This document shows positions 1 through 47,014 of a stretch of 47,014 nt of DNA, piece after piece (within the stretch, counting starts at the first letter, position 1; each line of letters starts with the position of its first letter). Below the pieces are notes generated by a model that saw only the letters and a program-made list of their open reading frames with translations, had not been told where the DNA came from and searched no databases. A program made the translations under genes and the position numbers. Source of the stretch: Agromyces binzhouensis (GTDB lineage: Bacteria; Actinomycetota; Actinomycetes; Actinomycetales; Microbacteriaceae); assembly GCF_004135055.1 (NCBI RefSeq), contig NZ_SDPL01000003.1, forward strand, positions 1 through 47,014, in the 5' to 3' direction.

Positions 1-682
1 CGCGACCCCGCGTCGCGGGCGAGTCGTCGACCGTCGTCGCCGCGGCGATGCGGCGATGACCTGCGGCGAGCAGCCGCTCCACCGCCGTGACGGCCACCCC
101 CACCTCGTCGGGCGCGATGGCCGGCACCCGCCAGCCGGGCTCGGGGACGGCGTCGACGAGGACCACCGGGACCCCGGCGACATCGTGCGGTTCGGCGACC
201 GACTGGTGGAACATCCGGGCGAGCAGGATGCCGTCGACCCGCTGATCGACGAAGGACCGGAGCAGCCTCGACTCGTGCTCACCGTCACCGCCGGAGTCGG
301 CGACGACCAGCAGGAGCCCGTGCTCACGGGCGACATCCTGCGCGCCCTCGATGATGCGTCCGGCGAACGGCGTCGTCGCGATCCGGTCGCTCGCCAGGCC
401 GATCACCCCAGTGCGCCGGAGTCGGAGCCCACGCGCCTCGCGGTTGGGCGCGTAGCCCAGGATGGCCGCCGCACGGAGCACGCGCTCGCGGGTCTCGGGC
501 GCCACGGTCCGGGTGCCGGAGAACGCGTGCGACACCGTGGTGGGCGACACGCCCGCGGCTCGCGCCACGGCCGCGATGCCCGGTCTGGGGCGCGTGAGGT
601 CGCGCTCGTCTCCGGATCCGCTCAGCGTCAGGCCTCCTGCTCCGTCCCGCTTCCCTCCCGACGGTAGATCATGGCCGACCAT
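1..682 (-). CDS. LacI-family transcriptional regulator (C-terminus cut by window edge)
   Basis: An open frame runs from an ATG at 682 to the left edge of the window (about 227 residues seen). It begins with a roughly 34-residue tail of low similarity, then a typical LacI helix-turn-helix (IAAVARAAGVSPTTVSHAFSG) and hinge (LGYAPNREARGLR). The start of the periplasmic-binding-like sensor domain follows (GVIGLASDRIATTPFAGRII). It lies 37 bases downstream of the GH32 gene on the same strand and is probably the last or near-last gene of the fructan operon. The sensor domain closely resembles that of the LacI protein at 2014-3063 (shared IATTPFAG-II-GAQD segment), so the two are paralogues. The start is uncertain: no good ribosome site precedes the ATG, and the helix-turn-helix begins unusually late. 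Confidence 0.85.
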   Translation of the reverse strand, partial: MVGHDLPSGGKRDGAGGLTLSGSGDERDLTRPRPGIAAVARAAGVSPTTVSHAFSGTRTVAPETRERVLRAAAILGYAPNREARGLRLRRTGVIGLASDRIATTPFAGRIIEGAQDVAREHGLLLVVADSGGDGEHESRLLRSFVDQRVDGILLARMFHQSVAEPHDVAGVPVVLVDAVPEPGWRVPAIAPDEVGVAVTAVERLLAAGHRRIAAATTVDDSPATRGR

Positions 683-719
683 GCCACGAATCCGACCGCG
701 CCCCAGCGACCGCCGTGCC

Positions 720-2006
720 TCAGCCGCGGCCGTGACGCCGCAACGGGAACACGCCGAGCGTGCCCGTGGAGGCGCTGACCTGCAGCGCATCACCGGTCGG
801 ATGGAGCGTCGCAGCGAACAGGCCCGCCGGAGACGAGAGCTCGAGCACGGTCCCGTCGATGATGATGCGAAGCCGATCCGAAGCGGGCACGGTCCACTCG
901 TCGTCGCCGATCGTCACGACCGCGGACCCGGCGGCGCGGACGACCCGGAGCAGGCGATCCGACCCGCATGAGACGCTCAGGTCGCCGTCGGCGGCATCCC
1001 ATTCGACGTCGGCGGCGAGTCCTGCGACCCGGCCGTCGACGGCCGGGTCGCCGCGGTGTGCGGCCACGTCCGGGTGGGGCGCCGCCACGAGGGCACCGTT
1101 CGACGCCGAGAGCCGGTAGGGAACGCTGTGCGCCCCCGCCCAACCTGCCTGCTCGTCCGCGACGCCGCGGATCCAGAACGAGAGGCACGGCCGGCCCTGC
1201 GCGTCGAAGAAGAGGGATGGCGCGTAGAAGCCCTCGCCGTAGGTCATGCGCCCCCAACCCGCGACGTCGAAGCGCCCGTCCCGGTACGCGCCGACCGCGT
1301 AGCCGGCGTAGTGCAGCACGTCGGCATCCCACACCGACGAGACCATCACGTCTACCCCATCGACCTGGAAGAACTGCGGGCATTCCCAGAGCGCGCCCAT
1401 CCAGACCGGCTCGCGCTCGCTCGTCGAACGAGCGAGCGCCACCCCGTCGTACGTCCACGATCGCAGGTCCGGCGACGTCCAGGCCAGCGCCATCGCGGTG
1501 CCGTCACGGTGGGCGGCGCCGACGAACATGCGCCAGCCGGATGCTTCGCGCCGGACGAAGGGGTCGCGGAACGCGATGAGGTCGAGCCCGTCGGGAGCCT
1601 CGACCACGACGTCGCCCTTCCGCCACTCGAGCCAGTCCGCGTCGACCGGATGGGCCGCGCGGATGCGGCCGATCCCGAAGTCCGGAACCGACGTCGCGGT
1701 GTAGAAGATCACCGTCTCATCGCCGTCGACCACGAGGCATCCGGTCCAGATGCCGTCATCGCCGTCGCCCGGCGCGATCGCCACCGACGTCTCCGTCAGC
1801 GACAGCAGGTCGGGTCCGGTCGCGTGGCCCCAGTGGCAGTTCGGCGACCACGACGTGCGGTCGGGCACGTACTGGAAGAACGCGTGGTATTCGCCGTCGC
1901 GATAGGTGATCCCGTGCGGGTCGTTGATCCAGCCGCTCCGTGCGGTGAAGTGGAGGTTCGGTCTCATCTCGGGCTCACGTCGTGCCGAAGCGGCGGAGGA
2001 TTGCAT
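720..2006 (-). CDS. Glycoside hydrolase family 32 (beta-fructofuranosidase / sucrose hydrolase type)
   Basis: This is a predicted exo-acting fructosidase of about 428 residues with no signal peptide, so it probably hydrolyses imported sucrose or fructo-oligosaccharides in the cytoplasm. The three GH32 signatures are present in order: WINDPHG with the nucleophile Asp near the N-terminus, FRDPF (transition-state Asp), and WECPQFF (acid/base Glu). A C-terminal beta-sandwich follows. The codons before MRPNLHF (ATG at 1967) look non-conserved, and that ATG would place the WINDP motif at the usual distance from the start. The ATG at 2006 lies just 8 bases after the LacI stop. Neither has a clear ribosome site. 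It sits between two LacI genes and downstream of an ABC sugar importer, which supports a catabolic role. Exact substrate (sucrose, levan or inulin fragments) cannot be told. Confidence 0.9.
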   Translation of the reverse strand: MQSSAASARREPEMRPNLHFTARSGWINDPHGITYRDGEYHAFFQYVPDRTSWSPNCHWGHATGPDLLSLTETSVAIAPGDGDDGIWTGCLVVDGDETVIFYTATSVPDFGIGRIRAAHPVDADWLEWRKGDVVVEAPDGLDLIAFRDPFVRREASGWRMFVGAAHRDGTAMALAWTSPDLRSWTYDGVALARSTSEREPVWMGALWECPQFFQVDGVDVMVSSVWDADVLHYAGYAVGAYRDGRFDVAGWGRMTYGEGFYAPSLFFDAQGRPCLSFWIRGVADEQAGWAGAHSVPYRLSASNGALVAAPHPDVAAHRGDPAVDGRVAGLAADVEWDAADGDLSVSCGSDRLLRVVRAAGSAVVTIGDDEWTVPASDRLRIIIDGTVLELSSPAGLFAATLHPTGDALQVSASTGTLGVFPLRRHGRG

Positions 2007-2013
2007 GCAGCAG

Positions 2014-3063
2014 TCAGACGGACGAGCGGATCACCGGCGGACACGCGACGGCGAGCCTGCCGCCATCCGGCACGGGCTCGAGGCCGAGCAGCAGGCGAAC
2101 CCCGAGCACGCCGAGCTCGTAGTGCGGAAGCGCGACCGTCGTGAGCGGCGGGCGCAGGTGGGCCGCGATGACCTCCTGGTTGTCGAAGCCGACGACCGCG
2201 ACATCCGACGGGATCGAGAGGCCGCGGTCTCGCAGGCCGTCGTAGAGCCCCATGGCGACGCGGTCGTTGTGGCAGAAGACGGCGGTCGCGCCCGTGGCGA
2301 GGACGGCCCCGGTCACGTCGTAGCCGCCCTCCTGCTCCGGGCGAGCGTCGAAGACGAGCGTCTCGTCGAAGGGAATGCCCGCGGCGTCGAGCGCCTCACG
2401 GTACCCCCGGAGCCGACCGTCGTGCGCCGGAGACGGCGTGGTCGTGTTGACGATGGCGATGCGCCGATGGCCGGCGTCCAGCAGCAGCCGCGTCGCGGAA
2501 CGCCCGCCCTCCACCTCATCCGGCACGACGGCGGGCGCCTCGCCCGCTTCGGAGAAGCAGTCCACCAGCACGACGTCGGTCTCGAGCAGTGCCCGAGGGA
2601 TCTCGGCAGCCCGGTGGTACCAGGTCGAGTAGAGGATGCCGCGGACCTTGTGTTCGAGCATCATCCCGATCGCCTCGTCCTCGGCGGCGCGGTTTCCCTC
2701 GGTGTTCGCGACGAGCAGCACGTAGCCGTGCTTCCAGGCCTCGTCCTGCGCGCCATGGATGATCTGGCCGGCGAAGGGAGTGGTCGCGATCGCATCGGCG
2801 ACGAGGCCGATGAACTTCGAGTGGCCGCTCACCAGGTTCTTCGCGAGTGCGTTCGGCCGGTACCCGAGCTCGTCGATGGCCCTGCGCACGCGCTCGCGGG
2901 CGGCCTCGCCGATCCGGGCGTTGGGATTGTCGTTCACCACGTGCGAGACCGTCGCCACCGAGACGCCGGCGACCTTCGCGACATCCCGCATCGTCACCGG
3001 ATGGGACGACCGCCCGTTCTCGGCCGTCATCGGCCGCTCCGCCTTCGGATTCGCATCCGTCAT
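2014..3063 (-). CDS. LacI-family transcriptional regulator
   Basis: This is a complete 349-residue LacI regulator. The N-terminal helix-turn-helix reads MRDVAKVAGVSVATVSHVV, the hinge helix contains LGYRPNALAKNL, and a type-1 periplasmic-binding-protein sensor domain follows, ending with the usual conserved TTVALPHYELG region. Its ATG overlaps the stop of the upstream permease gene (ATGA), so it is translationally coupled to the importer and is expected to be autoregulated with the operon. It is the best candidate for the protein that binds the two operators upstream of the first GH32 gene (7898-7917 and 7941-7960). The paralogous LacI gene at 1-682 is the alternative. The ligand is presumably a sugar or sugar phosphate from sucrose/fructan breakdown (inference). 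Confidence 0.92.
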   Translation of the reverse strand: MTDANPKAERPMTAENGRSSHPVTMRDVAKVAGVSVATVSHVVNDNPNARIGEAARERVRRAIDELGYRPNALAKNLVSGHSKFIGLVADAIATTPFAGQIIHGAQDEAWKHGYVLLVANTEGNRAAEDEAIGMMLEHKVRGILYSTWYHRAAEIPRALLETDVVLVDCFSEAGEAPAVVPDEVEGGRSATRLLLDAGHRRIAIVNTTTPSPAHDGRLRGYREALDAAGIPFDETLVFDARPEQEGGYDVTGAVLATGATAVFCHNDRVAMGLYDGLRDRGLSIPSDVAVVGFDNQEVIAAHLRPPLTTVALPHYELGVLGVRLLLGLEPVPDGGRLAVACPPVIRSSV

Positions 3064-3971
3064 CCCTTCGTGGCCCCGCTCTCCAGACCGTAGATCATCG
3101 CCTTGTTCAACACGAGGAAGACGAGCAGCAACGGCGTGATCGTGACGCAGACGGCGGCGAACGTCGCCGTCCAGTCGACGTTGCCCATCGCGCCGATGTA
3201 GTTCTGCAGCCCCAGCGGGATCGTCTTCAGGCCGTCGGAGAGCACGAACGTGTTGGCGAAGATGAAGTCGTTCCAGATGAAGATGCTGTTGACGAGCACG
3301 ACCGTCACGATGGTGTTCACCGACAGCGGGAAGGTGATCTGGCCGAAGATCCGGTACGGCCCGGCACCGTCGATCGACGCCGCCTCATATGTCTCGCGCG
3401 GGATGTACTCGTAGAACGACGAGAACAGGTAGATCGACATCGGCAACGAGAACGCCGCCAGCGGGATGATCATCGACTGGTAGGTGTCGAGCAGGTCGAC
3501 GGAGGAGTAGTCGATGAACAGCGGCACGAGGGCGATCTGCACCGGCACGATGATGCCGATGAGGAACAGCGCGCGCACGAACCGGCTCAGCCGGAATCCG
3601 AGGACCTGGAGCGCATACGCGGCCATCATGCCGAGGAGCACGATGAGCAGGTTCGACCCCAGCGTGACGATGAGGCTGTTCAGGATGTTGAGGCCGAGGT
3701 TCCCCGTCTCGAACGCGCGAACGTAGTTGTCGAAGGTGATCTCGGTCGGCAGGGCGAACGGGTTGCCGCTCGCGAAGTCCTGCTCGGTGCGGATGCTGGT
3801 GATGAACAGCCATGCGAGCGGGTAGACCTGCACGACCACGATGAGCCAGATGACGACGCTCGCGAGCGTGCGGTGCACGTTCAGGCGTTGACGACGCCGT
3901 GGCGACGCCGGTCGCGACGACTCGGGCGTCGTCGACGGCCCGGATGCCGGGGAGAGAACGGTGGCGGTCAT
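3060..3971 (-). CDS. ABC sugar transporter permease, MalG-like
   Basis: This is an inner-membrane permease of a carbohydrate-uptake ABC importer (CUT1 type), about 303 residues. A short polar N-terminus is followed by six predicted membrane segments, the first being VVIWLIVVVQVYPLAWLFI. The ATPase-contact EAA loop reads EAASIDGAGPYRIFGQITFP. The ATG at 3971 overlaps the stop of the upstream permease (ATGA), and the stop overlaps the LacI start, so three genes are chained by translational coupling. A much longer open frame exists upstream in this frame, but it overlaps the first permease and reads as arginine-rich nonsense, so this start is preferred. No ATPase gene lies in the operon; a shared MsiK/UgpC-type ATPase encoded elsewhere is the usual solution in actinobacteria. 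Confidence 0.93.
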   Translation of the reverse strand: MTATVLSPASGPSTTPESSRPASPRRRQRLNVHRTLASVVIWLIVVVQVYPLAWLFITSIRTEQDFASGNPFALPTEITFDNYVRAFETGNLGLNILNSLIVTLGSNLLIVLLGMMAAYALQVLGFRLSRFVRALFLIGIIVPVQIALVPLFIDYSSVDLLDTYQSMIIPLAAFSLPMSIYLFSSFYEYIPRETYEAASIDGAGPYRIFGQITFPLSVNTIVTVVLVNSIFIWNDFIFANTFVLSDGLKTIPLGLQNYIGAMGNVDWTATFAAVCVTITPLLLVFLVLNKAMIYGLESGATKG

Positions 3972-4861
3972 GCGTCGGCCTTCCGTCGGAGCAGGAGGAT
4001 GATGAGCCCGACCGCGATGAGGCACTCCACGACGATGAACACCGAGATGGTGCTGGCGTACCCGTAGTCGGTGTGCGTGAACGCGGTCTTGTACATGTAG
4101 GTGGTGAGCAGCTCGGACGCCTGCCCGGGGCCGCCGTTGGTGAGCAGGTAGGGGATGTCGAAGCCGCGCAGCGCGTACGTGCTCGCCATGATCGTGGTGG
4201 TGATCCAGACCGGGCGGATGTAGGGGAAGCGGATCTTGGTGAACACCTGCCACCAGTTCGCGCCGTCGAGGCGGGCGGCCTCCTCGAGCTCCTGCGGCAC
4301 GGCGAGGAGTGCGGCGTAGATGATCAGCATGTACAGCCCCGTGAATCGCCATCCCTCCGGGATGGAGACCGCGGCGAGCACGGTGTCGACGTCGGACAGC
4401 CACGCCTGCTGCAGCCCTTCGAGGCCGACCCAGGCGAGCAGCTGGTTGAGCAGCCCGACCGGCTCGAGCGAGTAGATCCGCTGGAACAGGAACGCGATGG
4501 CGACCGTCGAGATGACCGCCGGGAGCAGGTAGAGGGTCTTCACGACCTCTCGGCCGCGCCGCAGCGATATGAGCAGGCTCGCGACGACGAGCGCGCCGCC
4601 GAGCTGCAGGATCAGGCAGATCGCGAGGTAGCCGAGCGAGTTGGAGAACGCCGTCCAGAAGACGTCGTCGCCGACGAACATGCGGGCGTAGTTGTCGAAC
4701 CCGACGAAGCGCAGCGAGGTGATGCCGTCCCAGTCGAAGAAGCTGAGGAACAGCGACTGCAGGATCGGCAGCAGCACGGCCACGCCGTAGAGCAGCAGCG
4801 GCGGGATCAGGAAGACGAGGACGGAGGTCTTCGACCGGCTGGGGAGCATCGAGGTGCTCAT
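3968..4861 (-). CDS. ABC sugar transporter permease, MalF-like
   Basis: This is the first permease of the CUT1-type sugar importer, 297 residues. It has a cytoplasmic N-terminus, a first membrane helix (VLVFLIPPLLLYGVAVLLPI) and further helices. The EAA motif (EEAARLDGANWWQVFTKIRFP) is the site that docks the ATPase. It lies between the binding-protein gene, from which it is separated by an 82-base spacer holding a strong stem-loop, and the second permease, with which it overlaps by four bases. Substrate specificity cannot be read from the sequence. The GH32 genes on both sides suggest sucrose or short fructans. Confidence 0.93.
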   Translation of the reverse strand: MSTSMLPSRSKTSVLVFLIPPLLLYGVAVLLPILQSLFLSFFDWDGITSLRFVGFDNYARMFVGDDVFWTAFSNSLGYLAICLILQLGGALVVASLLISLRRGREVVKTLYLLPAVISTVAIAFLFQRIYSLEPVGLLNQLLAWVGLEGLQQAWLSDVDTVLAAVSIPEGWRFTGLYMLIIYAALLAVPQELEEAARLDGANWWQVFTKIRFPYIRPVWITTTIMASTYALRGFDIPYLLTNGGPGQASELLTTYMYKTAFTHTDYGYASTISVFIVVECLIAVGLIILLLRRKADA

Positions 4862-4894
4862 GGGTGCCTCTCACTCGGATGGGTGGTCGGGATG

Positions 4895-4940
4895 GATGCG
4901 GTGGGGGCCGGGTGGGGGCCGCCCTCGCCCCCACCGCATC
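4895..4940 (-). promoter_or_regulatory. Intra-operon stem-loop between binding protein and permease genes
   Basis: A perfect 14-base inverted repeat (arms 4895-4908 and 4927-4940, sequence GATGCGGTGGGGGC and its complement) with an 18-base loop lies in the only sizeable spacer of the operon. It has no T-tract. Such hairpins behind binding-protein genes usually stabilise the upstream mRNA or partly attenuate transcription, giving more binding protein than permease. That role is inferred from position. Confidence 0.7.
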
Positions 4941-4943
4941 GGT

Positions 4944-6287
4944 TCACTCGAATGCGGCGGGACCGTTGCGCGCGATCGTGGCGTCCATCGTCTCGATGAA
5001 CTCGTCGGGCGTGATCTCGCCCTGCACGAGGAGGGTCAGCTCCTGCTGCAGTCGCGTGTTGGACGCGGGGTCGAGCTGCGTGTCCCACGGCATCGCGATC
5101 TTCTCGCCGACGCCGTCCGCCTGCTCGACCGCGCGCTGGTACAGGGGCGTCGCGTTGTCGGGGATGGTGGTCTCGACGTTCGACGTGGGCGACAGCGCGC
5201 CGGTCGTGGCGTAGACCTCGGGGTAGCGCTCGAGGGCGAAGGCGAGGAAGTCGCGCACGAGCGGGTCGAACGTCTTCGCGCTGACCGCCATGCCGATGCC
5301 CGACGGGGTCACGTACTCGTTCTCCGCGGTCACCGCATCCGGGGTCATCGGCAGCGTGAAGTAGTCGATGTCGTCGCGCACGCCCGCGTCGAGGTTCTCG
5401 GTGGCGAGGTTCGCGAGCTCCCAGGTGCCGATGTTGTACACGGCGGCCTTGCCCGACGTAAAGAGGGCCTGCGCGTCGGCGTACCCCGTCGAGGAGAAGC
5501 CCTCGGCGAAGCATCCGGCCTCGCCCAGTGAGTGGAGCCACTCGACCGCGGCCTCGCCGTCGGGGTCGGCGAACGCCGCGTCGCCTCGCTTCAGCTCCTG
5601 CACGTACTCAGGGCCGGCGGTGCGGAACGGGTGGTACGCCATGTAGCGCTCGAGCGGCCACTGGTCCTGCCCGTCGAGGGCGATCGGCGTGACGCCCGAG
5701 GCGCGGAGCGCCTCGCACATCGCCGGGAAGTCGTCGAGCGACTCGGGGACCTCGACGCCGGCCTCCTCGAACAGGGCCGTGTTGTACCAGAAGAACTCGA
5801 GTTGGAACTCGAACGGGATCATGTACAGCGAGCCGTCGTCGAACCGCTGGTAGTTCAGCGCTGCCGGGCGGTAGTCGTCGTACAGGTCGAGGTCCTTCAG
5901 GAGCGCCTCGGCGTCGATCATGCGGCCCTGGTCGGCCAGCTTCTTCGCGAACGGCGTCGCGTCGGTGTCGAAGAGCTCGGGCAGCTTGTTCGCCGCCGCG
6001 AGGGTCTCGTACTTCTGGATGTAGGAGGGCCGGTCGGGCGTGGTGATGAGGTTCAGCGAGAAGCCCGGGTGCTCCTCGGCGTACTCGTCGGCGATCTGCT
6101 GCATGGCCGTGATCACGCCGCCGTCGGCCGGTCGCGAGAGCAGCCACGAGATCTCGCGCGGCTGGATCTCGCCCTCGGGGTCGATCTCGCCGGTCGCTGC
6201 GGGGGCGCCGCCGGAGCAGCCGCTGAGCACGAGGGCGACGGATGCCGCGGCGGCTACCGCCGCGGCCCTGATGCGGATGTGCGTCAT
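4944..6287 (-). CDS. ABC transporter extracellular sugar-binding lipoprotein
   Basis: This is a family-1 solute-binding protein of about 447 residues that captures a sugar outside the cell and delivers it to the two permeases downstream. The N-terminus is a lipoprotein signal: a short basic stretch (THIRIR), an Ala/Val-rich core, and the lipobox LVLSGC whose Cys would be lipidated. The mature part has the usual MalE-like features (DEYAEEHPG early; ALFTSGKAAVYNIGTWEL in the middle). Three in-frame ATGs occur close together at 6302, 6296 and 6287. The GGAG at 6298-6301 is correctly spaced only for 6287, which also gives a compact signal peptide, so that start is chosen. It follows the 508-residue GH32 gene by about 53-68 bases in the same operon. 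Confidence 0.92.
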   Translation of the reverse strand: MTHIRIRAAAVAAAASVALVLSGCSGGAPAATGEIDPEGEIQPREISWLLSRPADGGVITAMQQIADEYAEEHPGFSLNLITTPDRPSYIQKYETLAAANKLPELFDTDATPFAKKLADQGRMIDAEALLKDLDLYDDYRPAALNYQRFDDGSLYMIPFEFQLEFFWYNTALFEEAGVEVPESLDDFPAMCEALRASGVTPIALDGQDQWPLERYMAYHPFRTAGPEYVQELKRGDAAFADPDGEAAVEWLHSLGEAGCFAEGFSSTGYADAQALFTSGKAAVYNIGTWELANLATENLDAGVRDDIDYFTLPMTPDAVTAENEYVTPSGIGMAVSAKTFDPLVRDFLAFALERYPEVYATTGALSPTSNVETTIPDNATPLYQRAVEQADGVGEKIAMPWDTQLDPASNTRLQQELTLLVQGEITPDEFIETMDATIARNGPAAFE

Positions 6288-6355
6288 GTCGTTCATCTCC
6301 ATTGATTGAAGCCGGAATCGGGGGGAATGTGTTCAGTTGTCGGGTGGTGCGTCGT

Positions 6356-7882
6356 TCAGGTCGTGGCCGCCGCGACGAACGCGGCGGTACCGGACTCGTC
6401 GACCTCGGGCTCCGGGTCGGGACGGGTGCCGACGCGGCATCCCGTCACGACCGCGGAGCCCTCGCCGACGAACAGTCCCAGCCGACCTGCAGGGCGGTCG
6501 TAGAGCCGGGTACTGAGGCTGACCCGGCCGTCGAGCACCGCGACGCAGAGGTCGCCGTCGACGACGACCTCCACCGTGTGCTCGCCGGGCGGAAGGTGGC
6601 ACGGCCGCTCGAGCTCGATGACGTGCGGCACGTCTCCGGAGACCTCCCACTGGCCGTCCCCGGTGCGTCGCCGGGGCCAGCGGTCGAAGACCATCCGGCC
6701 GCGCTTGGGCTCGAGGCGCAGCACGTAGCTCTCGTCGCCATCGGCACTCGCACGCAGGAGGATCCCGCACTCGGTGGTTCCGGGGGCGATGTCGAACGTG
6801 GCGGCCGCGTGGAAGGCGCTCGGAAGGTCTTCTCGCGAGATCACGGCCCGATAGCCGTCGTGAGCGTGGAGCGCGATGGGAGCCCCGGCGGACGCCTCGC
6901 CCGACCATTCGTCGCGGTCGACCCCGTCGAACTCGAGCACGTGCTCGTCGCCGAACGTCCGGGTGAGCTCGTTCGGCAGCCCGAACGCCAGGGTGCCGTC
7001 GGGATTCTGCCGGGCCTCGAGCACCGAGAGCGTGCCGGCCCACAGCCACGGGCCGTCGTCGCGCGCTCCGTCGCGGCTCGCGATCCAGCCGAAGAAGAAC
7101 CTGCGCCCGTCGCGTTCGGCCGACTTCGCGGCGTAGTACGCACGGCCGTCGAGCGAGTCGTGCTCGGGGACCTGCCACGGCCCGTGGAGGCTGCGCGCCA
7201 TCCGGTACCTCGTGGTGAACGACTCGGAGAACTCGGAGTAGACGAGGTACCACCAGTCTCCCCACTGGAAGACCTCGGGGCACTCGTGGGTGATGTAGCG
7301 GCGCGGGTCCCAGAAGGGCTCGACCGCTTGCCATGCGACGAGGTCGCGCGAGACGCACTGCGCGATCACGCCGCGGCGTCGCTCGGGACCGCCGACATGG
7401 CGCGCGGCGATGAGCATGCGCCAGAGACCGGCCTCCTCGTCGCGGAAGACGAAGGGGTCTCGCCAGTCGGCCGTCTCGTACCCGATCGGCGCGCCGAACG
7501 TGTGCTCGGGATGGCGCTGCCACGTCGCCATGCCGTCGACGCTGGTCGCGTGCATGACCAGCTGGAGCGGCAGCCCGTCGTCGCCGAGGTGGCGCGGGTT
7601 CTGCCCCGTGTAGAAGAGGTGGTGCACGCCGCCGGCGTCGCGGACGATGCTGCCGGTGTAGGCGTTGAAGTCCGAATCGTCGGCCTCGCCGGCTGCGAGC
7701 GCGACGCCCCGGTCGTCGAACCGAACGAGGTCGGTCGTGGTGATGAGGTTCCACGGGGTGCCCGGCTTCGGGGTGCGGCGAACCTCGTGCAGGTAGAAGA
7801 GGTGGAAGACACCGTCCTCCTGCCAGGGGATGACGTCTCCGACCCAGGCGTCGGTCGGGCGGAAGAAGACGGGCTCAGTCAT
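6356..7882 (-). CDS. Glycoside hydrolase family 32-like protein (fructan-active, divergent)
   Basis: This is the first gene of the fructan operon, about 508 residues, with no signal peptide. It is a five-bladed propeller enzyme of the GH32 group plus a C-terminal beta-sandwich (roughly residues 330-490). The nucleophile region is unusual, reading WVGDVIPW instead of WINDPNG, but an Asp is kept. The RDP motif (WRDPFVF) and the acid/base motif (HECPEVFQW) are intact. The ATG at 7882 has an AAGGA ribosome site about 11 bases upstream. The longer upstream frame runs through the promoter and operators and is not used. The divergent first motif means it may act on a different linkage than the second GH32 at 720-2006, for instance a levan or difructose substrate; this is inference. 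Confidence 0.88.
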   Translation of the reverse strand: MTEPVFFRPTDAWVGDVIPWQEDGVFHLFYLHEVRRTPKPGTPWNLITTTDLVRFDDRGVALAAGEADDSDFNAYTGSIVRDAGGVHHLFYTGQNPRHLGDDGLPLQLVMHATSVDGMATWQRHPEHTFGAPIGYETADWRDPFVFRDEEAGLWRMLIAARHVGGPERRRGVIAQCVSRDLVAWQAVEPFWDPRRYITHECPEVFQWGDWWYLVYSEFSESFTTRYRMARSLHGPWQVPEHDSLDGRAYYAAKSAERDGRRFFFGWIASRDGARDDGPWLWAGTLSVLEARQNPDGTLAFGLPNELTRTFGDEHVLEFDGVDRDEWSGEASAGAPIALHAHDGYRAVISREDLPSAFHAAATFDIAPGTTECGILLRASADGDESYVLRLEPKRGRMVFDRWPRRRTGDGQWEVSGDVPHVIELERPCHLPPGEHTVEVVVDGDLCVAVLDGRVSLSTRLYDRPAGRLGLFVGEGSAVVTGCRVGTRPDPEPEVDESGTAAFVAAATT

Positions 7883-7897
7883 CGGCGGTGATGTCCT

Positions 7898-7917
7898 TTG
7901 GTTAAGCGTTTGACCAA
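7898..7917 (-). promoter_or_regulatory. LacI-type operator 1 (downstream of fructan promoter)
   Basis: A 20-base imperfect palindrome, TTGGTTAAGCGTTTGACCAA, has the central CG typical of LacI-family sites (8 of 10 half-site bases match). It lies just 15 bases upstream of the GH32 start codon and downstream of the predicted -10 element, where a bound repressor would block transcription. It is most likely recognised by one of the two LacI proteins encoded in the operon. Confidence 0.8.
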
Positions 7918-7918
7918 G

Positions 7919-7948
7919 ACGATAACACGGCCTGAGCGCCTTGGTCAA
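7919..7948 (-). promoter_or_regulatory. Predicted promoter of the fructan operon
   Basis: On the minus strand a -35 element TTGACC (7943-7948) and a -10 element TATCGT (7919-7924) are separated by 18 bases. The -35 lies inside the upstream operator (7941-7960), and the transcription start would fall in or near the downstream operator (7898-7917). This is the only clear promoter for the seven genes from 7882 down to 1. Confidence 0.6.
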
Positions 7949-7960
7949 TCGTTTGATCAC
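7941..7960 (-). promoter_or_regulatory. LacI-type operator 2 (overlaps -35 of fructan promoter)
   Basis: This second palindromic site, TTGGTCAATCGTTTGATCAC, shares the half-site TTGGTCAA with operator 1 and again has a central CG. The two centres are 43 bases apart, close to four helical turns, which suits cooperative binding on one face of the DNA. It covers the -35 hexamer. Confidence 0.7.
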
Positions 7961-8049
7961 GCTTCCGGACTGATGCGATGCGGTGCGGACGGCGAGCGGG
8001 CACGCGCCACTGCGCGCGGCCGAGCCATCCGCACCGCCCCTGGGTCTCG

Positions 8050-8916
8050 TCAGGCCCGCTCGACCGGCAACCACAGTTCGGTGGTCGCGGTGCTGAAGTC
8101 CTCGGCACGCTCGAGCACGGCGACCATCGACGGGCCGGGTCGGAGCCGCCACGGGTTCGACGGGAACCAGTCGGCGGCGGTCGCCGCCCACGTGGCCTGA
8201 AGCGCGGCGGGGTACGGCCCCGACGTGCGGAACACCGCCCAGGTTCCGGCCGGGACCTCGATCGCGTCCAGGCCCTCGGGCGAGTCCGTGCCCTCGGAGA
8301 CGGCGACGCCGTGGAGGTAGGTCAGTTCGCTGCCCTCGGCGTAGTCGGGGTCGACGTCGTCGCTGACCTGCAGCAGCCCCGTCGGGTCGGTGTCGCCGAG
8401 CGCCTTGAGCCGCCCGTGCTCCTCCGGCGGCAGGGAGGCGATGTGCGCCTGGATGTGCGGGTTCGGTCCGTCGTGGATGAGCGGCACGCGCGCGGCGTGG
8501 CCCACGAGTCGGAAGGCCGGTCGGTCGACGATGCGAGTGTCCATGGTGGTGTTCCCTTCGATGGTCAGGCGGAACCTGAGCTGCGGTTGACTGCGAAGGG
8601 GGCCGCCGTCTCGGCGCACGTCACCGGGGCCGACGCCGTGCACCGCGCGGAACGCGCGAGTGAAGGCCTCGGTCGACCCGTACCCGAAGCGCACCGCGAC
8701 ATCCAGCAGGTCGCGGCCCTCGAGCACGTCGGATGCCGCGACGGTCATCCGCCGCCGCCGGATGTACTCCGACAACGGCATGCCGGCGAGCGACGAGAAC
8801 ATCCGGCGCAGGTGGTACTCCGTCGTGCCGACGTCGCTCGCCACGCCGCCGAGGTCGATCTCGCCGGCGAGGTGCTCCTCGACGACCTCGACGAGCCGGT
8901 TCAACGCTCCGATCAC
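8050..8916 (-). CDS. AraC-family regulator with C-terminal GyrI-like effector-binding domain
   Basis: This is a transcription regulator of about 288 residues. The N-terminal half is a two-HTH AraC/XylS DNA-binding domain (LAGEIDLGGVASDVGTTEYH, then VAVRFGYGSTEAFTRAFRA). The C-terminal half, after a short linker, is a GyrI-like small-molecule-binding domain (MDTRIVDRPAFRLVGHAARV to the end, with the typical GTWAVFRTSGPYP strand). A GTG at 8916 is chosen because AAAGGGGG lies just upstream; the longer ATG start has no such site. It is divergent from the LLM flavin oxidoreductase gene with a 128-base gap, which suggests it controls that gene. The inducer is unknown; GyrI-like domains commonly bind hydrophobic cationic drugs. 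Confidence 0.9.
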   Translation of the reverse strand: MIGALNRLVEVVEEHLAGEIDLGGVASDVGTTEYHLRRMFSSLAGMPLSEYIRRRRMTVAASDVLEGRDLLDVAVRFGYGSTEAFTRAFRAVHGVGPGDVRRDGGPLRSQPQLRFRLTIEGNTTMDTRIVDRPAFRLVGHAARVPLIHDGPNPHIQAHIASLPPEEHGRLKALGDTDPTGLLQVSDDVDPDYAEGSELTYLHGVAVSEGTDSPEGLDAIEVPAGTWAVFRTSGPYPAALQATWAATAADWFPSNPWRLRPGPSMVAVLERAEDFSTATTELWLPVERA

Positions 8917-9044
8917 GGCGACCCCCTTTCGACCTCCAGCCTGCTCATCGCGCAGGGAACGGACCCGACTATCGTGGTCCGATTCGATCGCGCCCGCCGA
9001 CCCCACGACGGAATGCCTCGCCGCGCCCAGCGTTGGATCCCTGT

Positions 9045-10070
9045 ATGAAGCGCATCGGTTTCCTCTCGTTCGGCCACTGGTCGAACTCCCCCGGTTCGAA
9101 GACGCGATCGGCGTCCGACGTGCTGCTGCAGTCGATCGACCTGGCGGTCGCGGCCGAGGAGGTCGGCGCCGACGGCGCGTACTTCCGCGTGCACCACTAC
9201 GCGAACCAGCTCGCCAGCCCGTTCCCCTTGCTCGCGGCGGCGGGAGCGAAGACGAGTCGCATCGAGCTCGGCACGGGCGTGATCGACATGCGCTACGAGA
9301 ACCCGCTGTACATGGCCGAGGATGCCGCCGCCGCCGACCTCATCGCGGGCGGCCGGCTGCAGCTCGGCGTCTCGCGGGGGTCACCCGAGCAGGTCATCGA
9401 CGGCTACCGCTACTTCGGCTACGAGGCGCCCGAGGGATCGACCATGGCCGACGTCGCACGCAACAACACCGGGGTGTTCCTCAAGGTCATCGACGGTGCA
9501 CGGTTCGCCGAGCCGAACCCGCGCCCCATGTTCCCGAACCCGCACCCGGGGCCGCTCGGCATCCAGCCGCAGTCGCCCGGCCTGCGCGACCGCATCTGGT
9601 GGGGCGCCGGCTCCGACTCGACCGCCGTGTGGGCAGCCGAGCAGGGCATGAACCTCATGAGCTCGACGCTCAAGGAGGACGAGTCGGGCGAGCCCTTCCA
9701 CGTGCAGCAGCGCAAGCAGATCGAGGCGTACCGCGCCGCCTGGGCCGAGGCCGGGCACGAGCGCGAGCCGCGCGTCTCGGTGAGCCGCTCGATCTTCGCC
9801 ATCGTGAACGACATGGACCGCGCCTACTTCGGCGGCGGCCAGCGCGACGAGTCCGACCAGTTCGGCGTGATCGACGACTTCCGCGCCGTCTTCGGCCGCA
9901 GCTACGCCGCCGAACCCGATGTGCTCATCGAGCAGCTGCGCGAGGACGAGGCGATCGCCGCCGCCGACACCCTGCTGCTCACCGTGCCCAACCAGCTCGG
10001 CGTCGACTACAACGCGCACGTGCTCGAGTCGCTCCTCACGCACGTGGCGCCGGCGCTCGGGTGGCGGTGA
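9045..10070 (+). CDS. LLM-class flavin-dependent oxidoreductase (luciferase-like)
   Basis: This is a luciferase-like monooxygenase fold protein of about 341 residues that would use reduced flavin (FMN or F420) on an unknown substrate. Family features include the N-terminal strand KRIGFLSFGHW, AAEEVGADGAYFRVHHY, the GTGVIDMRYENP segment, and the RLQLGVSRGSPEQV loop. The start at ATG 9045 gives the usual N-terminus; the longer frame runs through the neighbouring AraC gene. It ends 10 bases before the convergent LacI gene. A degraded C-terminal copy of a related gene lies at 27645-27871 (its LREVEAIVAVGHLLLAAPDRFGADY matches LREDEAIAAADTLLLTVPNQLGVDY here). Confidence 0.92.
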   Translation: MKRIGFLSFGHWSNSPGSKTRSASDVLLQSIDLAVAAEEVGADGAYFRVHHYANQLASPFPLLAAAGAKTSRIELGTGVIDMRYENPLYMAEDAAAADLIAGGRLQLGVSRGSPEQVIDGYRYFGYEAPEGSTMADVARNNTGVFLKVIDGARFAEPNPRPMFPNPHPGPLGIQPQSPGLRDRIWWGAGSDSTAVWAAEQGMNLMSSTLKEDESGEPFHVQQRKQIEAYRAAWAEAGHEREPRVSVSRSIFAIVNDMDRAYFGGGQRDESDQFGVIDDFRAVFGRSYAAEPDVLIEQLREDEAIAAADTLLLTVPNQLGVDYNAHVLESLLTHVAPALGWR

Positions 10071-10080
10071 GCGGCGGCCG

Positions 10081-11130
10081 TCAGGGAACCTGATCGGCGG
10101 CGGCGTCCCCGCGCTGCCGGGTCGAGCCGCGCTCGTGGTACGCGAGGTCGAACGTCTCGACGATGGTCGCCACTGCACCCGCCTCCGCCGCGGGCGGGGG
10201 CCCTTCGAGCAGCGAGACCAGCAGGTCACCGGCGCGGCGACCGGCCTCGCGGGGCCGCAGGTCCAGGGCGCTGATGGGCGGCTGCACGATCGGCAGCGTC
10301 GCGCCGTCGACGTAGGAGACGATCTGGATGTCGTCCGGCACGGCGTGGCCGAGTTCCTGCAGGGTCGAGAGGATGCCGACGCCGAGGCCATCGGGCACGC
10401 AGACGATGGCGTCGACGTCGGGTCGGGCCGCCATGAGCCCGTCGACGATGCGGCGCAGCTCGGTCGCGCTCGGCACGCCGACGAGGGGCAGGAACGAGAG
10501 CTCGATCGCCTGCTCCTGGGACCAGGCGGCTGCGGCCTCGTGCACGGCCTGCACCCACATCTGGTCGATGTCGGGGATGAGGACCACGATCTTGGCGACG
10601 CCGCCGTCGCGCAGCCGGTCGAGGAGCAGTCGGGTCGCGGCGGCGTGGTCGGCCATCACCGAGGCGGTCGGTTCCGGCATGCCCGGCGGCACGAGCTCCG
10701 AGGTGACGACCGGCTTCCCGGTGGTGAGGATGGCCCGGGCGAGCGTGTCCTCGCTGTCGACGTCGGCCATCACGAAGCCGTCGACGTGCAGGCTGCGTGC
10801 CCTCTCGGGTGGGAAGTCCCCGGGGATCAGCGAGACGGTGAGCTCGCGGTCGTTGGTCGCCTCGACCACGCCGAAGGTGAAGTTCATGTAGTAGTCCATG
10901 AAGCGCAGGCCCTGCGGCAGCCAGAGGCCGATCGAGCCGGCGCGCGCGCGGCGGAGGTTCCTCGCGCCGCTGTTCGTGGTGAAGTTCAGCTCCGCGGCCA
11001 CCGCGGCGACTCGAGCACGCGTCTCAGCCGAGACGCGACCCCCGCCGGAGAGCGCCCGCGAGGCGGTTCCCCGGGAGACTCCCGAGCGGTCGGCGACATC
11101 CTGCAGCGTCGGCGGGCGTGTGGCGACCAT
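10081..11130 (-). CDS. LacI-family transcriptional regulator
   Basis: This is a complete 349-residue LacI regulator with helix-turn-helix TLQDVADRSGVSRGTASRAL and a sensor domain. The ATG at 11130 follows a very strong ribosome site (GAGGAGGGGAGG). It is transcribed divergently from the APC permease/amidohydrolase pair, and a perfect 18-base palindrome with central CG lies between them at 11188-11205. It is therefore the likely local repressor of that pair and of itself. The ligand is unknown. The neighbours suggest a nitrogenous small molecule rather than a sugar (inference), which would be less common for this family. Confidence 0.93.
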   Translation of the reverse strand: MVATRPPTLQDVADRSGVSRGTASRALSGGGRVSAETRARVAAVAAELNFTTNSGARNLRRARAGSIGLWLPQGLRFMDYYMNFTFGVVEATNDRELTVSLIPGDFPPERARSLHVDGFVMADVDSEDTLARAILTTGKPVVTSELVPPGMPEPTASVMADHAAATRLLLDRLRDGGVAKIVVLIPDIDQMWVQAVHEAAAAWSQEQAIELSFLPLVGVPSATELRRIVDGLMAARPDVDAIVCVPDGLGVGILSTLQELGHAVPDDIQIVSYVDGATLPIVQPPISALDLRPREAGRRAGDLLVSLLEGPPPAAEAGAVATIVETFDLAYHERGSTRQRGDAAADQVP

Positions 11131-11187
11131 CGGATGCCTCCCCTCCTCGGTCGATCCTAACGATCGATCCCACGGCGAGGACAGATT

Positions 11188-11205
11188 TGCACAATCGATT
11201 GTGCA
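11188..11205. promoter_or_regulatory. LacI-type operator, perfect palindrome
   Basis: TGCACAATCGATTGTGCA is an exact 18-base palindrome centred on CG in the 159-base divergent region between the LacI gene (start 11130) and the APC permease (start 11290). Position and form fit the operator for the adjacent LacI protein. Confidence 0.85.
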
Positions 11206-11289
11206 TTTGCCGGAAGTGATGCAGACTCGGCTCATTCACCCCGCATCGTCCCGACGCGTTCGGGTCGGCATTCAACGAAGGAGTTGCTC

Positions 11290-12804
11290 GTGACGCTGGA
11301 TTCGTCCCTCCTCGACGACACCCCCAAGGCCGGCGGGCTCAAGGCCGCCGCACTCGGAACATGGGGCGTCGTCTTCCTCGTCATCTCGGCCGCCGCGCCG
11401 CTCAGCGTGCTCGCGGGCGTCGGACCGCTCGCCGTGCTCATCGGCGGCGTCTCCGCGCCGCTCGTCTACGCGATCGCCGGCGTGGTCCTCGCCGTGTTCT
11501 CGATCGGCTTCCTCTTCACCGCCCGCAACCTCAAGCCCATGGGCGGCTTCTACACCTACATCGCGGTCGGCCTCGGCAAGATCGTCGGCCTCGGCGCCGG
11601 GTTCCTCGCGTGGGCGTCGTACAACCTGCTGCAGATCGGGTTGTGGGGCCTCTTCGGCGTCATGGCCGAGGGCATGCTGGCGCAGGTCTTCGGCATCCAG
11701 ATGCCTTGGTACGTCGTCGCGGTCATCGGCGCGGTGCTGGTGTTCGGCCTCGCGGCCGCAGGGGTGGATGTCGGTGCCCGGGTGCTCGGCGTCCTGCTGG
11801 TGCTCGAGACGATCCTGCTCGCGATCCTGGCCTTCGGGATCCTGAGCCAGCGCGCCGGGGACCTCGGGTTCGCGACCTTCGCGCCGGAGAACGTGTTCAC
11901 GCCGAGCATGTTCGCCATCCTCGGCTTCGGGTTCGCCGCCTTCATGGGCTTCGAGTCGACCGTGCTGTATCGCAACGAGACCCGCAACCCCACCCGCACC
12001 ATCCCGCGCGCGACGTACATCGCGGTGGCGTTCCTGGCGCTGTTCTACACCGGCACGCTGTGGCTCGTCATCCAGGCCTTCGGCGACGCTGCGGTGCAGG
12101 GCGTCATCGCCGAAGACCCTGCCGCCTTCTTCTTCATCGCCATGGGACAGTACGTGGGCGAGTGGGGCGTCGCGGTGATGTTCGTGCTGATCGTGTCGAG
12201 CATCTTCGCCGGGCAGCTCGCCTTCCACAATGCGATCAACCGGTACAGCTTCGCGCTCTCGCGCGACGGCATCCTGCCGCCCCTGTTCAAGCGCACGAAC
12301 CGCACGGGTTCGCCCTGGGTCGCTGGCCTGATCCAGTCCGTCGTCGCGATCGCGGTCGTGATCGCGTTCGGAGCAGCCGGCCTCGACCCGCTCACCCAGC
12401 TGCTCATCCTCGTGAACTCGCCCGGCGTGTACGGCATCATCACGCTGCAGCTGCTGGCCTCCGTCGCGGTGCTGATCTTCATCCTGAAGAACCGCCAGTT
12501 GGAGCGGAAGTGGTACGTGCTTCCGGCGGCGATCTTCTCGATCGTGTCGATGACCGGGCTGCTCGCCGTGCTCGTGGCGACGATCGACTACCTCACCGCG
12601 GCGGGCCCCGCCATCAACGCGATCATCCTCGCGGTCGTGCCGCTCATCCTCGTCGGGGGCGCCGTCTACGCCATGGTGCTCCGGTCGAACCGTCCGGACG
12701 TCTACGCCCGCATCGGCGGCGCGGAACAGCCGGTCGGCGAGCCGGCCGGTGCCGACGAAGCCGGCGCGCAGCCGGTCGGCAGCGAGCACGTCGAGGCGCG
12801 ATGA
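11290..12804 (+). CDS. APC-family amino acid/amine permease
   Basis: This is an integral membrane secondary transporter of about 504 residues with about 12 hydrophobic segments. It belongs to the amino acid-polyamine-organocation superfamily. The first helix contains the unwound GxG-type region (GVVFLVISAAAPLSVLAGVGP), and helix 6 carries GFGFAAFMGFEST, both typical of APC transporters. The cytoplasmic C-terminal tail is rich in Gly/Ala/Glu. The GTG at 11290 has AAGGAG six bases upstream and is preferred over the TTG at 11284. Its stop overlaps the ATG of the amidohydrolase (ATGA). The pair probably imports and hydrolyses the same amide- or amine-containing compound (inference from coupling). 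Confidence 0.9.
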   Translation: MTLDSSLLDDTPKAGGLKAAALGTWGVVFLVISAAAPLSVLAGVGPLAVLIGGVSAPLVYAIAGVVLAVFSIGFLFTARNLKPMGGFYTYIAVGLGKIVGLGAGFLAWASYNLLQIGLWGLFGVMAEGMLAQVFGIQMPWYVVAVIGAVLVFGLAAAGVDVGARVLGVLLVLETILLAILAFGILSQRAGDLGFATFAPENVFTPSMFAILGFGFAAFMGFESTVLYRNETRNPTRTIPRATYIAVAFLALFYTGTLWLVIQAFGDAAVQGVIAEDPAAFFFIAMGQYVGEWGVAVMFVLIVSSIFAGQLAFHNAINRYSFALSRDGILPPLFKRTNRTGSPWVAGLIQSVVAIAVVIAFGAAGLDPLTQLLILVNSPGVYGIITLQLLASVAVLIFILKNRQLERKWYVLPAAIFSIVSMTGLLAVLVATIDYLTAAGPAINAIILAVVPLILVGGAVYAMVLRSNRPDVYARIGGAEQPVGEPAGADEAGAQPVGSEHVEAR

Positions 12805-14432
12805 GCACCGCCACGACCGCAGACCTCGTCATCCTGGGCGGCCGCGTCATCACCATGACCGGCGAGCCCCCCGCGCCCGAGGAGACGAGCGGCGTCGCGG
12901 TCGCCGATGGCCGGGTCACCGGCATCGACGGCCGCGAGAGCCTCGAGCGTTTCATCGGCGAGACCACGACGGTGATCGAACTGCCCGGTGGGGTCATCAT
13001 GCCGGGCTTCGTCGACAGCCACATCCACCCCGTGCTCGGCCTGGACCTCACGCGCGGCGCGGACCTCTCCGGATGCCGCACGCTCGACGACATCCGGGCC
13101 CGCCTCGCCGCCGAGCTCGACACGCTCCGCGACGGCGACTGGCTCCTCGGCTGGGGGCTCGACCCGAATGCGTTCGAGGGTCGCGAGATCACGGGCCGCG
13201 TGCTCGACGAGATCGCGGGCGACCGCCCCGCGTTCATCCGGATGTTCGACGCGCACGCCGCCGTGGCATCCGCTCGGGCCCTCGAGCTGGCCGGCGTCGA
13301 CGGCGGCGAGCGGTTCACCGACGGTTCGCGGGTCGTGACGGATGCCGCGGGCCGGCCGACCGGGTACCTGCTCGAGATGCAGGCGCTCGGGCTGGTCCTG
13401 CCGCTGATCCCCGAGCTCACCTTCGAGCAGAAGGCCGACGAGCTCTACGAGGTGCTCGCGCGGATGGCGCGTGCCGGGTTCACGTCAGGTCAGGTGCAGG
13501 ATCTCGCGCCCGACGCGATCGAGCTGCTGCAGCACCTCGAGCGGACTCGCGAGCTGCCGATCCGCCTGCGGATGTCGCCGTGGTTCGAGCCCGGCACCGC
13601 GGTCGAGGAGGTCGACCGGCTCGCAGCGCTCCAGGGTCGCCGCGGGCGCCGGTGGGTCGTCGAGGGCGTGAAGCTCATGATCGACGGCACCGTCGACAAC
13701 GGCACGGCGTGGTTGCACGAGCCCGACTGCTTCGGCGAGTCGACGGCATCCCTGTGGCTCGAGCCCGAGCAGTACCGCGAGGCGCTCACCGAGCTCGACC
13801 GCCGCGGCATCCCGACCACCACGCACGCGATCGGCGACGCCGGCATCGACTTCGTCGCGCGCGCGATCGCGAGGCTGCCCCACCGCAACGCGACGCACCG
13901 CATCGAGCACATCGAGACCATGACGGATGACACGCTCGAGCTCTTCCGTTCGGCCGGCATCATGGCGAGCATGCAGCCGACCCACTGCACGCTCTTCACG
14001 AAGGCCGACGGCAGCGACAACTGGTCCATCCGGCTCGGCGAGGAGCGCGCGGGTCGCGGGTTCCGCACCGCTGACCTCGTTCGGGCCGGGGTGCCGCTCG
14101 CACTCGGGTCGGACTGGCCGGTCGCGCCGTGCGACGCGGTCGGCATACTCGCCGACGCCGTGCTTCGGCGTCCGCACGACGACCCTGCCGCGACGCCCGT
14201 GCGCCCGGACCAGGCGCTCGACGCGGTCGACGCGCTGCGCGGATTCACCACCCATCCGTACACGACCGTCGGGCAGCGCGGCGGGGTGCTCGAGGTCGGC
14301 GCCGTCGCCGACCTCACCGTCCTCGACGTCGACCCGCTCACCGTCGATGCCGACGAGCTCGGGCGCGCACGGGTGCTCCTGACGCTCGTCGACGGTCTGG
14401 TCGTCGCGGATGCCGCGGTGGAGGCGCACTGA
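12801..14432 (+). CDS. Amidohydrolase family 3 (YtcJ-like) metal-dependent hydrolase
   Basis: This is a 543-residue TIM-barrel metallohydrolase. Expected metal ligands are visible: HIHP near residue 75, the KLMIDGTVDNG lysine region, THAIGDAG, RIEHIE, and the catalytic Asp in LGSDWPVAPCD. The C-terminal beta-sandwich completes at GAVADLTVLDVDPLTV. YtcJ-like members hydrolyse N-acyl or formamide-type bonds, but the substrate cannot be predicted. It is translationally coupled to the APC permease upstream and shares its LacI-controlled promoter. There is no signal peptide, so it acts in the cytoplasm on imported substrate. Confidence 0.92.
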   Translation: MSTATTADLVILGGRVITMTGEPPAPEETSGVAVADGRVTGIDGRESLERFIGETTTVIELPGGVIMPGFVDSHIHPVLGLDLTRGADLSGCRTLDDIRARLAAELDTLRDGDWLLGWGLDPNAFEGREITGRVLDEIAGDRPAFIRMFDAHAAVASARALELAGVDGGERFTDGSRVVTDAAGRPTGYLLEMQALGLVLPLIPELTFEQKADELYEVLARMARAGFTSGQVQDLAPDAIELLQHLERTRELPIRLRMSPWFEPGTAVEEVDRLAALQGRRGRRWVVEGVKLMIDGTVDNGTAWLHEPDCFGESTASLWLEPEQYREALTELDRRGIPTTTHAIGDAGIDFVARAIARLPHRNATHRIEHIETMTDDTLELFRSAGIMASMQPTHCTLFTKADGSDNWSIRLGEERAGRGFRTADLVRAGVPLALGSDWPVAPCDAVGILADAVLRRPHDDPAATPVRPDQALDAVDALRGFTTHPYTTVGQRGGVLEVGAVADLTVLDVDPLTVDADELGRARVLLTLVDGLVVADAAVEAH

Positions 14433-14463
14433 TCCGTCTCATGTCGCGCCGACGGTGTCGCTT

Positions 14464-14486
14464 GACCCTCACACTGTGTCATGGTC
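14464..14486. promoter_or_regulatory. MerR-type operator upstream of MerR-GyrI gene
   Basis: This 23-base interrupted palindrome has outer arms GACC and GGTC and an inner ACAC-T-GTGT core. It overlaps a TTGACC -35 hexamer (14462-14467) and ends 16 bases before the MerR start codon at 14503. MerR regulators bind such dyads inside long-spacer promoters. No convincing -10 hexamer was found. Confidence 0.6.
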
Positions 14487-14502
14487 GAACGTGGTCTCCA
14501 CC

Positions 14503-15327
14503 ATGTACACCATCGGAGAATTCGCCGCATTCGGACGCGTGAGCGTGCGGATGCTGCGCCATTACGACGCGATCGGGCTGCTCGAGCCGGCGCACGTCGA
14601 CGAGCACAGCGGGTACCGCCGGTACTCGAGTGCCCAGCTGCAGCGGTTGCTGCGGATCGTCGAACTGCGCGGCTACGGGATCAGCCTCGACCGCATCGCG
14701 GTGGCGCTCGCCGGCGACGAGGTCGGGGGTCTGCACGACGCTCTGGCCGAGCGTCGCGCCGAGCTCGCGGCATCCGTCGCCGACGAAACCGCACGGCTCG
14801 CACGACTGGAGCGGCGACTCCGACTCCTCGAAGGAACAGAGACCATGAGCGACACCATCGAATACCGCACCGTCGAGCCCGTCACCGTCTACGCGACCAG
14901 CACGGTCGCGCACGGGATGGGTCCCGAGAACGTCGGTCCCGTCGTGGGCCCCGCGATCGCCCGGCTCGACGACGCGCTGACCTCCGCCGGCCGGCCCCTC
15001 ATCGAGCCGGGCATCTTCTGGTACGAACCGATCGAGGGCAGCGACGACCTCACGGTGCACGTGTCGTACACGGCCGAGCCCGAACCGCAGCCGGGCGAGG
15101 GCTACGACGTCGTGACGCTGCCCGCCATCGCGACGATGGCCACGTTGATCCACCGCGGCGACATGACCGGCATCGGGCAATCGTGGAGCACGCTGGTGGA
15201 CGGCATCGTCGCCGAGGGGTACCGGATCACCGGGCCCACTCGCGAGGTCTACGTCGTGGCCGACGGGCACGAGCCCAGCCCCGACTGGGTGACCGAGCTG
15301 CAGGCACCAGTCGAGCGCGAGGCCTGA
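14503..15327 (+). CDS. MerR-family regulator with GyrI-like effector-binding domain
   Basis: This is a regulator of about 274 residues. The N-terminal winged-helix MerR domain reads MYTIGEFAAFGRVSVRMLRH and contains YDAIGLLEPAHVD. A coiled-coil dimerisation helix follows (LERRLRLLEGTE), then a GyrI-like domain from about residue 108 to the end (SDTIEYRTVEPVTVYATST ... GIFWYEPIEG). This BmrR/TipA-like layout usually senses drugs or other small molecules. The ATG at 14503 is the MerR-consensus start. The palindrome at 14464-14486 directly upstream suggests autoregulation. The next gene (LuxR type) is on the same strand 60 bases downstream. Confidence 0.92.
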   Translation: MYTIGEFAAFGRVSVRMLRHYDAIGLLEPAHVDEHSGYRRYSSAQLQRLLRIVELRGYGISLDRIAVALAGDEVGGLHDALAERRAELAASVADETARLARLERRLRLLEGTETMSDTIEYRTVEPVTVYATSTVAHGMGPENVGPVVGPAIARLDDALTSAGRPLIEPGIFWYEPIEGSDDLTVHVSYTAEPEPQPGEGYDVVTLPAIATMATLIHRGDMTGIGQSWSTLVDGIVAEGYRITGPTREVYVVADGHEPSPDWVTELQAPVEREA

Positions 15328-15387
15328 GCCCCGCCCGCGTTCGGTTCCCATTCCCGGCCAGGGCTGGCATCATCGTGGCATGGCACC

Positions 15388-17772
15388 GTGGCCGAGGCAG
15401 ATGAGATGACCTCACCGTTGCCGCTGGTCGGTCGGGACGCGGAACGCGCGCAACTCGACCGGCTGCTGCAACCGGACGGCCCATTCGTGGTCAACGTCAC
15501 CGGGTCGGAGGGTGTCGGCAAGTCGGCGCTGGTCGAGCGCGTGCTCCAGCGCACCACAGGTCGCTTCGCCGACGTCCAGCACCTCGAACTGCGAACCGAG
15601 GGCATCGGCGACGTGATGCCGGCGGTCCGGAGCTTCACGGCCCGCATGCCGTTGTCGCTCCCCGGCGGGAACCGTGATCGGTCGTTGCTGGTGATCCATC
15701 GAGGCGATCCGCTCGCGTCGCAGGCCGAGTCGCTCGTGCGGCTCGCCGCACAGGACGGCGCCCTCACCATACTCGTCGAATCGGTGCCGGAACTCCGTGC
15801 GCCGGGCTGCGCCCCCGTGCTCGTCGGTCCGCTCGAGGCGGATGCCGCTGCGCAGCTGTTCCGTCAGGCCGCCGCGAGCGTCGGGGTCGACGTCGGCGAC
15901 GGACCGGAGGTCGACGACCGCATCCGTCGGATCTGCTCGTCCGTCGACGGCAACCCGCTCGCGATCGAACTCGCCGCCTGCAGGCTGCCGTTCATTCCCC
16001 TGACCCACCTCGATCCGCTCCTGTCGGATCCCCGCCGTGCCCTCGACGTGCTCACCGCCCCGATCGGTGCGGGCGATCGCGCGCGCGGGGTGCGTGATGC
16101 GGTCCTGACGACCCACGAGATGTCCTCCGCCGCGGCGCAGCGGTTGCTGGAACTGCTCTCGGTGTTCGCCGGTCCGTTCGCCATCGAGGCCGTCGAAGCG
16201 GTCTGCGAGGGCCTGGTCGCATCGTGCTACAACCCCCTCGGCGAGCTCCTCGACCTGCGATTGGCCGAGCTGGATTCGGCGACGACGCTCGGCCGGTACC
16301 GGCTCAGTCGACTCGTCCAGGGTTTCGCACGCGAGCGGCTCGAGGCGTCCGGGCACGCCTCCGAAGCGCGCGATCGCCACGCCCGCCACTTCTCAGACCG
16401 GGCCCGTCGTGCGGCGGAGGCGGTCGAGGACGCCGACGAGGACGCCGCACTCGCGATCATGGGCGAGGACTTCCCGGAGTGCCTGCACGCGCTCCACTGG
16501 CTCATCGAGCACGATGCTGCGAGGGCGCTCCGCCTCGCGGCGGACCTCGGCTGGGAGGCGCAACGGCGCGGAACAGGCGATCGAGTGCTGCACCTGCTGC
16601 GGCATCTTCTCGATGCGCCGGGCGCCGGCGATCCGAGCGCGCGGCGCGACGCGCTCATCTGGTCGGCGCAGCTCGAGAGCCTGACGCCCGATGCCCAGGA
16701 CAAGGCCGGGGTCATCGCGGCTCGGGTGGCCGAGGCGCTCGTCCTCGCCCGTGACTCGGGCGCCCCGCTTCCACTCCTCATGGCGCTGCGCACCCAGTTC
16801 CTGGCGGTGTCCGCCACCCGCGACGTGCCGGCGGCCTTCGCGGCCTGCGCCGAGGGGATGCGCCTCGCCGGGGAGCTCGGGCATACGCGGTGGACGGGTC
16901 GATTCGAGGTCTCGGCGAGTTCGATGTACGGCAATCTCCGCCGGTACGACGAGGCTGCCGGGCTCGCGACCTCGGGGCTCGCACGGGCCATCCGCTCCGA
17001 CGACCGGCGCACGGTGGTCTTCGCGGCCTTGGTGCTGCACTCCCTCCCGACGGGGACCCTGCCCGATCAGGACGGCCGCCTTCGCCTCGAGGACGTGCTC
17101 GAGATCGCCCGCGATCTCGACGACACGCCGCGCGAGCTGCACGTGCTCGCCGCGCTCGCCCTTTCGGCGGTCGACCGCGGCGACGCCGCGGCGGCCGCGT
17201 CCTGGCTCACCATGCGTCAGTCCGCCCTGCGCCGGGTCGACCTCCTGAACGGCCCGACGGTCTCGGTCATGCTCGCCGCGCTCATCGCCGACATCCGCGG
17301 CGACCACCGCGTCGGAGCGCGGCTGCACGGCGCCATCGCATCGCACGTCGATGCGGTGCTGGCGCTGGCAGCACCGGAGCACGGCGAGCGGTACCGGGCG
17401 GCCGTCGACCGGTTCCGCGCGACGCTCGGCCCGGCCGGATTCGCCGCGGCCGTCGCGGGCGGGCAGGTTCTCGATCGCGAGCAGACGCTGGGAGAACTTG
17501 GGGCGTACCTGCGGCAGATCGCGGACGTGCCGACGCCGGCCGAGAGCGCAGCCTCTCCGACCACTGCGATCGCGCCGCTGACGGCGCGCGAACTGCAGGT
17601 GCTCGAACTGCTGACGCGCGGTCTCCGAAACAAGGAAATCGCCGTCGAGCTGCGCATCACCCCGAAGTCGGTCATGCACCACACGAGCGCCGTGTATCGC
17701 AAGCTCGGCGTCCGCACTCGTGCCGAGGCCGCCACGAAGGCAGCGACGAGCGGGCTGGTGCGATTCGACTGA
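15388..17772 (+). CDS. Large LuxR-family (LAL-like) ATP-binding transcriptional regulator
   Basis: This 794-residue protein has an N-terminal STAND-type ATPase (LPLVGRDAERAQLDRLL, then a Walker A-like GSEGVGKS near residue 41). A long alpha-helical TPR-like middle follows, and a C-terminal LuxR helix-turn-helix at about residues 735-790 (LTARELQVLELLTRGLRNKE and RKLGVRTRAEA). Proteins of this type switch on genes after ligand binding to the helical region. The Walker B/DD region is poorly matched (LLVIHRGDP), so ATP hydrolysis may be weak. The N-terminal start is GTG; a nearby ATG six codons in is the alternative. No obvious partner gene is adjacent, so its target is unknown. Confidence 0.88.
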   Translation: MAEADEMTSPLPLVGRDAERAQLDRLLQPDGPFVVNVTGSEGVGKSALVERVLQRTTGRFADVQHLELRTEGIGDVMPAVRSFTARMPLSLPGGNRDRSLLVIHRGDPLASQAESLVRLAAQDGALTILVESVPELRAPGCAPVLVGPLEADAAAQLFRQAAASVGVDVGDGPEVDDRIRRICSSVDGNPLAIELAACRLPFIPLTHLDPLLSDPRRALDVLTAPIGAGDRARGVRDAVLTTHEMSSAAAQRLLELLSVFAGPFAIEAVEAVCEGLVASCYNPLGELLDLRLAELDSATTLGRYRLSRLVQGFARERLEASGHASEARDRHARHFSDRARRAAEAVEDADEDAALAIMGEDFPECLHALHWLIEHDAARALRLAADLGWEAQRRGTGDRVLHLLRHLLDAPGAGDPSARRDALIWSAQLESLTPDAQDKAGVIAARVAEALVLARDSGAPLPLLMALRTQFLAVSATRDVPAAFAACAEGMRLAGELGHTRWTGRFEVSASSMYGNLRRYDEAAGLATSGLARAIRSDDRRTVVFAALVLHSLPTGTLPDQDGRLRLEDVLEIARDLDDTPRELHVLAALALSAVDRGDAAAAASWLTMRQSALRRVDLLNGPTVSVMLAALIADIRGDHRVGARLHGAIASHVDAVLALAAPEHGERYRAAVDRFRATLGPAGFAAAVAGGQVLDREQTLGELGAYLRQIADVPTPAESAASPTTAIAPLTARELQVLELLTRGLRNKEIAVELRITPKSVMHHTSAVYRKLGVRTRAEAATKAATSGLVRFD

Positions 17773-17773
17773 G

Positions 17774-17799
17774 CCCGTCGATCGGGGGTGCTCGACGGG
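17774..17799 (+). terminator. Stem-loop after the LuxR-type gene
   Basis: CCCGTCGA (17774-17781) and TCGACGGG (17792-17799) form an 8-bp perfect stem with a 10-base loop, two bases after the LuxR-type stop codon. There is no T-tract, which is common for actinobacterial terminators. Confidence 0.55.
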
Positions 17800-17911
17800 T
17801 CCTGAACGAGGCGGGCAAATGCCCGATGCCGTCGCCGACGGCACCTCCTATCGTGACGGCGTTCGACATGCGCGTCGTCGACGCGGCGGCGCCTGGCCCG
17901 GGAGGTTCACG

Positions 17912-19372
17912 ATGAAAACGCTCGCAACCCACGTGGCCGCCGCGGCGGTCGTCGCCATGGCGCTGGCGGCCGGAGTGACGCCCGCGGTGGCGGCCGACGG
18001 GGTCCCGGAGATGATCCTCTTCGACGATCCGTACTACTCGGCGCCGGTCGGCGAGGAGTTCGCCGGCCCCATCCGGGCGGTCGTCACCGACGACGCCGGG
18101 CAGCCGGTGGTCGGCGTCGAGGTGACGCTCTCCGTCGTCCCGGACACGTGGCAGGGCGCCACGGTCGCGCTGGACACGTACTCGGCGATCACGGGCGCCG
18201 ATGGTGCGATCGTGGTGCACGCGACCGCCGGCGACATCGGCGGACGCGCCGTGCTGCGCGCCGATGTCGGTGACGACGTTCGAACCGGCGCGTGGATGTT
18301 CATGCGACCGCCGGGCTTCCGGCCGGGCGAACAGCTCGCCGGCATCGACGCCGAGGGCGAGGACGGCGCTCGCCACAACCTCCGCGACACCGTGCAGAAG
18401 GGCACGTACACCATCGTCGACGTCTGCGCCGCATGGTGCGGACCATGCCGCTTCTACGCGCCGATGCTGCGCGATGCGAGTGCGAAGCTCGCGACCGACT
18501 ACAAGGTCGACCTCGCGATCGTGACCGTGCTCCAGCAGGGCGCGAACGCCGGCGAACCGAGCACGCGATCGGACGCCGTCGCCTGGGAGGAGTCCCTCGA
18601 ACTGACGAACACCGTGCTGCACGCGGAGGGCGACTCCGATTCCGATCTCGCGCGGGCCGCTGAGTTCTTCCTGCTGGACGACGACGCCGGCGTGGGCCAG
18701 GCGGTTCCCACGAGCCTGCTCATCGGCCCCGACGGCACGATCCTCGACCGTGTGGTCGGAGCCCAGGCGAGCGTCGAGGAGATCATCCAGCGCGTCCTCG
18801 ACAGCGGGGCGAAGGCCCACCGGCCGAAGGCGCCCAAGCCGGACAAGTCGCTCACCGGTGAACGGGTGACCGCCACCCTCGACGGGGATTCCGCGTCGGT
18901 CGTCTTCGACCCCTCGGGCACCCAGCAGTACGAGCAGACGCCACTCGGCATCCTCGGACATCGGTCGGACGACACCGATCCGTCGATCGCCGTCCGGAAC
19001 TTCTCGTTCTACGAACCGTCCGGTCTCCCATCGTCCGGCGAGCTGACACTCTCGCTCGAGCGCCTCGATCGCACGGACGCGAAGGAACCGCTCACGTCGA
19101 GCACGCTCTACGTGTGGGTGACCGGACTCCTCACGCCGGGGGACTTCGACCGCCAGGCCGGCGCCTGGGTCGAGTTGCCCGCGACGTCCGTGAAGGGCGT
19201 CACCACGGTCGACATCGACCTGGCCGCGCTGCGCATCCCGTACGAGCAGGCGTTGCGTTCGGGCGAGTACGAGGACTACGGCACGATCGGCGAACTGACC
19301 GACGCGGACATCGACGCCCTGGTGGCGAACATCGCCGGGGTCGAGGTGGAGGCCGTGTTCGCTCGGAAGTGA
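17912..19372 (+). CDS. Secreted thioredoxin-fold protein with N-terminal Ig-like domain
   Basis: This is a 486-residue exported protein. A clear Sec signal peptide ends near TPAVA-AD (residues 1-28). Residues about 35-130 look like a bacterial Ig-like (Big_1-type) beta-sandwich (VVTDDAGQPVVGVEVTLSVV). Residues about 135-295 form a thioredoxin/TlpA-like domain with the active site WCGPC at 165-169 and a cis-Pro loop (AVPTSLLIGPDG). The last about 180 residues are unassigned. The two redox Cys suggest disulfide exchange at the cell surface. The ATG at 17912 has GGGAGG upstream. It stands alone between stem-loops; no CcdA- or DsbD-like partner is nearby. The Ig-plus-thioredoxin combination is uncommon. 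Confidence 0.85.
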   Translation: MKTLATHVAAAAVVAMALAAGVTPAVAADGVPEMILFDDPYYSAPVGEEFAGPIRAVVTDDAGQPVVGVEVTLSVVPDTWQGATVALDTYSAITGADGAIVVHATAGDIGGRAVLRADVGDDVRTGAWMFMRPPGFRPGEQLAGIDAEGEDGARHNLRDTVQKGTYTIVDVCAAWCGPCRFYAPMLRDASAKLATDYKVDLAIVTVLQQGANAGEPSTRSDAVAWEESLELTNTVLHAEGDSDSDLARAAEFFLLDDDAGVGQAVPTSLLIGPDGTILDRVVGAQASVEEIIQRVLDSGAKAHRPKAPKPDKSLTGERVTATLDGDSASVVFDPSGTQQYEQTPLGILGHRSDDTDPSIAVRNFSFYEPSGLPSSGELTLSLERLDRTDAKEPLTSSTLYVWVTGLLTPGDFDRQAGAWVELPATSVKGVTTVDIDLAALRIPYEQALRSGEYEDYGTIGELTDADIDALVANIAGVEVEAVFARK

Positions 19373-19481
19373 CGGCTGCTCCGGCCGTGGGCGGTGCGTG
19401 ATCGCGCATCGCCCACGACTGAGCCACCGTCCGCAATGTCGCATCCGCTCGCACGAGCGGATGGCGCGCAACGAACGCCTG

Positions 19482-19564
19482 CTCCTCGTGCAGCACTTCG
19501 AGGCCGACATCCTGCACCTCGGTGATGATGCGCCCGGACCCGGTGAGCTCCTGTCGGGGACGAC
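19482..19564 (-). pseudogene. Fragment of a TmsB/cyclopropane-synthase methyltransferase gene
   Basis: About 80 bases closely match an internal part of the intact methyltransferase gene (about 21,050-21,130). On the minus strand the frame reads ELTGSGRIITEVQDVGLEVL then HEE, against ELTGSGRIITEAQDVGLEVL then HEE in the intact copy. Similarity stops abruptly on both sides, and a one-base shift follows the matching PDG region. No start or full domain remains, so this is a broken leftover copy in the 334-base gap between the thioredoxin-fold gene and the hydrolase. The rest of that gap holds only the terminator hairpin at 19650-19681. Confidence 0.85.
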
Positions 19565-19649
19565 ATCGGCATCCGCCTCGAGTTCATGCACAGCCCGCCG
19601 CGGGTGCCCACGGTTCCCGTCGAAGACTCAACGGCGCGAGAGAGGGAGC

Positions 19650-19681
19650 GGCGCGCACACGGGCAGTCCCGTGCGCGCGCC
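19650..19681 (-). terminator. Strong GC stem-loop terminator
   Basis: Arms 19650-19663 (GGCGCGCACACGGG) and 19668-19681 pair at 13 of 14 positions with a 4-base loop, 26 bases after the stop of the hydrolase gene at 19707. On the minus strand a pyrimidine-rich stretch follows. It could also stop readthrough from the plus strand. Confidence 0.75.
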
Positions 19682-19706
19682 GTCTCCTCCTCGCGCAGCA
19701 GCTGGG

Positions 19707-20543
19707 CTACTGCTGGATGAACGCGAGGATGTCGGAGTTGAGGACGTCCGCCTGCGTGGTGAGCATCCCGTGCGGGAAGCCCTCGTAGATCTTGAGGGTC
19801 GAGTTGCTGAGGAGCTCGTGCTGCTTGAGCGCGGCCTGCTGGTAGGGCACGATCTGGTCGTCGTCGCCCTGGAGGACGAGGACGGGCACCGAGATCGCCT
19901 CGAGGTCCTCGGTCTGGTCGGTCTCCGAGAATGCCTTGATGCCCTCGTAGTGCGCGAGCGCGCTGCCCATCATGCCCTGACGCCACCAGTTGGCGACGAC
20001 GGGCTCCGATACGGTCGCACCCTCGCGGTTGAAGCCGTAGAACGGGCCCGACGCGACGGCCTGGAAGAACTCGGCTCGGTTGGCGGCCAGCGCGCTGCGG
20101 AACCCGTCGAAGACCGAGATCGGCAGCCCTCCGGGGTTCGCGTCGGTCTGGAGCATGAGCGGGGGAACCGCCGCGACGAGCACGGCCTTGGCGACGCGGC
20201 CCTGGGGTTCGCCGTGTTTCGCGACGTAGCGGGCGACCTGGCCGCCGCCGGTCGAGTGGCCGACGTGGATCGCGTTGCGCAGGTCCAGGTGCTCCACGAC
20301 CGCCGACGCATCGCTGGCGTAGTGGTCCATGTCGTGGCCGGTGGCGATCTGCGACGAACGGCCGTGACCGCGCCGGTCACTGGCGATGACCCGATACCCC
20401 TTCCCGAGGAAGTAGAGCATCTGGGCGTCCCAGTCATCCGAAGACAACGGCCACCCGTGGTGGAACATGATGGGCTGGGCGTCGCGGTCGCCCCAGTCCT
20501 TGAAGTAGATCTCCGCACCGTCGTCCGTGGTCACAAAGGACAT
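19707..20543 (-). CDS. Alpha/beta hydrolase (non-haem chloroperoxidase-like)
   Basis: This is a 278-residue cytoplasmic alpha/beta hydrolase of the cofactor-free haloperoxidase/perhydrolase group. Visible features are the oxyanion region FHHGWPLSSDDWD, the strand IASDRRGHGRS, the nucleophile elbow GHSTGG, the acid Asp in VLVLQGDDDQIVP, and the His in EGFPHGMLTTQ. It starts with MSFVTTDDGAEIYFKDWGDR, typical for the family, and has GGAGG six bases before the ATG. Likely a promiscuous esterase/perhydrolase. It is monocistronic, with a terminator behind it. The 262 bases up to the next gene (20544-20805) show no recognisable element. Confidence 0.93.
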   Translation of the reverse strand: MSFVTTDDGAEIYFKDWGDRDAQPIMFHHGWPLSSDDWDAQMLYFLGKGYRVIASDRRGHGRSSQIATGHDMDHYASDASAVVEHLDLRNAIHVGHSTGGGQVARYVAKHGEPQGRVAKAVLVAAVPPLMLQTDANPGGLPISVFDGFRSALAANRAEFFQAVASGPFYGFNREGATVSEPVVANWWRQGMMGSALAHYEGIKAFSETDQTEDLEAISVPVLVLQGDDDQIVPYQQAALKQHELLSNSTLKIYEGFPHGMLTTQADVLNSDILAFIQQ

Positions 20544-20805
20544 GACCGACCTCCAGGTTCATCTTCGGCCGGGCATCTGCCCGGCGATCTTGCGTTGGAT
20601 GCTGCGCCGGATCGGCGAGGCATGTTCGACGCAACGGTTGCGGGTCCCCGATCCTTTCCCGCGTTTCCGCACGTCGCGCCAGTGGCGCCGTCGTCGGTTG
20701 CCGACGGGCCCTTGATTTCTGCAGGCGACCACCATCTCCGATCGAAGGGCACGCCGCTACCCCCTTGCGGCGACGTCTGAGGTACCGGTTCCGGGCGCTC
20801 TCCGA

Positions 20806-22167
20806 CTACGCCGTCCACCACGGCCGCAGCGGCAGGTCGCCGACACCCCCACGCTCGTCCGGCTTCACCGCGAGGACCTGGTGCAGCTGGATGCCGCCCC
20901 GCTCGAACTGGAGCCGCGACCCGGCCATGTAGAGGCCCCACACCTTCGCGGTCGGCAGGCCGACCTCGTCGACCGCTTCATCCCAGTGCTCGACGAGGTT
21001 GGCGCACCAGTCGCGCAGGGTCAGCGCGTAGTGCGGGCGCAGGTTCTCCTCGTGCAGCACCTCGAGGCCGACATCCTGCGCTTCGGTGATGATGCGCCCG
21101 GACCCGGTGAGCTCGCCGTCGGGGAAGACGTAGCGGTCGATGAAGCCGTGCGTCGATGGTTCGGACCGGTTGTCGGGGCGGGTGATGCAGTGGTTGAGCA
21201 GCAGCCCGCCGGGGCGCAGCCGCGACTGCAGGAAGCGGAAGTACTTCGCGTAGTTGCGCACGCCGATGTGCTCGAGCAGCCCGATCGACGACACCGCGTC
21301 GAAACCGGTGTCGGCGATGTCGCGGTAGTCGCCGTGACGCACCTCGGCGAGCTCGCCCAGGCCCTCCTCGGCGATGGCGCGCTGCGCCCACGTGGCCTGC
21401 TCCTCCGACAGCGTGACGCCGATGACACGGATGCCTCGGCGCGCCGCGTAGCGCACCATGCCGCCCCAGCCGCAGCCCACGTCGAGCAGCCGGTCGCCCG
21501 GGCTCAGCCGCAGCTTCTCGAAGACGAGCCGGTACTTGTTCTCCTGGGCTTCGTCGAGGGATGCCTCGGGGCGCGGGTAGCACGCGCAGGTGTAGGTCAT
21601 CGACGGCCCGAGCACCCACTCGTAGAAGGTGTTCGAGACGTCGTAGTGGTGGTGGATGGCTTCAGCGTCCCGCGCCTTGCTGTGCCGGCGCCCCGTCGCG
21701 ACCCGACGCCAGCGGGGCGGCGCCTCGCCCGGCGGCGGCGCGATCGGCCGCAGGTGCTCAACGCCGATCGAACGGAGGATCTGCGCCATCGCTCGTGGCG
21801 GCGGCATCCGGAACACCAGTTCGTCGGCGAGCGCCCGGAGCAGTTCGTAGGGGTCGCCCGGGTGCACGCCATGGATCTCGAGGTCGCCGGCGATGTAGGC
21901 GCGTGCGAGACCGAGGTCGCCTCGACCGGTGGCGAGGTACGTCGTGCCCCGCGGCGTCTTCAGTTCGATGCCGAGCGGGGCGTCGGGCGGGCCCGCCGAG
22001 CTGCCGTCGTACGCGGTGAACCGCAGCGGGAGTTGCCCGCCGGCGACGAGCTCCAGGATCTCGGCGAGGGTGAGCTTGCCCGAGGCATCCGGCTTCGTGG
22101 CGGCATCCGCCTGCGTGGCATCCGTCGTCGTCGCCGCGGGCGACCTCTGCTCCTTGGACGTCGTCAT
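20806..22167 (-). CDS. SAM-dependent fatty-acyl methyltransferase (cyclopropane synthase family; TmsB-like)
   Basis: This is a 453-residue CFA-synthase-family enzyme that adds a SAM-derived methylene or methyl group to an unsaturated acyl chain of a phospholipid. A Thr/Ala-rich N-terminus and a lipid-binding N-domain precede the methyltransferase core. Landmarks are YDVSNTFYEWVLGPSMTYTC, the SAM motif LLDVGCGWGG, and the SIGLLEHIG and Tyr-rich KYF region. In mycobacteria and relatives, close homologues (tmsB/bfa type) work with an FAD oxidoreductase (tmsA) to make 10-methyl branched acids such as tuberculostearate. The remnant of such a tmsA gene sits directly upstream and overlaps this ATG (ATGA), and an intact tmsA-like gene lies at 26152-27543. 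A plain cyclopropane synthase cannot be excluded by reading alone. Confidence 0.9.
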   Translation of the reverse strand: MTTSKEQRSPAATTTDATQADAATKPDASGKLTLAEILELVAGGQLPLRFTAYDGSSAGPPDAPLGIELKTPRGTTYLATGRGDLGLARAYIAGDLEIHGVHPGDPYELLRALADELVFRMPPPRAMAQILRSIGVEHLRPIAPPPGEAPPRWRRVATGRRHSKARDAEAIHHHYDVSNTFYEWVLGPSMTYTCACYPRPEASLDEAQENKYRLVFEKLRLSPGDRLLDVGCGWGGMVRYAARRGIRVIGVTLSEEQATWAQRAIAEEGLGELAEVRHGDYRDIADTGFDAVSSIGLLEHIGVRNYAKYFRFLQSRLRPGGLLLNHCITRPDNRSEPSTHGFIDRYVFPDGELTGSGRIITEAQDVGLEVLHEENLRPHYALTLRDWCANLVEHWDEAVDEVGLPTAKVWGLYMAGSRLQFERGGIQLHQVLAVKPDERGGVGDLPLRPWWTA

Positions 22168-22253
22168 CGTCGTTGCACCGCCTTCGCAGAGAGGTCGAGG
22201 ACCCGGGCCCGCGCATCGGTGGCATCAGACGCGTCGGTCGCCGGACCGGACAC
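22164..22253 (-). pseudogene. Internally deleted remnant of the TmsA-like FAD oxidoreductase (29-codon ORF)
   Basis: An in-frame mini-ORF starts with GTG at 22253 and ends in TGA overlapping the methyltransferase ATG. It fuses the first about 16 codons of a tmsA-like gene (VSGPATDASDATDARA, against MSAPATDAIDARAA in the intact gene) to the last about 13 codons (RVLDLSAKAVQRR, against RFLDLYAKAVQRR). About 430 codons are missing, yet the frame and the coupling ATGA are preserved. It may still work as a leader ORF that delivers ribosomes to the methyltransferase start. Confidence 0.85.
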
Positions 22254-22310
22254 CCTCACGCTAGTCCGCGGGACCCGGTGCCCGCATGGTTCCTCCCGCA
22301 TTCGGCACGG
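22254..22310 (-). repeat. Upstream region of tmsA remnant, homologous to 27544-27602
   Basis: This stretch matches the region upstream of the intact FAD oxidoreductase gene, including the shared block TGCCCGCATGGTTCCTCC and the flanking CACCCTCACG. In both copies a TAnCGT hexamer lies about 4-6 bases before the GTG start, hinting at a leaderless transcript. The two copies are clearly diverged, so the duplication is not recent. Confidence 0.75.
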
Positions 22311-22400
22311 CGCGCGCTGGCGGATCGGTGCGTTCACGCCCGGGCCGACGCGGGCCACGAGCGTCAGCCGAGGGTCTCGATCAGCCGGTCGCACATCGCC

Positions 22401-22766
22401 TCACGGGGCGATGATCAGCCTCGCGATCCTGTCCTGGTCGAGGCTGAACCGATAGCGCAGGTCGACGACGCCGCCGGGGAAGTCGCCCTCGAGGTGCGCG
22501 AAGACGATCCACTGATCGGGACCCTCCTGGCGCTGGCCGGTGAGCGTCGACGCGTAAGTGTACTCGCTGCCGGTCTTGTCGAGCCAGGCGCGGATGCCGT
22601 CCCGGCCGTCGTAGTCGATTCCCTCGTCGGTGACGCGGGCGTCCGCGGTGAAGGTCTCGACGACCGTCTGCCGCTGCGCGTCGTCACCGTGGGCGCTCAG
22701 GTACCGGACGACGACCGGCGGCAGGGTCGCGGTGTCGTAGGCGTCGAATGCGTCGGTGTGAGACAT
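22401..22766 (-). CDS. NTF2-like (SnoaL-like) domain protein
   Basis: This is a small protein of about 121 residues with the cone-shaped NTF2-like fold. Motifs include PPVVVRYLSAHGDDAQRQTV, the TADARVTDEG strand, the GRDGIRAWL helix, and the terminal sheet GVVDLRYRFSLD. Such proteins are ketosteroid-isomerase-like enzymes or binding proteins; substrate unknown. The ATG at 22766 has GGAG at good spacing. The promoter upstream carries a MerR-type operator (22875-22891), and the MerR gene itself lies immediately upstream on the same strand, so it is the probable target of that regulator. Confidence 0.85.
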   Translation of the reverse strand: MSHTDAFDAYDTATLPPVVVRYLSAHGDDAQRQTVVETFTADARVTDEGIDYDGRDGIRAWLDKTGSEYTYASTLTGQRQEGPDQWIVFAHLEGDFPGGVVDLRYRFSLDQDRIARLIIAP

Positions 22767-22874
22767 GGGTGTGCTCCAGTTCCTCGAGTTCCGTTGATCG
22801 ACATGCACGAGCTCCGGGCCGCCGACCACCGCCGAGGTCGAGCCCCGTGGTTCGTGCATGGCTCCACGCTCCCG

Positions 22875-22891
22875 CTTCCCCTGAGGGGAAG
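22875..22891 (-). promoter_or_regulatory. MerR-type operator in the NTF2-like gene promoter
   Basis: CTTCCCCTGAGGGGAAG is a perfect 8+1+8 palindrome placed just after a TTGACC -35 element (complement of 22891-22896). This is the classic MerR layout, resembling the ACCTTCCCC-type sites of CueR-like regulators. The likely binder is the MerR protein encoded at 22913-23761. Confidence 0.8.
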
Positions 22892-22912
22892 GTCAAGCCG
22901 TCTCGTTCGCCC

Positions 22913-23761
22913 TCAGCGGAGCACCCGGAAGATCGGCCATCCGATCTCGGTGACGGTGTGTGCGTCGATGCCCGGGAACCCTTCCAGGTAGACCTCGCGG
23001 ACGGGCGCATCCGTGGCGAGCTCGTGACGTGCGACGTAGTCGCCGAGTGCTGCGTAGACCTCCGGGATCGTCTCGTCGGGCCCGTCGTGGAGTGCGACGG
23101 CGAGCTCGACCGCGGACAGCTCGACGGATGTCGCGACCCCGTCGATGGCGCGTTCATCGAAGTCGTCACCGACCGTGAGGAAGACGGTGGCGAGTCCCCG
23201 CCCGTCGGCGAACAGCTCGTTGGGCCAGATGCCGCCGTAGTGGCCGGTCGACGCCGGGTCGGATGCTTCGGCGATGTGCCGGAGCATCCCCGTCGAACGA
23301 CGGAACCAGCCTCCGAGGTCAGGGAGGTCGATGACCTCGCTGACCGCCACGGCCCGGGTCTCCGGGACGCTTCGGTGGACGATCTCGACCGGCGCCGGAG
23401 TGGGCGCGAGCATGTCTCGGAGGTTCTGCACGGCGATCCGCGTGTCGTCGAGCTGTCGCTCCATCCGCTGGAGGTGCTGCGCGAGCAATTCCGTGCGCGC
23501 TGCAACGTCCGGAGCGGCGAGCACGTCTCGGATGGACTGGACCGGCACGTGGAGCTCCCGCAGGGTCCTGACGATCCGGGCATCCGCGATCTGGTCGGCG
23601 GCGTACAGCCGGTAGCCGTTGCGGTCGTCGACGAGCGCCGGGGTGAGGATGCCGTTCCGGTGGTAGAACCGCAGGGCCTTCGCGGTCATGCGCACCGCAC
23701 GCGAGAAGTCGCCGATGGTCATGAGGGAACGCTCATGCGACGTCATGTGGTCGAGGTGCAC
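22913..23761 (-). CDS. MerR-family regulator with GyrI-like domain
   Basis: This is a 282-residue regulator. The MerR winged helix starts at MTIGDFSRAVRMTAKALRFY and contains HRNGILTPALVDDRNGYRLY. A helical dimerisation region (LLAQHLQRMERQLDDTRIAV) leads to a GyrI-like effector domain from about residue 125 to the end. The GTG at 23761 has GAGGAAG nine bases upstream, overlapping the stop of the TRIC gene. An ATG at 23722 would match the usual MerR N-terminus better but has no ribosome site. It is followed by a MerR operator and the NTF2-like gene, which it probably activates. The inducer is unknown. Confidence 0.9.
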   Translation of the reverse strand: MHLDHMTSHERSLMTIGDFSRAVRMTAKALRFYHRNGILTPALVDDRNGYRLYAADQIADARIVRTLRELHVPVQSIRDVLAAPDVAARTELLAQHLQRMERQLDDTRIAVQNLRDMLAPTPAPVEIVHRSVPETRAVAVSEVIDLPDLGGWFRRSTGMLRHIAEASDPASTGHYGGIWPNELFADGRGLATVFLTVGDDFDERAIDGVATSVELSAVELAVALHDGPDETIPEVYAALGDYVARHELATDAPVREVYLEGFPGIDAHTVTEIGWPIFRVLR

Positions 23762-23775
23762 GGTGCGATTCTTCC

Positions 23776-24441
23776 TCAGCTCGGCTTCGGGGACCTGGGT
23801 CGTGGCCGGGTCAGGGCCCGTTGCTCGGGGAACCTCCAGCCGAGGAGGACGGCGATCAGGCGAACCACGGTCGTCACGCCGACGCAGATCAGGCCGGCGA
23901 TGGGCACCGGAGTGCCGAACTCGGTCAGGAACACGAGCACGCCCACCCCGGACCCTGCGGCGACAGCGTAGAGCGTCCCGATCTGGAGGAACGAGACCGG
24001 CAGGCCCAGGAAGACATCCCGCAGCAGTCCCCCGCCGATCGCGCCGATGACGCCGACGACGAGCGCGCCGACCTCGCCGACGCCGAGCGACAACGCCTTG
24101 GAGGCGCCGATCGCGCCGAACAGTCCCATCACGACGGCATCGAGCACGGTGATGACCCAGCCGACGTGAGCGAGCAGGTGCTGGAGGATCATTCCGAGGA
24201 TGGCCGAGCCGCCGGCGACGACCAGGTACCAGTTCATCCAGATGACGACGGGCGGCTGGTCGAGGACGATGTCGCGCAGCAGGCTGCCCCCGAGCGCGAC
24301 CACCAGCCCGATGACGAGGACGCCGAGCACGTCGATGCGACGGTTCCTGTGTTCAGCCGCGAAGAGGGCGCCCTGGAGGCCGCCCAGACCCGCGGCGAGC
24401 AGCTCCACCCACAGCGAGACCTGGAACGGTGCGAGGTTCAT
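23776..24441 (-). CDS. TRIC-type (UPF0126) cation channel family membrane protein
   Basis: This is a 221-residue protein with about seven hydrophobic helices and an internal repeat. Each half carries the family signature (GGSLLRDIVLDQPP near residue 52 and GGGLLRDVFLGLPV near residue 136). Bacterial members are homotrimeric potassium/cation-permeable channels. The basic tail TRPRPRSPKPS is probably cytoplasmic. It lies 14 bases before the MerR-GyrI gene, whose ribosome site overlaps this stop, so the two may be co-transcribed. A strong terminator separates it from the upstream hydrolase gene. Confidence 0.92.
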   Translation of the reverse strand: MNLAPFQVSLWVELLAAGLGGLQGALFAAEHRNRRIDVLGVLVIGLVVALGGSLLRDIVLDQPPVVIWMNWYLVVAGGSAILGMILQHLLAHVGWVITVLDAVVMGLFGAIGASKALSLGVGEVGALVVGVIGAIGGGLLRDVFLGLPVSFLQIGTLYAVAAGSGVGVLVFLTEFGTPVPIAGLICVGVTTVVRLIAVLLGWRFPEQRALTRPRPRSPKPS

Positions 24442-24463
24442 CCGGATACGCCCCCTTGGTCGC

Positions 24464-24502
24464 CCGGGGTCGGCTCGCTCCGGGTGAGCGAACCGACCCC
24501 GG
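24464..24502 (-). terminator. Long stem-loop terminator of the hydrolase gene
   Basis: A 17-base arm (24464-24480) and its near-perfect complement (24486-24502, one mismatch) enclose a 5-base loop, 15 bases after the stop of the alpha/beta hydrolase gene at 24518. There is no U-tract. It isolates the GntR-controlled hydrolase from the TRIC gene. Confidence 0.85.
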
Positions 24503-24517
24503 AGGTCAGCGACGACG

Positions 24518-25219
24518 TCAGCGCGCCGCGCTGCGCTCGGCTGCGGTGACGATGACGTCGGCGACCACCTCGGCCTGGGAGATGAACGCCGCGTGGCTGC
24601 CCGGGACGTCGGTGATGTCGGCGCCGATGCGCGTGGCCATGTGCTGGAGCATGGCCTGGTCGAACGCCTTGTCCTCGGTCGCGATCACGGCCCAGCTCGG
24701 CTTGTCCCGCCACGCGGCCACGGTCACCGGGGTCCCGAACACAGCCATGTCGACGGGCACCTGGCTGTCGGCGAGGAAGGCGGCCTCGGCCTCGCTGAGG
24801 TCTGCGGCGAAGCCGGCGTGGAACGCGTCGCGGTTGAGGTAGCCGTACCCGTCGTCGCCGACGTCGATGACGAACTCGGGCGTGGGCGCGAACCCCTCGT
24901 ACTGCTGAGCGGAGGTCTCGCCGGCGTCGGGCGCCAGCGCGGACACGTACACCAGGCCGGCGACCTTGGGATGGACGCCCGCCTCGGTGATGACGGTGCC
25001 GCCCCACGAGTGGCCCACGAGGATCGTCGGCCCGTCCTGGAGGTCGAGCACCCGGTTGGTCGCCGCCACGTCGGCCTCGAGCGAGGTGAGCGGATTCTGC
25101 ACGATCGACACCCGGTAGCCGCGAGCGGTCAGCAGATCGTAGACGTGGCGCCATCCGGATCCATCGGCGAACGCCCCATGCACGAGGACGACGTTGGTGA
25201 TGTCGTGTTCGGTGTTCAT
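24518..25219 (-). CDS. Alpha/beta hydrolase (salicylate/methylketone-esterase-like group)
   Basis: This is a 233-residue cytoplasmic serine hydrolase. Features are NVVLVHGAFADGSGWRHVYD (oxyanion region), TILVGHSWGG (nucleophile Ser in GHSWG), GLVYVSALAPDAGE, the acid region WAVIATEDKAF, and the His in VPGSHAAFISQ. This layout is typical of the small AB-hydrolase group often annotated as hydrolase of unknown substrate. The ATG has GGAAGAGAC upstream. It is divergent from a GntR regulator across 150 bases holding two identical AT-rich palindromes, so it is the likely target of that repressor. Confidence 0.92.
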   Translation of the reverse strand: MNTEHDITNVVLVHGAFADGSGWRHVYDLLTARGYRVSIVQNPLTSLEADVAATNRVLDLQDGPTILVGHSWGGTVITEAGVHPKVAGLVYVSALAPDAGETSAQQYEGFAPTPEFVIDVGDDGYGYLNRDAFHAGFAADLSEAEAAFLADSQVPVDMAVFGTPVTVAAWRDKPSWAVIATEDKAFDQAMLQHMATRIGADITDVPGSHAAFISQAEVVADVIVTAAERSAAR

Positions 25220-25285
25220 GTCTCTTCCTTCGGTAGCGGCCGTTCGGCCGGTGGGATGCGGTCATGCGATGTAACAGCGGCGATG

Positions 25286-25299
25286 TGCAATATATTGCA
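25286..25299. promoter_or_regulatory. GntR-type operator 1
   Basis: TGCAATATATTGCA is an exact 14-base palindrome and strikingly AT-rich in a high-GC region. It lies 66 bases upstream of the hydrolase start, overlapping a possible -10 (TATATT), and shares its core with the second site 72 bases away. Confidence 0.85.
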
Positions 25300-25358
25300 T
25301 GTTGCCGATGACCGCGTCAACCGGCGAAGCGGACTTGCAACCCGGGCCTGGAGTGTGG

Positions 25359-25370
25359 GCAATATATTGC
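25359..25370. promoter_or_regulatory. GntR-type operator 2, abutting the gntR start codon
   Basis: GCAATATATTGC is repeated here and followed directly by the ATG of the GntR gene. No Shine-Dalgarno sequence fits between the palindrome and the ATG. The site would let the regulator repress its own expression. Confidence 0.85.
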
Positions 25371-26030
25371 ATGCCGATTCCCCGGAGTGTCCCCGGTGTC
25401 GACCGCTCGCTGCTGCGCGACGACGTGTTCCGGCGGCTCCGGGACGCCATCGTCGACGGCACGTTCCTGCCCGGCGAACAGCTGAAGGACGCAGACCTCG
25501 CGGAGTGGCTCGGCGTCAGCCGAACTCCGGTTCGCGAAGCACTCCTTCGTCTCGGCGCGAGCGGACTCGTGGTCGCGGTTCCCGGACGATCCACCACGGT
25601 CAGCGCCATCGACCCGAAGGCCGTCAGAGACGCACGCGACGTGGTCGCCGCCATGCACGTGCTGGTCGCACGAGAGATGGCGGGCAACCTGTCCGATGCC
25701 GACGTGGCGCGCATGCGCGAAGCGAACGACCGCTTCGCCCGGGCCGTGAGCGCCGGCGACACCGCCGCCGCGCTCGACGCCGACGACGAGTTGCACGCGA
25801 TCCCGGTGTCGGTCCTCGGGAATCGCGCCATCGAGTCGGTGCTCGACCAGTTCGGCCCCGTCGTGCGTCGAGCGGAACGCGAACGCTTCGCGGCAGGCGG
25901 GCAGGACACGATCGAACGGCATGAGCGGCTGATCCAGCTCCTCGCCGGCGGCGACGCCGAGCGGGCGTCGGAGCTCACCTTCGAGATCTGGCACAGCCTG
26001 CCGGCGGAGCGCACCACTCCCCCTGGGTGA
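25371..26030 (+). CDS. GntR-family (FadR-type) transcriptional regulator
   Basis: This is a regulator of about 219 residues. The winged helix contains LRDDVFRRLRDAIVDGTFLP and ADLAEWLGVSRTPVREALLR, and an FCD-type all-helical effector domain follows (DARDVVAAMHVLVAREMAG to the end). The ATG at 25371 is immediately downstream of an operator copy and lacks a ribosome site. The upstream in-frame ATG at 25299 also directly follows an operator copy and would add 24 residues of low-complexity sequence. The true start is therefore open. It probably represses itself and the divergent hydrolase. About 80 bases of spacer follow before the FAD oxidoreductase region. Confidence 0.9.
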   Translation: MPIPRSVPGVDRSLLRDDVFRRLRDAIVDGTFLPGEQLKDADLAEWLGVSRTPVREALLRLGASGLVVAVPGRSTTVSAIDPKAVRDARDVVAAMHVLVAREMAGNLSDADVARMREANDRFARAVSAGDTAAALDADDELHAIPVSVLGNRAIESVLDQFGPVVRRAERERFAAGGQDTIERHERLIQLLAGGDAERASELTFEIWHSLPAERTTPPG

Positions 26031-26113
26031 CCGCTTCGCCCAGCGTCAGGTCAGGTCGACCGCGCCCTACCCGAACCTGGCTGCGCGTCGTGCGTCGCGC
26101 GTCGCGCGCTCGA

Positions 26114-26155
26114 TCAGTTCACGAATCTGGGGAACGAGCTCGCGAACGTCGTCAT
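26114..26155 (-). other. 13-codon stub after the TmsA-like gene (lost methyltransferase start)
   Basis: The stop of the FAD oxidoreductase overlaps an ATG (ATGA) whose first codons ATGACGACG equal those of the methyltransferase gene at 22167. After MTT the frame diverges and stops at 26114. About 30 bases around this junction are identical to the tmsA-remnant/tmsB junction at 22.16 kb, so this marks where a downstream tmsB gene has been lost. Confidence 0.7.
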
Positions 26156-27543
26156 CGTCGTTGCACCGCCTTCGCGTAGAGGTCGAGGAACCGCGAGTCG
26201 GGGTCGTAACGCCGCTTCGCGGCGCGATAGGCATCGCCGCCGTAGAGCTCGTCGAACTCGTCGCGCGGGTAGAAGGAGTCGGAGTACAGCGACTTGTGTC
26301 CGTCGAGCTCGCTCACCTTGTGCTCGATCAGCCGGTTCGTCGCGCCCTCGGTCGCGCCGACGGGCACGGTCGACCAGAAGCCGACGTTGACGTAGGTGCG
26401 GTGCGGCTCGAGCGGGTACAGCGGCCAGTCGGCGTCGTCGCGCGGTCGCAGCGGGCACAGCCAGATCGGCTCGATCGGCACCTCGGCGAGGAACCAGTCG
26501 AGGAACTCCGCGGTCCGCTCGATCGGGATCTCGACGTCCTGGATGACCCGCTCACGCGGCGGACGGCCCCGGAGCCGTTCGATGCGGTTGCCGATGTCGA
26601 ACCGCCGTTCGAGCTTCATGAGCTTCCAGTACGCGCTGCTGCGCCGGTAGCGCCGCGGCCAGAGCCGGCGAACGAGCGGATGCTGCGCGCCGAACGCCTG
26701 CGAGCACCAGAACCAGTCGGCGTCCCACCGCCACAGGTAGTCGTGGATCGTGAGCCGGTCGTGCGTCGCGCCATCCGCATGCTGGATGGAGCGGTAGAAG
26801 ACGCGCTGGCCGGTGTAGTCGCTGGTGGGGCCGGATGCCTCGGTCTGCACGCCCACGCAGAGGTAGCTCTCGTCGGCGCTGAAGACGACCCCGTCGAGGT
26901 AGTCGACGCGGGTGCCGTCGTCGAGGGTGCCGGTCTCGACGATGCGGTCCATCGTGTCGATGAGGTCGGCGAGGGCATGGAACCGCAGGTGCGTGAGCGC
27001 GACGAACGGCTCGACGGGCTCCAACTCGATGCGCAGGCGCACGGCGTAGCCGAGCGTGCCGTAGGAATTCGGGAACGCGCGGAACAGGTCGGCGTGCTCC
27101 GACGGCGATGCGGTCACGACCTCGCCGGCGCCGGTGAGGATGTCGAGCTCCAGGACCGACTCGTGCGGCAACCCGCTGCGGAACGACGTCGACTCGATCC
27201 CGAGTCCCGTCACCGCGCCGCCGAGCGTGATGGTCTTCAACTGCGGCACCACCAGCGGGGCCAACCCGTGGGGCAGCGTCGCCGCGACGAGATCCTCGTA
27301 CGTGCACATGCCGGCCACGTCGGCCGTCCGCGCCTCCACGTCGACTGCGATGACCTGCGTCAGCCCCGACGTGTCCAGGCCCCGCGCCTCGACCCGGTCG
27401 CGCGACCGGAACAGGTTCGACGTGGGCTTGGCCAGCCGCACCGTCGCCGTGGCGGGCACGGCCCGGTAGCTCGCCAACAGGCGCTCCACGCCATCGGCGT
27501 GAGCGGCCCGTGCGTCAATCGCGTCGGTCGCAGGAGCGGACAC
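26152..27543 (-). CDS. FAD-binding oxidoreductase (TmsA-like, 10-methyl fatty acid synthesis)
   Basis: This is a 463-residue FAD_binding_4 (PCMH/DCR24-like) protein. The flavin-binding segment runs from about residue 60 to 165 (VDVEARTADVAGMCTYEDLV, PQLKTITLGGAVTGLGIES, FPNSYGTLGYAVRLRIELEP). A C-terminal substrate domain ends DSRFLDLYAKAVQRR. In mycobacteria and other actinobacteria such proteins reduce the 10-methylene acyl intermediate made by the partner methyltransferase, giving 10-methyl stearate-type lipids. The expected partner is absent just downstream (only a stub remains) but present at 20806-22167. The GTG start sits a few bases after a TAACGT hexamer, so the mRNA may be leaderless. 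Confidence 0.87.
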   Translation of the reverse strand: MSAPATDAIDARAAHADGVERLLASYRAVPATATVRLAKPTSNLFRSRDRVEARGLDTSGLTQVIAVDVEARTADVAGMCTYEDLVAATLPHGLAPLVVPQLKTITLGGAVTGLGIESTSFRSGLPHESVLELDILTGAGEVVTASPSEHADLFRAFPNSYGTLGYAVRLRIELEPVEPFVALTHLRFHALADLIDTMDRIVETGTLDDGTRVDYLDGVVFSADESYLCVGVQTEASGPTSDYTGQRVFYRSIQHADGATHDRLTIHDYLWRWDADWFWCSQAFGAQHPLVRRLWPRRYRRSSAYWKLMKLERRFDIGNRIERLRGRPPRERVIQDVEIPIERTAEFLDWFLAEVPIEPIWLCPLRPRDDADWPLYPLEPHRTYVNVGFWSTVPVGATEGATNRLIEHKVSELDGHKSLYSDSFYPRDEFDELYGGDAYRAAKRRYDPDSRFLDLYAKAVQRR

Positions 27544-27602
27544 ACCCTCACGTTAGACCCGAGGGCGGACTGCCCGCATGGTTCCTCCAACACTCGACAC
27601 GG
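27544..27602 (-). repeat. Upstream region of the TmsA-like gene, homologous to 22254-22310
   Basis: This is the promoter-proximal half of the duplicated tmsA upstream region. The block TGCCCGCATGGTTCCTCC is shared with the copy at 22.28 kb; the rest is about three-quarters alike by eye. It probably carries the promoter for the FAD oxidoreductase. Confidence 0.75.
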
Positions 27603-27644
27603 CCCTCCCACCCCACCCCGCGCAAGACATTCCGGCCGTGGTAG

Positions 27645-27871
27645 ATGCGCAACGAGGAGGACCAGTTCGACATACGCCATGGCTTCCTCGTCTTCGGCTG
27701 GTTTGAGTCGCCTAGCCTGAAGCCCTCACCGATCGGCTGCGCGAAGTCGAGGCGATCGTCGCCGTCGGACACCTTCTGCTCGCCGCGCCGGACCGGTTCG
27801 GCGCGGACTACGACGCACGCGTGCTCGAGTCGCGCCAGATGCAGGTCGCAGCGGCGGTGGACTTGCCATGA
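27645..27871 (+). pseudogene. C-terminal remnant of an LLM-class flavin oxidoreductase
   Basis: Two frame-shifted pieces resemble the last about 75 residues of the LLM oxidoreductase at 9045-10070. The first, RNEEDQF near 27648, matches RDESDQF. The second is an open stretch after a stop, from about 27716 to the TGA at 27869-27871, reading LREVEAIVAVGHLLLAAPDR then FGADYDARVLES. There is no start codon and most of the gene is missing. It lies just outside the defence island, between the TmsA-like gene's upstream region and the ClpC/KAP gene. The following 119 bases (27872-27990) show nothing recognisable. Confidence 0.8.
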
Positions 27872-27990
27872 GCGATGGCCAAATCAGTTGGCGCGGCGCT
27901 CGCGGGCATGCTCCGCGACGACTCAAGCGAGCGAAAGTCGAGCGCCAGACCTCCCTCTCTCACGCTGATCCGATGGAATCGTGACCGGGG

Positions 27991-30909
27991 TCAGCTATTC
28001 GAGGCGCCGACCGAATCCTCCGCGGCCACCGTTACCGAAGCCTCAGTGTCCGCCGCTCCCAACACATCACTACTCCGATCAGGCGCCGCTGAGGACAGCG
28101 GATGGCTGAGCAGCTGACGCCGAAGGGCACGCCGAGTGTTGCTATTGCCGACGCCCCGCAACAGGCTTACAAACCGCTCGTTGTTCGCGAGCGCGGGGTA
28201 GGACGCCGGCAGGGCTTCCTCGACCGAAGCGAGGTCGATGGTGACGTTGATGCCGGCAGCTCGTCGAGGAGGGGCCAGGCCCCGTCCGCGAAACAAGCGC
28301 CCGGCAATGCTCCACCAACGATCGTCGACTTCCGGCGTGTCTGAGGCCAGCTTTTTCACAGCCGCGTAATCGAGGAAGTCCCCGATCGGATCCTCACCAG
28401 AGGCATCGTTCACGAGCACATCGTAGAATGTGGGGTAGATATGCTGGACCAGAGTCGATGTGAAAACATGGCTGTGGTCGAGTGGCGCATCGTGCCATCT
28501 CGGATTGAGATTTGTCTCTAGAACAAAGCTATTGATGATTCGTTTGATTCGTCGTGGATTTCGAAGAGTATGCTCGGCCAACACTTCCATGATGTTCTCA
28601 TCCACCAATTGCGAGGTGGCCGACTCCTCTGCGTAGCCACGAATAAGTTGTCGAGTAGTCTCCATGCTGGGCGGGGGGACGCGATAAGTCACTTGTACGA
28701 TCTTCTCTAGATAGGCCCTCCCAATCTGAGATTCAGCGGCAACACCACTCGCAACGGCCTCGGCCACCCGCGACATGTCACAGGCGATAACAAAGACCAG
28801 GCCCGGCACATCGAGATACAGCTTCATCGCCTCACAGACCCCGACCACAGACAAGTCAGAACATCGATCGAGATCGTCTACAAAAACAACCATCGCACGA
28901 TTAGCTTGTCCACCCTTCGCGTCCGCCTCCACCCAATCCTCAAGCAGGCCTCCGATCGTCTGCCGCAATTCGTTGCGCAACTCGGGATTTACGCCAGCTT
29001 GGTCCCAAAGATTGTCAACCATGCGCCCGACGCCAAAGAAGTTGCCGAGGATGGCGCTGAAGATTCGAACAATCAAGGAAACGTGACCCTTTCGGGCAAG
29101 TTCACGAGTCCAGCGACGAAGAAGGAAGGGGTCCATCTTCACGAGAACCGATTTTACAAGGCTCTCAAGAGAGTTGGCCCCCGATGCGGTCCAAGCGTTG
29201 TATTCGACAGTGACAGTTCGTTCATCGCGAACATGCTCTTGTATCTGCCGAAGAAGGGTGCTCTTGCCAACACCCCAATTCCCGTCGATGGCTAGAACGA
29301 ACGGGGCGGAAGCTCGCGATGTGCTCAATATCGCTGCCAGCCGGGTCGCGATATCCCCGCTGCCGAGCAAGTCGCTCGTCCCAGCCGGTACGGGTTGATC
29401 GTTCAGGATCCTATACGCGTCCACTCCGGTCTTCCACTCGCCACGAGCCAGCCCCATGTGACGCTCCATCGCAACTTGCAGCCTTCGCTGCGCGATGCCT
29501 GTTCGCTCGGCAACGAGTTCGATGATGATTTGCTCATCCACGACAGCGTTTGCGATTCCCGAATCACCCCGGCGCCAGCGCTCCTCAGCCTCCTTCCGCG
29601 ACGCGATCATCGCACGCTCCTCGTCCCGATAGGCCGCTGCCTGCGAAAAGTCCTGGTCTTGGATCGCCCTCTCCTTCTGCTCTCTCAGATCGGAAATACG
29701 AGCCTCCAGGTCACGCAAGTCGCGCGGCATACCAGATCGCCGAAAGTCGACGATTGCGCACGCGCTATCAATTAGTCCGGCCACGGCGTCCAGCAGGTCC
29801 AGATCGCCCATAAACTGCTCGCCCAGAATGGCGGCGACTAGAACCGCGTTATCGGAGATGCTGACGTGGTTGTGAGCCTCATACTGGTCTCTCTGCGACT
29901 TGATATAGCCGACTGCATCGTCCACCGATGCCTCATCCATGGGCATCGACTCGAACCGGCGTCCGATGGCGTCCCCACGAACGTACTCGCGGTAGTCCTC
30001 CTCAGTCATTGCGGTTACGACTTGTACCGAGCCATCCATCAGACCCTCGCGAAGGCTCTTGGCCAGTTCCTTCAGCACCCCGTCTTGGCTCGTAAACAGG
30101 TGCACGAAGTCCGGAACGTGAAGAACTAATCCACCGCTCGTTCGCGCCGTCTCTATTGCATGGAGCAACTCGCCCTGACTCTGCGAGATCAGCGAGTGCG
30201 GCATTAGCTGATACAGGCCCCGTGCTGAAACCTCTCTCGGCACCTCGCCTTTCGCGATCATATCTGCCAATGCCATTGCCATCGAATTCGAGTCGACGCG
30301 ATTTTCTGCAATGAGCACAGCACTGTTTCGATCCCTGCGGCTGAGTATCGAGGCGATCTTCCTCACCACCCGAGCCTGGGTTCTCGGATACCACCCTTGC
30401 TCTGGCGAGCGCACTGTCGCAATTAGGTCAATCAGAGGTCCGCCGGCACTTCCCGGGGGCGGTGGTGCGCTGATTGAGTTCGCCAATAGAGCCTTCACAG
30501 CGCCCCGCGCTTCAACGAGGTCGACATCAAAGTGGCGCAGCACGCGCGCACCCGAGCTTTCATCCTCGCGCATCAGCCCCAATAGGATGTGCTCGGTCCC
30601 GATATAATTGTGTCCGAGATACAACGCTTCCCGGAGCGCAAGTTCGAGCGTCTTCTTCGCGCGCTTCGTGAAAGGCACCTGGTCGGGCGTTGGAGCTTCT
30701 CCAGGCGGGACCATTTCTCGTATCGCCGATCTTGCAGACTCGAGCGCGACCCCGAGATCGTTGAGCACCCGGGCCGCGACTCCTTGTCGTTCGTCAATGA
30801 GTCCCAGAAGAATGTGTTCTGTCCCAATATAGGGATGGTGCATCATTCTGGATTCTTCTTGAGCCAGTACGATGACGCGGCGAGCCCGGTCAGTGAATCG
30901 CTCGAACAA
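27991..30909 (-). CDS. ClpC-like N-domain/degenerate D1 fused to KAP P-loop NTPase
   Basis: This 972-residue protein has a composite layout. Residues 1-143 are two Clp-N repeats almost identical in pattern to actinobacterial ClpC (FERFTDRARRVIVLAQEES; HNYIGTEHILLGL twice in variant form). Residues about 160-480 align with the ClpC D1 ATPase and middle region (RVVRKIASILSRRDRNSAVL, RRFESMPMDEASVDDAVGYI, DFSQAAAYRDEERAMI). The D1 Walker A (GEPGVGKT in ClpC) has become ENRVDSNS and Walker B has become HVPDFVHL, so D1 cannot use ATP. In place of D2 there is a KAP-type NTPase, with Walker A GNWGVGKST at 543-551, Walker B VVFVDDLDR at 674-682, and the KAP-like YLEKIVQVTYRVPPP and NPRRIKRIINSF. A TTG start has GAGGAGG seven bases upstream. 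It lies downstream of the TIR gene and has low GC. It is probably a defence ATPase/scaffold; function unproven. Confidence 0.85.
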   Translation of the reverse strand: MFERFTDRARRVIVLAQEESRMMHHPYIGTEHILLGLIDERQGVAARVLNDLGVALESARSAIREMVPPGEAPTPDQVPFTKRAKKTLELALREALYLGHNYIGTEHILLGLMREDESSGARVLRHFDVDLVEARGAVKALLANSISAPPPPGSAGGPLIDLIATVRSPEQGWYPRTQARVVRKIASILSRRDRNSAVLIAENRVDSNSMAMALADMIAKGEVPREVSARGLYQLMPHSLISQSQGELLHAIETARTSGGLVLHVPDFVHLFTSQDGVLKELAKSLREGLMDGSVQVVTAMTEEDYREYVRGDAIGRRFESMPMDEASVDDAVGYIKSQRDQYEAHNHVSISDNAVLVAAILGEQFMGDLDLLDAVAGLIDSACAIVDFRRSGMPRDLRDLEARISDLREQKERAIQDQDFSQAAAYRDEERAMIASRKEAEERWRRGDSGIANAVVDEQIIIELVAERTGIAQRRLQVAMERHMGLARGEWKTGVDAYRILNDQPVPAGTSDLLGSGDIATRLAAILSTSRASAPFVLAIDGNWGVGKSTLLRQIQEHVRDERTVTVEYNAWTASGANSLESLVKSVLVKMDPFLLRRWTRELARKGHVSLIVRIFSAILGNFFGVGRMVDNLWDQAGVNPELRNELRQTIGGLLEDWVEADAKGGQANRAMVVFVDDLDRCSDLSVVGVCEAMKLYLDVPGLVFVIACDMSRVAEAVASGVAAESQIGRAYLEKIVQVTYRVPPPSMETTRQLIRGYAEESATSQLVDENIMEVLAEHTLRNPRRIKRIINSFVLETNLNPRWHDAPLDHSHVFTSTLVQHIYPTFYDVLVNDASGEDPIGDFLDYAAVKKLASDTPEVDDRWWSIAGRLFRGRGLAPPRRAAGINVTIDLASVEEALPASYPALANNERFVSLLRGVGNSNTRRALRRQLLSHPLSSAAPDRSSDVLGAADTEASVTVAAEDSVGASNS

Positions 30910-31344
30910 GAAACCGCCTCCTCTTCTCGACGCACGCTTCGTCGCCCTGGGCTGATGGGAGAGTCGTCGCTGGATCTATTCTGGAAGGTGCGTTCCGTTC
31001 TACTAGCGCATTGACGAGGCGATTTGAAGGAATGTTCCCTTGGCTCCGAGCCGCTCCGATGCTTGCCCGGTACTGCGTTCGCCGGCAGCGCGCCTCATTC
31101 GCGAACGCGCTTCGCGGCGCCCTCACGTCGTTCGCACGCTTTCGAGCTACTCAACGCGCATCTGCCCGAAATTCAACCGTCGTCGACAAGCCCGGCATTC
31201 TGCGAAGACTCGTTGCGGACGGATCGCCCGTTGGAGCGTAGGAAACGTGGCCCCCTCGTCCGCGCGGGCATGCATCGGCCGCCGCTAGCCAGGGCTCGCT
31301 CAAGACCAGGCTGGCCTCAAACAAGCGTTTCGTACGCCCGGCCC
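30910..31344 (-). other. 435-base gap between the ClpC/KAP and TIR genes
   Basis: No convincing gene, repeat or RNA was seen. Apart from the ribosome site of the ClpC/KAP gene at the left end (GAGGAGG), only arginine/serine-rich chance frames occur. The gap is long enough for a separate promoter for the ClpC/KAP gene, but no clear -35/-10 pair was identified. Confidence 0.5.
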
Positions 31345-32832
31345 TCACCAGAGCCGAGACCGGATATGCGCCGCTAGGTCGCCAACGCGGGATAGCGCTG
31401 CACTCGCACGGTCGGGGTCGCCACCGAAAAGACCGTGAAGCAGTGGAGTCCATCCAGCGCCCTGCGCCTTGACCTCCTCCAACATGGCCACCTCGGGGGC
31501 AATGTCACTATTCCGGTGCCGCCACGTGTACCGGCCGTAACCACCGTGCGGTCCGTAATACTCGCCCTGGGCGCGAGCGTCCTCCGATATCGCGTCGAGA
31601 AGGATCTCGACACGATCGAAAGCATCGGCGAAGTCAGCATCGCTCGCGAAATGCTGGCGGTAGATCGGTGCCATGACGGTGAAGAGGTGATCCGAAATAG
31701 GGGTGTGCCTGCGCCCGCCACGGGTTGAAACCATGGACTCGATCTGCTCGGCTGTGAGCGAACCACCGTCATCCTCGACACAAAGGAGCGTGCCGAGGGC
31801 ACTCCACGTATCGATACCGATCACGCTCTGGCTCCCCGAGGTGAGAACGAACGGTATCTGCCTGGCGCTTGTCGTCGCGACCCGGACATCGGAAGTCGCC
31901 GCACGGAGCATCGAGTAGTTCTGCTTCGCCACGGACCCGACGGCAGCCACGAATGTCGCCACGAGAGCGGGATACTCATGGGCCGACCTGAAGACTTGCG
32001 TCCCAGCTGACTGTGTGGACTCCTGTCCGAGGACACGTAACGTCTGCGTGAACTCCTGCTCATGCGGCTGCGATCCATACATGGAGATCAGCTTCAATGG
32101 GATCAGCGCCGGAGCGAGGATGTCGTCATAGTCCCGAATTCGGCGGACCCACTCCCGGGCGAACTCCGCGTTCAGTTTGGTTCCCTCGGCGACCGTCAAG
32201 GGAAACCGTTCGCGGTCGCCGAGTGCCCGCTGGATCGGTTCCCGCAGATCGGACAGAAACTCGTCATAGTCCATGACCAGTGTCGGGTTCCTCATCAGTC
32301 CACGTACGTGCTCAACTATGTCGCTCTGCGCGCGACCAGCATCTGCTGCCGCCAGGGAGACAGACTCCGGTGGGATCCCGGGGGCCGTACCGATGGCACG
32401 CTGGATGGCGACGATCAGGCGGCTCATCTGGGCAGTCTTCTGCGGCCCGAATAGATCGGCACGATGGATCGAACGGCCGAGGGTGCGTCCCGCTCCAAGA
32501 TCGAACTCGGGAATCTCGCACTCGTCAAGGCGAGCCGTCATGAGCCACGCCGCTCCAGGAGGTCTCTGACGGTACTCCTCGGCGGCCAGCGTGAGCTCCT
32601 CAAACTGGTACGACTTCTCCCTTTTTGCGAGGTTAGACGAGAAGCAAGCTAGGAAGACGAAGGAGCCGCTGCGAATGGCGTTCCGAATCTCAGTCTGCCA
32701 ATCATCGCCCGGCCAAAGCTTGTCCTTATCACGCCAGACGATGAACTCAGCCGCCTCAAGCGCATCCTGCAACTCGTCGATCTGTTCGCTGTCCTCGGTG
32801 ATGTACGAGATGAATACGTGGTCCCCTGACAC
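31345..32832 (-). CDS. TIR-domain protein with long uncharacterised C-terminus
   Basis: This 495-residue protein has an N-terminal TIR domain (residues about 5-145): HVFISYITEDSEQIDELQDA, the loop WRDKDKLWPGDDW, FVFLACFSSNL, and the putative catalytic Glu in KSYQFEE (about residue 78), the position used by NAD-cleaving TIR enzymes. Residues 150-495 are helical and match no family I recognise; they may sense a signal. A GTG start is used, with only a weak ribosome site. Bacterial TIR proteins in such contexts act as NAD-depleting effectors or make ADP-ribose signals after phage infection. It is on the same strand as the CBASS pair upstream and the ClpC/KAP gene downstream. Confidence 0.85.
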   Translation of the reverse strand: MSGDHVFISYITEDSEQIDELQDALEAAEFIVWRDKDKLWPGDDWQTEIRNAIRSGSFVFLACFSSNLAKREKSYQFEELTLAAEEYRQRPPGAAWLMTARLDECEIPEFDLGAGRTLGRSIHRADLFGPQKTAQMSRLIVAIQRAIGTAPGIPPESVSLAAADAGRAQSDIVEHVRGLMRNPTLVMDYDEFLSDLREPIQRALGDRERFPLTVAEGTKLNAEFAREWVRRIRDYDDILAPALIPLKLISMYGSQPHEQEFTQTLRVLGQESTQSAGTQVFRSAHEYPALVATFVAAVGSVAKQNYSMLRAATSDVRVATTSARQIPFVLTSGSQSVIGIDTWSALGTLLCVEDDGGSLTAEQIESMVSTRGGRRHTPISDHLFTVMAPIYRQHFASDADFADAFDRVEILLDAISEDARAQGEYYGPHGGYGRYTWRHRNSDIAPEVAMLEEVKAQGAGWTPLLHGLFGGDPDRASAALSRVGDLAAHIRSRLW

Positions 32833-32879
32833 GACGCCTAACCTATCGCGTAGGCGGCCAAGGGGGTGGTGAAACGGAG

Positions 32880-33224
32880 TTAGAGTTCAGCGGTTCGCCC
32901 ATTGCGCGGCAAGCGCGACTCGCTGTGACTAGCCCAAGGCGCGCGTCTGACAATTGAGGGCGCCCTGCGTGCCGGAGCTTCGGTGCTGAACGAACTACGA
33001 CGTTCCCCTCTTTGCATTCGAGCGACCTTCTTCGGCGGCAGCATGCACGAAACGCGATCACCCTCAGCAGACAGGTGCAGGTACTCCTCAAGACGGAGCG
33101 CTGGATAGCCAGGGGCTTCGTGCGGGCCGAAGTAGTGGCAGAGATCCCACTGCTCCACCGCATCGATCATGACGAACGCCGTGTTGTAAGCCTCAAAGCT
33201 TGAAGCGAAGTAGCTCTTGGGTTC
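32880..33224 (-). pseudogene. Possible gene remnant between Cap15-like and TIR genes
   Basis: An open minus-strand frame from the stop at 33225-33227 begins with protein-like sequence (SYFASSFEAYNTAFVMIDAV, then EQWDLCHYFGPHEAPGYPAL) and loses that character after about 75 codons, becoming Arg/Ser-rich. The only ATG (33170) has no ribosome site. It may be the leftover of a gene lost from the 472-base gap, or a small unannotated gene. No family is recognised. Nothing else was seen in 32833-33304. Confidence 0.35.
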
Positions 33225-33304
33225 TCAGTTAGTCATGCTCTTAGAGTCTCGGCATGAGCGCACTCGCCATTAGGGAGCGAGGTCTTCACGTCATGCGCGA
33301 GCGA

Positions 33305-33931
33305 CTAACGTGCACCCTTCAAAGCCTCTCTAGCTTCCTCGAAGTCCTCAGCGATCTTCTTGGATCGCTTTGTCAGCTTCAGTTGGCCCTTCGAGTCTCG
33401 ATCCGTCCAGTAGCCGCCTTCCAGTCGCTTCACAGGAGAGCCGGTAACTGCCAGCACGGCTGACCCATGGTGGATTGGGCTGCGCCCTCGGATTTCCAGA
33501 CGCGGTTCGTTCGTGTAGACATAATGAAGAAGCCACGAACCGTCTTCCTTCACAACGCGCGCCAAAGAGGATTTTGACTTGGACTCGTTAGATATGAGTG
33601 TTACGGAGGCCGTCGAACTGGTCTGACGGATCACAAGATACACAGTCTTCGGTGCGGGCGACTTACCGGAGTTCGGGTCAATCCAGAATGATTCGAGGCG
33701 CGCTTGCCATGTTCCGCTGAGGTCTCGACTTACACCTGGGATTGCCTGCGCTACCTTCCACTTCCAGACCCACCGGTCCCATGTCAAGAGCAGGATCGTG
33801 CACGCGAGAACCGCGATCGAGAACAAGCTGAGCAGACTCGTATTGGGCGCGCCGGTAGTAACCCACGAACCTATTACAAACACCGCCGAGACGATGACGA
33901 CAATCGCACGGACGAGGATGCCGCTGATCAT
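33305..33931 (-). CDS. cap15: Cap15-like CBASS membrane effector (two TM helices plus beta-barrel)
   Basis: This 208-residue protein starts with two transmembrane helices (about residues 4-24, ILVRAIVVIVSAVFVIG, and 32-51, SLLSLFSIAVLACTILLL). A soluble beta-rich domain beginning LSGTWQARLES follows. This is the layout of Cap15, the CBASS effector whose beta-barrel binds a cyclic dinucleotide and whose oligomers disrupt the inner membrane to kill the infected cell. The ATG at 33931 overlaps the stop of the CD-NTase gene (ATGA), so effector and synthase are translationally coupled. Identification rests on topology, size, the GTW strand and the neighbour, not on alignment. Confidence 0.75.
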   Translation of the reverse strand: MISGILVRAIVVIVSAVFVIGSWVTTGAPNTSLLSLFSIAVLACTILLLTWDRWVWKWKVAQAIPGVSRDLSGTWQARLESFWIDPNSGKSPAPKTVYLVIRQTSSTASVTLISNESKSKSSLARVVKEDGSWLLHYVYTNEPRLEIRGRSPIHHGSAVLAVTGSPVKRLEGGYWTDRDSKGQLKLTKRSKKIAEDFEEAREALKGAR

Positions 33932-34818
33932 TCGAACCCCATGTAGTCCCAAGCGTCGCCTGCAAACTTGTGGACCTGAGCTCGAGTCCATTTCTGAGCG
34001 TGGTGAAACAGGTACTTTGCTCCGTTTGCCTCCAGCCAGCGATCCGAGTCCGGCTCAGCCCGCATGGTGTAGTTGTAGATGTCTGCGAGGCACCCCTGCA
34101 TCGTTGCTCGCCAAGTACTAAGCGAGAAGTACTCTTCCCGGCAGTTGTACACCAAGCATTCGAGTAGATAGGACGGGATCTCTTCAGTGAGTCCCTTCGA
34201 CACAAGCTCGTTCTCCAAGCGCTTCAAGATGCGAACAGTCTTCTTGTACAGGCCGTTCGTGCGCACGTTCTTGGCCTTGCCGAGTTCGAGCTGAAGCTTC
34301 GGGTAGTTCACGATGGACGTTCCGTCCTTCTTGAAAACCTTGGTCCCCTGGCGGTATGTGCCGTCGGAAAAGTAGAGCTTATAAGCGAAGGAGGGCACTA
34401 CGTCGGCGTTGACGCGTGCCGAGCTCGCATCAACTTCGAAAGCCGTCGACCCTGCGGTGACGGAACCAGGAAACTTCTTCTCGAGAGCAGCGGCGATCTC
34501 CTCCCTGAGCTTCTCGGGCGTCCACGGACCGGTGTAGGGAGTGCTTCCGGAAGGGCGTCCGCTCTTCGCGGGATCGTGTTCTTCCCAGTACAAGGCGTCC
34601 GAGCACTCGACGACGATGTCAACGTCGCTGTCCGACTTGACGTTCGTGTTATTGGCGTATGAACCCTTGGCGTAGATTGAGAAGTCGCTTCTGTAACCGT
34701 CGAATCCATCGTGCTCGTCTATGGCTTCGCGAATCATGCGCTCAGTGCGTTCCTGCTTTTCTTGCTCAGTTGCGCTTGAGGGCCCGGTCCACCCGGCCAA
34801 CTTCTCTTCAGTAACCAT
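33928..34818 (-). CDS. CD-NTase (CBASS cyclic-oligonucleotide synthase)
   Basis: This is a nucleotidyltransferase of about 296 residues of the cGAS/DncV-like type. The polymerase-beta core is clear: GS at 52-53 (KGSYANNTNVKSDSDVDIVV), the metal-binding Asp pair at 65 and 67, and a third Asp at about 139 (RVNADVVPS). The C-terminal helical part (KNVRTNGLYKKTVRILKRLE and LLECLVYNC) fits the family. On infection it would make a cyclic di- or trinucleotide that activates the overlapping Cap15-like gene. The ATG at 34818 has AAAGGAG four bases upstream and is preferred over the GTG at 34833. No Cap2/Cap3 or HORMA/TRIP13 genes are present, making this a minimal type I CBASS. The clade and product cannot be read directly. 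Confidence 0.87.
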   Translation of the reverse strand: MVTEEKLAGWTGPSSATEQEKQERTERMIREAIDEHDGFDGYRSDFSIYAKGSYANNTNVKSDSDVDIVVECSDALYWEEHDPAKSGRPSGSTPYTGPWTPEKLREEIAAALEKKFPGSVTAGSTAFEVDASSARVNADVVPSFAYKLYFSDGTYRQGTKVFKKDGTSIVNYPKLQLELGKAKNVRTNGLYKKTVRILKRLENELVSKGLTEEIPSYLLECLVYNCREEYFSLSTWRATMQGCLADIYNYTMRAEPDSDRWLEANGAKYLFHHAQKWTRAQVHKFAGDAWDYMGFE

Positions 34819-35054
34819 GCGACTCCTTTGCACTGATCATCCTCGTTCAGCACGAACGGACAGACAACCTCGCTGGCCGGATCCGGCGACGCGACATCCG
34901 GCCAAGATGGTGTCGGTTGATTCGGCTTATCCCAAGGAATCCGTGCCATCTAGGCCGTCTCCTAGCGACCAGGTGTGAATCCCAGTGTTCCCGTGGCCAA
35001 GCACCTCGATCTGGGTCAAGACACGGAATCGGGTCAACTTCGATGTGTCCGAGG

Positions 35055-35068
35055 GTCACTACCGTGAC
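35055..35068 (-). terminator. Short hairpin downstream of nrdF
   Basis: GTCAC-TACC-GTGAC lies 14 bases after the nrdF stop. The stem is only 5 bp and there is no T-tract, so this is a weak terminator candidate. A second GC-rich inverted repeat (GGCCGGA at 34875-34881 and TCCGGCC at 34897-34903) lies nearer the CBASS start. No clear promoter was identified in 34819-35081. Confidence 0.3.
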
Positions 35069-35081
35069 GTTTCCCGGGAGA

Positions 35082-36122
<1,041 letters not shown>

Positions 36123-36144
36123 TCATCCGTAATCTGAGCAATGC

Positions 36145-38250
36145 TCACAAAGTGCAGCTGACGCACATCTCCAGCTCTGTGCCCTCAAGGGCCTGCTGAC
36201 GCAGACGGATGTAGTAGATCGTCTTGATGCCCTTGCGCCAGGCGTAGATCTGGGCCTTGTTGATGTCGCGGGTCGTCGCGGTGTCCTTGAAGAACAGCGT
36301 GAGCGACAGGCCCTGGTCGACGTGCTGCGTCGCCGCGGCGTAGGTGTCGATGACCTTCTCGTAGCCGATCTCGTACGCGTCCTCGTAGTACTCGAGGTTG
36401 TCGTTCGTCATGAACGGCGCCGGGTAGTAGACGCGACCGAGCTTGCCTTCCTTGCGGATCTCGATCTTCGACGCGATCGGGTGGATCGACGACGTCGAGT
36501 TGTTGATGTACGAGATCGAGCCGGTCGGCGGCACCGCCTGCAGGTTCTGGTTGTAGATGCCGTGCTCCTGGATGGAGGCCTTCAGCTCCTGCCAGTCGTG
36601 CTGCGTCGGGATGTGCACGCCGGCGTCGGCGAACAGCTCGATGACCCGAGCGGTCTGCGGCACCCACGCGGCATCCGTGTACTTGTCGAAGAACTCACCC
36701 GACGCGTACTTCGAGTCGGCGAACCCGTCGAAGGCCTCGCCGCGCTCGATCGCAATCTGGTTCGACGCGCGCAGCGCGTGGAACAGCACCGTGTAGAAGT
36801 AGATGTTCGTGAAGTCGATGCCCTCCTCGCTGCCGTAGTGGATGTGCTCGCGGGCGAGGTAGCCGTGCAGGTTCATCTGGCCGAGGCCGATGGCGTGCGA
36901 CTTGTCATTGCCGTCTTCGACGGAGCGCACCGACGAGATGTGCGACATGTTCGAGACGGCGGTGAGGCCGCGGATGGCGGTCTCCACCGTCTTGCCGAGG
37001 TCGGGCGAGTCCATCGCGAGCGCGATGTTCAGCGACCCGAGGTTGCACGAGATGTCCTTGCCGATCTGGTTGTACGACAGGTCTTCGTTGTAGGTCGTCG
37101 GAGTGTTGACCTGCAGGATCTCGGAGCACAGGTTCGACATGTTGATCCGGCCCTTGATCGGGTTGGCCTTGTTCACCGTGTCCTCGAACACGATGTAGGG
37201 GTAGCCCGATTCGAACTGGATCTCGGCGATCGTCTGGAAGAACTCGCGCGCGTTGATCTTCGTCTTCTTGATGCGCGGGTCGTCGACCATGGCGCGGTAG
37301 TTCTCGGTGATCGGCACGTCGCCGAACGGCTTGCCGTAGACGCGCTCGACGTCGTACGGCGAGAAGAGGTACATGTCCTCGTTGTTCTTCGCGAGCTCGA
37401 ACGTGATGTCGGGCACGACGACGCCGAGGGAGAGCGTCTTGATGCGGATCTTCTCGTCGGCGTTCTCGCGCTTGGTGTCGAGGAACCGCATGATGTCGGG
37501 GTGGTGCGCCGACAGGTACACCGCACCGGCGCCCTGGCGTGCGCCGAGCTGGTTGGCGTAGCTGAACGAGTCCTCGAGCAGCTTCATCACGGGGATGATG
37601 CCCGACGACTGGTTCTCGATCTGCTTGATCGGCGCACCCGCCTCGCGGATGTTGGAGAGCAGGAGCGCCACGCCGCCGCCGCGCTTCGACAGCTGCAGCG
37701 ACGAGTTGATGCCGCGGGAGATCGACTCCATGTTGTCTTCGATGCGGAGCAGGAAGCACGAGACGAGCTCGCCGCGCTGCGCCTTGCCCGTGTTGAGGAA
37801 GGTCGGGGTCGCGGGCTGGAAGCGGCCGGCGATGATCTCTTCCACGAGGTCGGTCGCGAGCTGCTCGTCGCCCTGGGCGAGGCCGAGCGCGGTCATGACG
37901 ACCCGGTCTTCGAAGCGCTCGAGGTACCGCTTGCCGTCGAAGGTCTTCAGCGTGTAGCTCGTGTAGTACTTGAACGCGCCGAGGAAGGTCTCGAAGCGGA
38001 ACTTCTTCGAGTACGCCAGGTCGTTGAGCTTCTGGATGAACTCGAACGAGTACATACCGAGCGTCTCGGGCTCGTAGTACTCCTTCTCGACGAGGTAGTC
38101 GAGCCGCTCCTTCAGCGAGTGGAAGAAGACCGTGTTCTGGTTGACGTGCTGCAGGAAGTACTCCCGCGCCGCCTCCCGGTCCTTCTCGAACTGGATCTTC
38201 CCGTCGGCGCTGTAGAGGTTCAGCATCGCGTTCAGGGCGTGGTAGTCCAT
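36145..38250 (-). CDS. nrdE: Class Ib ribonucleotide reductase alpha subunit
   Basis: This catalytic R1 subunit has about 701 residues and reduces ribonucleoside diphosphates. Visible are the active-site Cys in [18 protein letters not shown], the radical Cys in [13 protein letters not shown], the NLCSEILQV segment, the [18 protein letters not shown] loop, and the C-terminal redox pair CVSC in CVSCTL that exchanges with NrdH. The ATG at 38250 ([13 protein letters not shown]) matches the usual start. The longer frame overlaps nrdI and is discounted, though a TTG upstream within nrdI is possible. The start lies 35 bases after nrdI. Confidence 0.97.
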
Positions 38251-38285
38251 CCCCGAGTTGCCCGAGCGCGGTGCGTCGATGACCG

Positions 38286-38714
38286 CTACGCCACTGTCGC
38301 CTGCGGCGCCTGCTGCTGCGTTGACCAAAATGCGTCCAATCCCTCGTCGACGGCGCGAACGTCGTCTGGTGTTCCGAATACTTCGAAGCGGTAGAGGTGC
38401 GGCACATGGCACTTGGCGGCGACGATGTCGCCGGCGAGGCCGTAGGCCGCACCGAAGTTGGTGTTTCCGGCAGCGATAACGCCGCGGATGAGTGCGCGGT
38501 TGTGCGGGTCGTTCAGGAACCTGATGACCTGCTTGGGCACGGCGCCCTTGCCGTCCCCACCCCCGTAGGTCGGAACCACGAGGACGTATGGCTCGTCGGC
38601 GACGACCGCGGCATCCTTCGCATGGAGCGGGATGCGCGTCGCCGGCCGTCCGAGCTTCTCGACGAAGCGTGCGGTGTTGCCCGACACGCTCGAGAAGTAG
38701 ATGAGGTTCGTCAT
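38286..38714 (-). CDS. nrdI: Flavodoxin-like NrdI
   Basis: This 142-residue flavodoxin-like FMN protein helps assemble the manganese-tyrosyl radical in NrdF. The FMN phosphate loop [15 protein letters not shown] is at the N-terminus, [18 protein letters not shown] and [15 protein letters not shown] follow, and the length is usual. It lies between nrdH and nrdE on the same strand. Confidence 0.96.
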
Positions 38715-38766
38715 GACTGCTCCAGGTCGTGCATCTCGACCCCCCGGTCGATGCGCCCGGGAGCCG

Positions 38767-39000
38767 TTACGCGAGCCGAGAGGCCAGCTCGTCGATCTTG
38801 TCGGGGCGGAAGCCCGACCAGTGACCTTCGTCGGTGATGACGACCGGGGCCTGCAGGTAGCCGAGCTCCTTGACCGCGGCGAGGGCGGACTCGTCCTGCG
38901 ACAGGTCGAGCACCTCGTACTCGATGCCCTTGCTGTCGAGGGCGCGGTACGTGGCGTTGCACTGGACGCAGGAAGGCTTGGTGTAGACCGTGACCGTCAT
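38767..39000 (-). CDS. nrdH: Glutaredoxin-like NrdH redoxin
   Basis: This is a 77-residue electron donor for the class Ib reductase. The redox motif CVQC is at residues 11-14 after TVYTKPS. The NrdH-specific [13 protein letters not shown] end is present. It is the first gene of the operon, preceded by GAGGGG and by two NrdR-like boxes. Confidence 0.97.
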
Positions 39001-39065
39001 CTCTGTGACCCCTCTTTCTCAGGCTCCTGGAGGAGCCGTTCCCCCGGTGTTGCTTCGACTCATCG

Positions 39066-39081
39066 ATACTACATCTTGTGT
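39066..39081 (-). promoter_or_regulatory. NrdR-like box 1
   Basis: ATACTACATCTTGTGT matches 13 of 16 positions of the NrdR consensus (acaCwAtATaTwGtgt) and lies 66 bases upstream of nrdH. NrdR represses reductase operons when dATP is high. Confidence 0.75.
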
Positions 39082-39097
39082 CTGGGCAATTGCACGA

Positions 39098-39113
39098 CCA
39101 CAAGATGATGTAG
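39098..39113 (-). promoter_or_regulatory. NrdR-like box 2
   Basis: CCACAAGATGATGTAG is a weaker match (10 of 16). Its centre lies 32 bases from box 1, about three helical turns, as usual for paired NrdR boxes. Confidence 0.6.
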
Positions 39114-39120
39114 TTACATC

Positions 39121-39684
39121 CGTGTAGTTTTCCACCGCGTTCTCCACCGTTCATCAACAGGTCGATGCCGGTCTGATCGGCGGATTCTCGCGGTTCGCGA
39201 TCGGGTTCTCCACAGGCCTGCTCATCTGTGCATGATCGGCCTGTGAGTGGATGCCGGGCGTGTCGTCGGCGTGTCGCGCACGCACCACGCCGGCACGAGG
39301 CATCCGCACCGCCCTGGCGACGACGCGACGACCACCGCTGGCGACGGCTTCACGCGACATACCGGCTCCCCCGACCCGACATCTGGCCCTCATCGGCCCG
39401 CCGACCACAACATCTGGTGGCGTCCGCTGGTAATGCTGCCACCACCCACCGACATTCCCGCGACGGAAGCCACGGCGCGTCGCGGCATCCGTCGCCCCCA
39501 CTTCGCGGGGAGGCCCTCGCCCGCACGGCGGGGCCCTACCGGCATGCGGCCACGCGGGTTAGCCTGACGACGGACTCGACCGACGCACCGGCGGTGCCAC
39601 GCGCCGATGCACGACAGACCGACGGCAGACCAGACCGACGCAGCCCACCACCGACGCAGGGCCGGCCCTGCGAGGGAGGACCGC
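39121..39684. other. Non-coding region between nrdH and the hydrolase gene
   Basis: About 560 bases hold no convincing gene. Several frames are open but read as arginine/proline-rich nonsense. A TAGCCT hexamer near 39560 could be the -10 of the hydrolase promoter. Three related YTCTCCAC/TTTTCCAC words occur at 39125-39215 but do not make a convincing DnaA-box cluster. Confidence 0.5.
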
Positions 39685-40503
39685 ATGTCCCACACCGTGA
39701 TCTCGCACGACGGCGCCTCGATCGCCTACGACCGCGAGGGCGAGGGCCCGCCCGTCGTCCTGGTCGGCGGCGCGTTCCAGTTCCGCGCGTTCGACCCGGC
39801 CACGAAGCAGCTCGCGACCCTCCTCGCCAAGCGCGGCTACACGGTCGTGAACTACGACCGGCGCGGGCGTGGCGAGAGCGCGCACGACGTGCCGATGGGC
39901 CTCCACGAGACCCTCGCCGACCTCCGCGCGATCGTCGCCGAGCTGCAGCGCATCCACGAACTCGGCGAGGGCGTCGCCCTCTTCGGCAACTCCTCCGGCG
40001 GGGCCATCGCGCTCGCGGCCGCGGCGCACGGGCTGCCCGTCACGGCGATCGTCGCGTTCGAGGTGCCGATCGGTGCCGAGCAGGGGCCCGAGGGCGCGGA
40101 GTTCCTCGCCGGCATCCGCGAGCGCGTCGCGGGCGACGACCCCGACGCGGTCGTCGAGTACTTCATGAAGGACATGCCGCCCGAGTGGCTCGAGCAGGCC
40201 AAGAGCACCCCGGCCTGGCCCCTGATGGTGCGCATCGGCCCGAGCCTCGAAGCGGATGCCGAGTCCCTCGCCTGGGCGCAGTCCGCGCCGCACGCCGAGC
40301 TGCTCGGGCCGATCCAGGCGCCCACGCTCGTGCTCGTCGGCGAGGAGGAGGCGCCGAACGGGATGGCGCCGGCCGCCGACGCGATCGTCGGGGCGATGCG
40401 GCACGCCGAGCGCGGCACCGTGCCCGCCGTGCAGCACTCGTGGCAGCCCGAGAGCATGGCCGGCGCGATCGCCGACTTCCTCGACGCGCACGTGGAGCGC
40501 TGA
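39685..40503 (+). CDS. Alpha/beta hydrolase
   Basis: This is a 272-residue cytoplasmic serine hydrolase. It shows SHTVISHDGASIAYDREGEG, VVNYDRRGRGESAH, a nucleophile elbow GNSSGG (instead of GxSxG with His), and an acid region LVLVGEEEAPNG. The C-terminal His would be the one in PAVQHSWQPESM. The acid position carries Glu-rich sequence rather than a plain Asp. The ATG at 39685 has GGGAGGA upstream. It is convergent with the FMN reductase gene. Its substrate cannot be told. Confidence 0.9.
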   Translation: MSHTVISHDGASIAYDREGEGPPVVLVGGAFQFRAFDPATKQLATLLAKRGYTVVNYDRRGRGESAHDVPMGLHETLADLRAIVAELQRIHELGEGVALFGNSSGGAIALAAAAHGLPVTAIVAFEVPIGAEQGPEGAEFLAGIRERVAGDDPDAVVEYFMKDMPPEWLEQAKSTPAWPLMVRIGPSLEADAESLAWAQSAPHAELLGPIQAPTLVLVGEEEAPNGMAPAADAIVGAMRHAERGTVPAVQHSWQPESMAGAIADFLDAHVER

Positions 40504-40555
40504 CGCGCGGAGCGGCGCCGGGAGCCGGCACCGTCCGCCGTCGTCTGGCGCCGGG

Positions 40556-41143
40556 CTACGCCGCCTGCGCGAGCTCTCCCGCCTCGCGCACCGAGCGAAG
40601 GGCGAGCGCCCACGGTACGACCTGGTCGAGCTGCGTCGCGAGCATGCCGGCGTGGTACTCGGCCGGCGTGAAGGTCGTGTAGTTCTCGAAGTCGGTCATG
40701 AGCGAGAACGACACCTGCTGGCGCACGTCGGCGACCTGCAGCTCGCCGAGGATGAGGCGGAGGTGCTCGGCCGCTCGCGTGCCGCCCGCCGAGCCGTAGC
40801 TCACGAGCCCGGCCGCCTTGTTGTTCCACTCCGCGTAGACGAAGTCGATCGCGTTCTTCAGGGCGCCGGAGGTCGAGTGGTTGTACTCGGGGGTGACGAA
40901 GATGTAGCCGTCGAACGAGTCGACCTTCTCGGCCCACGCCTTCGTGTGCGGGTGGGCGTACTGGCCCATCGCCGCGGGCATCGCCTCGTCGAGGTGGGGC
41001 AGGGCGAAGTCGGCGAGGTCGACGAGCTCGAACTCGGCGTCGGTGCGCGAGCGGGCCTGCTCGAGCACCCAACGGGCGACCTGCTCGCCGACGCGACCCG
41101 GTCGGGTGCTGCCGATGATGATGCCGATCCTGACTGCGGACAT
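40556..41143 (-). CDS. NADPH-dependent FMN reductase / quinone reductase-like flavoprotein
   Basis: This 195-residue flavodoxin-fold reductase has an FMN phosphate loop GSTRPGRVGEQVARW, the SsuE/chromate-reductase-like motif PEYNHSTSGALKNAIDFVY, and SYGSAGGTRAAEHLR. It reduces FMN, quinones or azo/nitro compounds using NAD(P)H. It is divergent from a MarR gene across an 88-base region with two related palindromic sites, so it is probably induced by the compound sensed by that MarR protein, perhaps a quinone or phenolic stress (inference). Confidence 0.92.
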   Translation of the reverse strand: MSAVRIGIIIGSTRPGRVGEQVARWVLEQARSRTDAEFELVDLADFALPHLDEAMPAAMGQYAHPHTKAWAEKVDSFDGYIFVTPEYNHSTSGALKNAIDFVYAEWNNKAAGLVSYGSAGGTRAAEHLRLILGELQVADVRQQVSFSLMTDFENYTTFTPAEYHAGMLATQLDQVVPWALALRSVREAGELAQAA

Positions 41144-41170
41144 GTGCGTCGTCCTCTCGTGGGGAAGTAG

Positions 41171-41208
41171 TTGACACGTCATCATAACCGAATTAGATGA
41201 CACGTCAA
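41171..41208. promoter_or_regulatory. Paired MarR-type operators
   Basis: TTGACACGTCAT (41171-41182) and ATGACACGTCAA (41197-41208) are two near-identical TGAC-AC-GTCA palindromes with centres 26 bases apart. They lie in the divergent region between the FMN reductase and MarR genes and probably bind the MarR protein to repress both. Confidence 0.8.
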
Positions 41209-41231
41209 CCAAAACCCGGTAGGATGGCGGC

Positions 41232-41708
41232 ATGCCCACCTCCGAGGTCTCCGAAGTCGACGACGCCGAGTGGGCGCTCTTCGACGGCTTCTCCCTCATG
41301 CACGCCGAGCTCGCGCGTGAACTCGACCGACGACTCCAGCGCGACGCGGCCATCTCGCAGGCCGACTACGGGCTGCTCCTCGAGCTGTTCCGCGGCCCCG
41401 ACGAGGGCCTGCGCCCCGGCACGCTCGGCGACCTCATCGGCTGGGAGAAGAGCCGCGTCTCGCACCAGCTCACCCGCATGGTCGGTCGCGGGCTCGTCGA
41501 GCGCGTCGAATGCGACACCGACGCGCGGGGCTCGATGATCGTGCTCACGCGCGATGGCCGCCGAGCGCTGCTCCGGGCCATGCGCGATCACGCCCGTGCC
41601 ATCCGCGAGCTCTTCCTCGACCGGCTCGAGCCCGACGAGAAGCGCGCGATCGCCGCGGCATCCGCCCGCGTGCGGGCCGGCCTCTCGGCATCCGCCGCAG
41701 CACGCTGA
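41232..41708 (+). CDS. MarR-family transcriptional regulator
   Basis: This is a 158-residue winged-helix repressor. DNA-binding residues lie in LGDLIGWEKSRVSHQLTRMV, and the wing reads VERVECDTDARGSMIVLT with the usual D-x-R-G. Helices at both ends dimerise. It is divergent from the FMN reductase, with two operators between. The last residues are Ala/Ser rich. Its ligand is unknown. Confidence 0.93.
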   Translation: MPTSEVSEVDDAEWALFDGFSLMHAELARELDRRLQRDAAISQADYGLLLELFRGPDEGLRPGTLGDLIGWEKSRVSHQLTRMVGRGLVERVECDTDARGSMIVLTRDGRRALLRAMRDHARAIRELFLDRLEPDEKRAIAAASARVRAGLSASAAAR

Positions 41709-41728
41709 CGACGAGCGCCGACGCGAGA

Positions 41729-41758
41729 GGGCGCCGCCCGCCGAAGCGAGCGGCGCCC
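41729..41758. terminator. Bidirectional terminator hairpin
   Basis: GGGCGCCGC (41729-41737) and GCGGCGCCC (41750-41758) form a perfect 9-bp stem with a 12-base loop between the convergent MarR gene and the large glycosidase gene. Confidence 0.8.
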
Positions 41759-41785
41759 CCGATCAGGTGAGCGGATGACCTGGCG

Positions 41786-44700
41786 TCAGCCGGTCGCGCA
41801 GAGGTCGCCGTTCATCGTGAACGCGCTCGGCGCCGTGTTGTCACCCCCGTTCACGCGGCCGTTGAAGCCGACCTCGATGCTCGTGCCGGGCTCGATGCGC
41901 CCGTTCCACGGCAGGTTCGTCGCGGTCACCGACGAGCCGTCCTGCGACCAGAACGCATCGCGGCCGTTGCGCACCGTCTGCGCGTCGTCGAAGGCGAAGC
42001 CGAGCTCCCACCCGTCGATCGGCTCGTCGCCGATGTTCGAGATCGTGAGCGTCGCGTCGAACGCCTTCTTCGAGTTGCCCTCGACGACGTAGTCGACCTC
42101 GCACGTCGGCACGTACTCGGCGAGCGTGAGGAACGTGATCGAGTACGCCGGGAAGTCGTAGGTGAACTCGTTCGCTCCGCCGTCCCATGCCCGCTCGACC
42201 GGCACCAGGTGCTCCGGCTCGGCCTTCGTGTTCATGTCGCCCGGCGCGCCGACCATCTCGGTGACGCCCACCTCGTCGTCGACGACCATGCCGCCGGTCA
42301 CCGACACCGCCGTGCGCGCGGTGGCGCCCGTCGGGTTGACGACCTTGAGCACGGTGTCACCGGTCTCCTCGTCGTGCGTGACGACCTGGTAGAGGCCCTT
42401 CGCACTCGGCTGGGTGTAGCTGAGCTGCAGCTCGCCGTCGAGGTAGAGCTCGATCGTCGAGCCCTGCACGACCACCTTCACGCGGTAGTCGCGGCCCGTC
42501 TCCACGCCCGCGTTCTCGAGCGCGACGACCTCGCCGGCACCGCCGCCGGCCGCCTGCTGGAGCACCGAGCGGGTGTTGTTCCAGCCGCCGAGGTTCCACC
42601 AGTAGTAGTCGTTCGCGCCACCGGCCGCGAAGCCGATGAGGAATCCCTCCGACCCGGCGAGCTTGCGCGCGTCGAGCTCGAGCGTGTAGTTCGACCAGTC
42701 CTGCGCGTACGCGTCGGGCATGAGCGACCGGGCATCCGTCACGGAGGTGGACGACTGCACGTACTCGCCGCCCTGCACGGCCCAGCTGCCCGCGACGGGC
42801 GACCAGTCCGAGCCCGCGTCGAACGACTGCTCGTAGAGCGCCTCGCCCGTCGCGTTCGAGGTGACCCGCACATCGTCGTACGCCGCGCTCGTGGCCCACG
42901 TCGACAGGAACACCCCGCCGTCGAGGTCGCTCGCGGCATCTGCCTCGGTGTGGGTCGACGGAACCACCTCGTCGCCGACGTTCGTCATGAACATCCGCTG
43001 CGTGTAGTAGTTCACCGAGCCCCACGACTCGTCGTTGTCGAACCACATCATGTCGGGCGCCCACTGAACGTAGTCCTCGTTCGCGAACATCGGCGCGTAC
43101 GACGCGAGCTCGACGAGGTCGGAGTTGCGCTCCAGGCCCGTCATGTAGGCGGCCTCGGCGAGCGCGTTGCCGAACGTGTTGCCCCGCGAGGCGTACTCGC
43201 CGAGGAACACGTGCGGACCCTCGCGGTCGTACGCGTCGTAGCGCTCCGAGTTCTGGAGGAACCACGACGGGTCGTTGTAGTAGTGCTCGTCGACCATGTC
43301 GACGCCCTGCGCCCGGTTGAACTCCCACAGCTCGTCGAAGCGCGTGCCGGCGTCGTCCGGACCCGAGTTCGAGATGATCGTGATGTCCGGGTAGACGGCC
43401 TCGATCGCGTCGCGGAACCTCGGGAAGTTCGCCTCGAACGTCTTCGTGTTCTCCTCGTTGCCGAGGCCGATGTACCGCAGGTCGAACGGCTCCGGGTGGC
43501 CGAGCTCGGCGCGCTTCGCGCCCCACTCGGTCGTCTCGGCGTCGCCGATCGCGAACTCGATGAGGTCCACCGTGTCCTGCACCCATCGGTCGATGCGCGC
43601 GTCATCCGTCATCTCGGGGATGCTGCTGCCGCAGCCGTTGGCCCCGACCGACACCACCGGGAGCGGCGTCGCACCGAGGTCCTCGGCCCACTCCATGTAC
43701 TCGAGGTAGCCGATGCCGTACGACTGGTTGTAGCCCCAGAAGTTCCAGTTGGTCGGGCGCTCCTCGACCGGTCCGATGGTCTCCTTCCACTGGTAGGTCC
43801 GCTGGCGGTCCTGCCCGTCGGACTCGAGGTAGGTGTCGAACGTGCCGACGTTGGTGACGCATCCGCCGGGGAAGCGGAGGAAGCTCGGGTCGAGCTCCGC
43901 CACCTTCTCGGCGAGGTCCTTCCGGAGCGGGCTCCTGCCGTTGACCGGACCGACCCACGTGTCGACCGGGAACAGCGACACCATGTCGAGCTGCACCGAC
44001 CCCGCGGCGCCGGTGAGCACGACCAGCCGGCCGGCATCCGTCGTCGCGTTCGCCGTGAGCCGCACCTCGAGCTTGCGCCAGGTGTCGTCGCCGGCGACCG
44101 AGACGGTGCCGAGCGCGAACTGCTCGGTGCCGTCCGCGTCCTCGACCGCGACGGTCAGCTCCTGCGCCGTCGCCGACCGCGCCCAGACCGAGAAGTCGTA
44201 CGACTCCCCCTCCTCGACGTGGATGCCGCGGTTGAAGCCGGCGTTGCGCACGCCGACGCCGGGACCGTCGCCCGTGACGGTGAGCGACGCGCGGTTCGAG
44301 TCGTTCAGCCACCGGTCGCGGTCGCTGCCGACCGCGATCGACCCGGTCGCGCCGCGCTCGACCTCGTCCCATGCCGTGAGGGCGGTGAACGACCCGTTGT
44401 CGGCGGTCGAGAACTCGAACGACCGGTTCCGGACGAGCTCGGCGTAGATCCCGCCGTCCGCGGCGTAGTTGATGTCCTCGTAGAAGATGCCGTAGAGGTC
44501 GTCGCTCATGTCGGTCCGCTCGGCCGCCGTGTCGATGGCGATCGAGTGCTCGGCGATCTCGACGGGCACGATCTCGAGCCGCGCGGCATCCGCCTCGCTG
44601 CCGATCACGAGCGCGCCGTCCTCGCCGAGGCCGGCGAACCCGCCGTCCGTCGTGCGCAGCGCGACCTTGCCGCCGCCCACGTCGGTCAGGCGGAACGCCG

Positions 44701-47014
44701 TGGGCTCGTCGCCCTCGGCGCCAAAGGCGACCATGCCGTCGCGCACGACGAGCGGGCGGTCGCCGCCCTGCTCGGTGAGGGCGATGGGGCGGGCGGATGC
44801 CTCGGCGGCGAGCTCCTCGGCCGTGAACCCCAGCTGGGCGAACGGGCGCTCCGAGCCGAAGCGGATCACGCCGTCGTCGCCCTCGGCGAGGTACGACGCG
44901 TCGCCGTCGCGGCCGAGCGTGAACGCCGCCTCGGGTACGACGTCGGCGCCCTCGGGCTCGATGAGCGCGAAGTAGTCGAACTGCGCCTCGTGGCTCGGTG
45001 CGGCGCCCGCGGCGAGCGCGTAGAGGCCGATGCGGGTGACGTCGAAGCCCACGGTCGCCCGCCCGGCTTCGGCCCACTCGAAGCCGGTCCAGTAGCTCGT
45101 GACGATCTCGTCGCCCGTGCGCTGCATGCGCAGGTACTCCTGCGTCGATCCCGGACGGGAGGTGAACGTCGAGCGGTAGACCGCGCCCTCCTCCACGCCG
45201 TTCTCGATGACGGTCGGTCCGCCGGGCGCGAAGCTCACGTTGGTGAGGCCCGCGCGAGCGTAGTCGTCGAGGCCGGCCATCGCGATGAGGCCCGCACCCT
45301 GGAAGTCGCGCGACACGGCACCGCTCACCGAGGTGAAGGCCGTGAAGTCGCCGACGGGCACGTCGACGAGGAACACGTTGTCGGCCGTGTTGTCGCCCTG
45401 GTAGGTGTCACCGCGCTGGGACTGGATCGTCAGCGCACCCGGGTTCTCGGCCAGCGACCAGGCGCTGGGGATCTCGGAGAGGATGCTCCACCGTTCGCCG
45501 AGCGCGTCGGCGTCGAACTCGTCGACCCACGCCTCGGCGGGAAGCTCCGGCGCCCCCGGCGTCGCGACCTCGACGGTCGCGTCGGCGGACGTGCCGCGCG
45601 TCGAGCTCGCGGTGATCGTCGCGGTGCCGTCGCCGGTCGCGGTGACGAGGCCGTTCGCGTCGACCGTGGCCACGGCGTCGTCGCTCGACGACCACGTGAC
45701 GCTGCGGTCCTCAGCGGTGACGGGCATGACGGATGCCTCGAGCTGACGCGTGTCGCCCGGAGCGAGGCTCAGCTCTGCGGGCGTGACCGTCACGCCCTCG
45801 ACGAGCGCGTCGGGCTGGTAGGTCTCGAGGAGCGCCTGGTACTCGGTCGCGGTGACGGGGATGACGGTGCCGTGGCGCGGGCTCTCGGGGAGCTCGGCAT
45901 CGGGCACCGCGGTCCACGCGGCGCTCGCGAGGTCGTCGGTCTCGAAGAGCATGTAGCCCTGGCCGCCGTGGTACGACGGCTGGTCCTGCAGCAGGTACCA
46001 GGTGTCATCCGTGTTGCTGCGGAAGATCGACGGCCCCTCGCCGCCGGTGAACTCGCCGCCCCACGGGTTGGGCTCGCCGAAGCCGACGCGCTCGGCCATG
46101 AGCTCCCAGCCGTCGCCCTCGGTGACGCCCTGCGTCAGGCGCAGGTCGGTCGAGCGCTCCTGGCGCATGCCCATGTACGACTCGTCCTTCGTGAGCCGGT
46201 AGTAGGTGTCGCCGACCTGCGCGACCGTGGAGTCGATCATGCCCCGGCCCGCGCCCTGCGGCTCGTCGATCCAGACCTGCGCCTCGGAGAAGGTCACGAA
46301 GTCGCGGGTCGTGGCGTACATCATCCGCTGGTAGCTCGTGGCGATGTCGCGCTGGTCCGCGGGCAGCTCCGGCGGGTACAGCGCGGACGCCCAGTAGACG
46401 ACGTACTCGCCGGCCGCGGCATCCCAGAACGCCTCGGGCGCCCAGGTGTTGCCCGCGTTCTCGGGGGCGACGACGACCTCGCGCTGCTCGGACCAGGTGA
46501 CGAGGTCGGTCGACTCCCACACCATGATCGAGCGGCTGCCGGTCTCCTGTGCGTCGCCGAAGTTGCCGCCGCCGAAGATCTTCAGGTCGGTCGCGATGAG
46601 GAAGAAGCGGTCGCCCTCGGGGCTGCGGATGATGAACGGGTCGCGGAGGCCCTGCTCGCCGAGCGTGGAGGCCAGCACGGACTGGCCGTCGTTGAGGCCC
46701 ATCCATTCCTCGGGGTCGTTGCCGACGCTCGCGGCGAAGTAGATCTCCTCGCCGTCGTCGGTCGACTCGCCCACGAAGTGCGGGAAGAAGTACGCGGAGT
46801 ACGGCTCGAGCTCCGGCAGGGGCAGCACGGTCGCCGCGTAGTCGTGCGTGGCCGTCTCGCCGTCGAGGGTCGCGGTCGCGGTGAGCGTGACCGCGACCGG
46901 GTCGTCGCCCGTGGCCGGGCGCGTCACGACGCCGTCGGTCGTGATCACCGCCGGGTCGCTCGTGGCCCAGTCGAGCTCGGCGCCGCCCTCGCCCGCCTCC
47001 GGCAGGGCCAGGTT
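41786..47014 (-). CDS. Multidomain GH43-GH51 arabinofuranosidase/arabinanase with C-terminal CBM2 (N-terminus outside window)
   Basis: At least 1742 residues are encoded; the start lies beyond the right edge. The first visible residues are Ig-like (WATSDPAVITTDGVV). Then comes a GH43 propeller (AYFFPHF, LRDPFIIRSPEGD, TWAPEAFWD, to about residue 390), a Big_2 Ig-like domain (VTVTPAELSLAPGD), and a DUF1349-like sandwich. A GH51 alpha-L-arabinofuranosidase follows, with DDLYGIFYEDINYAADGGIY, an embedded CBM4-like sandwich, acid/base Glu in GLGNEENTKTF and nucleophile Glu in FLGEYASRGN. A LamG-like sandwich and a C-terminal CBM2 with Cys at both ends (CEVDYVVEGNSKKAF to DLCATG) complete it. It is surely secreted. 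It would strip arabinose from arabinan or arabinoxylan while bound to cellulose. Combining GH43 and GH51 in one chain is unusual. Confidence 0.9.
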   Translation of the reverse strand, partial: NLALPEAGEGGAELDWATSDPAVITTDGVVTRPATGDDPVAVTLTATATLDGETATHDYAATVLPLPELEPYSAYFFPHFVGESTDDGEEIYFAASVGNDPEEWMGLNDGQSVLASTLGEQGLRDPFIIRSPEGDRFFLIATDLKIFGGGNFGDAQETGSRSIMVWESTDLVTWSEQREVVVAPENAGNTWAPEAFWDAAAGEYVVYWASALYPPELPADQRDIATSYQRMMYATTRDFVTFSEAQVWIDEPQGAGRGMIDSTVAQVGDTYYRLTKDESYMGMRQERSTDLRLTQGVTEGDGWELMAERVGFGEPNPWGGEFTGGEGPSIFRSNTDDTWYLLQDQPSYHGGQGYMLFETDDLASAAWTAVPDAELPESPRHGTVIPVTATEYQALLETYQPDALVEGVTVTPAELSLAPGDTRQLEASVMPVTAEDRSVTWSSSDDAVATVDANGLVTATGDGTATITASSTRGTSADATVEVATPGAPELPAEAWVDEFDADALGERWSILSEIPSAWSLAENPGALTIQSQRGDTYQGDNTADNVFLVDVPVGDFTAFTSVSGAVSRDFQGAGLIAMAGLDDYARAGLTNVSFAPGGPTVIENGVEEGAVYRSTFTSRPGSTQEYLRMQRTGDEIVTSYWTGFEWAEAGRATVGFDVTRIGLYALAAGAAPSHEAQFDYFALIEPEGADVVPEAAFTLGRDGDASYLAEGDDGVIRFGSERPFAQLGFTAEELAAEASARPIALTEQGGDRPLVVRDGMVAFGAEGDEPTAFRLTDVGGGKVALRTTDGGFAGLGEDGALVIGSEADAARLEIVPVEIAEHSIAIDTAAERTDMSDDLYGIFYEDINYAADGGIYAELVRNRSFEFSTADNGSFTALTAWDEVERGATGSIAVGSDRDRWLNDSNRASLTVTGDGPGVGVRNAGFNRGIHVEEGESYDFSVWARSATAQELTVAVEDADGTEQFALGTVSVAGDDTWRKLEVRLTANATTDAGRLVVLTGAAGSVQLDMVSLFPVDTWVGPVNGRSPLRKDLAEKVAELDPSFLRFPGGCVTNVGTFDTYLESDGQDRQRTYQWKETIGPVEERPTNWNFWGYNQSYGIGYLEYMEWAEDLGATPLPVVSVGANGCGSSIPEMTDDARIDRWVQDTVDLIEFAIGDAETTEWGAKRAELGHPEPFDLRYIGLGNEENTKTFEANFPRFRDAIEAVYPDITIISNSGPDDAGTRFDELWEFNRAQGVDMVDEHYYNDPSWFLQNSERYDAYDREGPHVFLGEYASRGNTFGNALAEAAYMTGLERNSDLVELASYAPMFANEDYVQWAPDMMWFDNDESWGSVNYYTQRMFMTNVGDEVVPSTHTEADAASDLDGGVFLSTWATSAAYDDVRVTSNATGEALYEQSFDAGSDWSPVAGSWAVQGGEYVQSSTSVTDARSLMPDAYAQDWSNYTLELDARKLAGSEGFLIGFAAGGANDYYWWNLGGWNNTRSVLQQAAGGGAGEVVALENAGVETGRDYRVKVVVQGSTIELYLDGELQLSYTQPSAKGLYQVVTHDEETGDTVLKVVNPTGATARTAVSVTGGMVVDDEVGVTEMVGAPGDMNTKAEPEHLVPVERAWDGGANEFTYDFPAYSITFLTLAEYVPTCEVDYVVEGNSKKAFDATLTISNIGDEPIDGWELGFAFDDAQTVRNGRDAFWSQDGSSVTATNLPWNGRIEPGTSIEVGFNGRVNGGDNTAPSAFTMNGDLCATG

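Follow-up and report, generated by a model that had tools for sequence, protein, structure and literature searches.

The integrated-decoy concept of immune receptors is known from plant NLRs. For bacteria, published accounts describe that Gp53 of phage SPO1 binds ClpC of Bacillus and competes there with MecA, that the NLR-type protein bNACHT25 senses phage via the chaperone DnaJ, and that RdrA of the RADAR system is a ring-forming AAA+ ATPase. Here we describe a gene which joins the front half of ClpC to a KAP NTPase, and no description of such a ClpC-KAP fusion was found in the open-licence PMC literature.

The window (the whole stretch of 47,014 nucleotides from Agromyces binzhouensis that was analysed) carries this gene on the minus strand at 27991-30909. 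It codes for a protein of 972 aa, starts with TTG and is preceded, 7 bases upstream on the same strand, by AAGAGGAGG (30917-30925), which resembles a ribosome-binding site. That the front half of ClpC is fused to a KAP NTPase had already been claimed in the initial annotation and is confirmed by Pfam and phmmer. Pfam finds two Clp_N stretches, AAA_lid_9 (residues 328-429), UVR (403-433) and KAP_NTPase (520-797, 6.8e-40), the latter with a profile score of 137.6 bits against a curated cut-off of 20. Residues 1-481 align to ClpC1 (8a8u) at 5.9e-97, through the D1-D2 linker, so that the match to ClpC is far beyond chance.

All domains are given on the minus strand. The N-domain, with two Clp_N repeats (30472-30909, residues 1-146; based on Pfam, superposition and site alignment), is followed by a decayed large D1 (AAA1) subdomain (29929-30384, about residues 176-327; phmmer, identity and invariant positions). 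Then come the D1 lid and a UVR-type M-domain (29569-29928, residues 328-447; Pfam, phmmer and alignment) and a remnant of the ClpC D1-D2 linker (29425-29568, about residues 448-495; phmmer alignment). The second AAA+ motor of ClpC (D2) is absent, and the KAP domain stands in its place from about residue 496 (KAP half 28090-29424, residues 496-940; Pfam, PADLOC and structure model).

The ClpC-KAP fusion is rare and scattered. A KAP-profile search of genome contigs confirmed 261 relatives, the best 80 of which were retained. When 85 frames were compared with host ClpC by BLAST, ClpC halves were found in five, from Kribbella steppae, Mycolicibacterium vulneris, Amycolatopsis vancoresmycina, Sinomonas atrocyanea and a plasmid of Streptomyces sp. 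NBC_00829, while the other 80 KAP frames, on the basis of the best 80 of the 261 relatives, are devoid of a ClpC half. Two further fusions occur among 297 genomes of the Amycolatopsis family, one complete (genome G1357) and one with its N-domain out of frame (G1334), which brings the total to eight with the window copy included. In that scan 22 genomes matched, and in 19 of them the open frames, at most 786 aa long, are too short for a fusion. Among the matches listed at the thresholds used, no further fusion was found in 100 relatives or in 396 genomes of the phylum, nor, among the matches listed, in the Mycolicibacterium family (151 genomes), the Sinomonas family (197) or the Kribbella order (293). 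The family of the window, Microbacteriaceae, gave no second fusion in 398 genomes at E 1e-40. With a single KAP protein as query, neither genome contigs nor viral contigs yielded a relative; an alignment query turned up three viral KAP loci, all of them weak and lacking a ClpC half, and a phage search gave two weak KAP matches. In genome G1357, which carries a fusion, the two ClpC genes (L193 and L194) show no difference across the 520 residues that were compared.

KAP also occurs as a stand-alone protein in Streptomyces and Amycolatopsis, with a receiver-like domain at its C-terminal end (for example L036:8995-10740), and these proteins look like a conserved chromosomal family. A REC-like gene beside the Mycolicibacterium fusion was considered as a split-off receiver of such proteins, with no significant BLASTP match. 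At the fusion loci examined, neither a partner gene nor a conserved neighbourhood was seen. A conserved operon was rejected, the neighbours of the other fusions being mostly without a Pfam family match.

Conservation differs strongly along the ClpC half of the window fusion. The actinobacterial ClpCs compared reach at best 61% identity with its N-domain and 31% with its large D1, against 43% for the D1 lid and 45% for the M-domain, and ClpC-invariant positions are retained in 79 of 120 cases in the N-domain and in 34 of 120 in the large D1. The initial statement that this region follows ClpC D1 closely is thus too strong; that it is unrelated to ClpC D1 is excluded by phmmer and by the identity comparison with ClpC. 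In the alignment, the D1 Walker A position (30286-30309, minus strand, residues 201-208) reads AENRVDSN for GEPGVGKT. The Walker B position (30100-30123, minus strand, residues 263-270) reads LHVPDFVH, with a P inserted, the catalytic Glu lost and the Asp arguably retained. Both motifs had been correctly recognised as degenerate, only their register (given as ENRVDSNS and HVPDFVHL) had to be corrected. At the site of the lost D1 pore loop 1 (30175-30180, minus strand), six ClpC residues are missing between residues 244 and 245 of the protein. The Arg-finger pair RR is still present.

Comparison of the eight fusions puts these losses into perspective. Two fusions, those of Streptomyces and Mycolicibacterium, have the D1 Walker A GEPGVGKT unchanged, and it is altered in the six others (GEPGVGAT, SEPGVGAT, SEPGISAT, GEPGINKH, GEPGVGKN and the AENRVDSN of the window). 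Walker B is retained in 7 of 8 and altered only in the window copy. The YRG of pore loop 1 is missing in all eight, including the Mycolicibacterium fusion, which retains FEER directly after the lost YRG. Only 10 of 60 pore loop 1 cells are retained in six fusions, versus 34.8 expected by chance, and none of 100,000 shuffles was as low. D1 decay increases with distance from ClpC. The initial annotation had called D1 catalytically dead and had named homologues with intact Walker motifs as evidence against this. A dead D1 probably applies to the window copy and, to differing degrees, to five others, but it is not a family-wide property, as such intact motifs do occur (Walker A in two, Walker B in seven of the eight). 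Judged from the alignments, the loss shared across the fusions is that of pore loop 1 and not of Walker A, and the fusion can be described as a motor without grip but with handles.

The full structure model has a mean pLDDT of 75.5 and a pTM of 0.47. Large D1 is weak in it, with blocks of residues 181-330 at pLDDT 53-76, and the proposal that D1 is structurally kept receives only moderate support from these values. The N-domain is modelled firmly and superposes at Z 22-24 on ClpC1 N-domain structures, which include complexes with cyclomarin, rufomycin, ecumicin, lassomycin and phospho-arginine. Modelled alone, the KAP half reaches a mean pLDDT of 88.4. Among solved folds, RdrA of RADAR comes nearest to it (Z 18.0 over 331 residues, rmsd 5.4, 13% identity), by a small margin to Orc2 (Z 16.2); the matches after RdrA are Orc/Cdc6 proteins and then, at lower scores, CED-4 and plant NRC resistosomes. 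This would fit a ring- or wheel-forming NTPase, though it is not proof of one. The best PADLOC match of the KAP part is PifA (2.7e-30, with only 5-314 of 720 matched), followed by QatA. The KAP Walker A GNWGVGKST (29257-29283) and Walker B VVFVDDLDRC (28861-28890, both on the minus strand) are intact by alignment, as had been claimed, and KAP Walkers are intact in all eight fusions. The idea that ATP use has moved to the KAP domain would fit these motifs. The most hydrophobic segment of the protein lies between the KAP Walkers (29017-29085, minus strand, about residues 609-631), with a Kyte-Doolittle mean of 1.74 over 19 residues from residue 610 and low pLDDT at 621-640. Many KAP members have transmembrane helices inserted in the P-loop domain; a membrane role of this segment is uncertain. 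No enzymatic effector domain was recognised in the fusion protein.

The two halves of the gene have different histories. In a KAP tree with six of the eight fusions, their KAP halves form one clade (support 100/97). Holding the ClpC halves as one clade is rejected by the AU test, with p 0.0018 for four fusions and 0.00085 for five, as is holding the Mycolicibacterium ClpC half together with the two Pseudonocardiaceae halves (p 0.00015). In a denser tree the Mycolicibacterium half falls inside mycobacterial ClpC (100/99). The two Pseudonocardiaceae halves are sisters (100/100) and group with Pseudonocardiaceae ClpC at 94/94, just short of the support mark. The Streptomyces half joins Streptomyces ClpC at 81/74 in the four-fusion tree and falls into an open fork in the better-sampled tree, as does the Kribbella half. 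The ClpC halves of the window and of Sinomonas are too diverged for placement, and in a first tree that included both the window joined Kribbella, which was flagged as a long-branch join. Both were omitted from the AU-test trees, together with two ClpC-like paralogues and several near-identical ClpCs, and a long-branch artefact from these two rows was thereby rejected.

Base composition was compared across the junction of six fusions. The Streptomyces and Mycolicibacterium fusion genes, the two most host-like ones, are GC3 mosaics, with 0.831 and 0.785 in the ClpC half and 0.633 and 0.616 in the KAP half, respectively; in the other four GC3 is nearly flat or mildly different. With a single clade of KAP halves, ClpC halves that do not group together and two mosaic genes, the simplest account would be that one KAP lineage has repeatedly captured host-family ClpC, or been converted back to it, with D1 decay following afterwards.

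We counted how often the fusions keep residues by which ClpC binds its ligands and maintains its resting state. Eleven sites from two papers were chosen ahead of counting and mapped onto actinobacterial ClpC. F2, F80 and E89 are ligand-site residues of the ClpC N-domain (PMC10030653), and T7, R9, E32, K85, E106, D356, E359 and F436 are binding or anchor sites of S. aureus ClpC (PMC12583610). The partners T426, R122, E435 and N462 were excluded, as they differ in host ClpC or fall outside. The null consists of region-matched draws from ClpC-invariant positions, which corrects for ClpC ancestry within regions only. Six fusions and 29 ClpC rows were used, without the later found G1334 and G1357 fusions; the M-domain Phe is not invariant across all 29 rows, and about 58 residues are absent from the N-terminus of the Amycolatopsis host row (L119).

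The window fusion retains all 11 sites versus 7.0 by chance (p 0.006). Its N-domain keeps F2, T6, R8, E31, F80, K85, E89 and E106, and residue 421 is the M-domain F equivalent to S. aureus F436. The four decayed fusions retain 43 of 44 cells (30.2 +/- 3.7 by chance, p 1e-5), or 42 of 44 since retention of the Amycolatopsis E106 depends on the alignment (it is a gap in a later one), and the six fusions together 63 of 66 (49.7 by chance, p 0.0002). T6 and R8 are lost in the Mycolicibacterium fusion. F2, F80, K85 and E89 are retained in all seven fusions with an N-domain in frame, and the resting-state sites (T6, R8 and K85 of the N-domain, the acidic pair of D1, the M-domain Phe) are largely retained. 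Sites for phospho-arginine, adaptor and cyclic-peptide binding and for the resting state are thus kept above chance. As a counterpoint, any ClpC-derived domain starts out with these binding residues. The Amycolatopsis fusion has lost most of the second Clp_N repeat. In the G1334 fusion (L190:2559-5142) the open frame is directly preceded by a Clp_N motif in a different frame, which leaves the N-domain there broken or truncated; two of the eight fusions (Amycolatopsis and G1334) therefore do not have a complete N-domain.

The window copy lies in an island of 58-63% GC, compared with about 70%, between a FAD-type oxidoreductase gene and nrdF. This interval (26152-36101) is variable within the genus. 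In addition to the fusion gene, it contains a TIR-domain protein gene (31345-32832, minus strand), the C-terminal part of which matches PADLOC PDC-S65 (4e-24) and which is possibly a separate defence gene. It also contains a CBASS pair (33305-34833, minus strand) of overlapping genes, a CD-NTase (33928-34833, 4.4e-121) and Cap15 (33305-33991; 1.2e-76 to the 2TM effector, 8.8e-16 to Pfam Cap15_CD_rec). The TIR gene was considered as an obligate partner of the fusion and rejected, as no TIR gene occurs among the neighbours listed at the other fusion loci (L190 and L191 excluded). Eight relatives were fetched, and in five of them the two flanking genes are the same and enclose between them 1.5-5.2 kb. 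None of the island genes of the window lies in these five intervals, and three of the intervals have PADLOC matches to ThsA/ThsB (Thoeris), NsnA and PDC-S59. Since the same flanks enclose differing defence matches in relatives, the oxidoreductase-nrdF interval is a defence hotspot.

The reading that we favour, and to which we give an even chance, is that the ClpC front half, derived from the host, serves a defence-type KAP NTPase as a built-in bait or sensor. A decoy or guard function had been suggested initially, and it gains support because binding and anchor residues are selectively retained, because ClpC halves group with host-family ClpCs while the KAP halves are one clade, and because the gene sits in a defence hotspot. 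The ClpC half would bind ligands of host ClpC, which may be phage adaptor-like proteins, cyclic peptide antibiotics, or phospho-arginine or adaptor-bound proteins; alternatively, it may pack on host ClpC via the M-domain and sense changes in the state of ClpC. A ligand would break the contacts between N-domain and D1/M that keep the protein off, the KAP half would then use NTP and oligomerise like its fold relatives, and its action might finally stop growth or the phage. Each step has precedent, because SPO1 Gp53 acts on ClpC and bNACHT25 uses DnaJ.

The host matching of the ClpC halves could be selected mimicry or neutral recombination. In the neutral case, one old fusion would have shared about 1.4 kb of homology with the clpC of each host, and recombination could have overwritten its ClpC half without any selection for mimicry, the rest being decay. 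This would explain why the KAP halves are monophyletic and the ClpC halves polyphyletic, why two genes are GC3 mosaics, and why D1 decay rises with distance from ClpC. However, neutral conversion alone would restore pore loop 1, and the two most host-like halves are without YRG; nor would unselected decay spare binding and anchor residues. Selection is favoured because the pore-loop loss is consistent and the binding face retained. Gene conversion would thus explain the origin of host matching but not the upkeep of the module, and we rank it as the least probable of the four explanations weighed. Hardly more probable is that the N-domain soaks up ClpC-targeting cyclic peptides of neighbouring actinomycetes, with KAP serving only for assembly or stability. 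The cyclic-peptide contacts F2, F80, K85 and E89 retained in the seven in-frame fusions agree with this, and ClpC2 sequesters cyclomarin and protects M. smegmatis (PMC10030653). But ClpC2, as described there, works in large excess and without an NTPase, while the KAP Walkers are intact in every fusion. The M-domain and D1 lid are retained as well, and so are E31 and E106, which have no cyclic-peptide contact according to PMC12583610.

Ranking next to the favoured reading, but still unlikely, is a regulator of ClpC: the fusion would co-assemble with host ClpC via M-domain and anchors and either keep it in its resting state or push it out of that state, and KAP would act as an energy switch without any immune role. 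The N-domain anchors, D1 acidic pair and M-domain Phe of the resting state (sites from PMC12583610) are largely retained, and the need to fit host ClpC would itself yield host matching. Against it stand the patchy presence, with no second fusion in the 398 genomes of the window's family at the above threshold, the position of the window copy in a defence hotspot, and a KAP half that resembles PifA, QatA and RdrA.

If the bait or sensor reading is true, bacteria carry immune NTPases with a copy of a core chaperone as sensor, and they refresh this copy from the genome of the host while the target evolves. This would point to ClpC being regularly attacked by actinophages or competitor peptides; through the fusion, unknown anti-ClpC factors would become accessible to genetics, and a single gene would suffice to test the guard/decoy idea in bacteria. 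Should this reading fail, the fusion still represents a case in which the regulatory face of ClpC has been naturally separated from its motor.

Compared with ClpC, an Hsp100 AAA+ unfoldase, the window fusion has a homologous N-domain, D1 lid, M-domain and linker over residues 1-481, and differs by the lost D1 Walker A and pore loop 1 and by a KAP NTPase for D2. From the features of a ClpC unfoldase, the two-repeat N-domain with its ligand sites and the M-domain are present, and working Walker motifs in D1, the pore loop 1 YRG and D2 are missing. With PifA (phage exclusion) and QatA (Qat) it shares a KAP domain with intact Walkers, but it has a ClpC half in front, the PifA model is matched only in part, and the island genes scanned (TIR, Cap15 and CD-NTase) match other families and include no qatBCD partner. 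RdrA is the nearest solved fold of the KAP half, but at the low identity given above, and no RdrB-like gene is among the same island genes. The nearest stand-alone relatives of the KAP half, among the best 80 of 261, are the KAP-receiver proteins of Streptomyces and Amycolatopsis at about 36-42% identity; these have no ClpC half, and their receiver-like domain is weak in Pfam (L036, 6e-4, below the cut-off) or, in others, seen by eye.

ClpC2, the mycobacterial decoy of ClpC1, is likewise a ClpC N-domain copy that retains the ligand site, but in PMC10030653 this domain is described without an NTPase or M-domain, whereas the fusion has N-domain, D1, M-domain and KAP in one chain. The predicted vWA-MoxR conflict systems also use Clp N-domains as modules, but there the ClpN repeats are fused to vWA and, going by PMC7159879, apparently have neither a D1 nor an M-domain beside them. 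One of the two hallmarks of an integrated decoy, a host target protein copied and joined to an immune NTPase, is found in the sequence; the other would be that the decoy binds a pathogen factor and triggers immunity. We propose, tentatively and with more doubt than for the bait or sensor reading as such, that the fusion may be a bacterial counterpart of the integrated-decoy receptors of plants: an immune NTPase lineage would repeatedly re-capture the front half of host ClpC, with the threading loop disabled and the binding face retained, so that phage proteins or toxins which attack ClpC trip the alarm.
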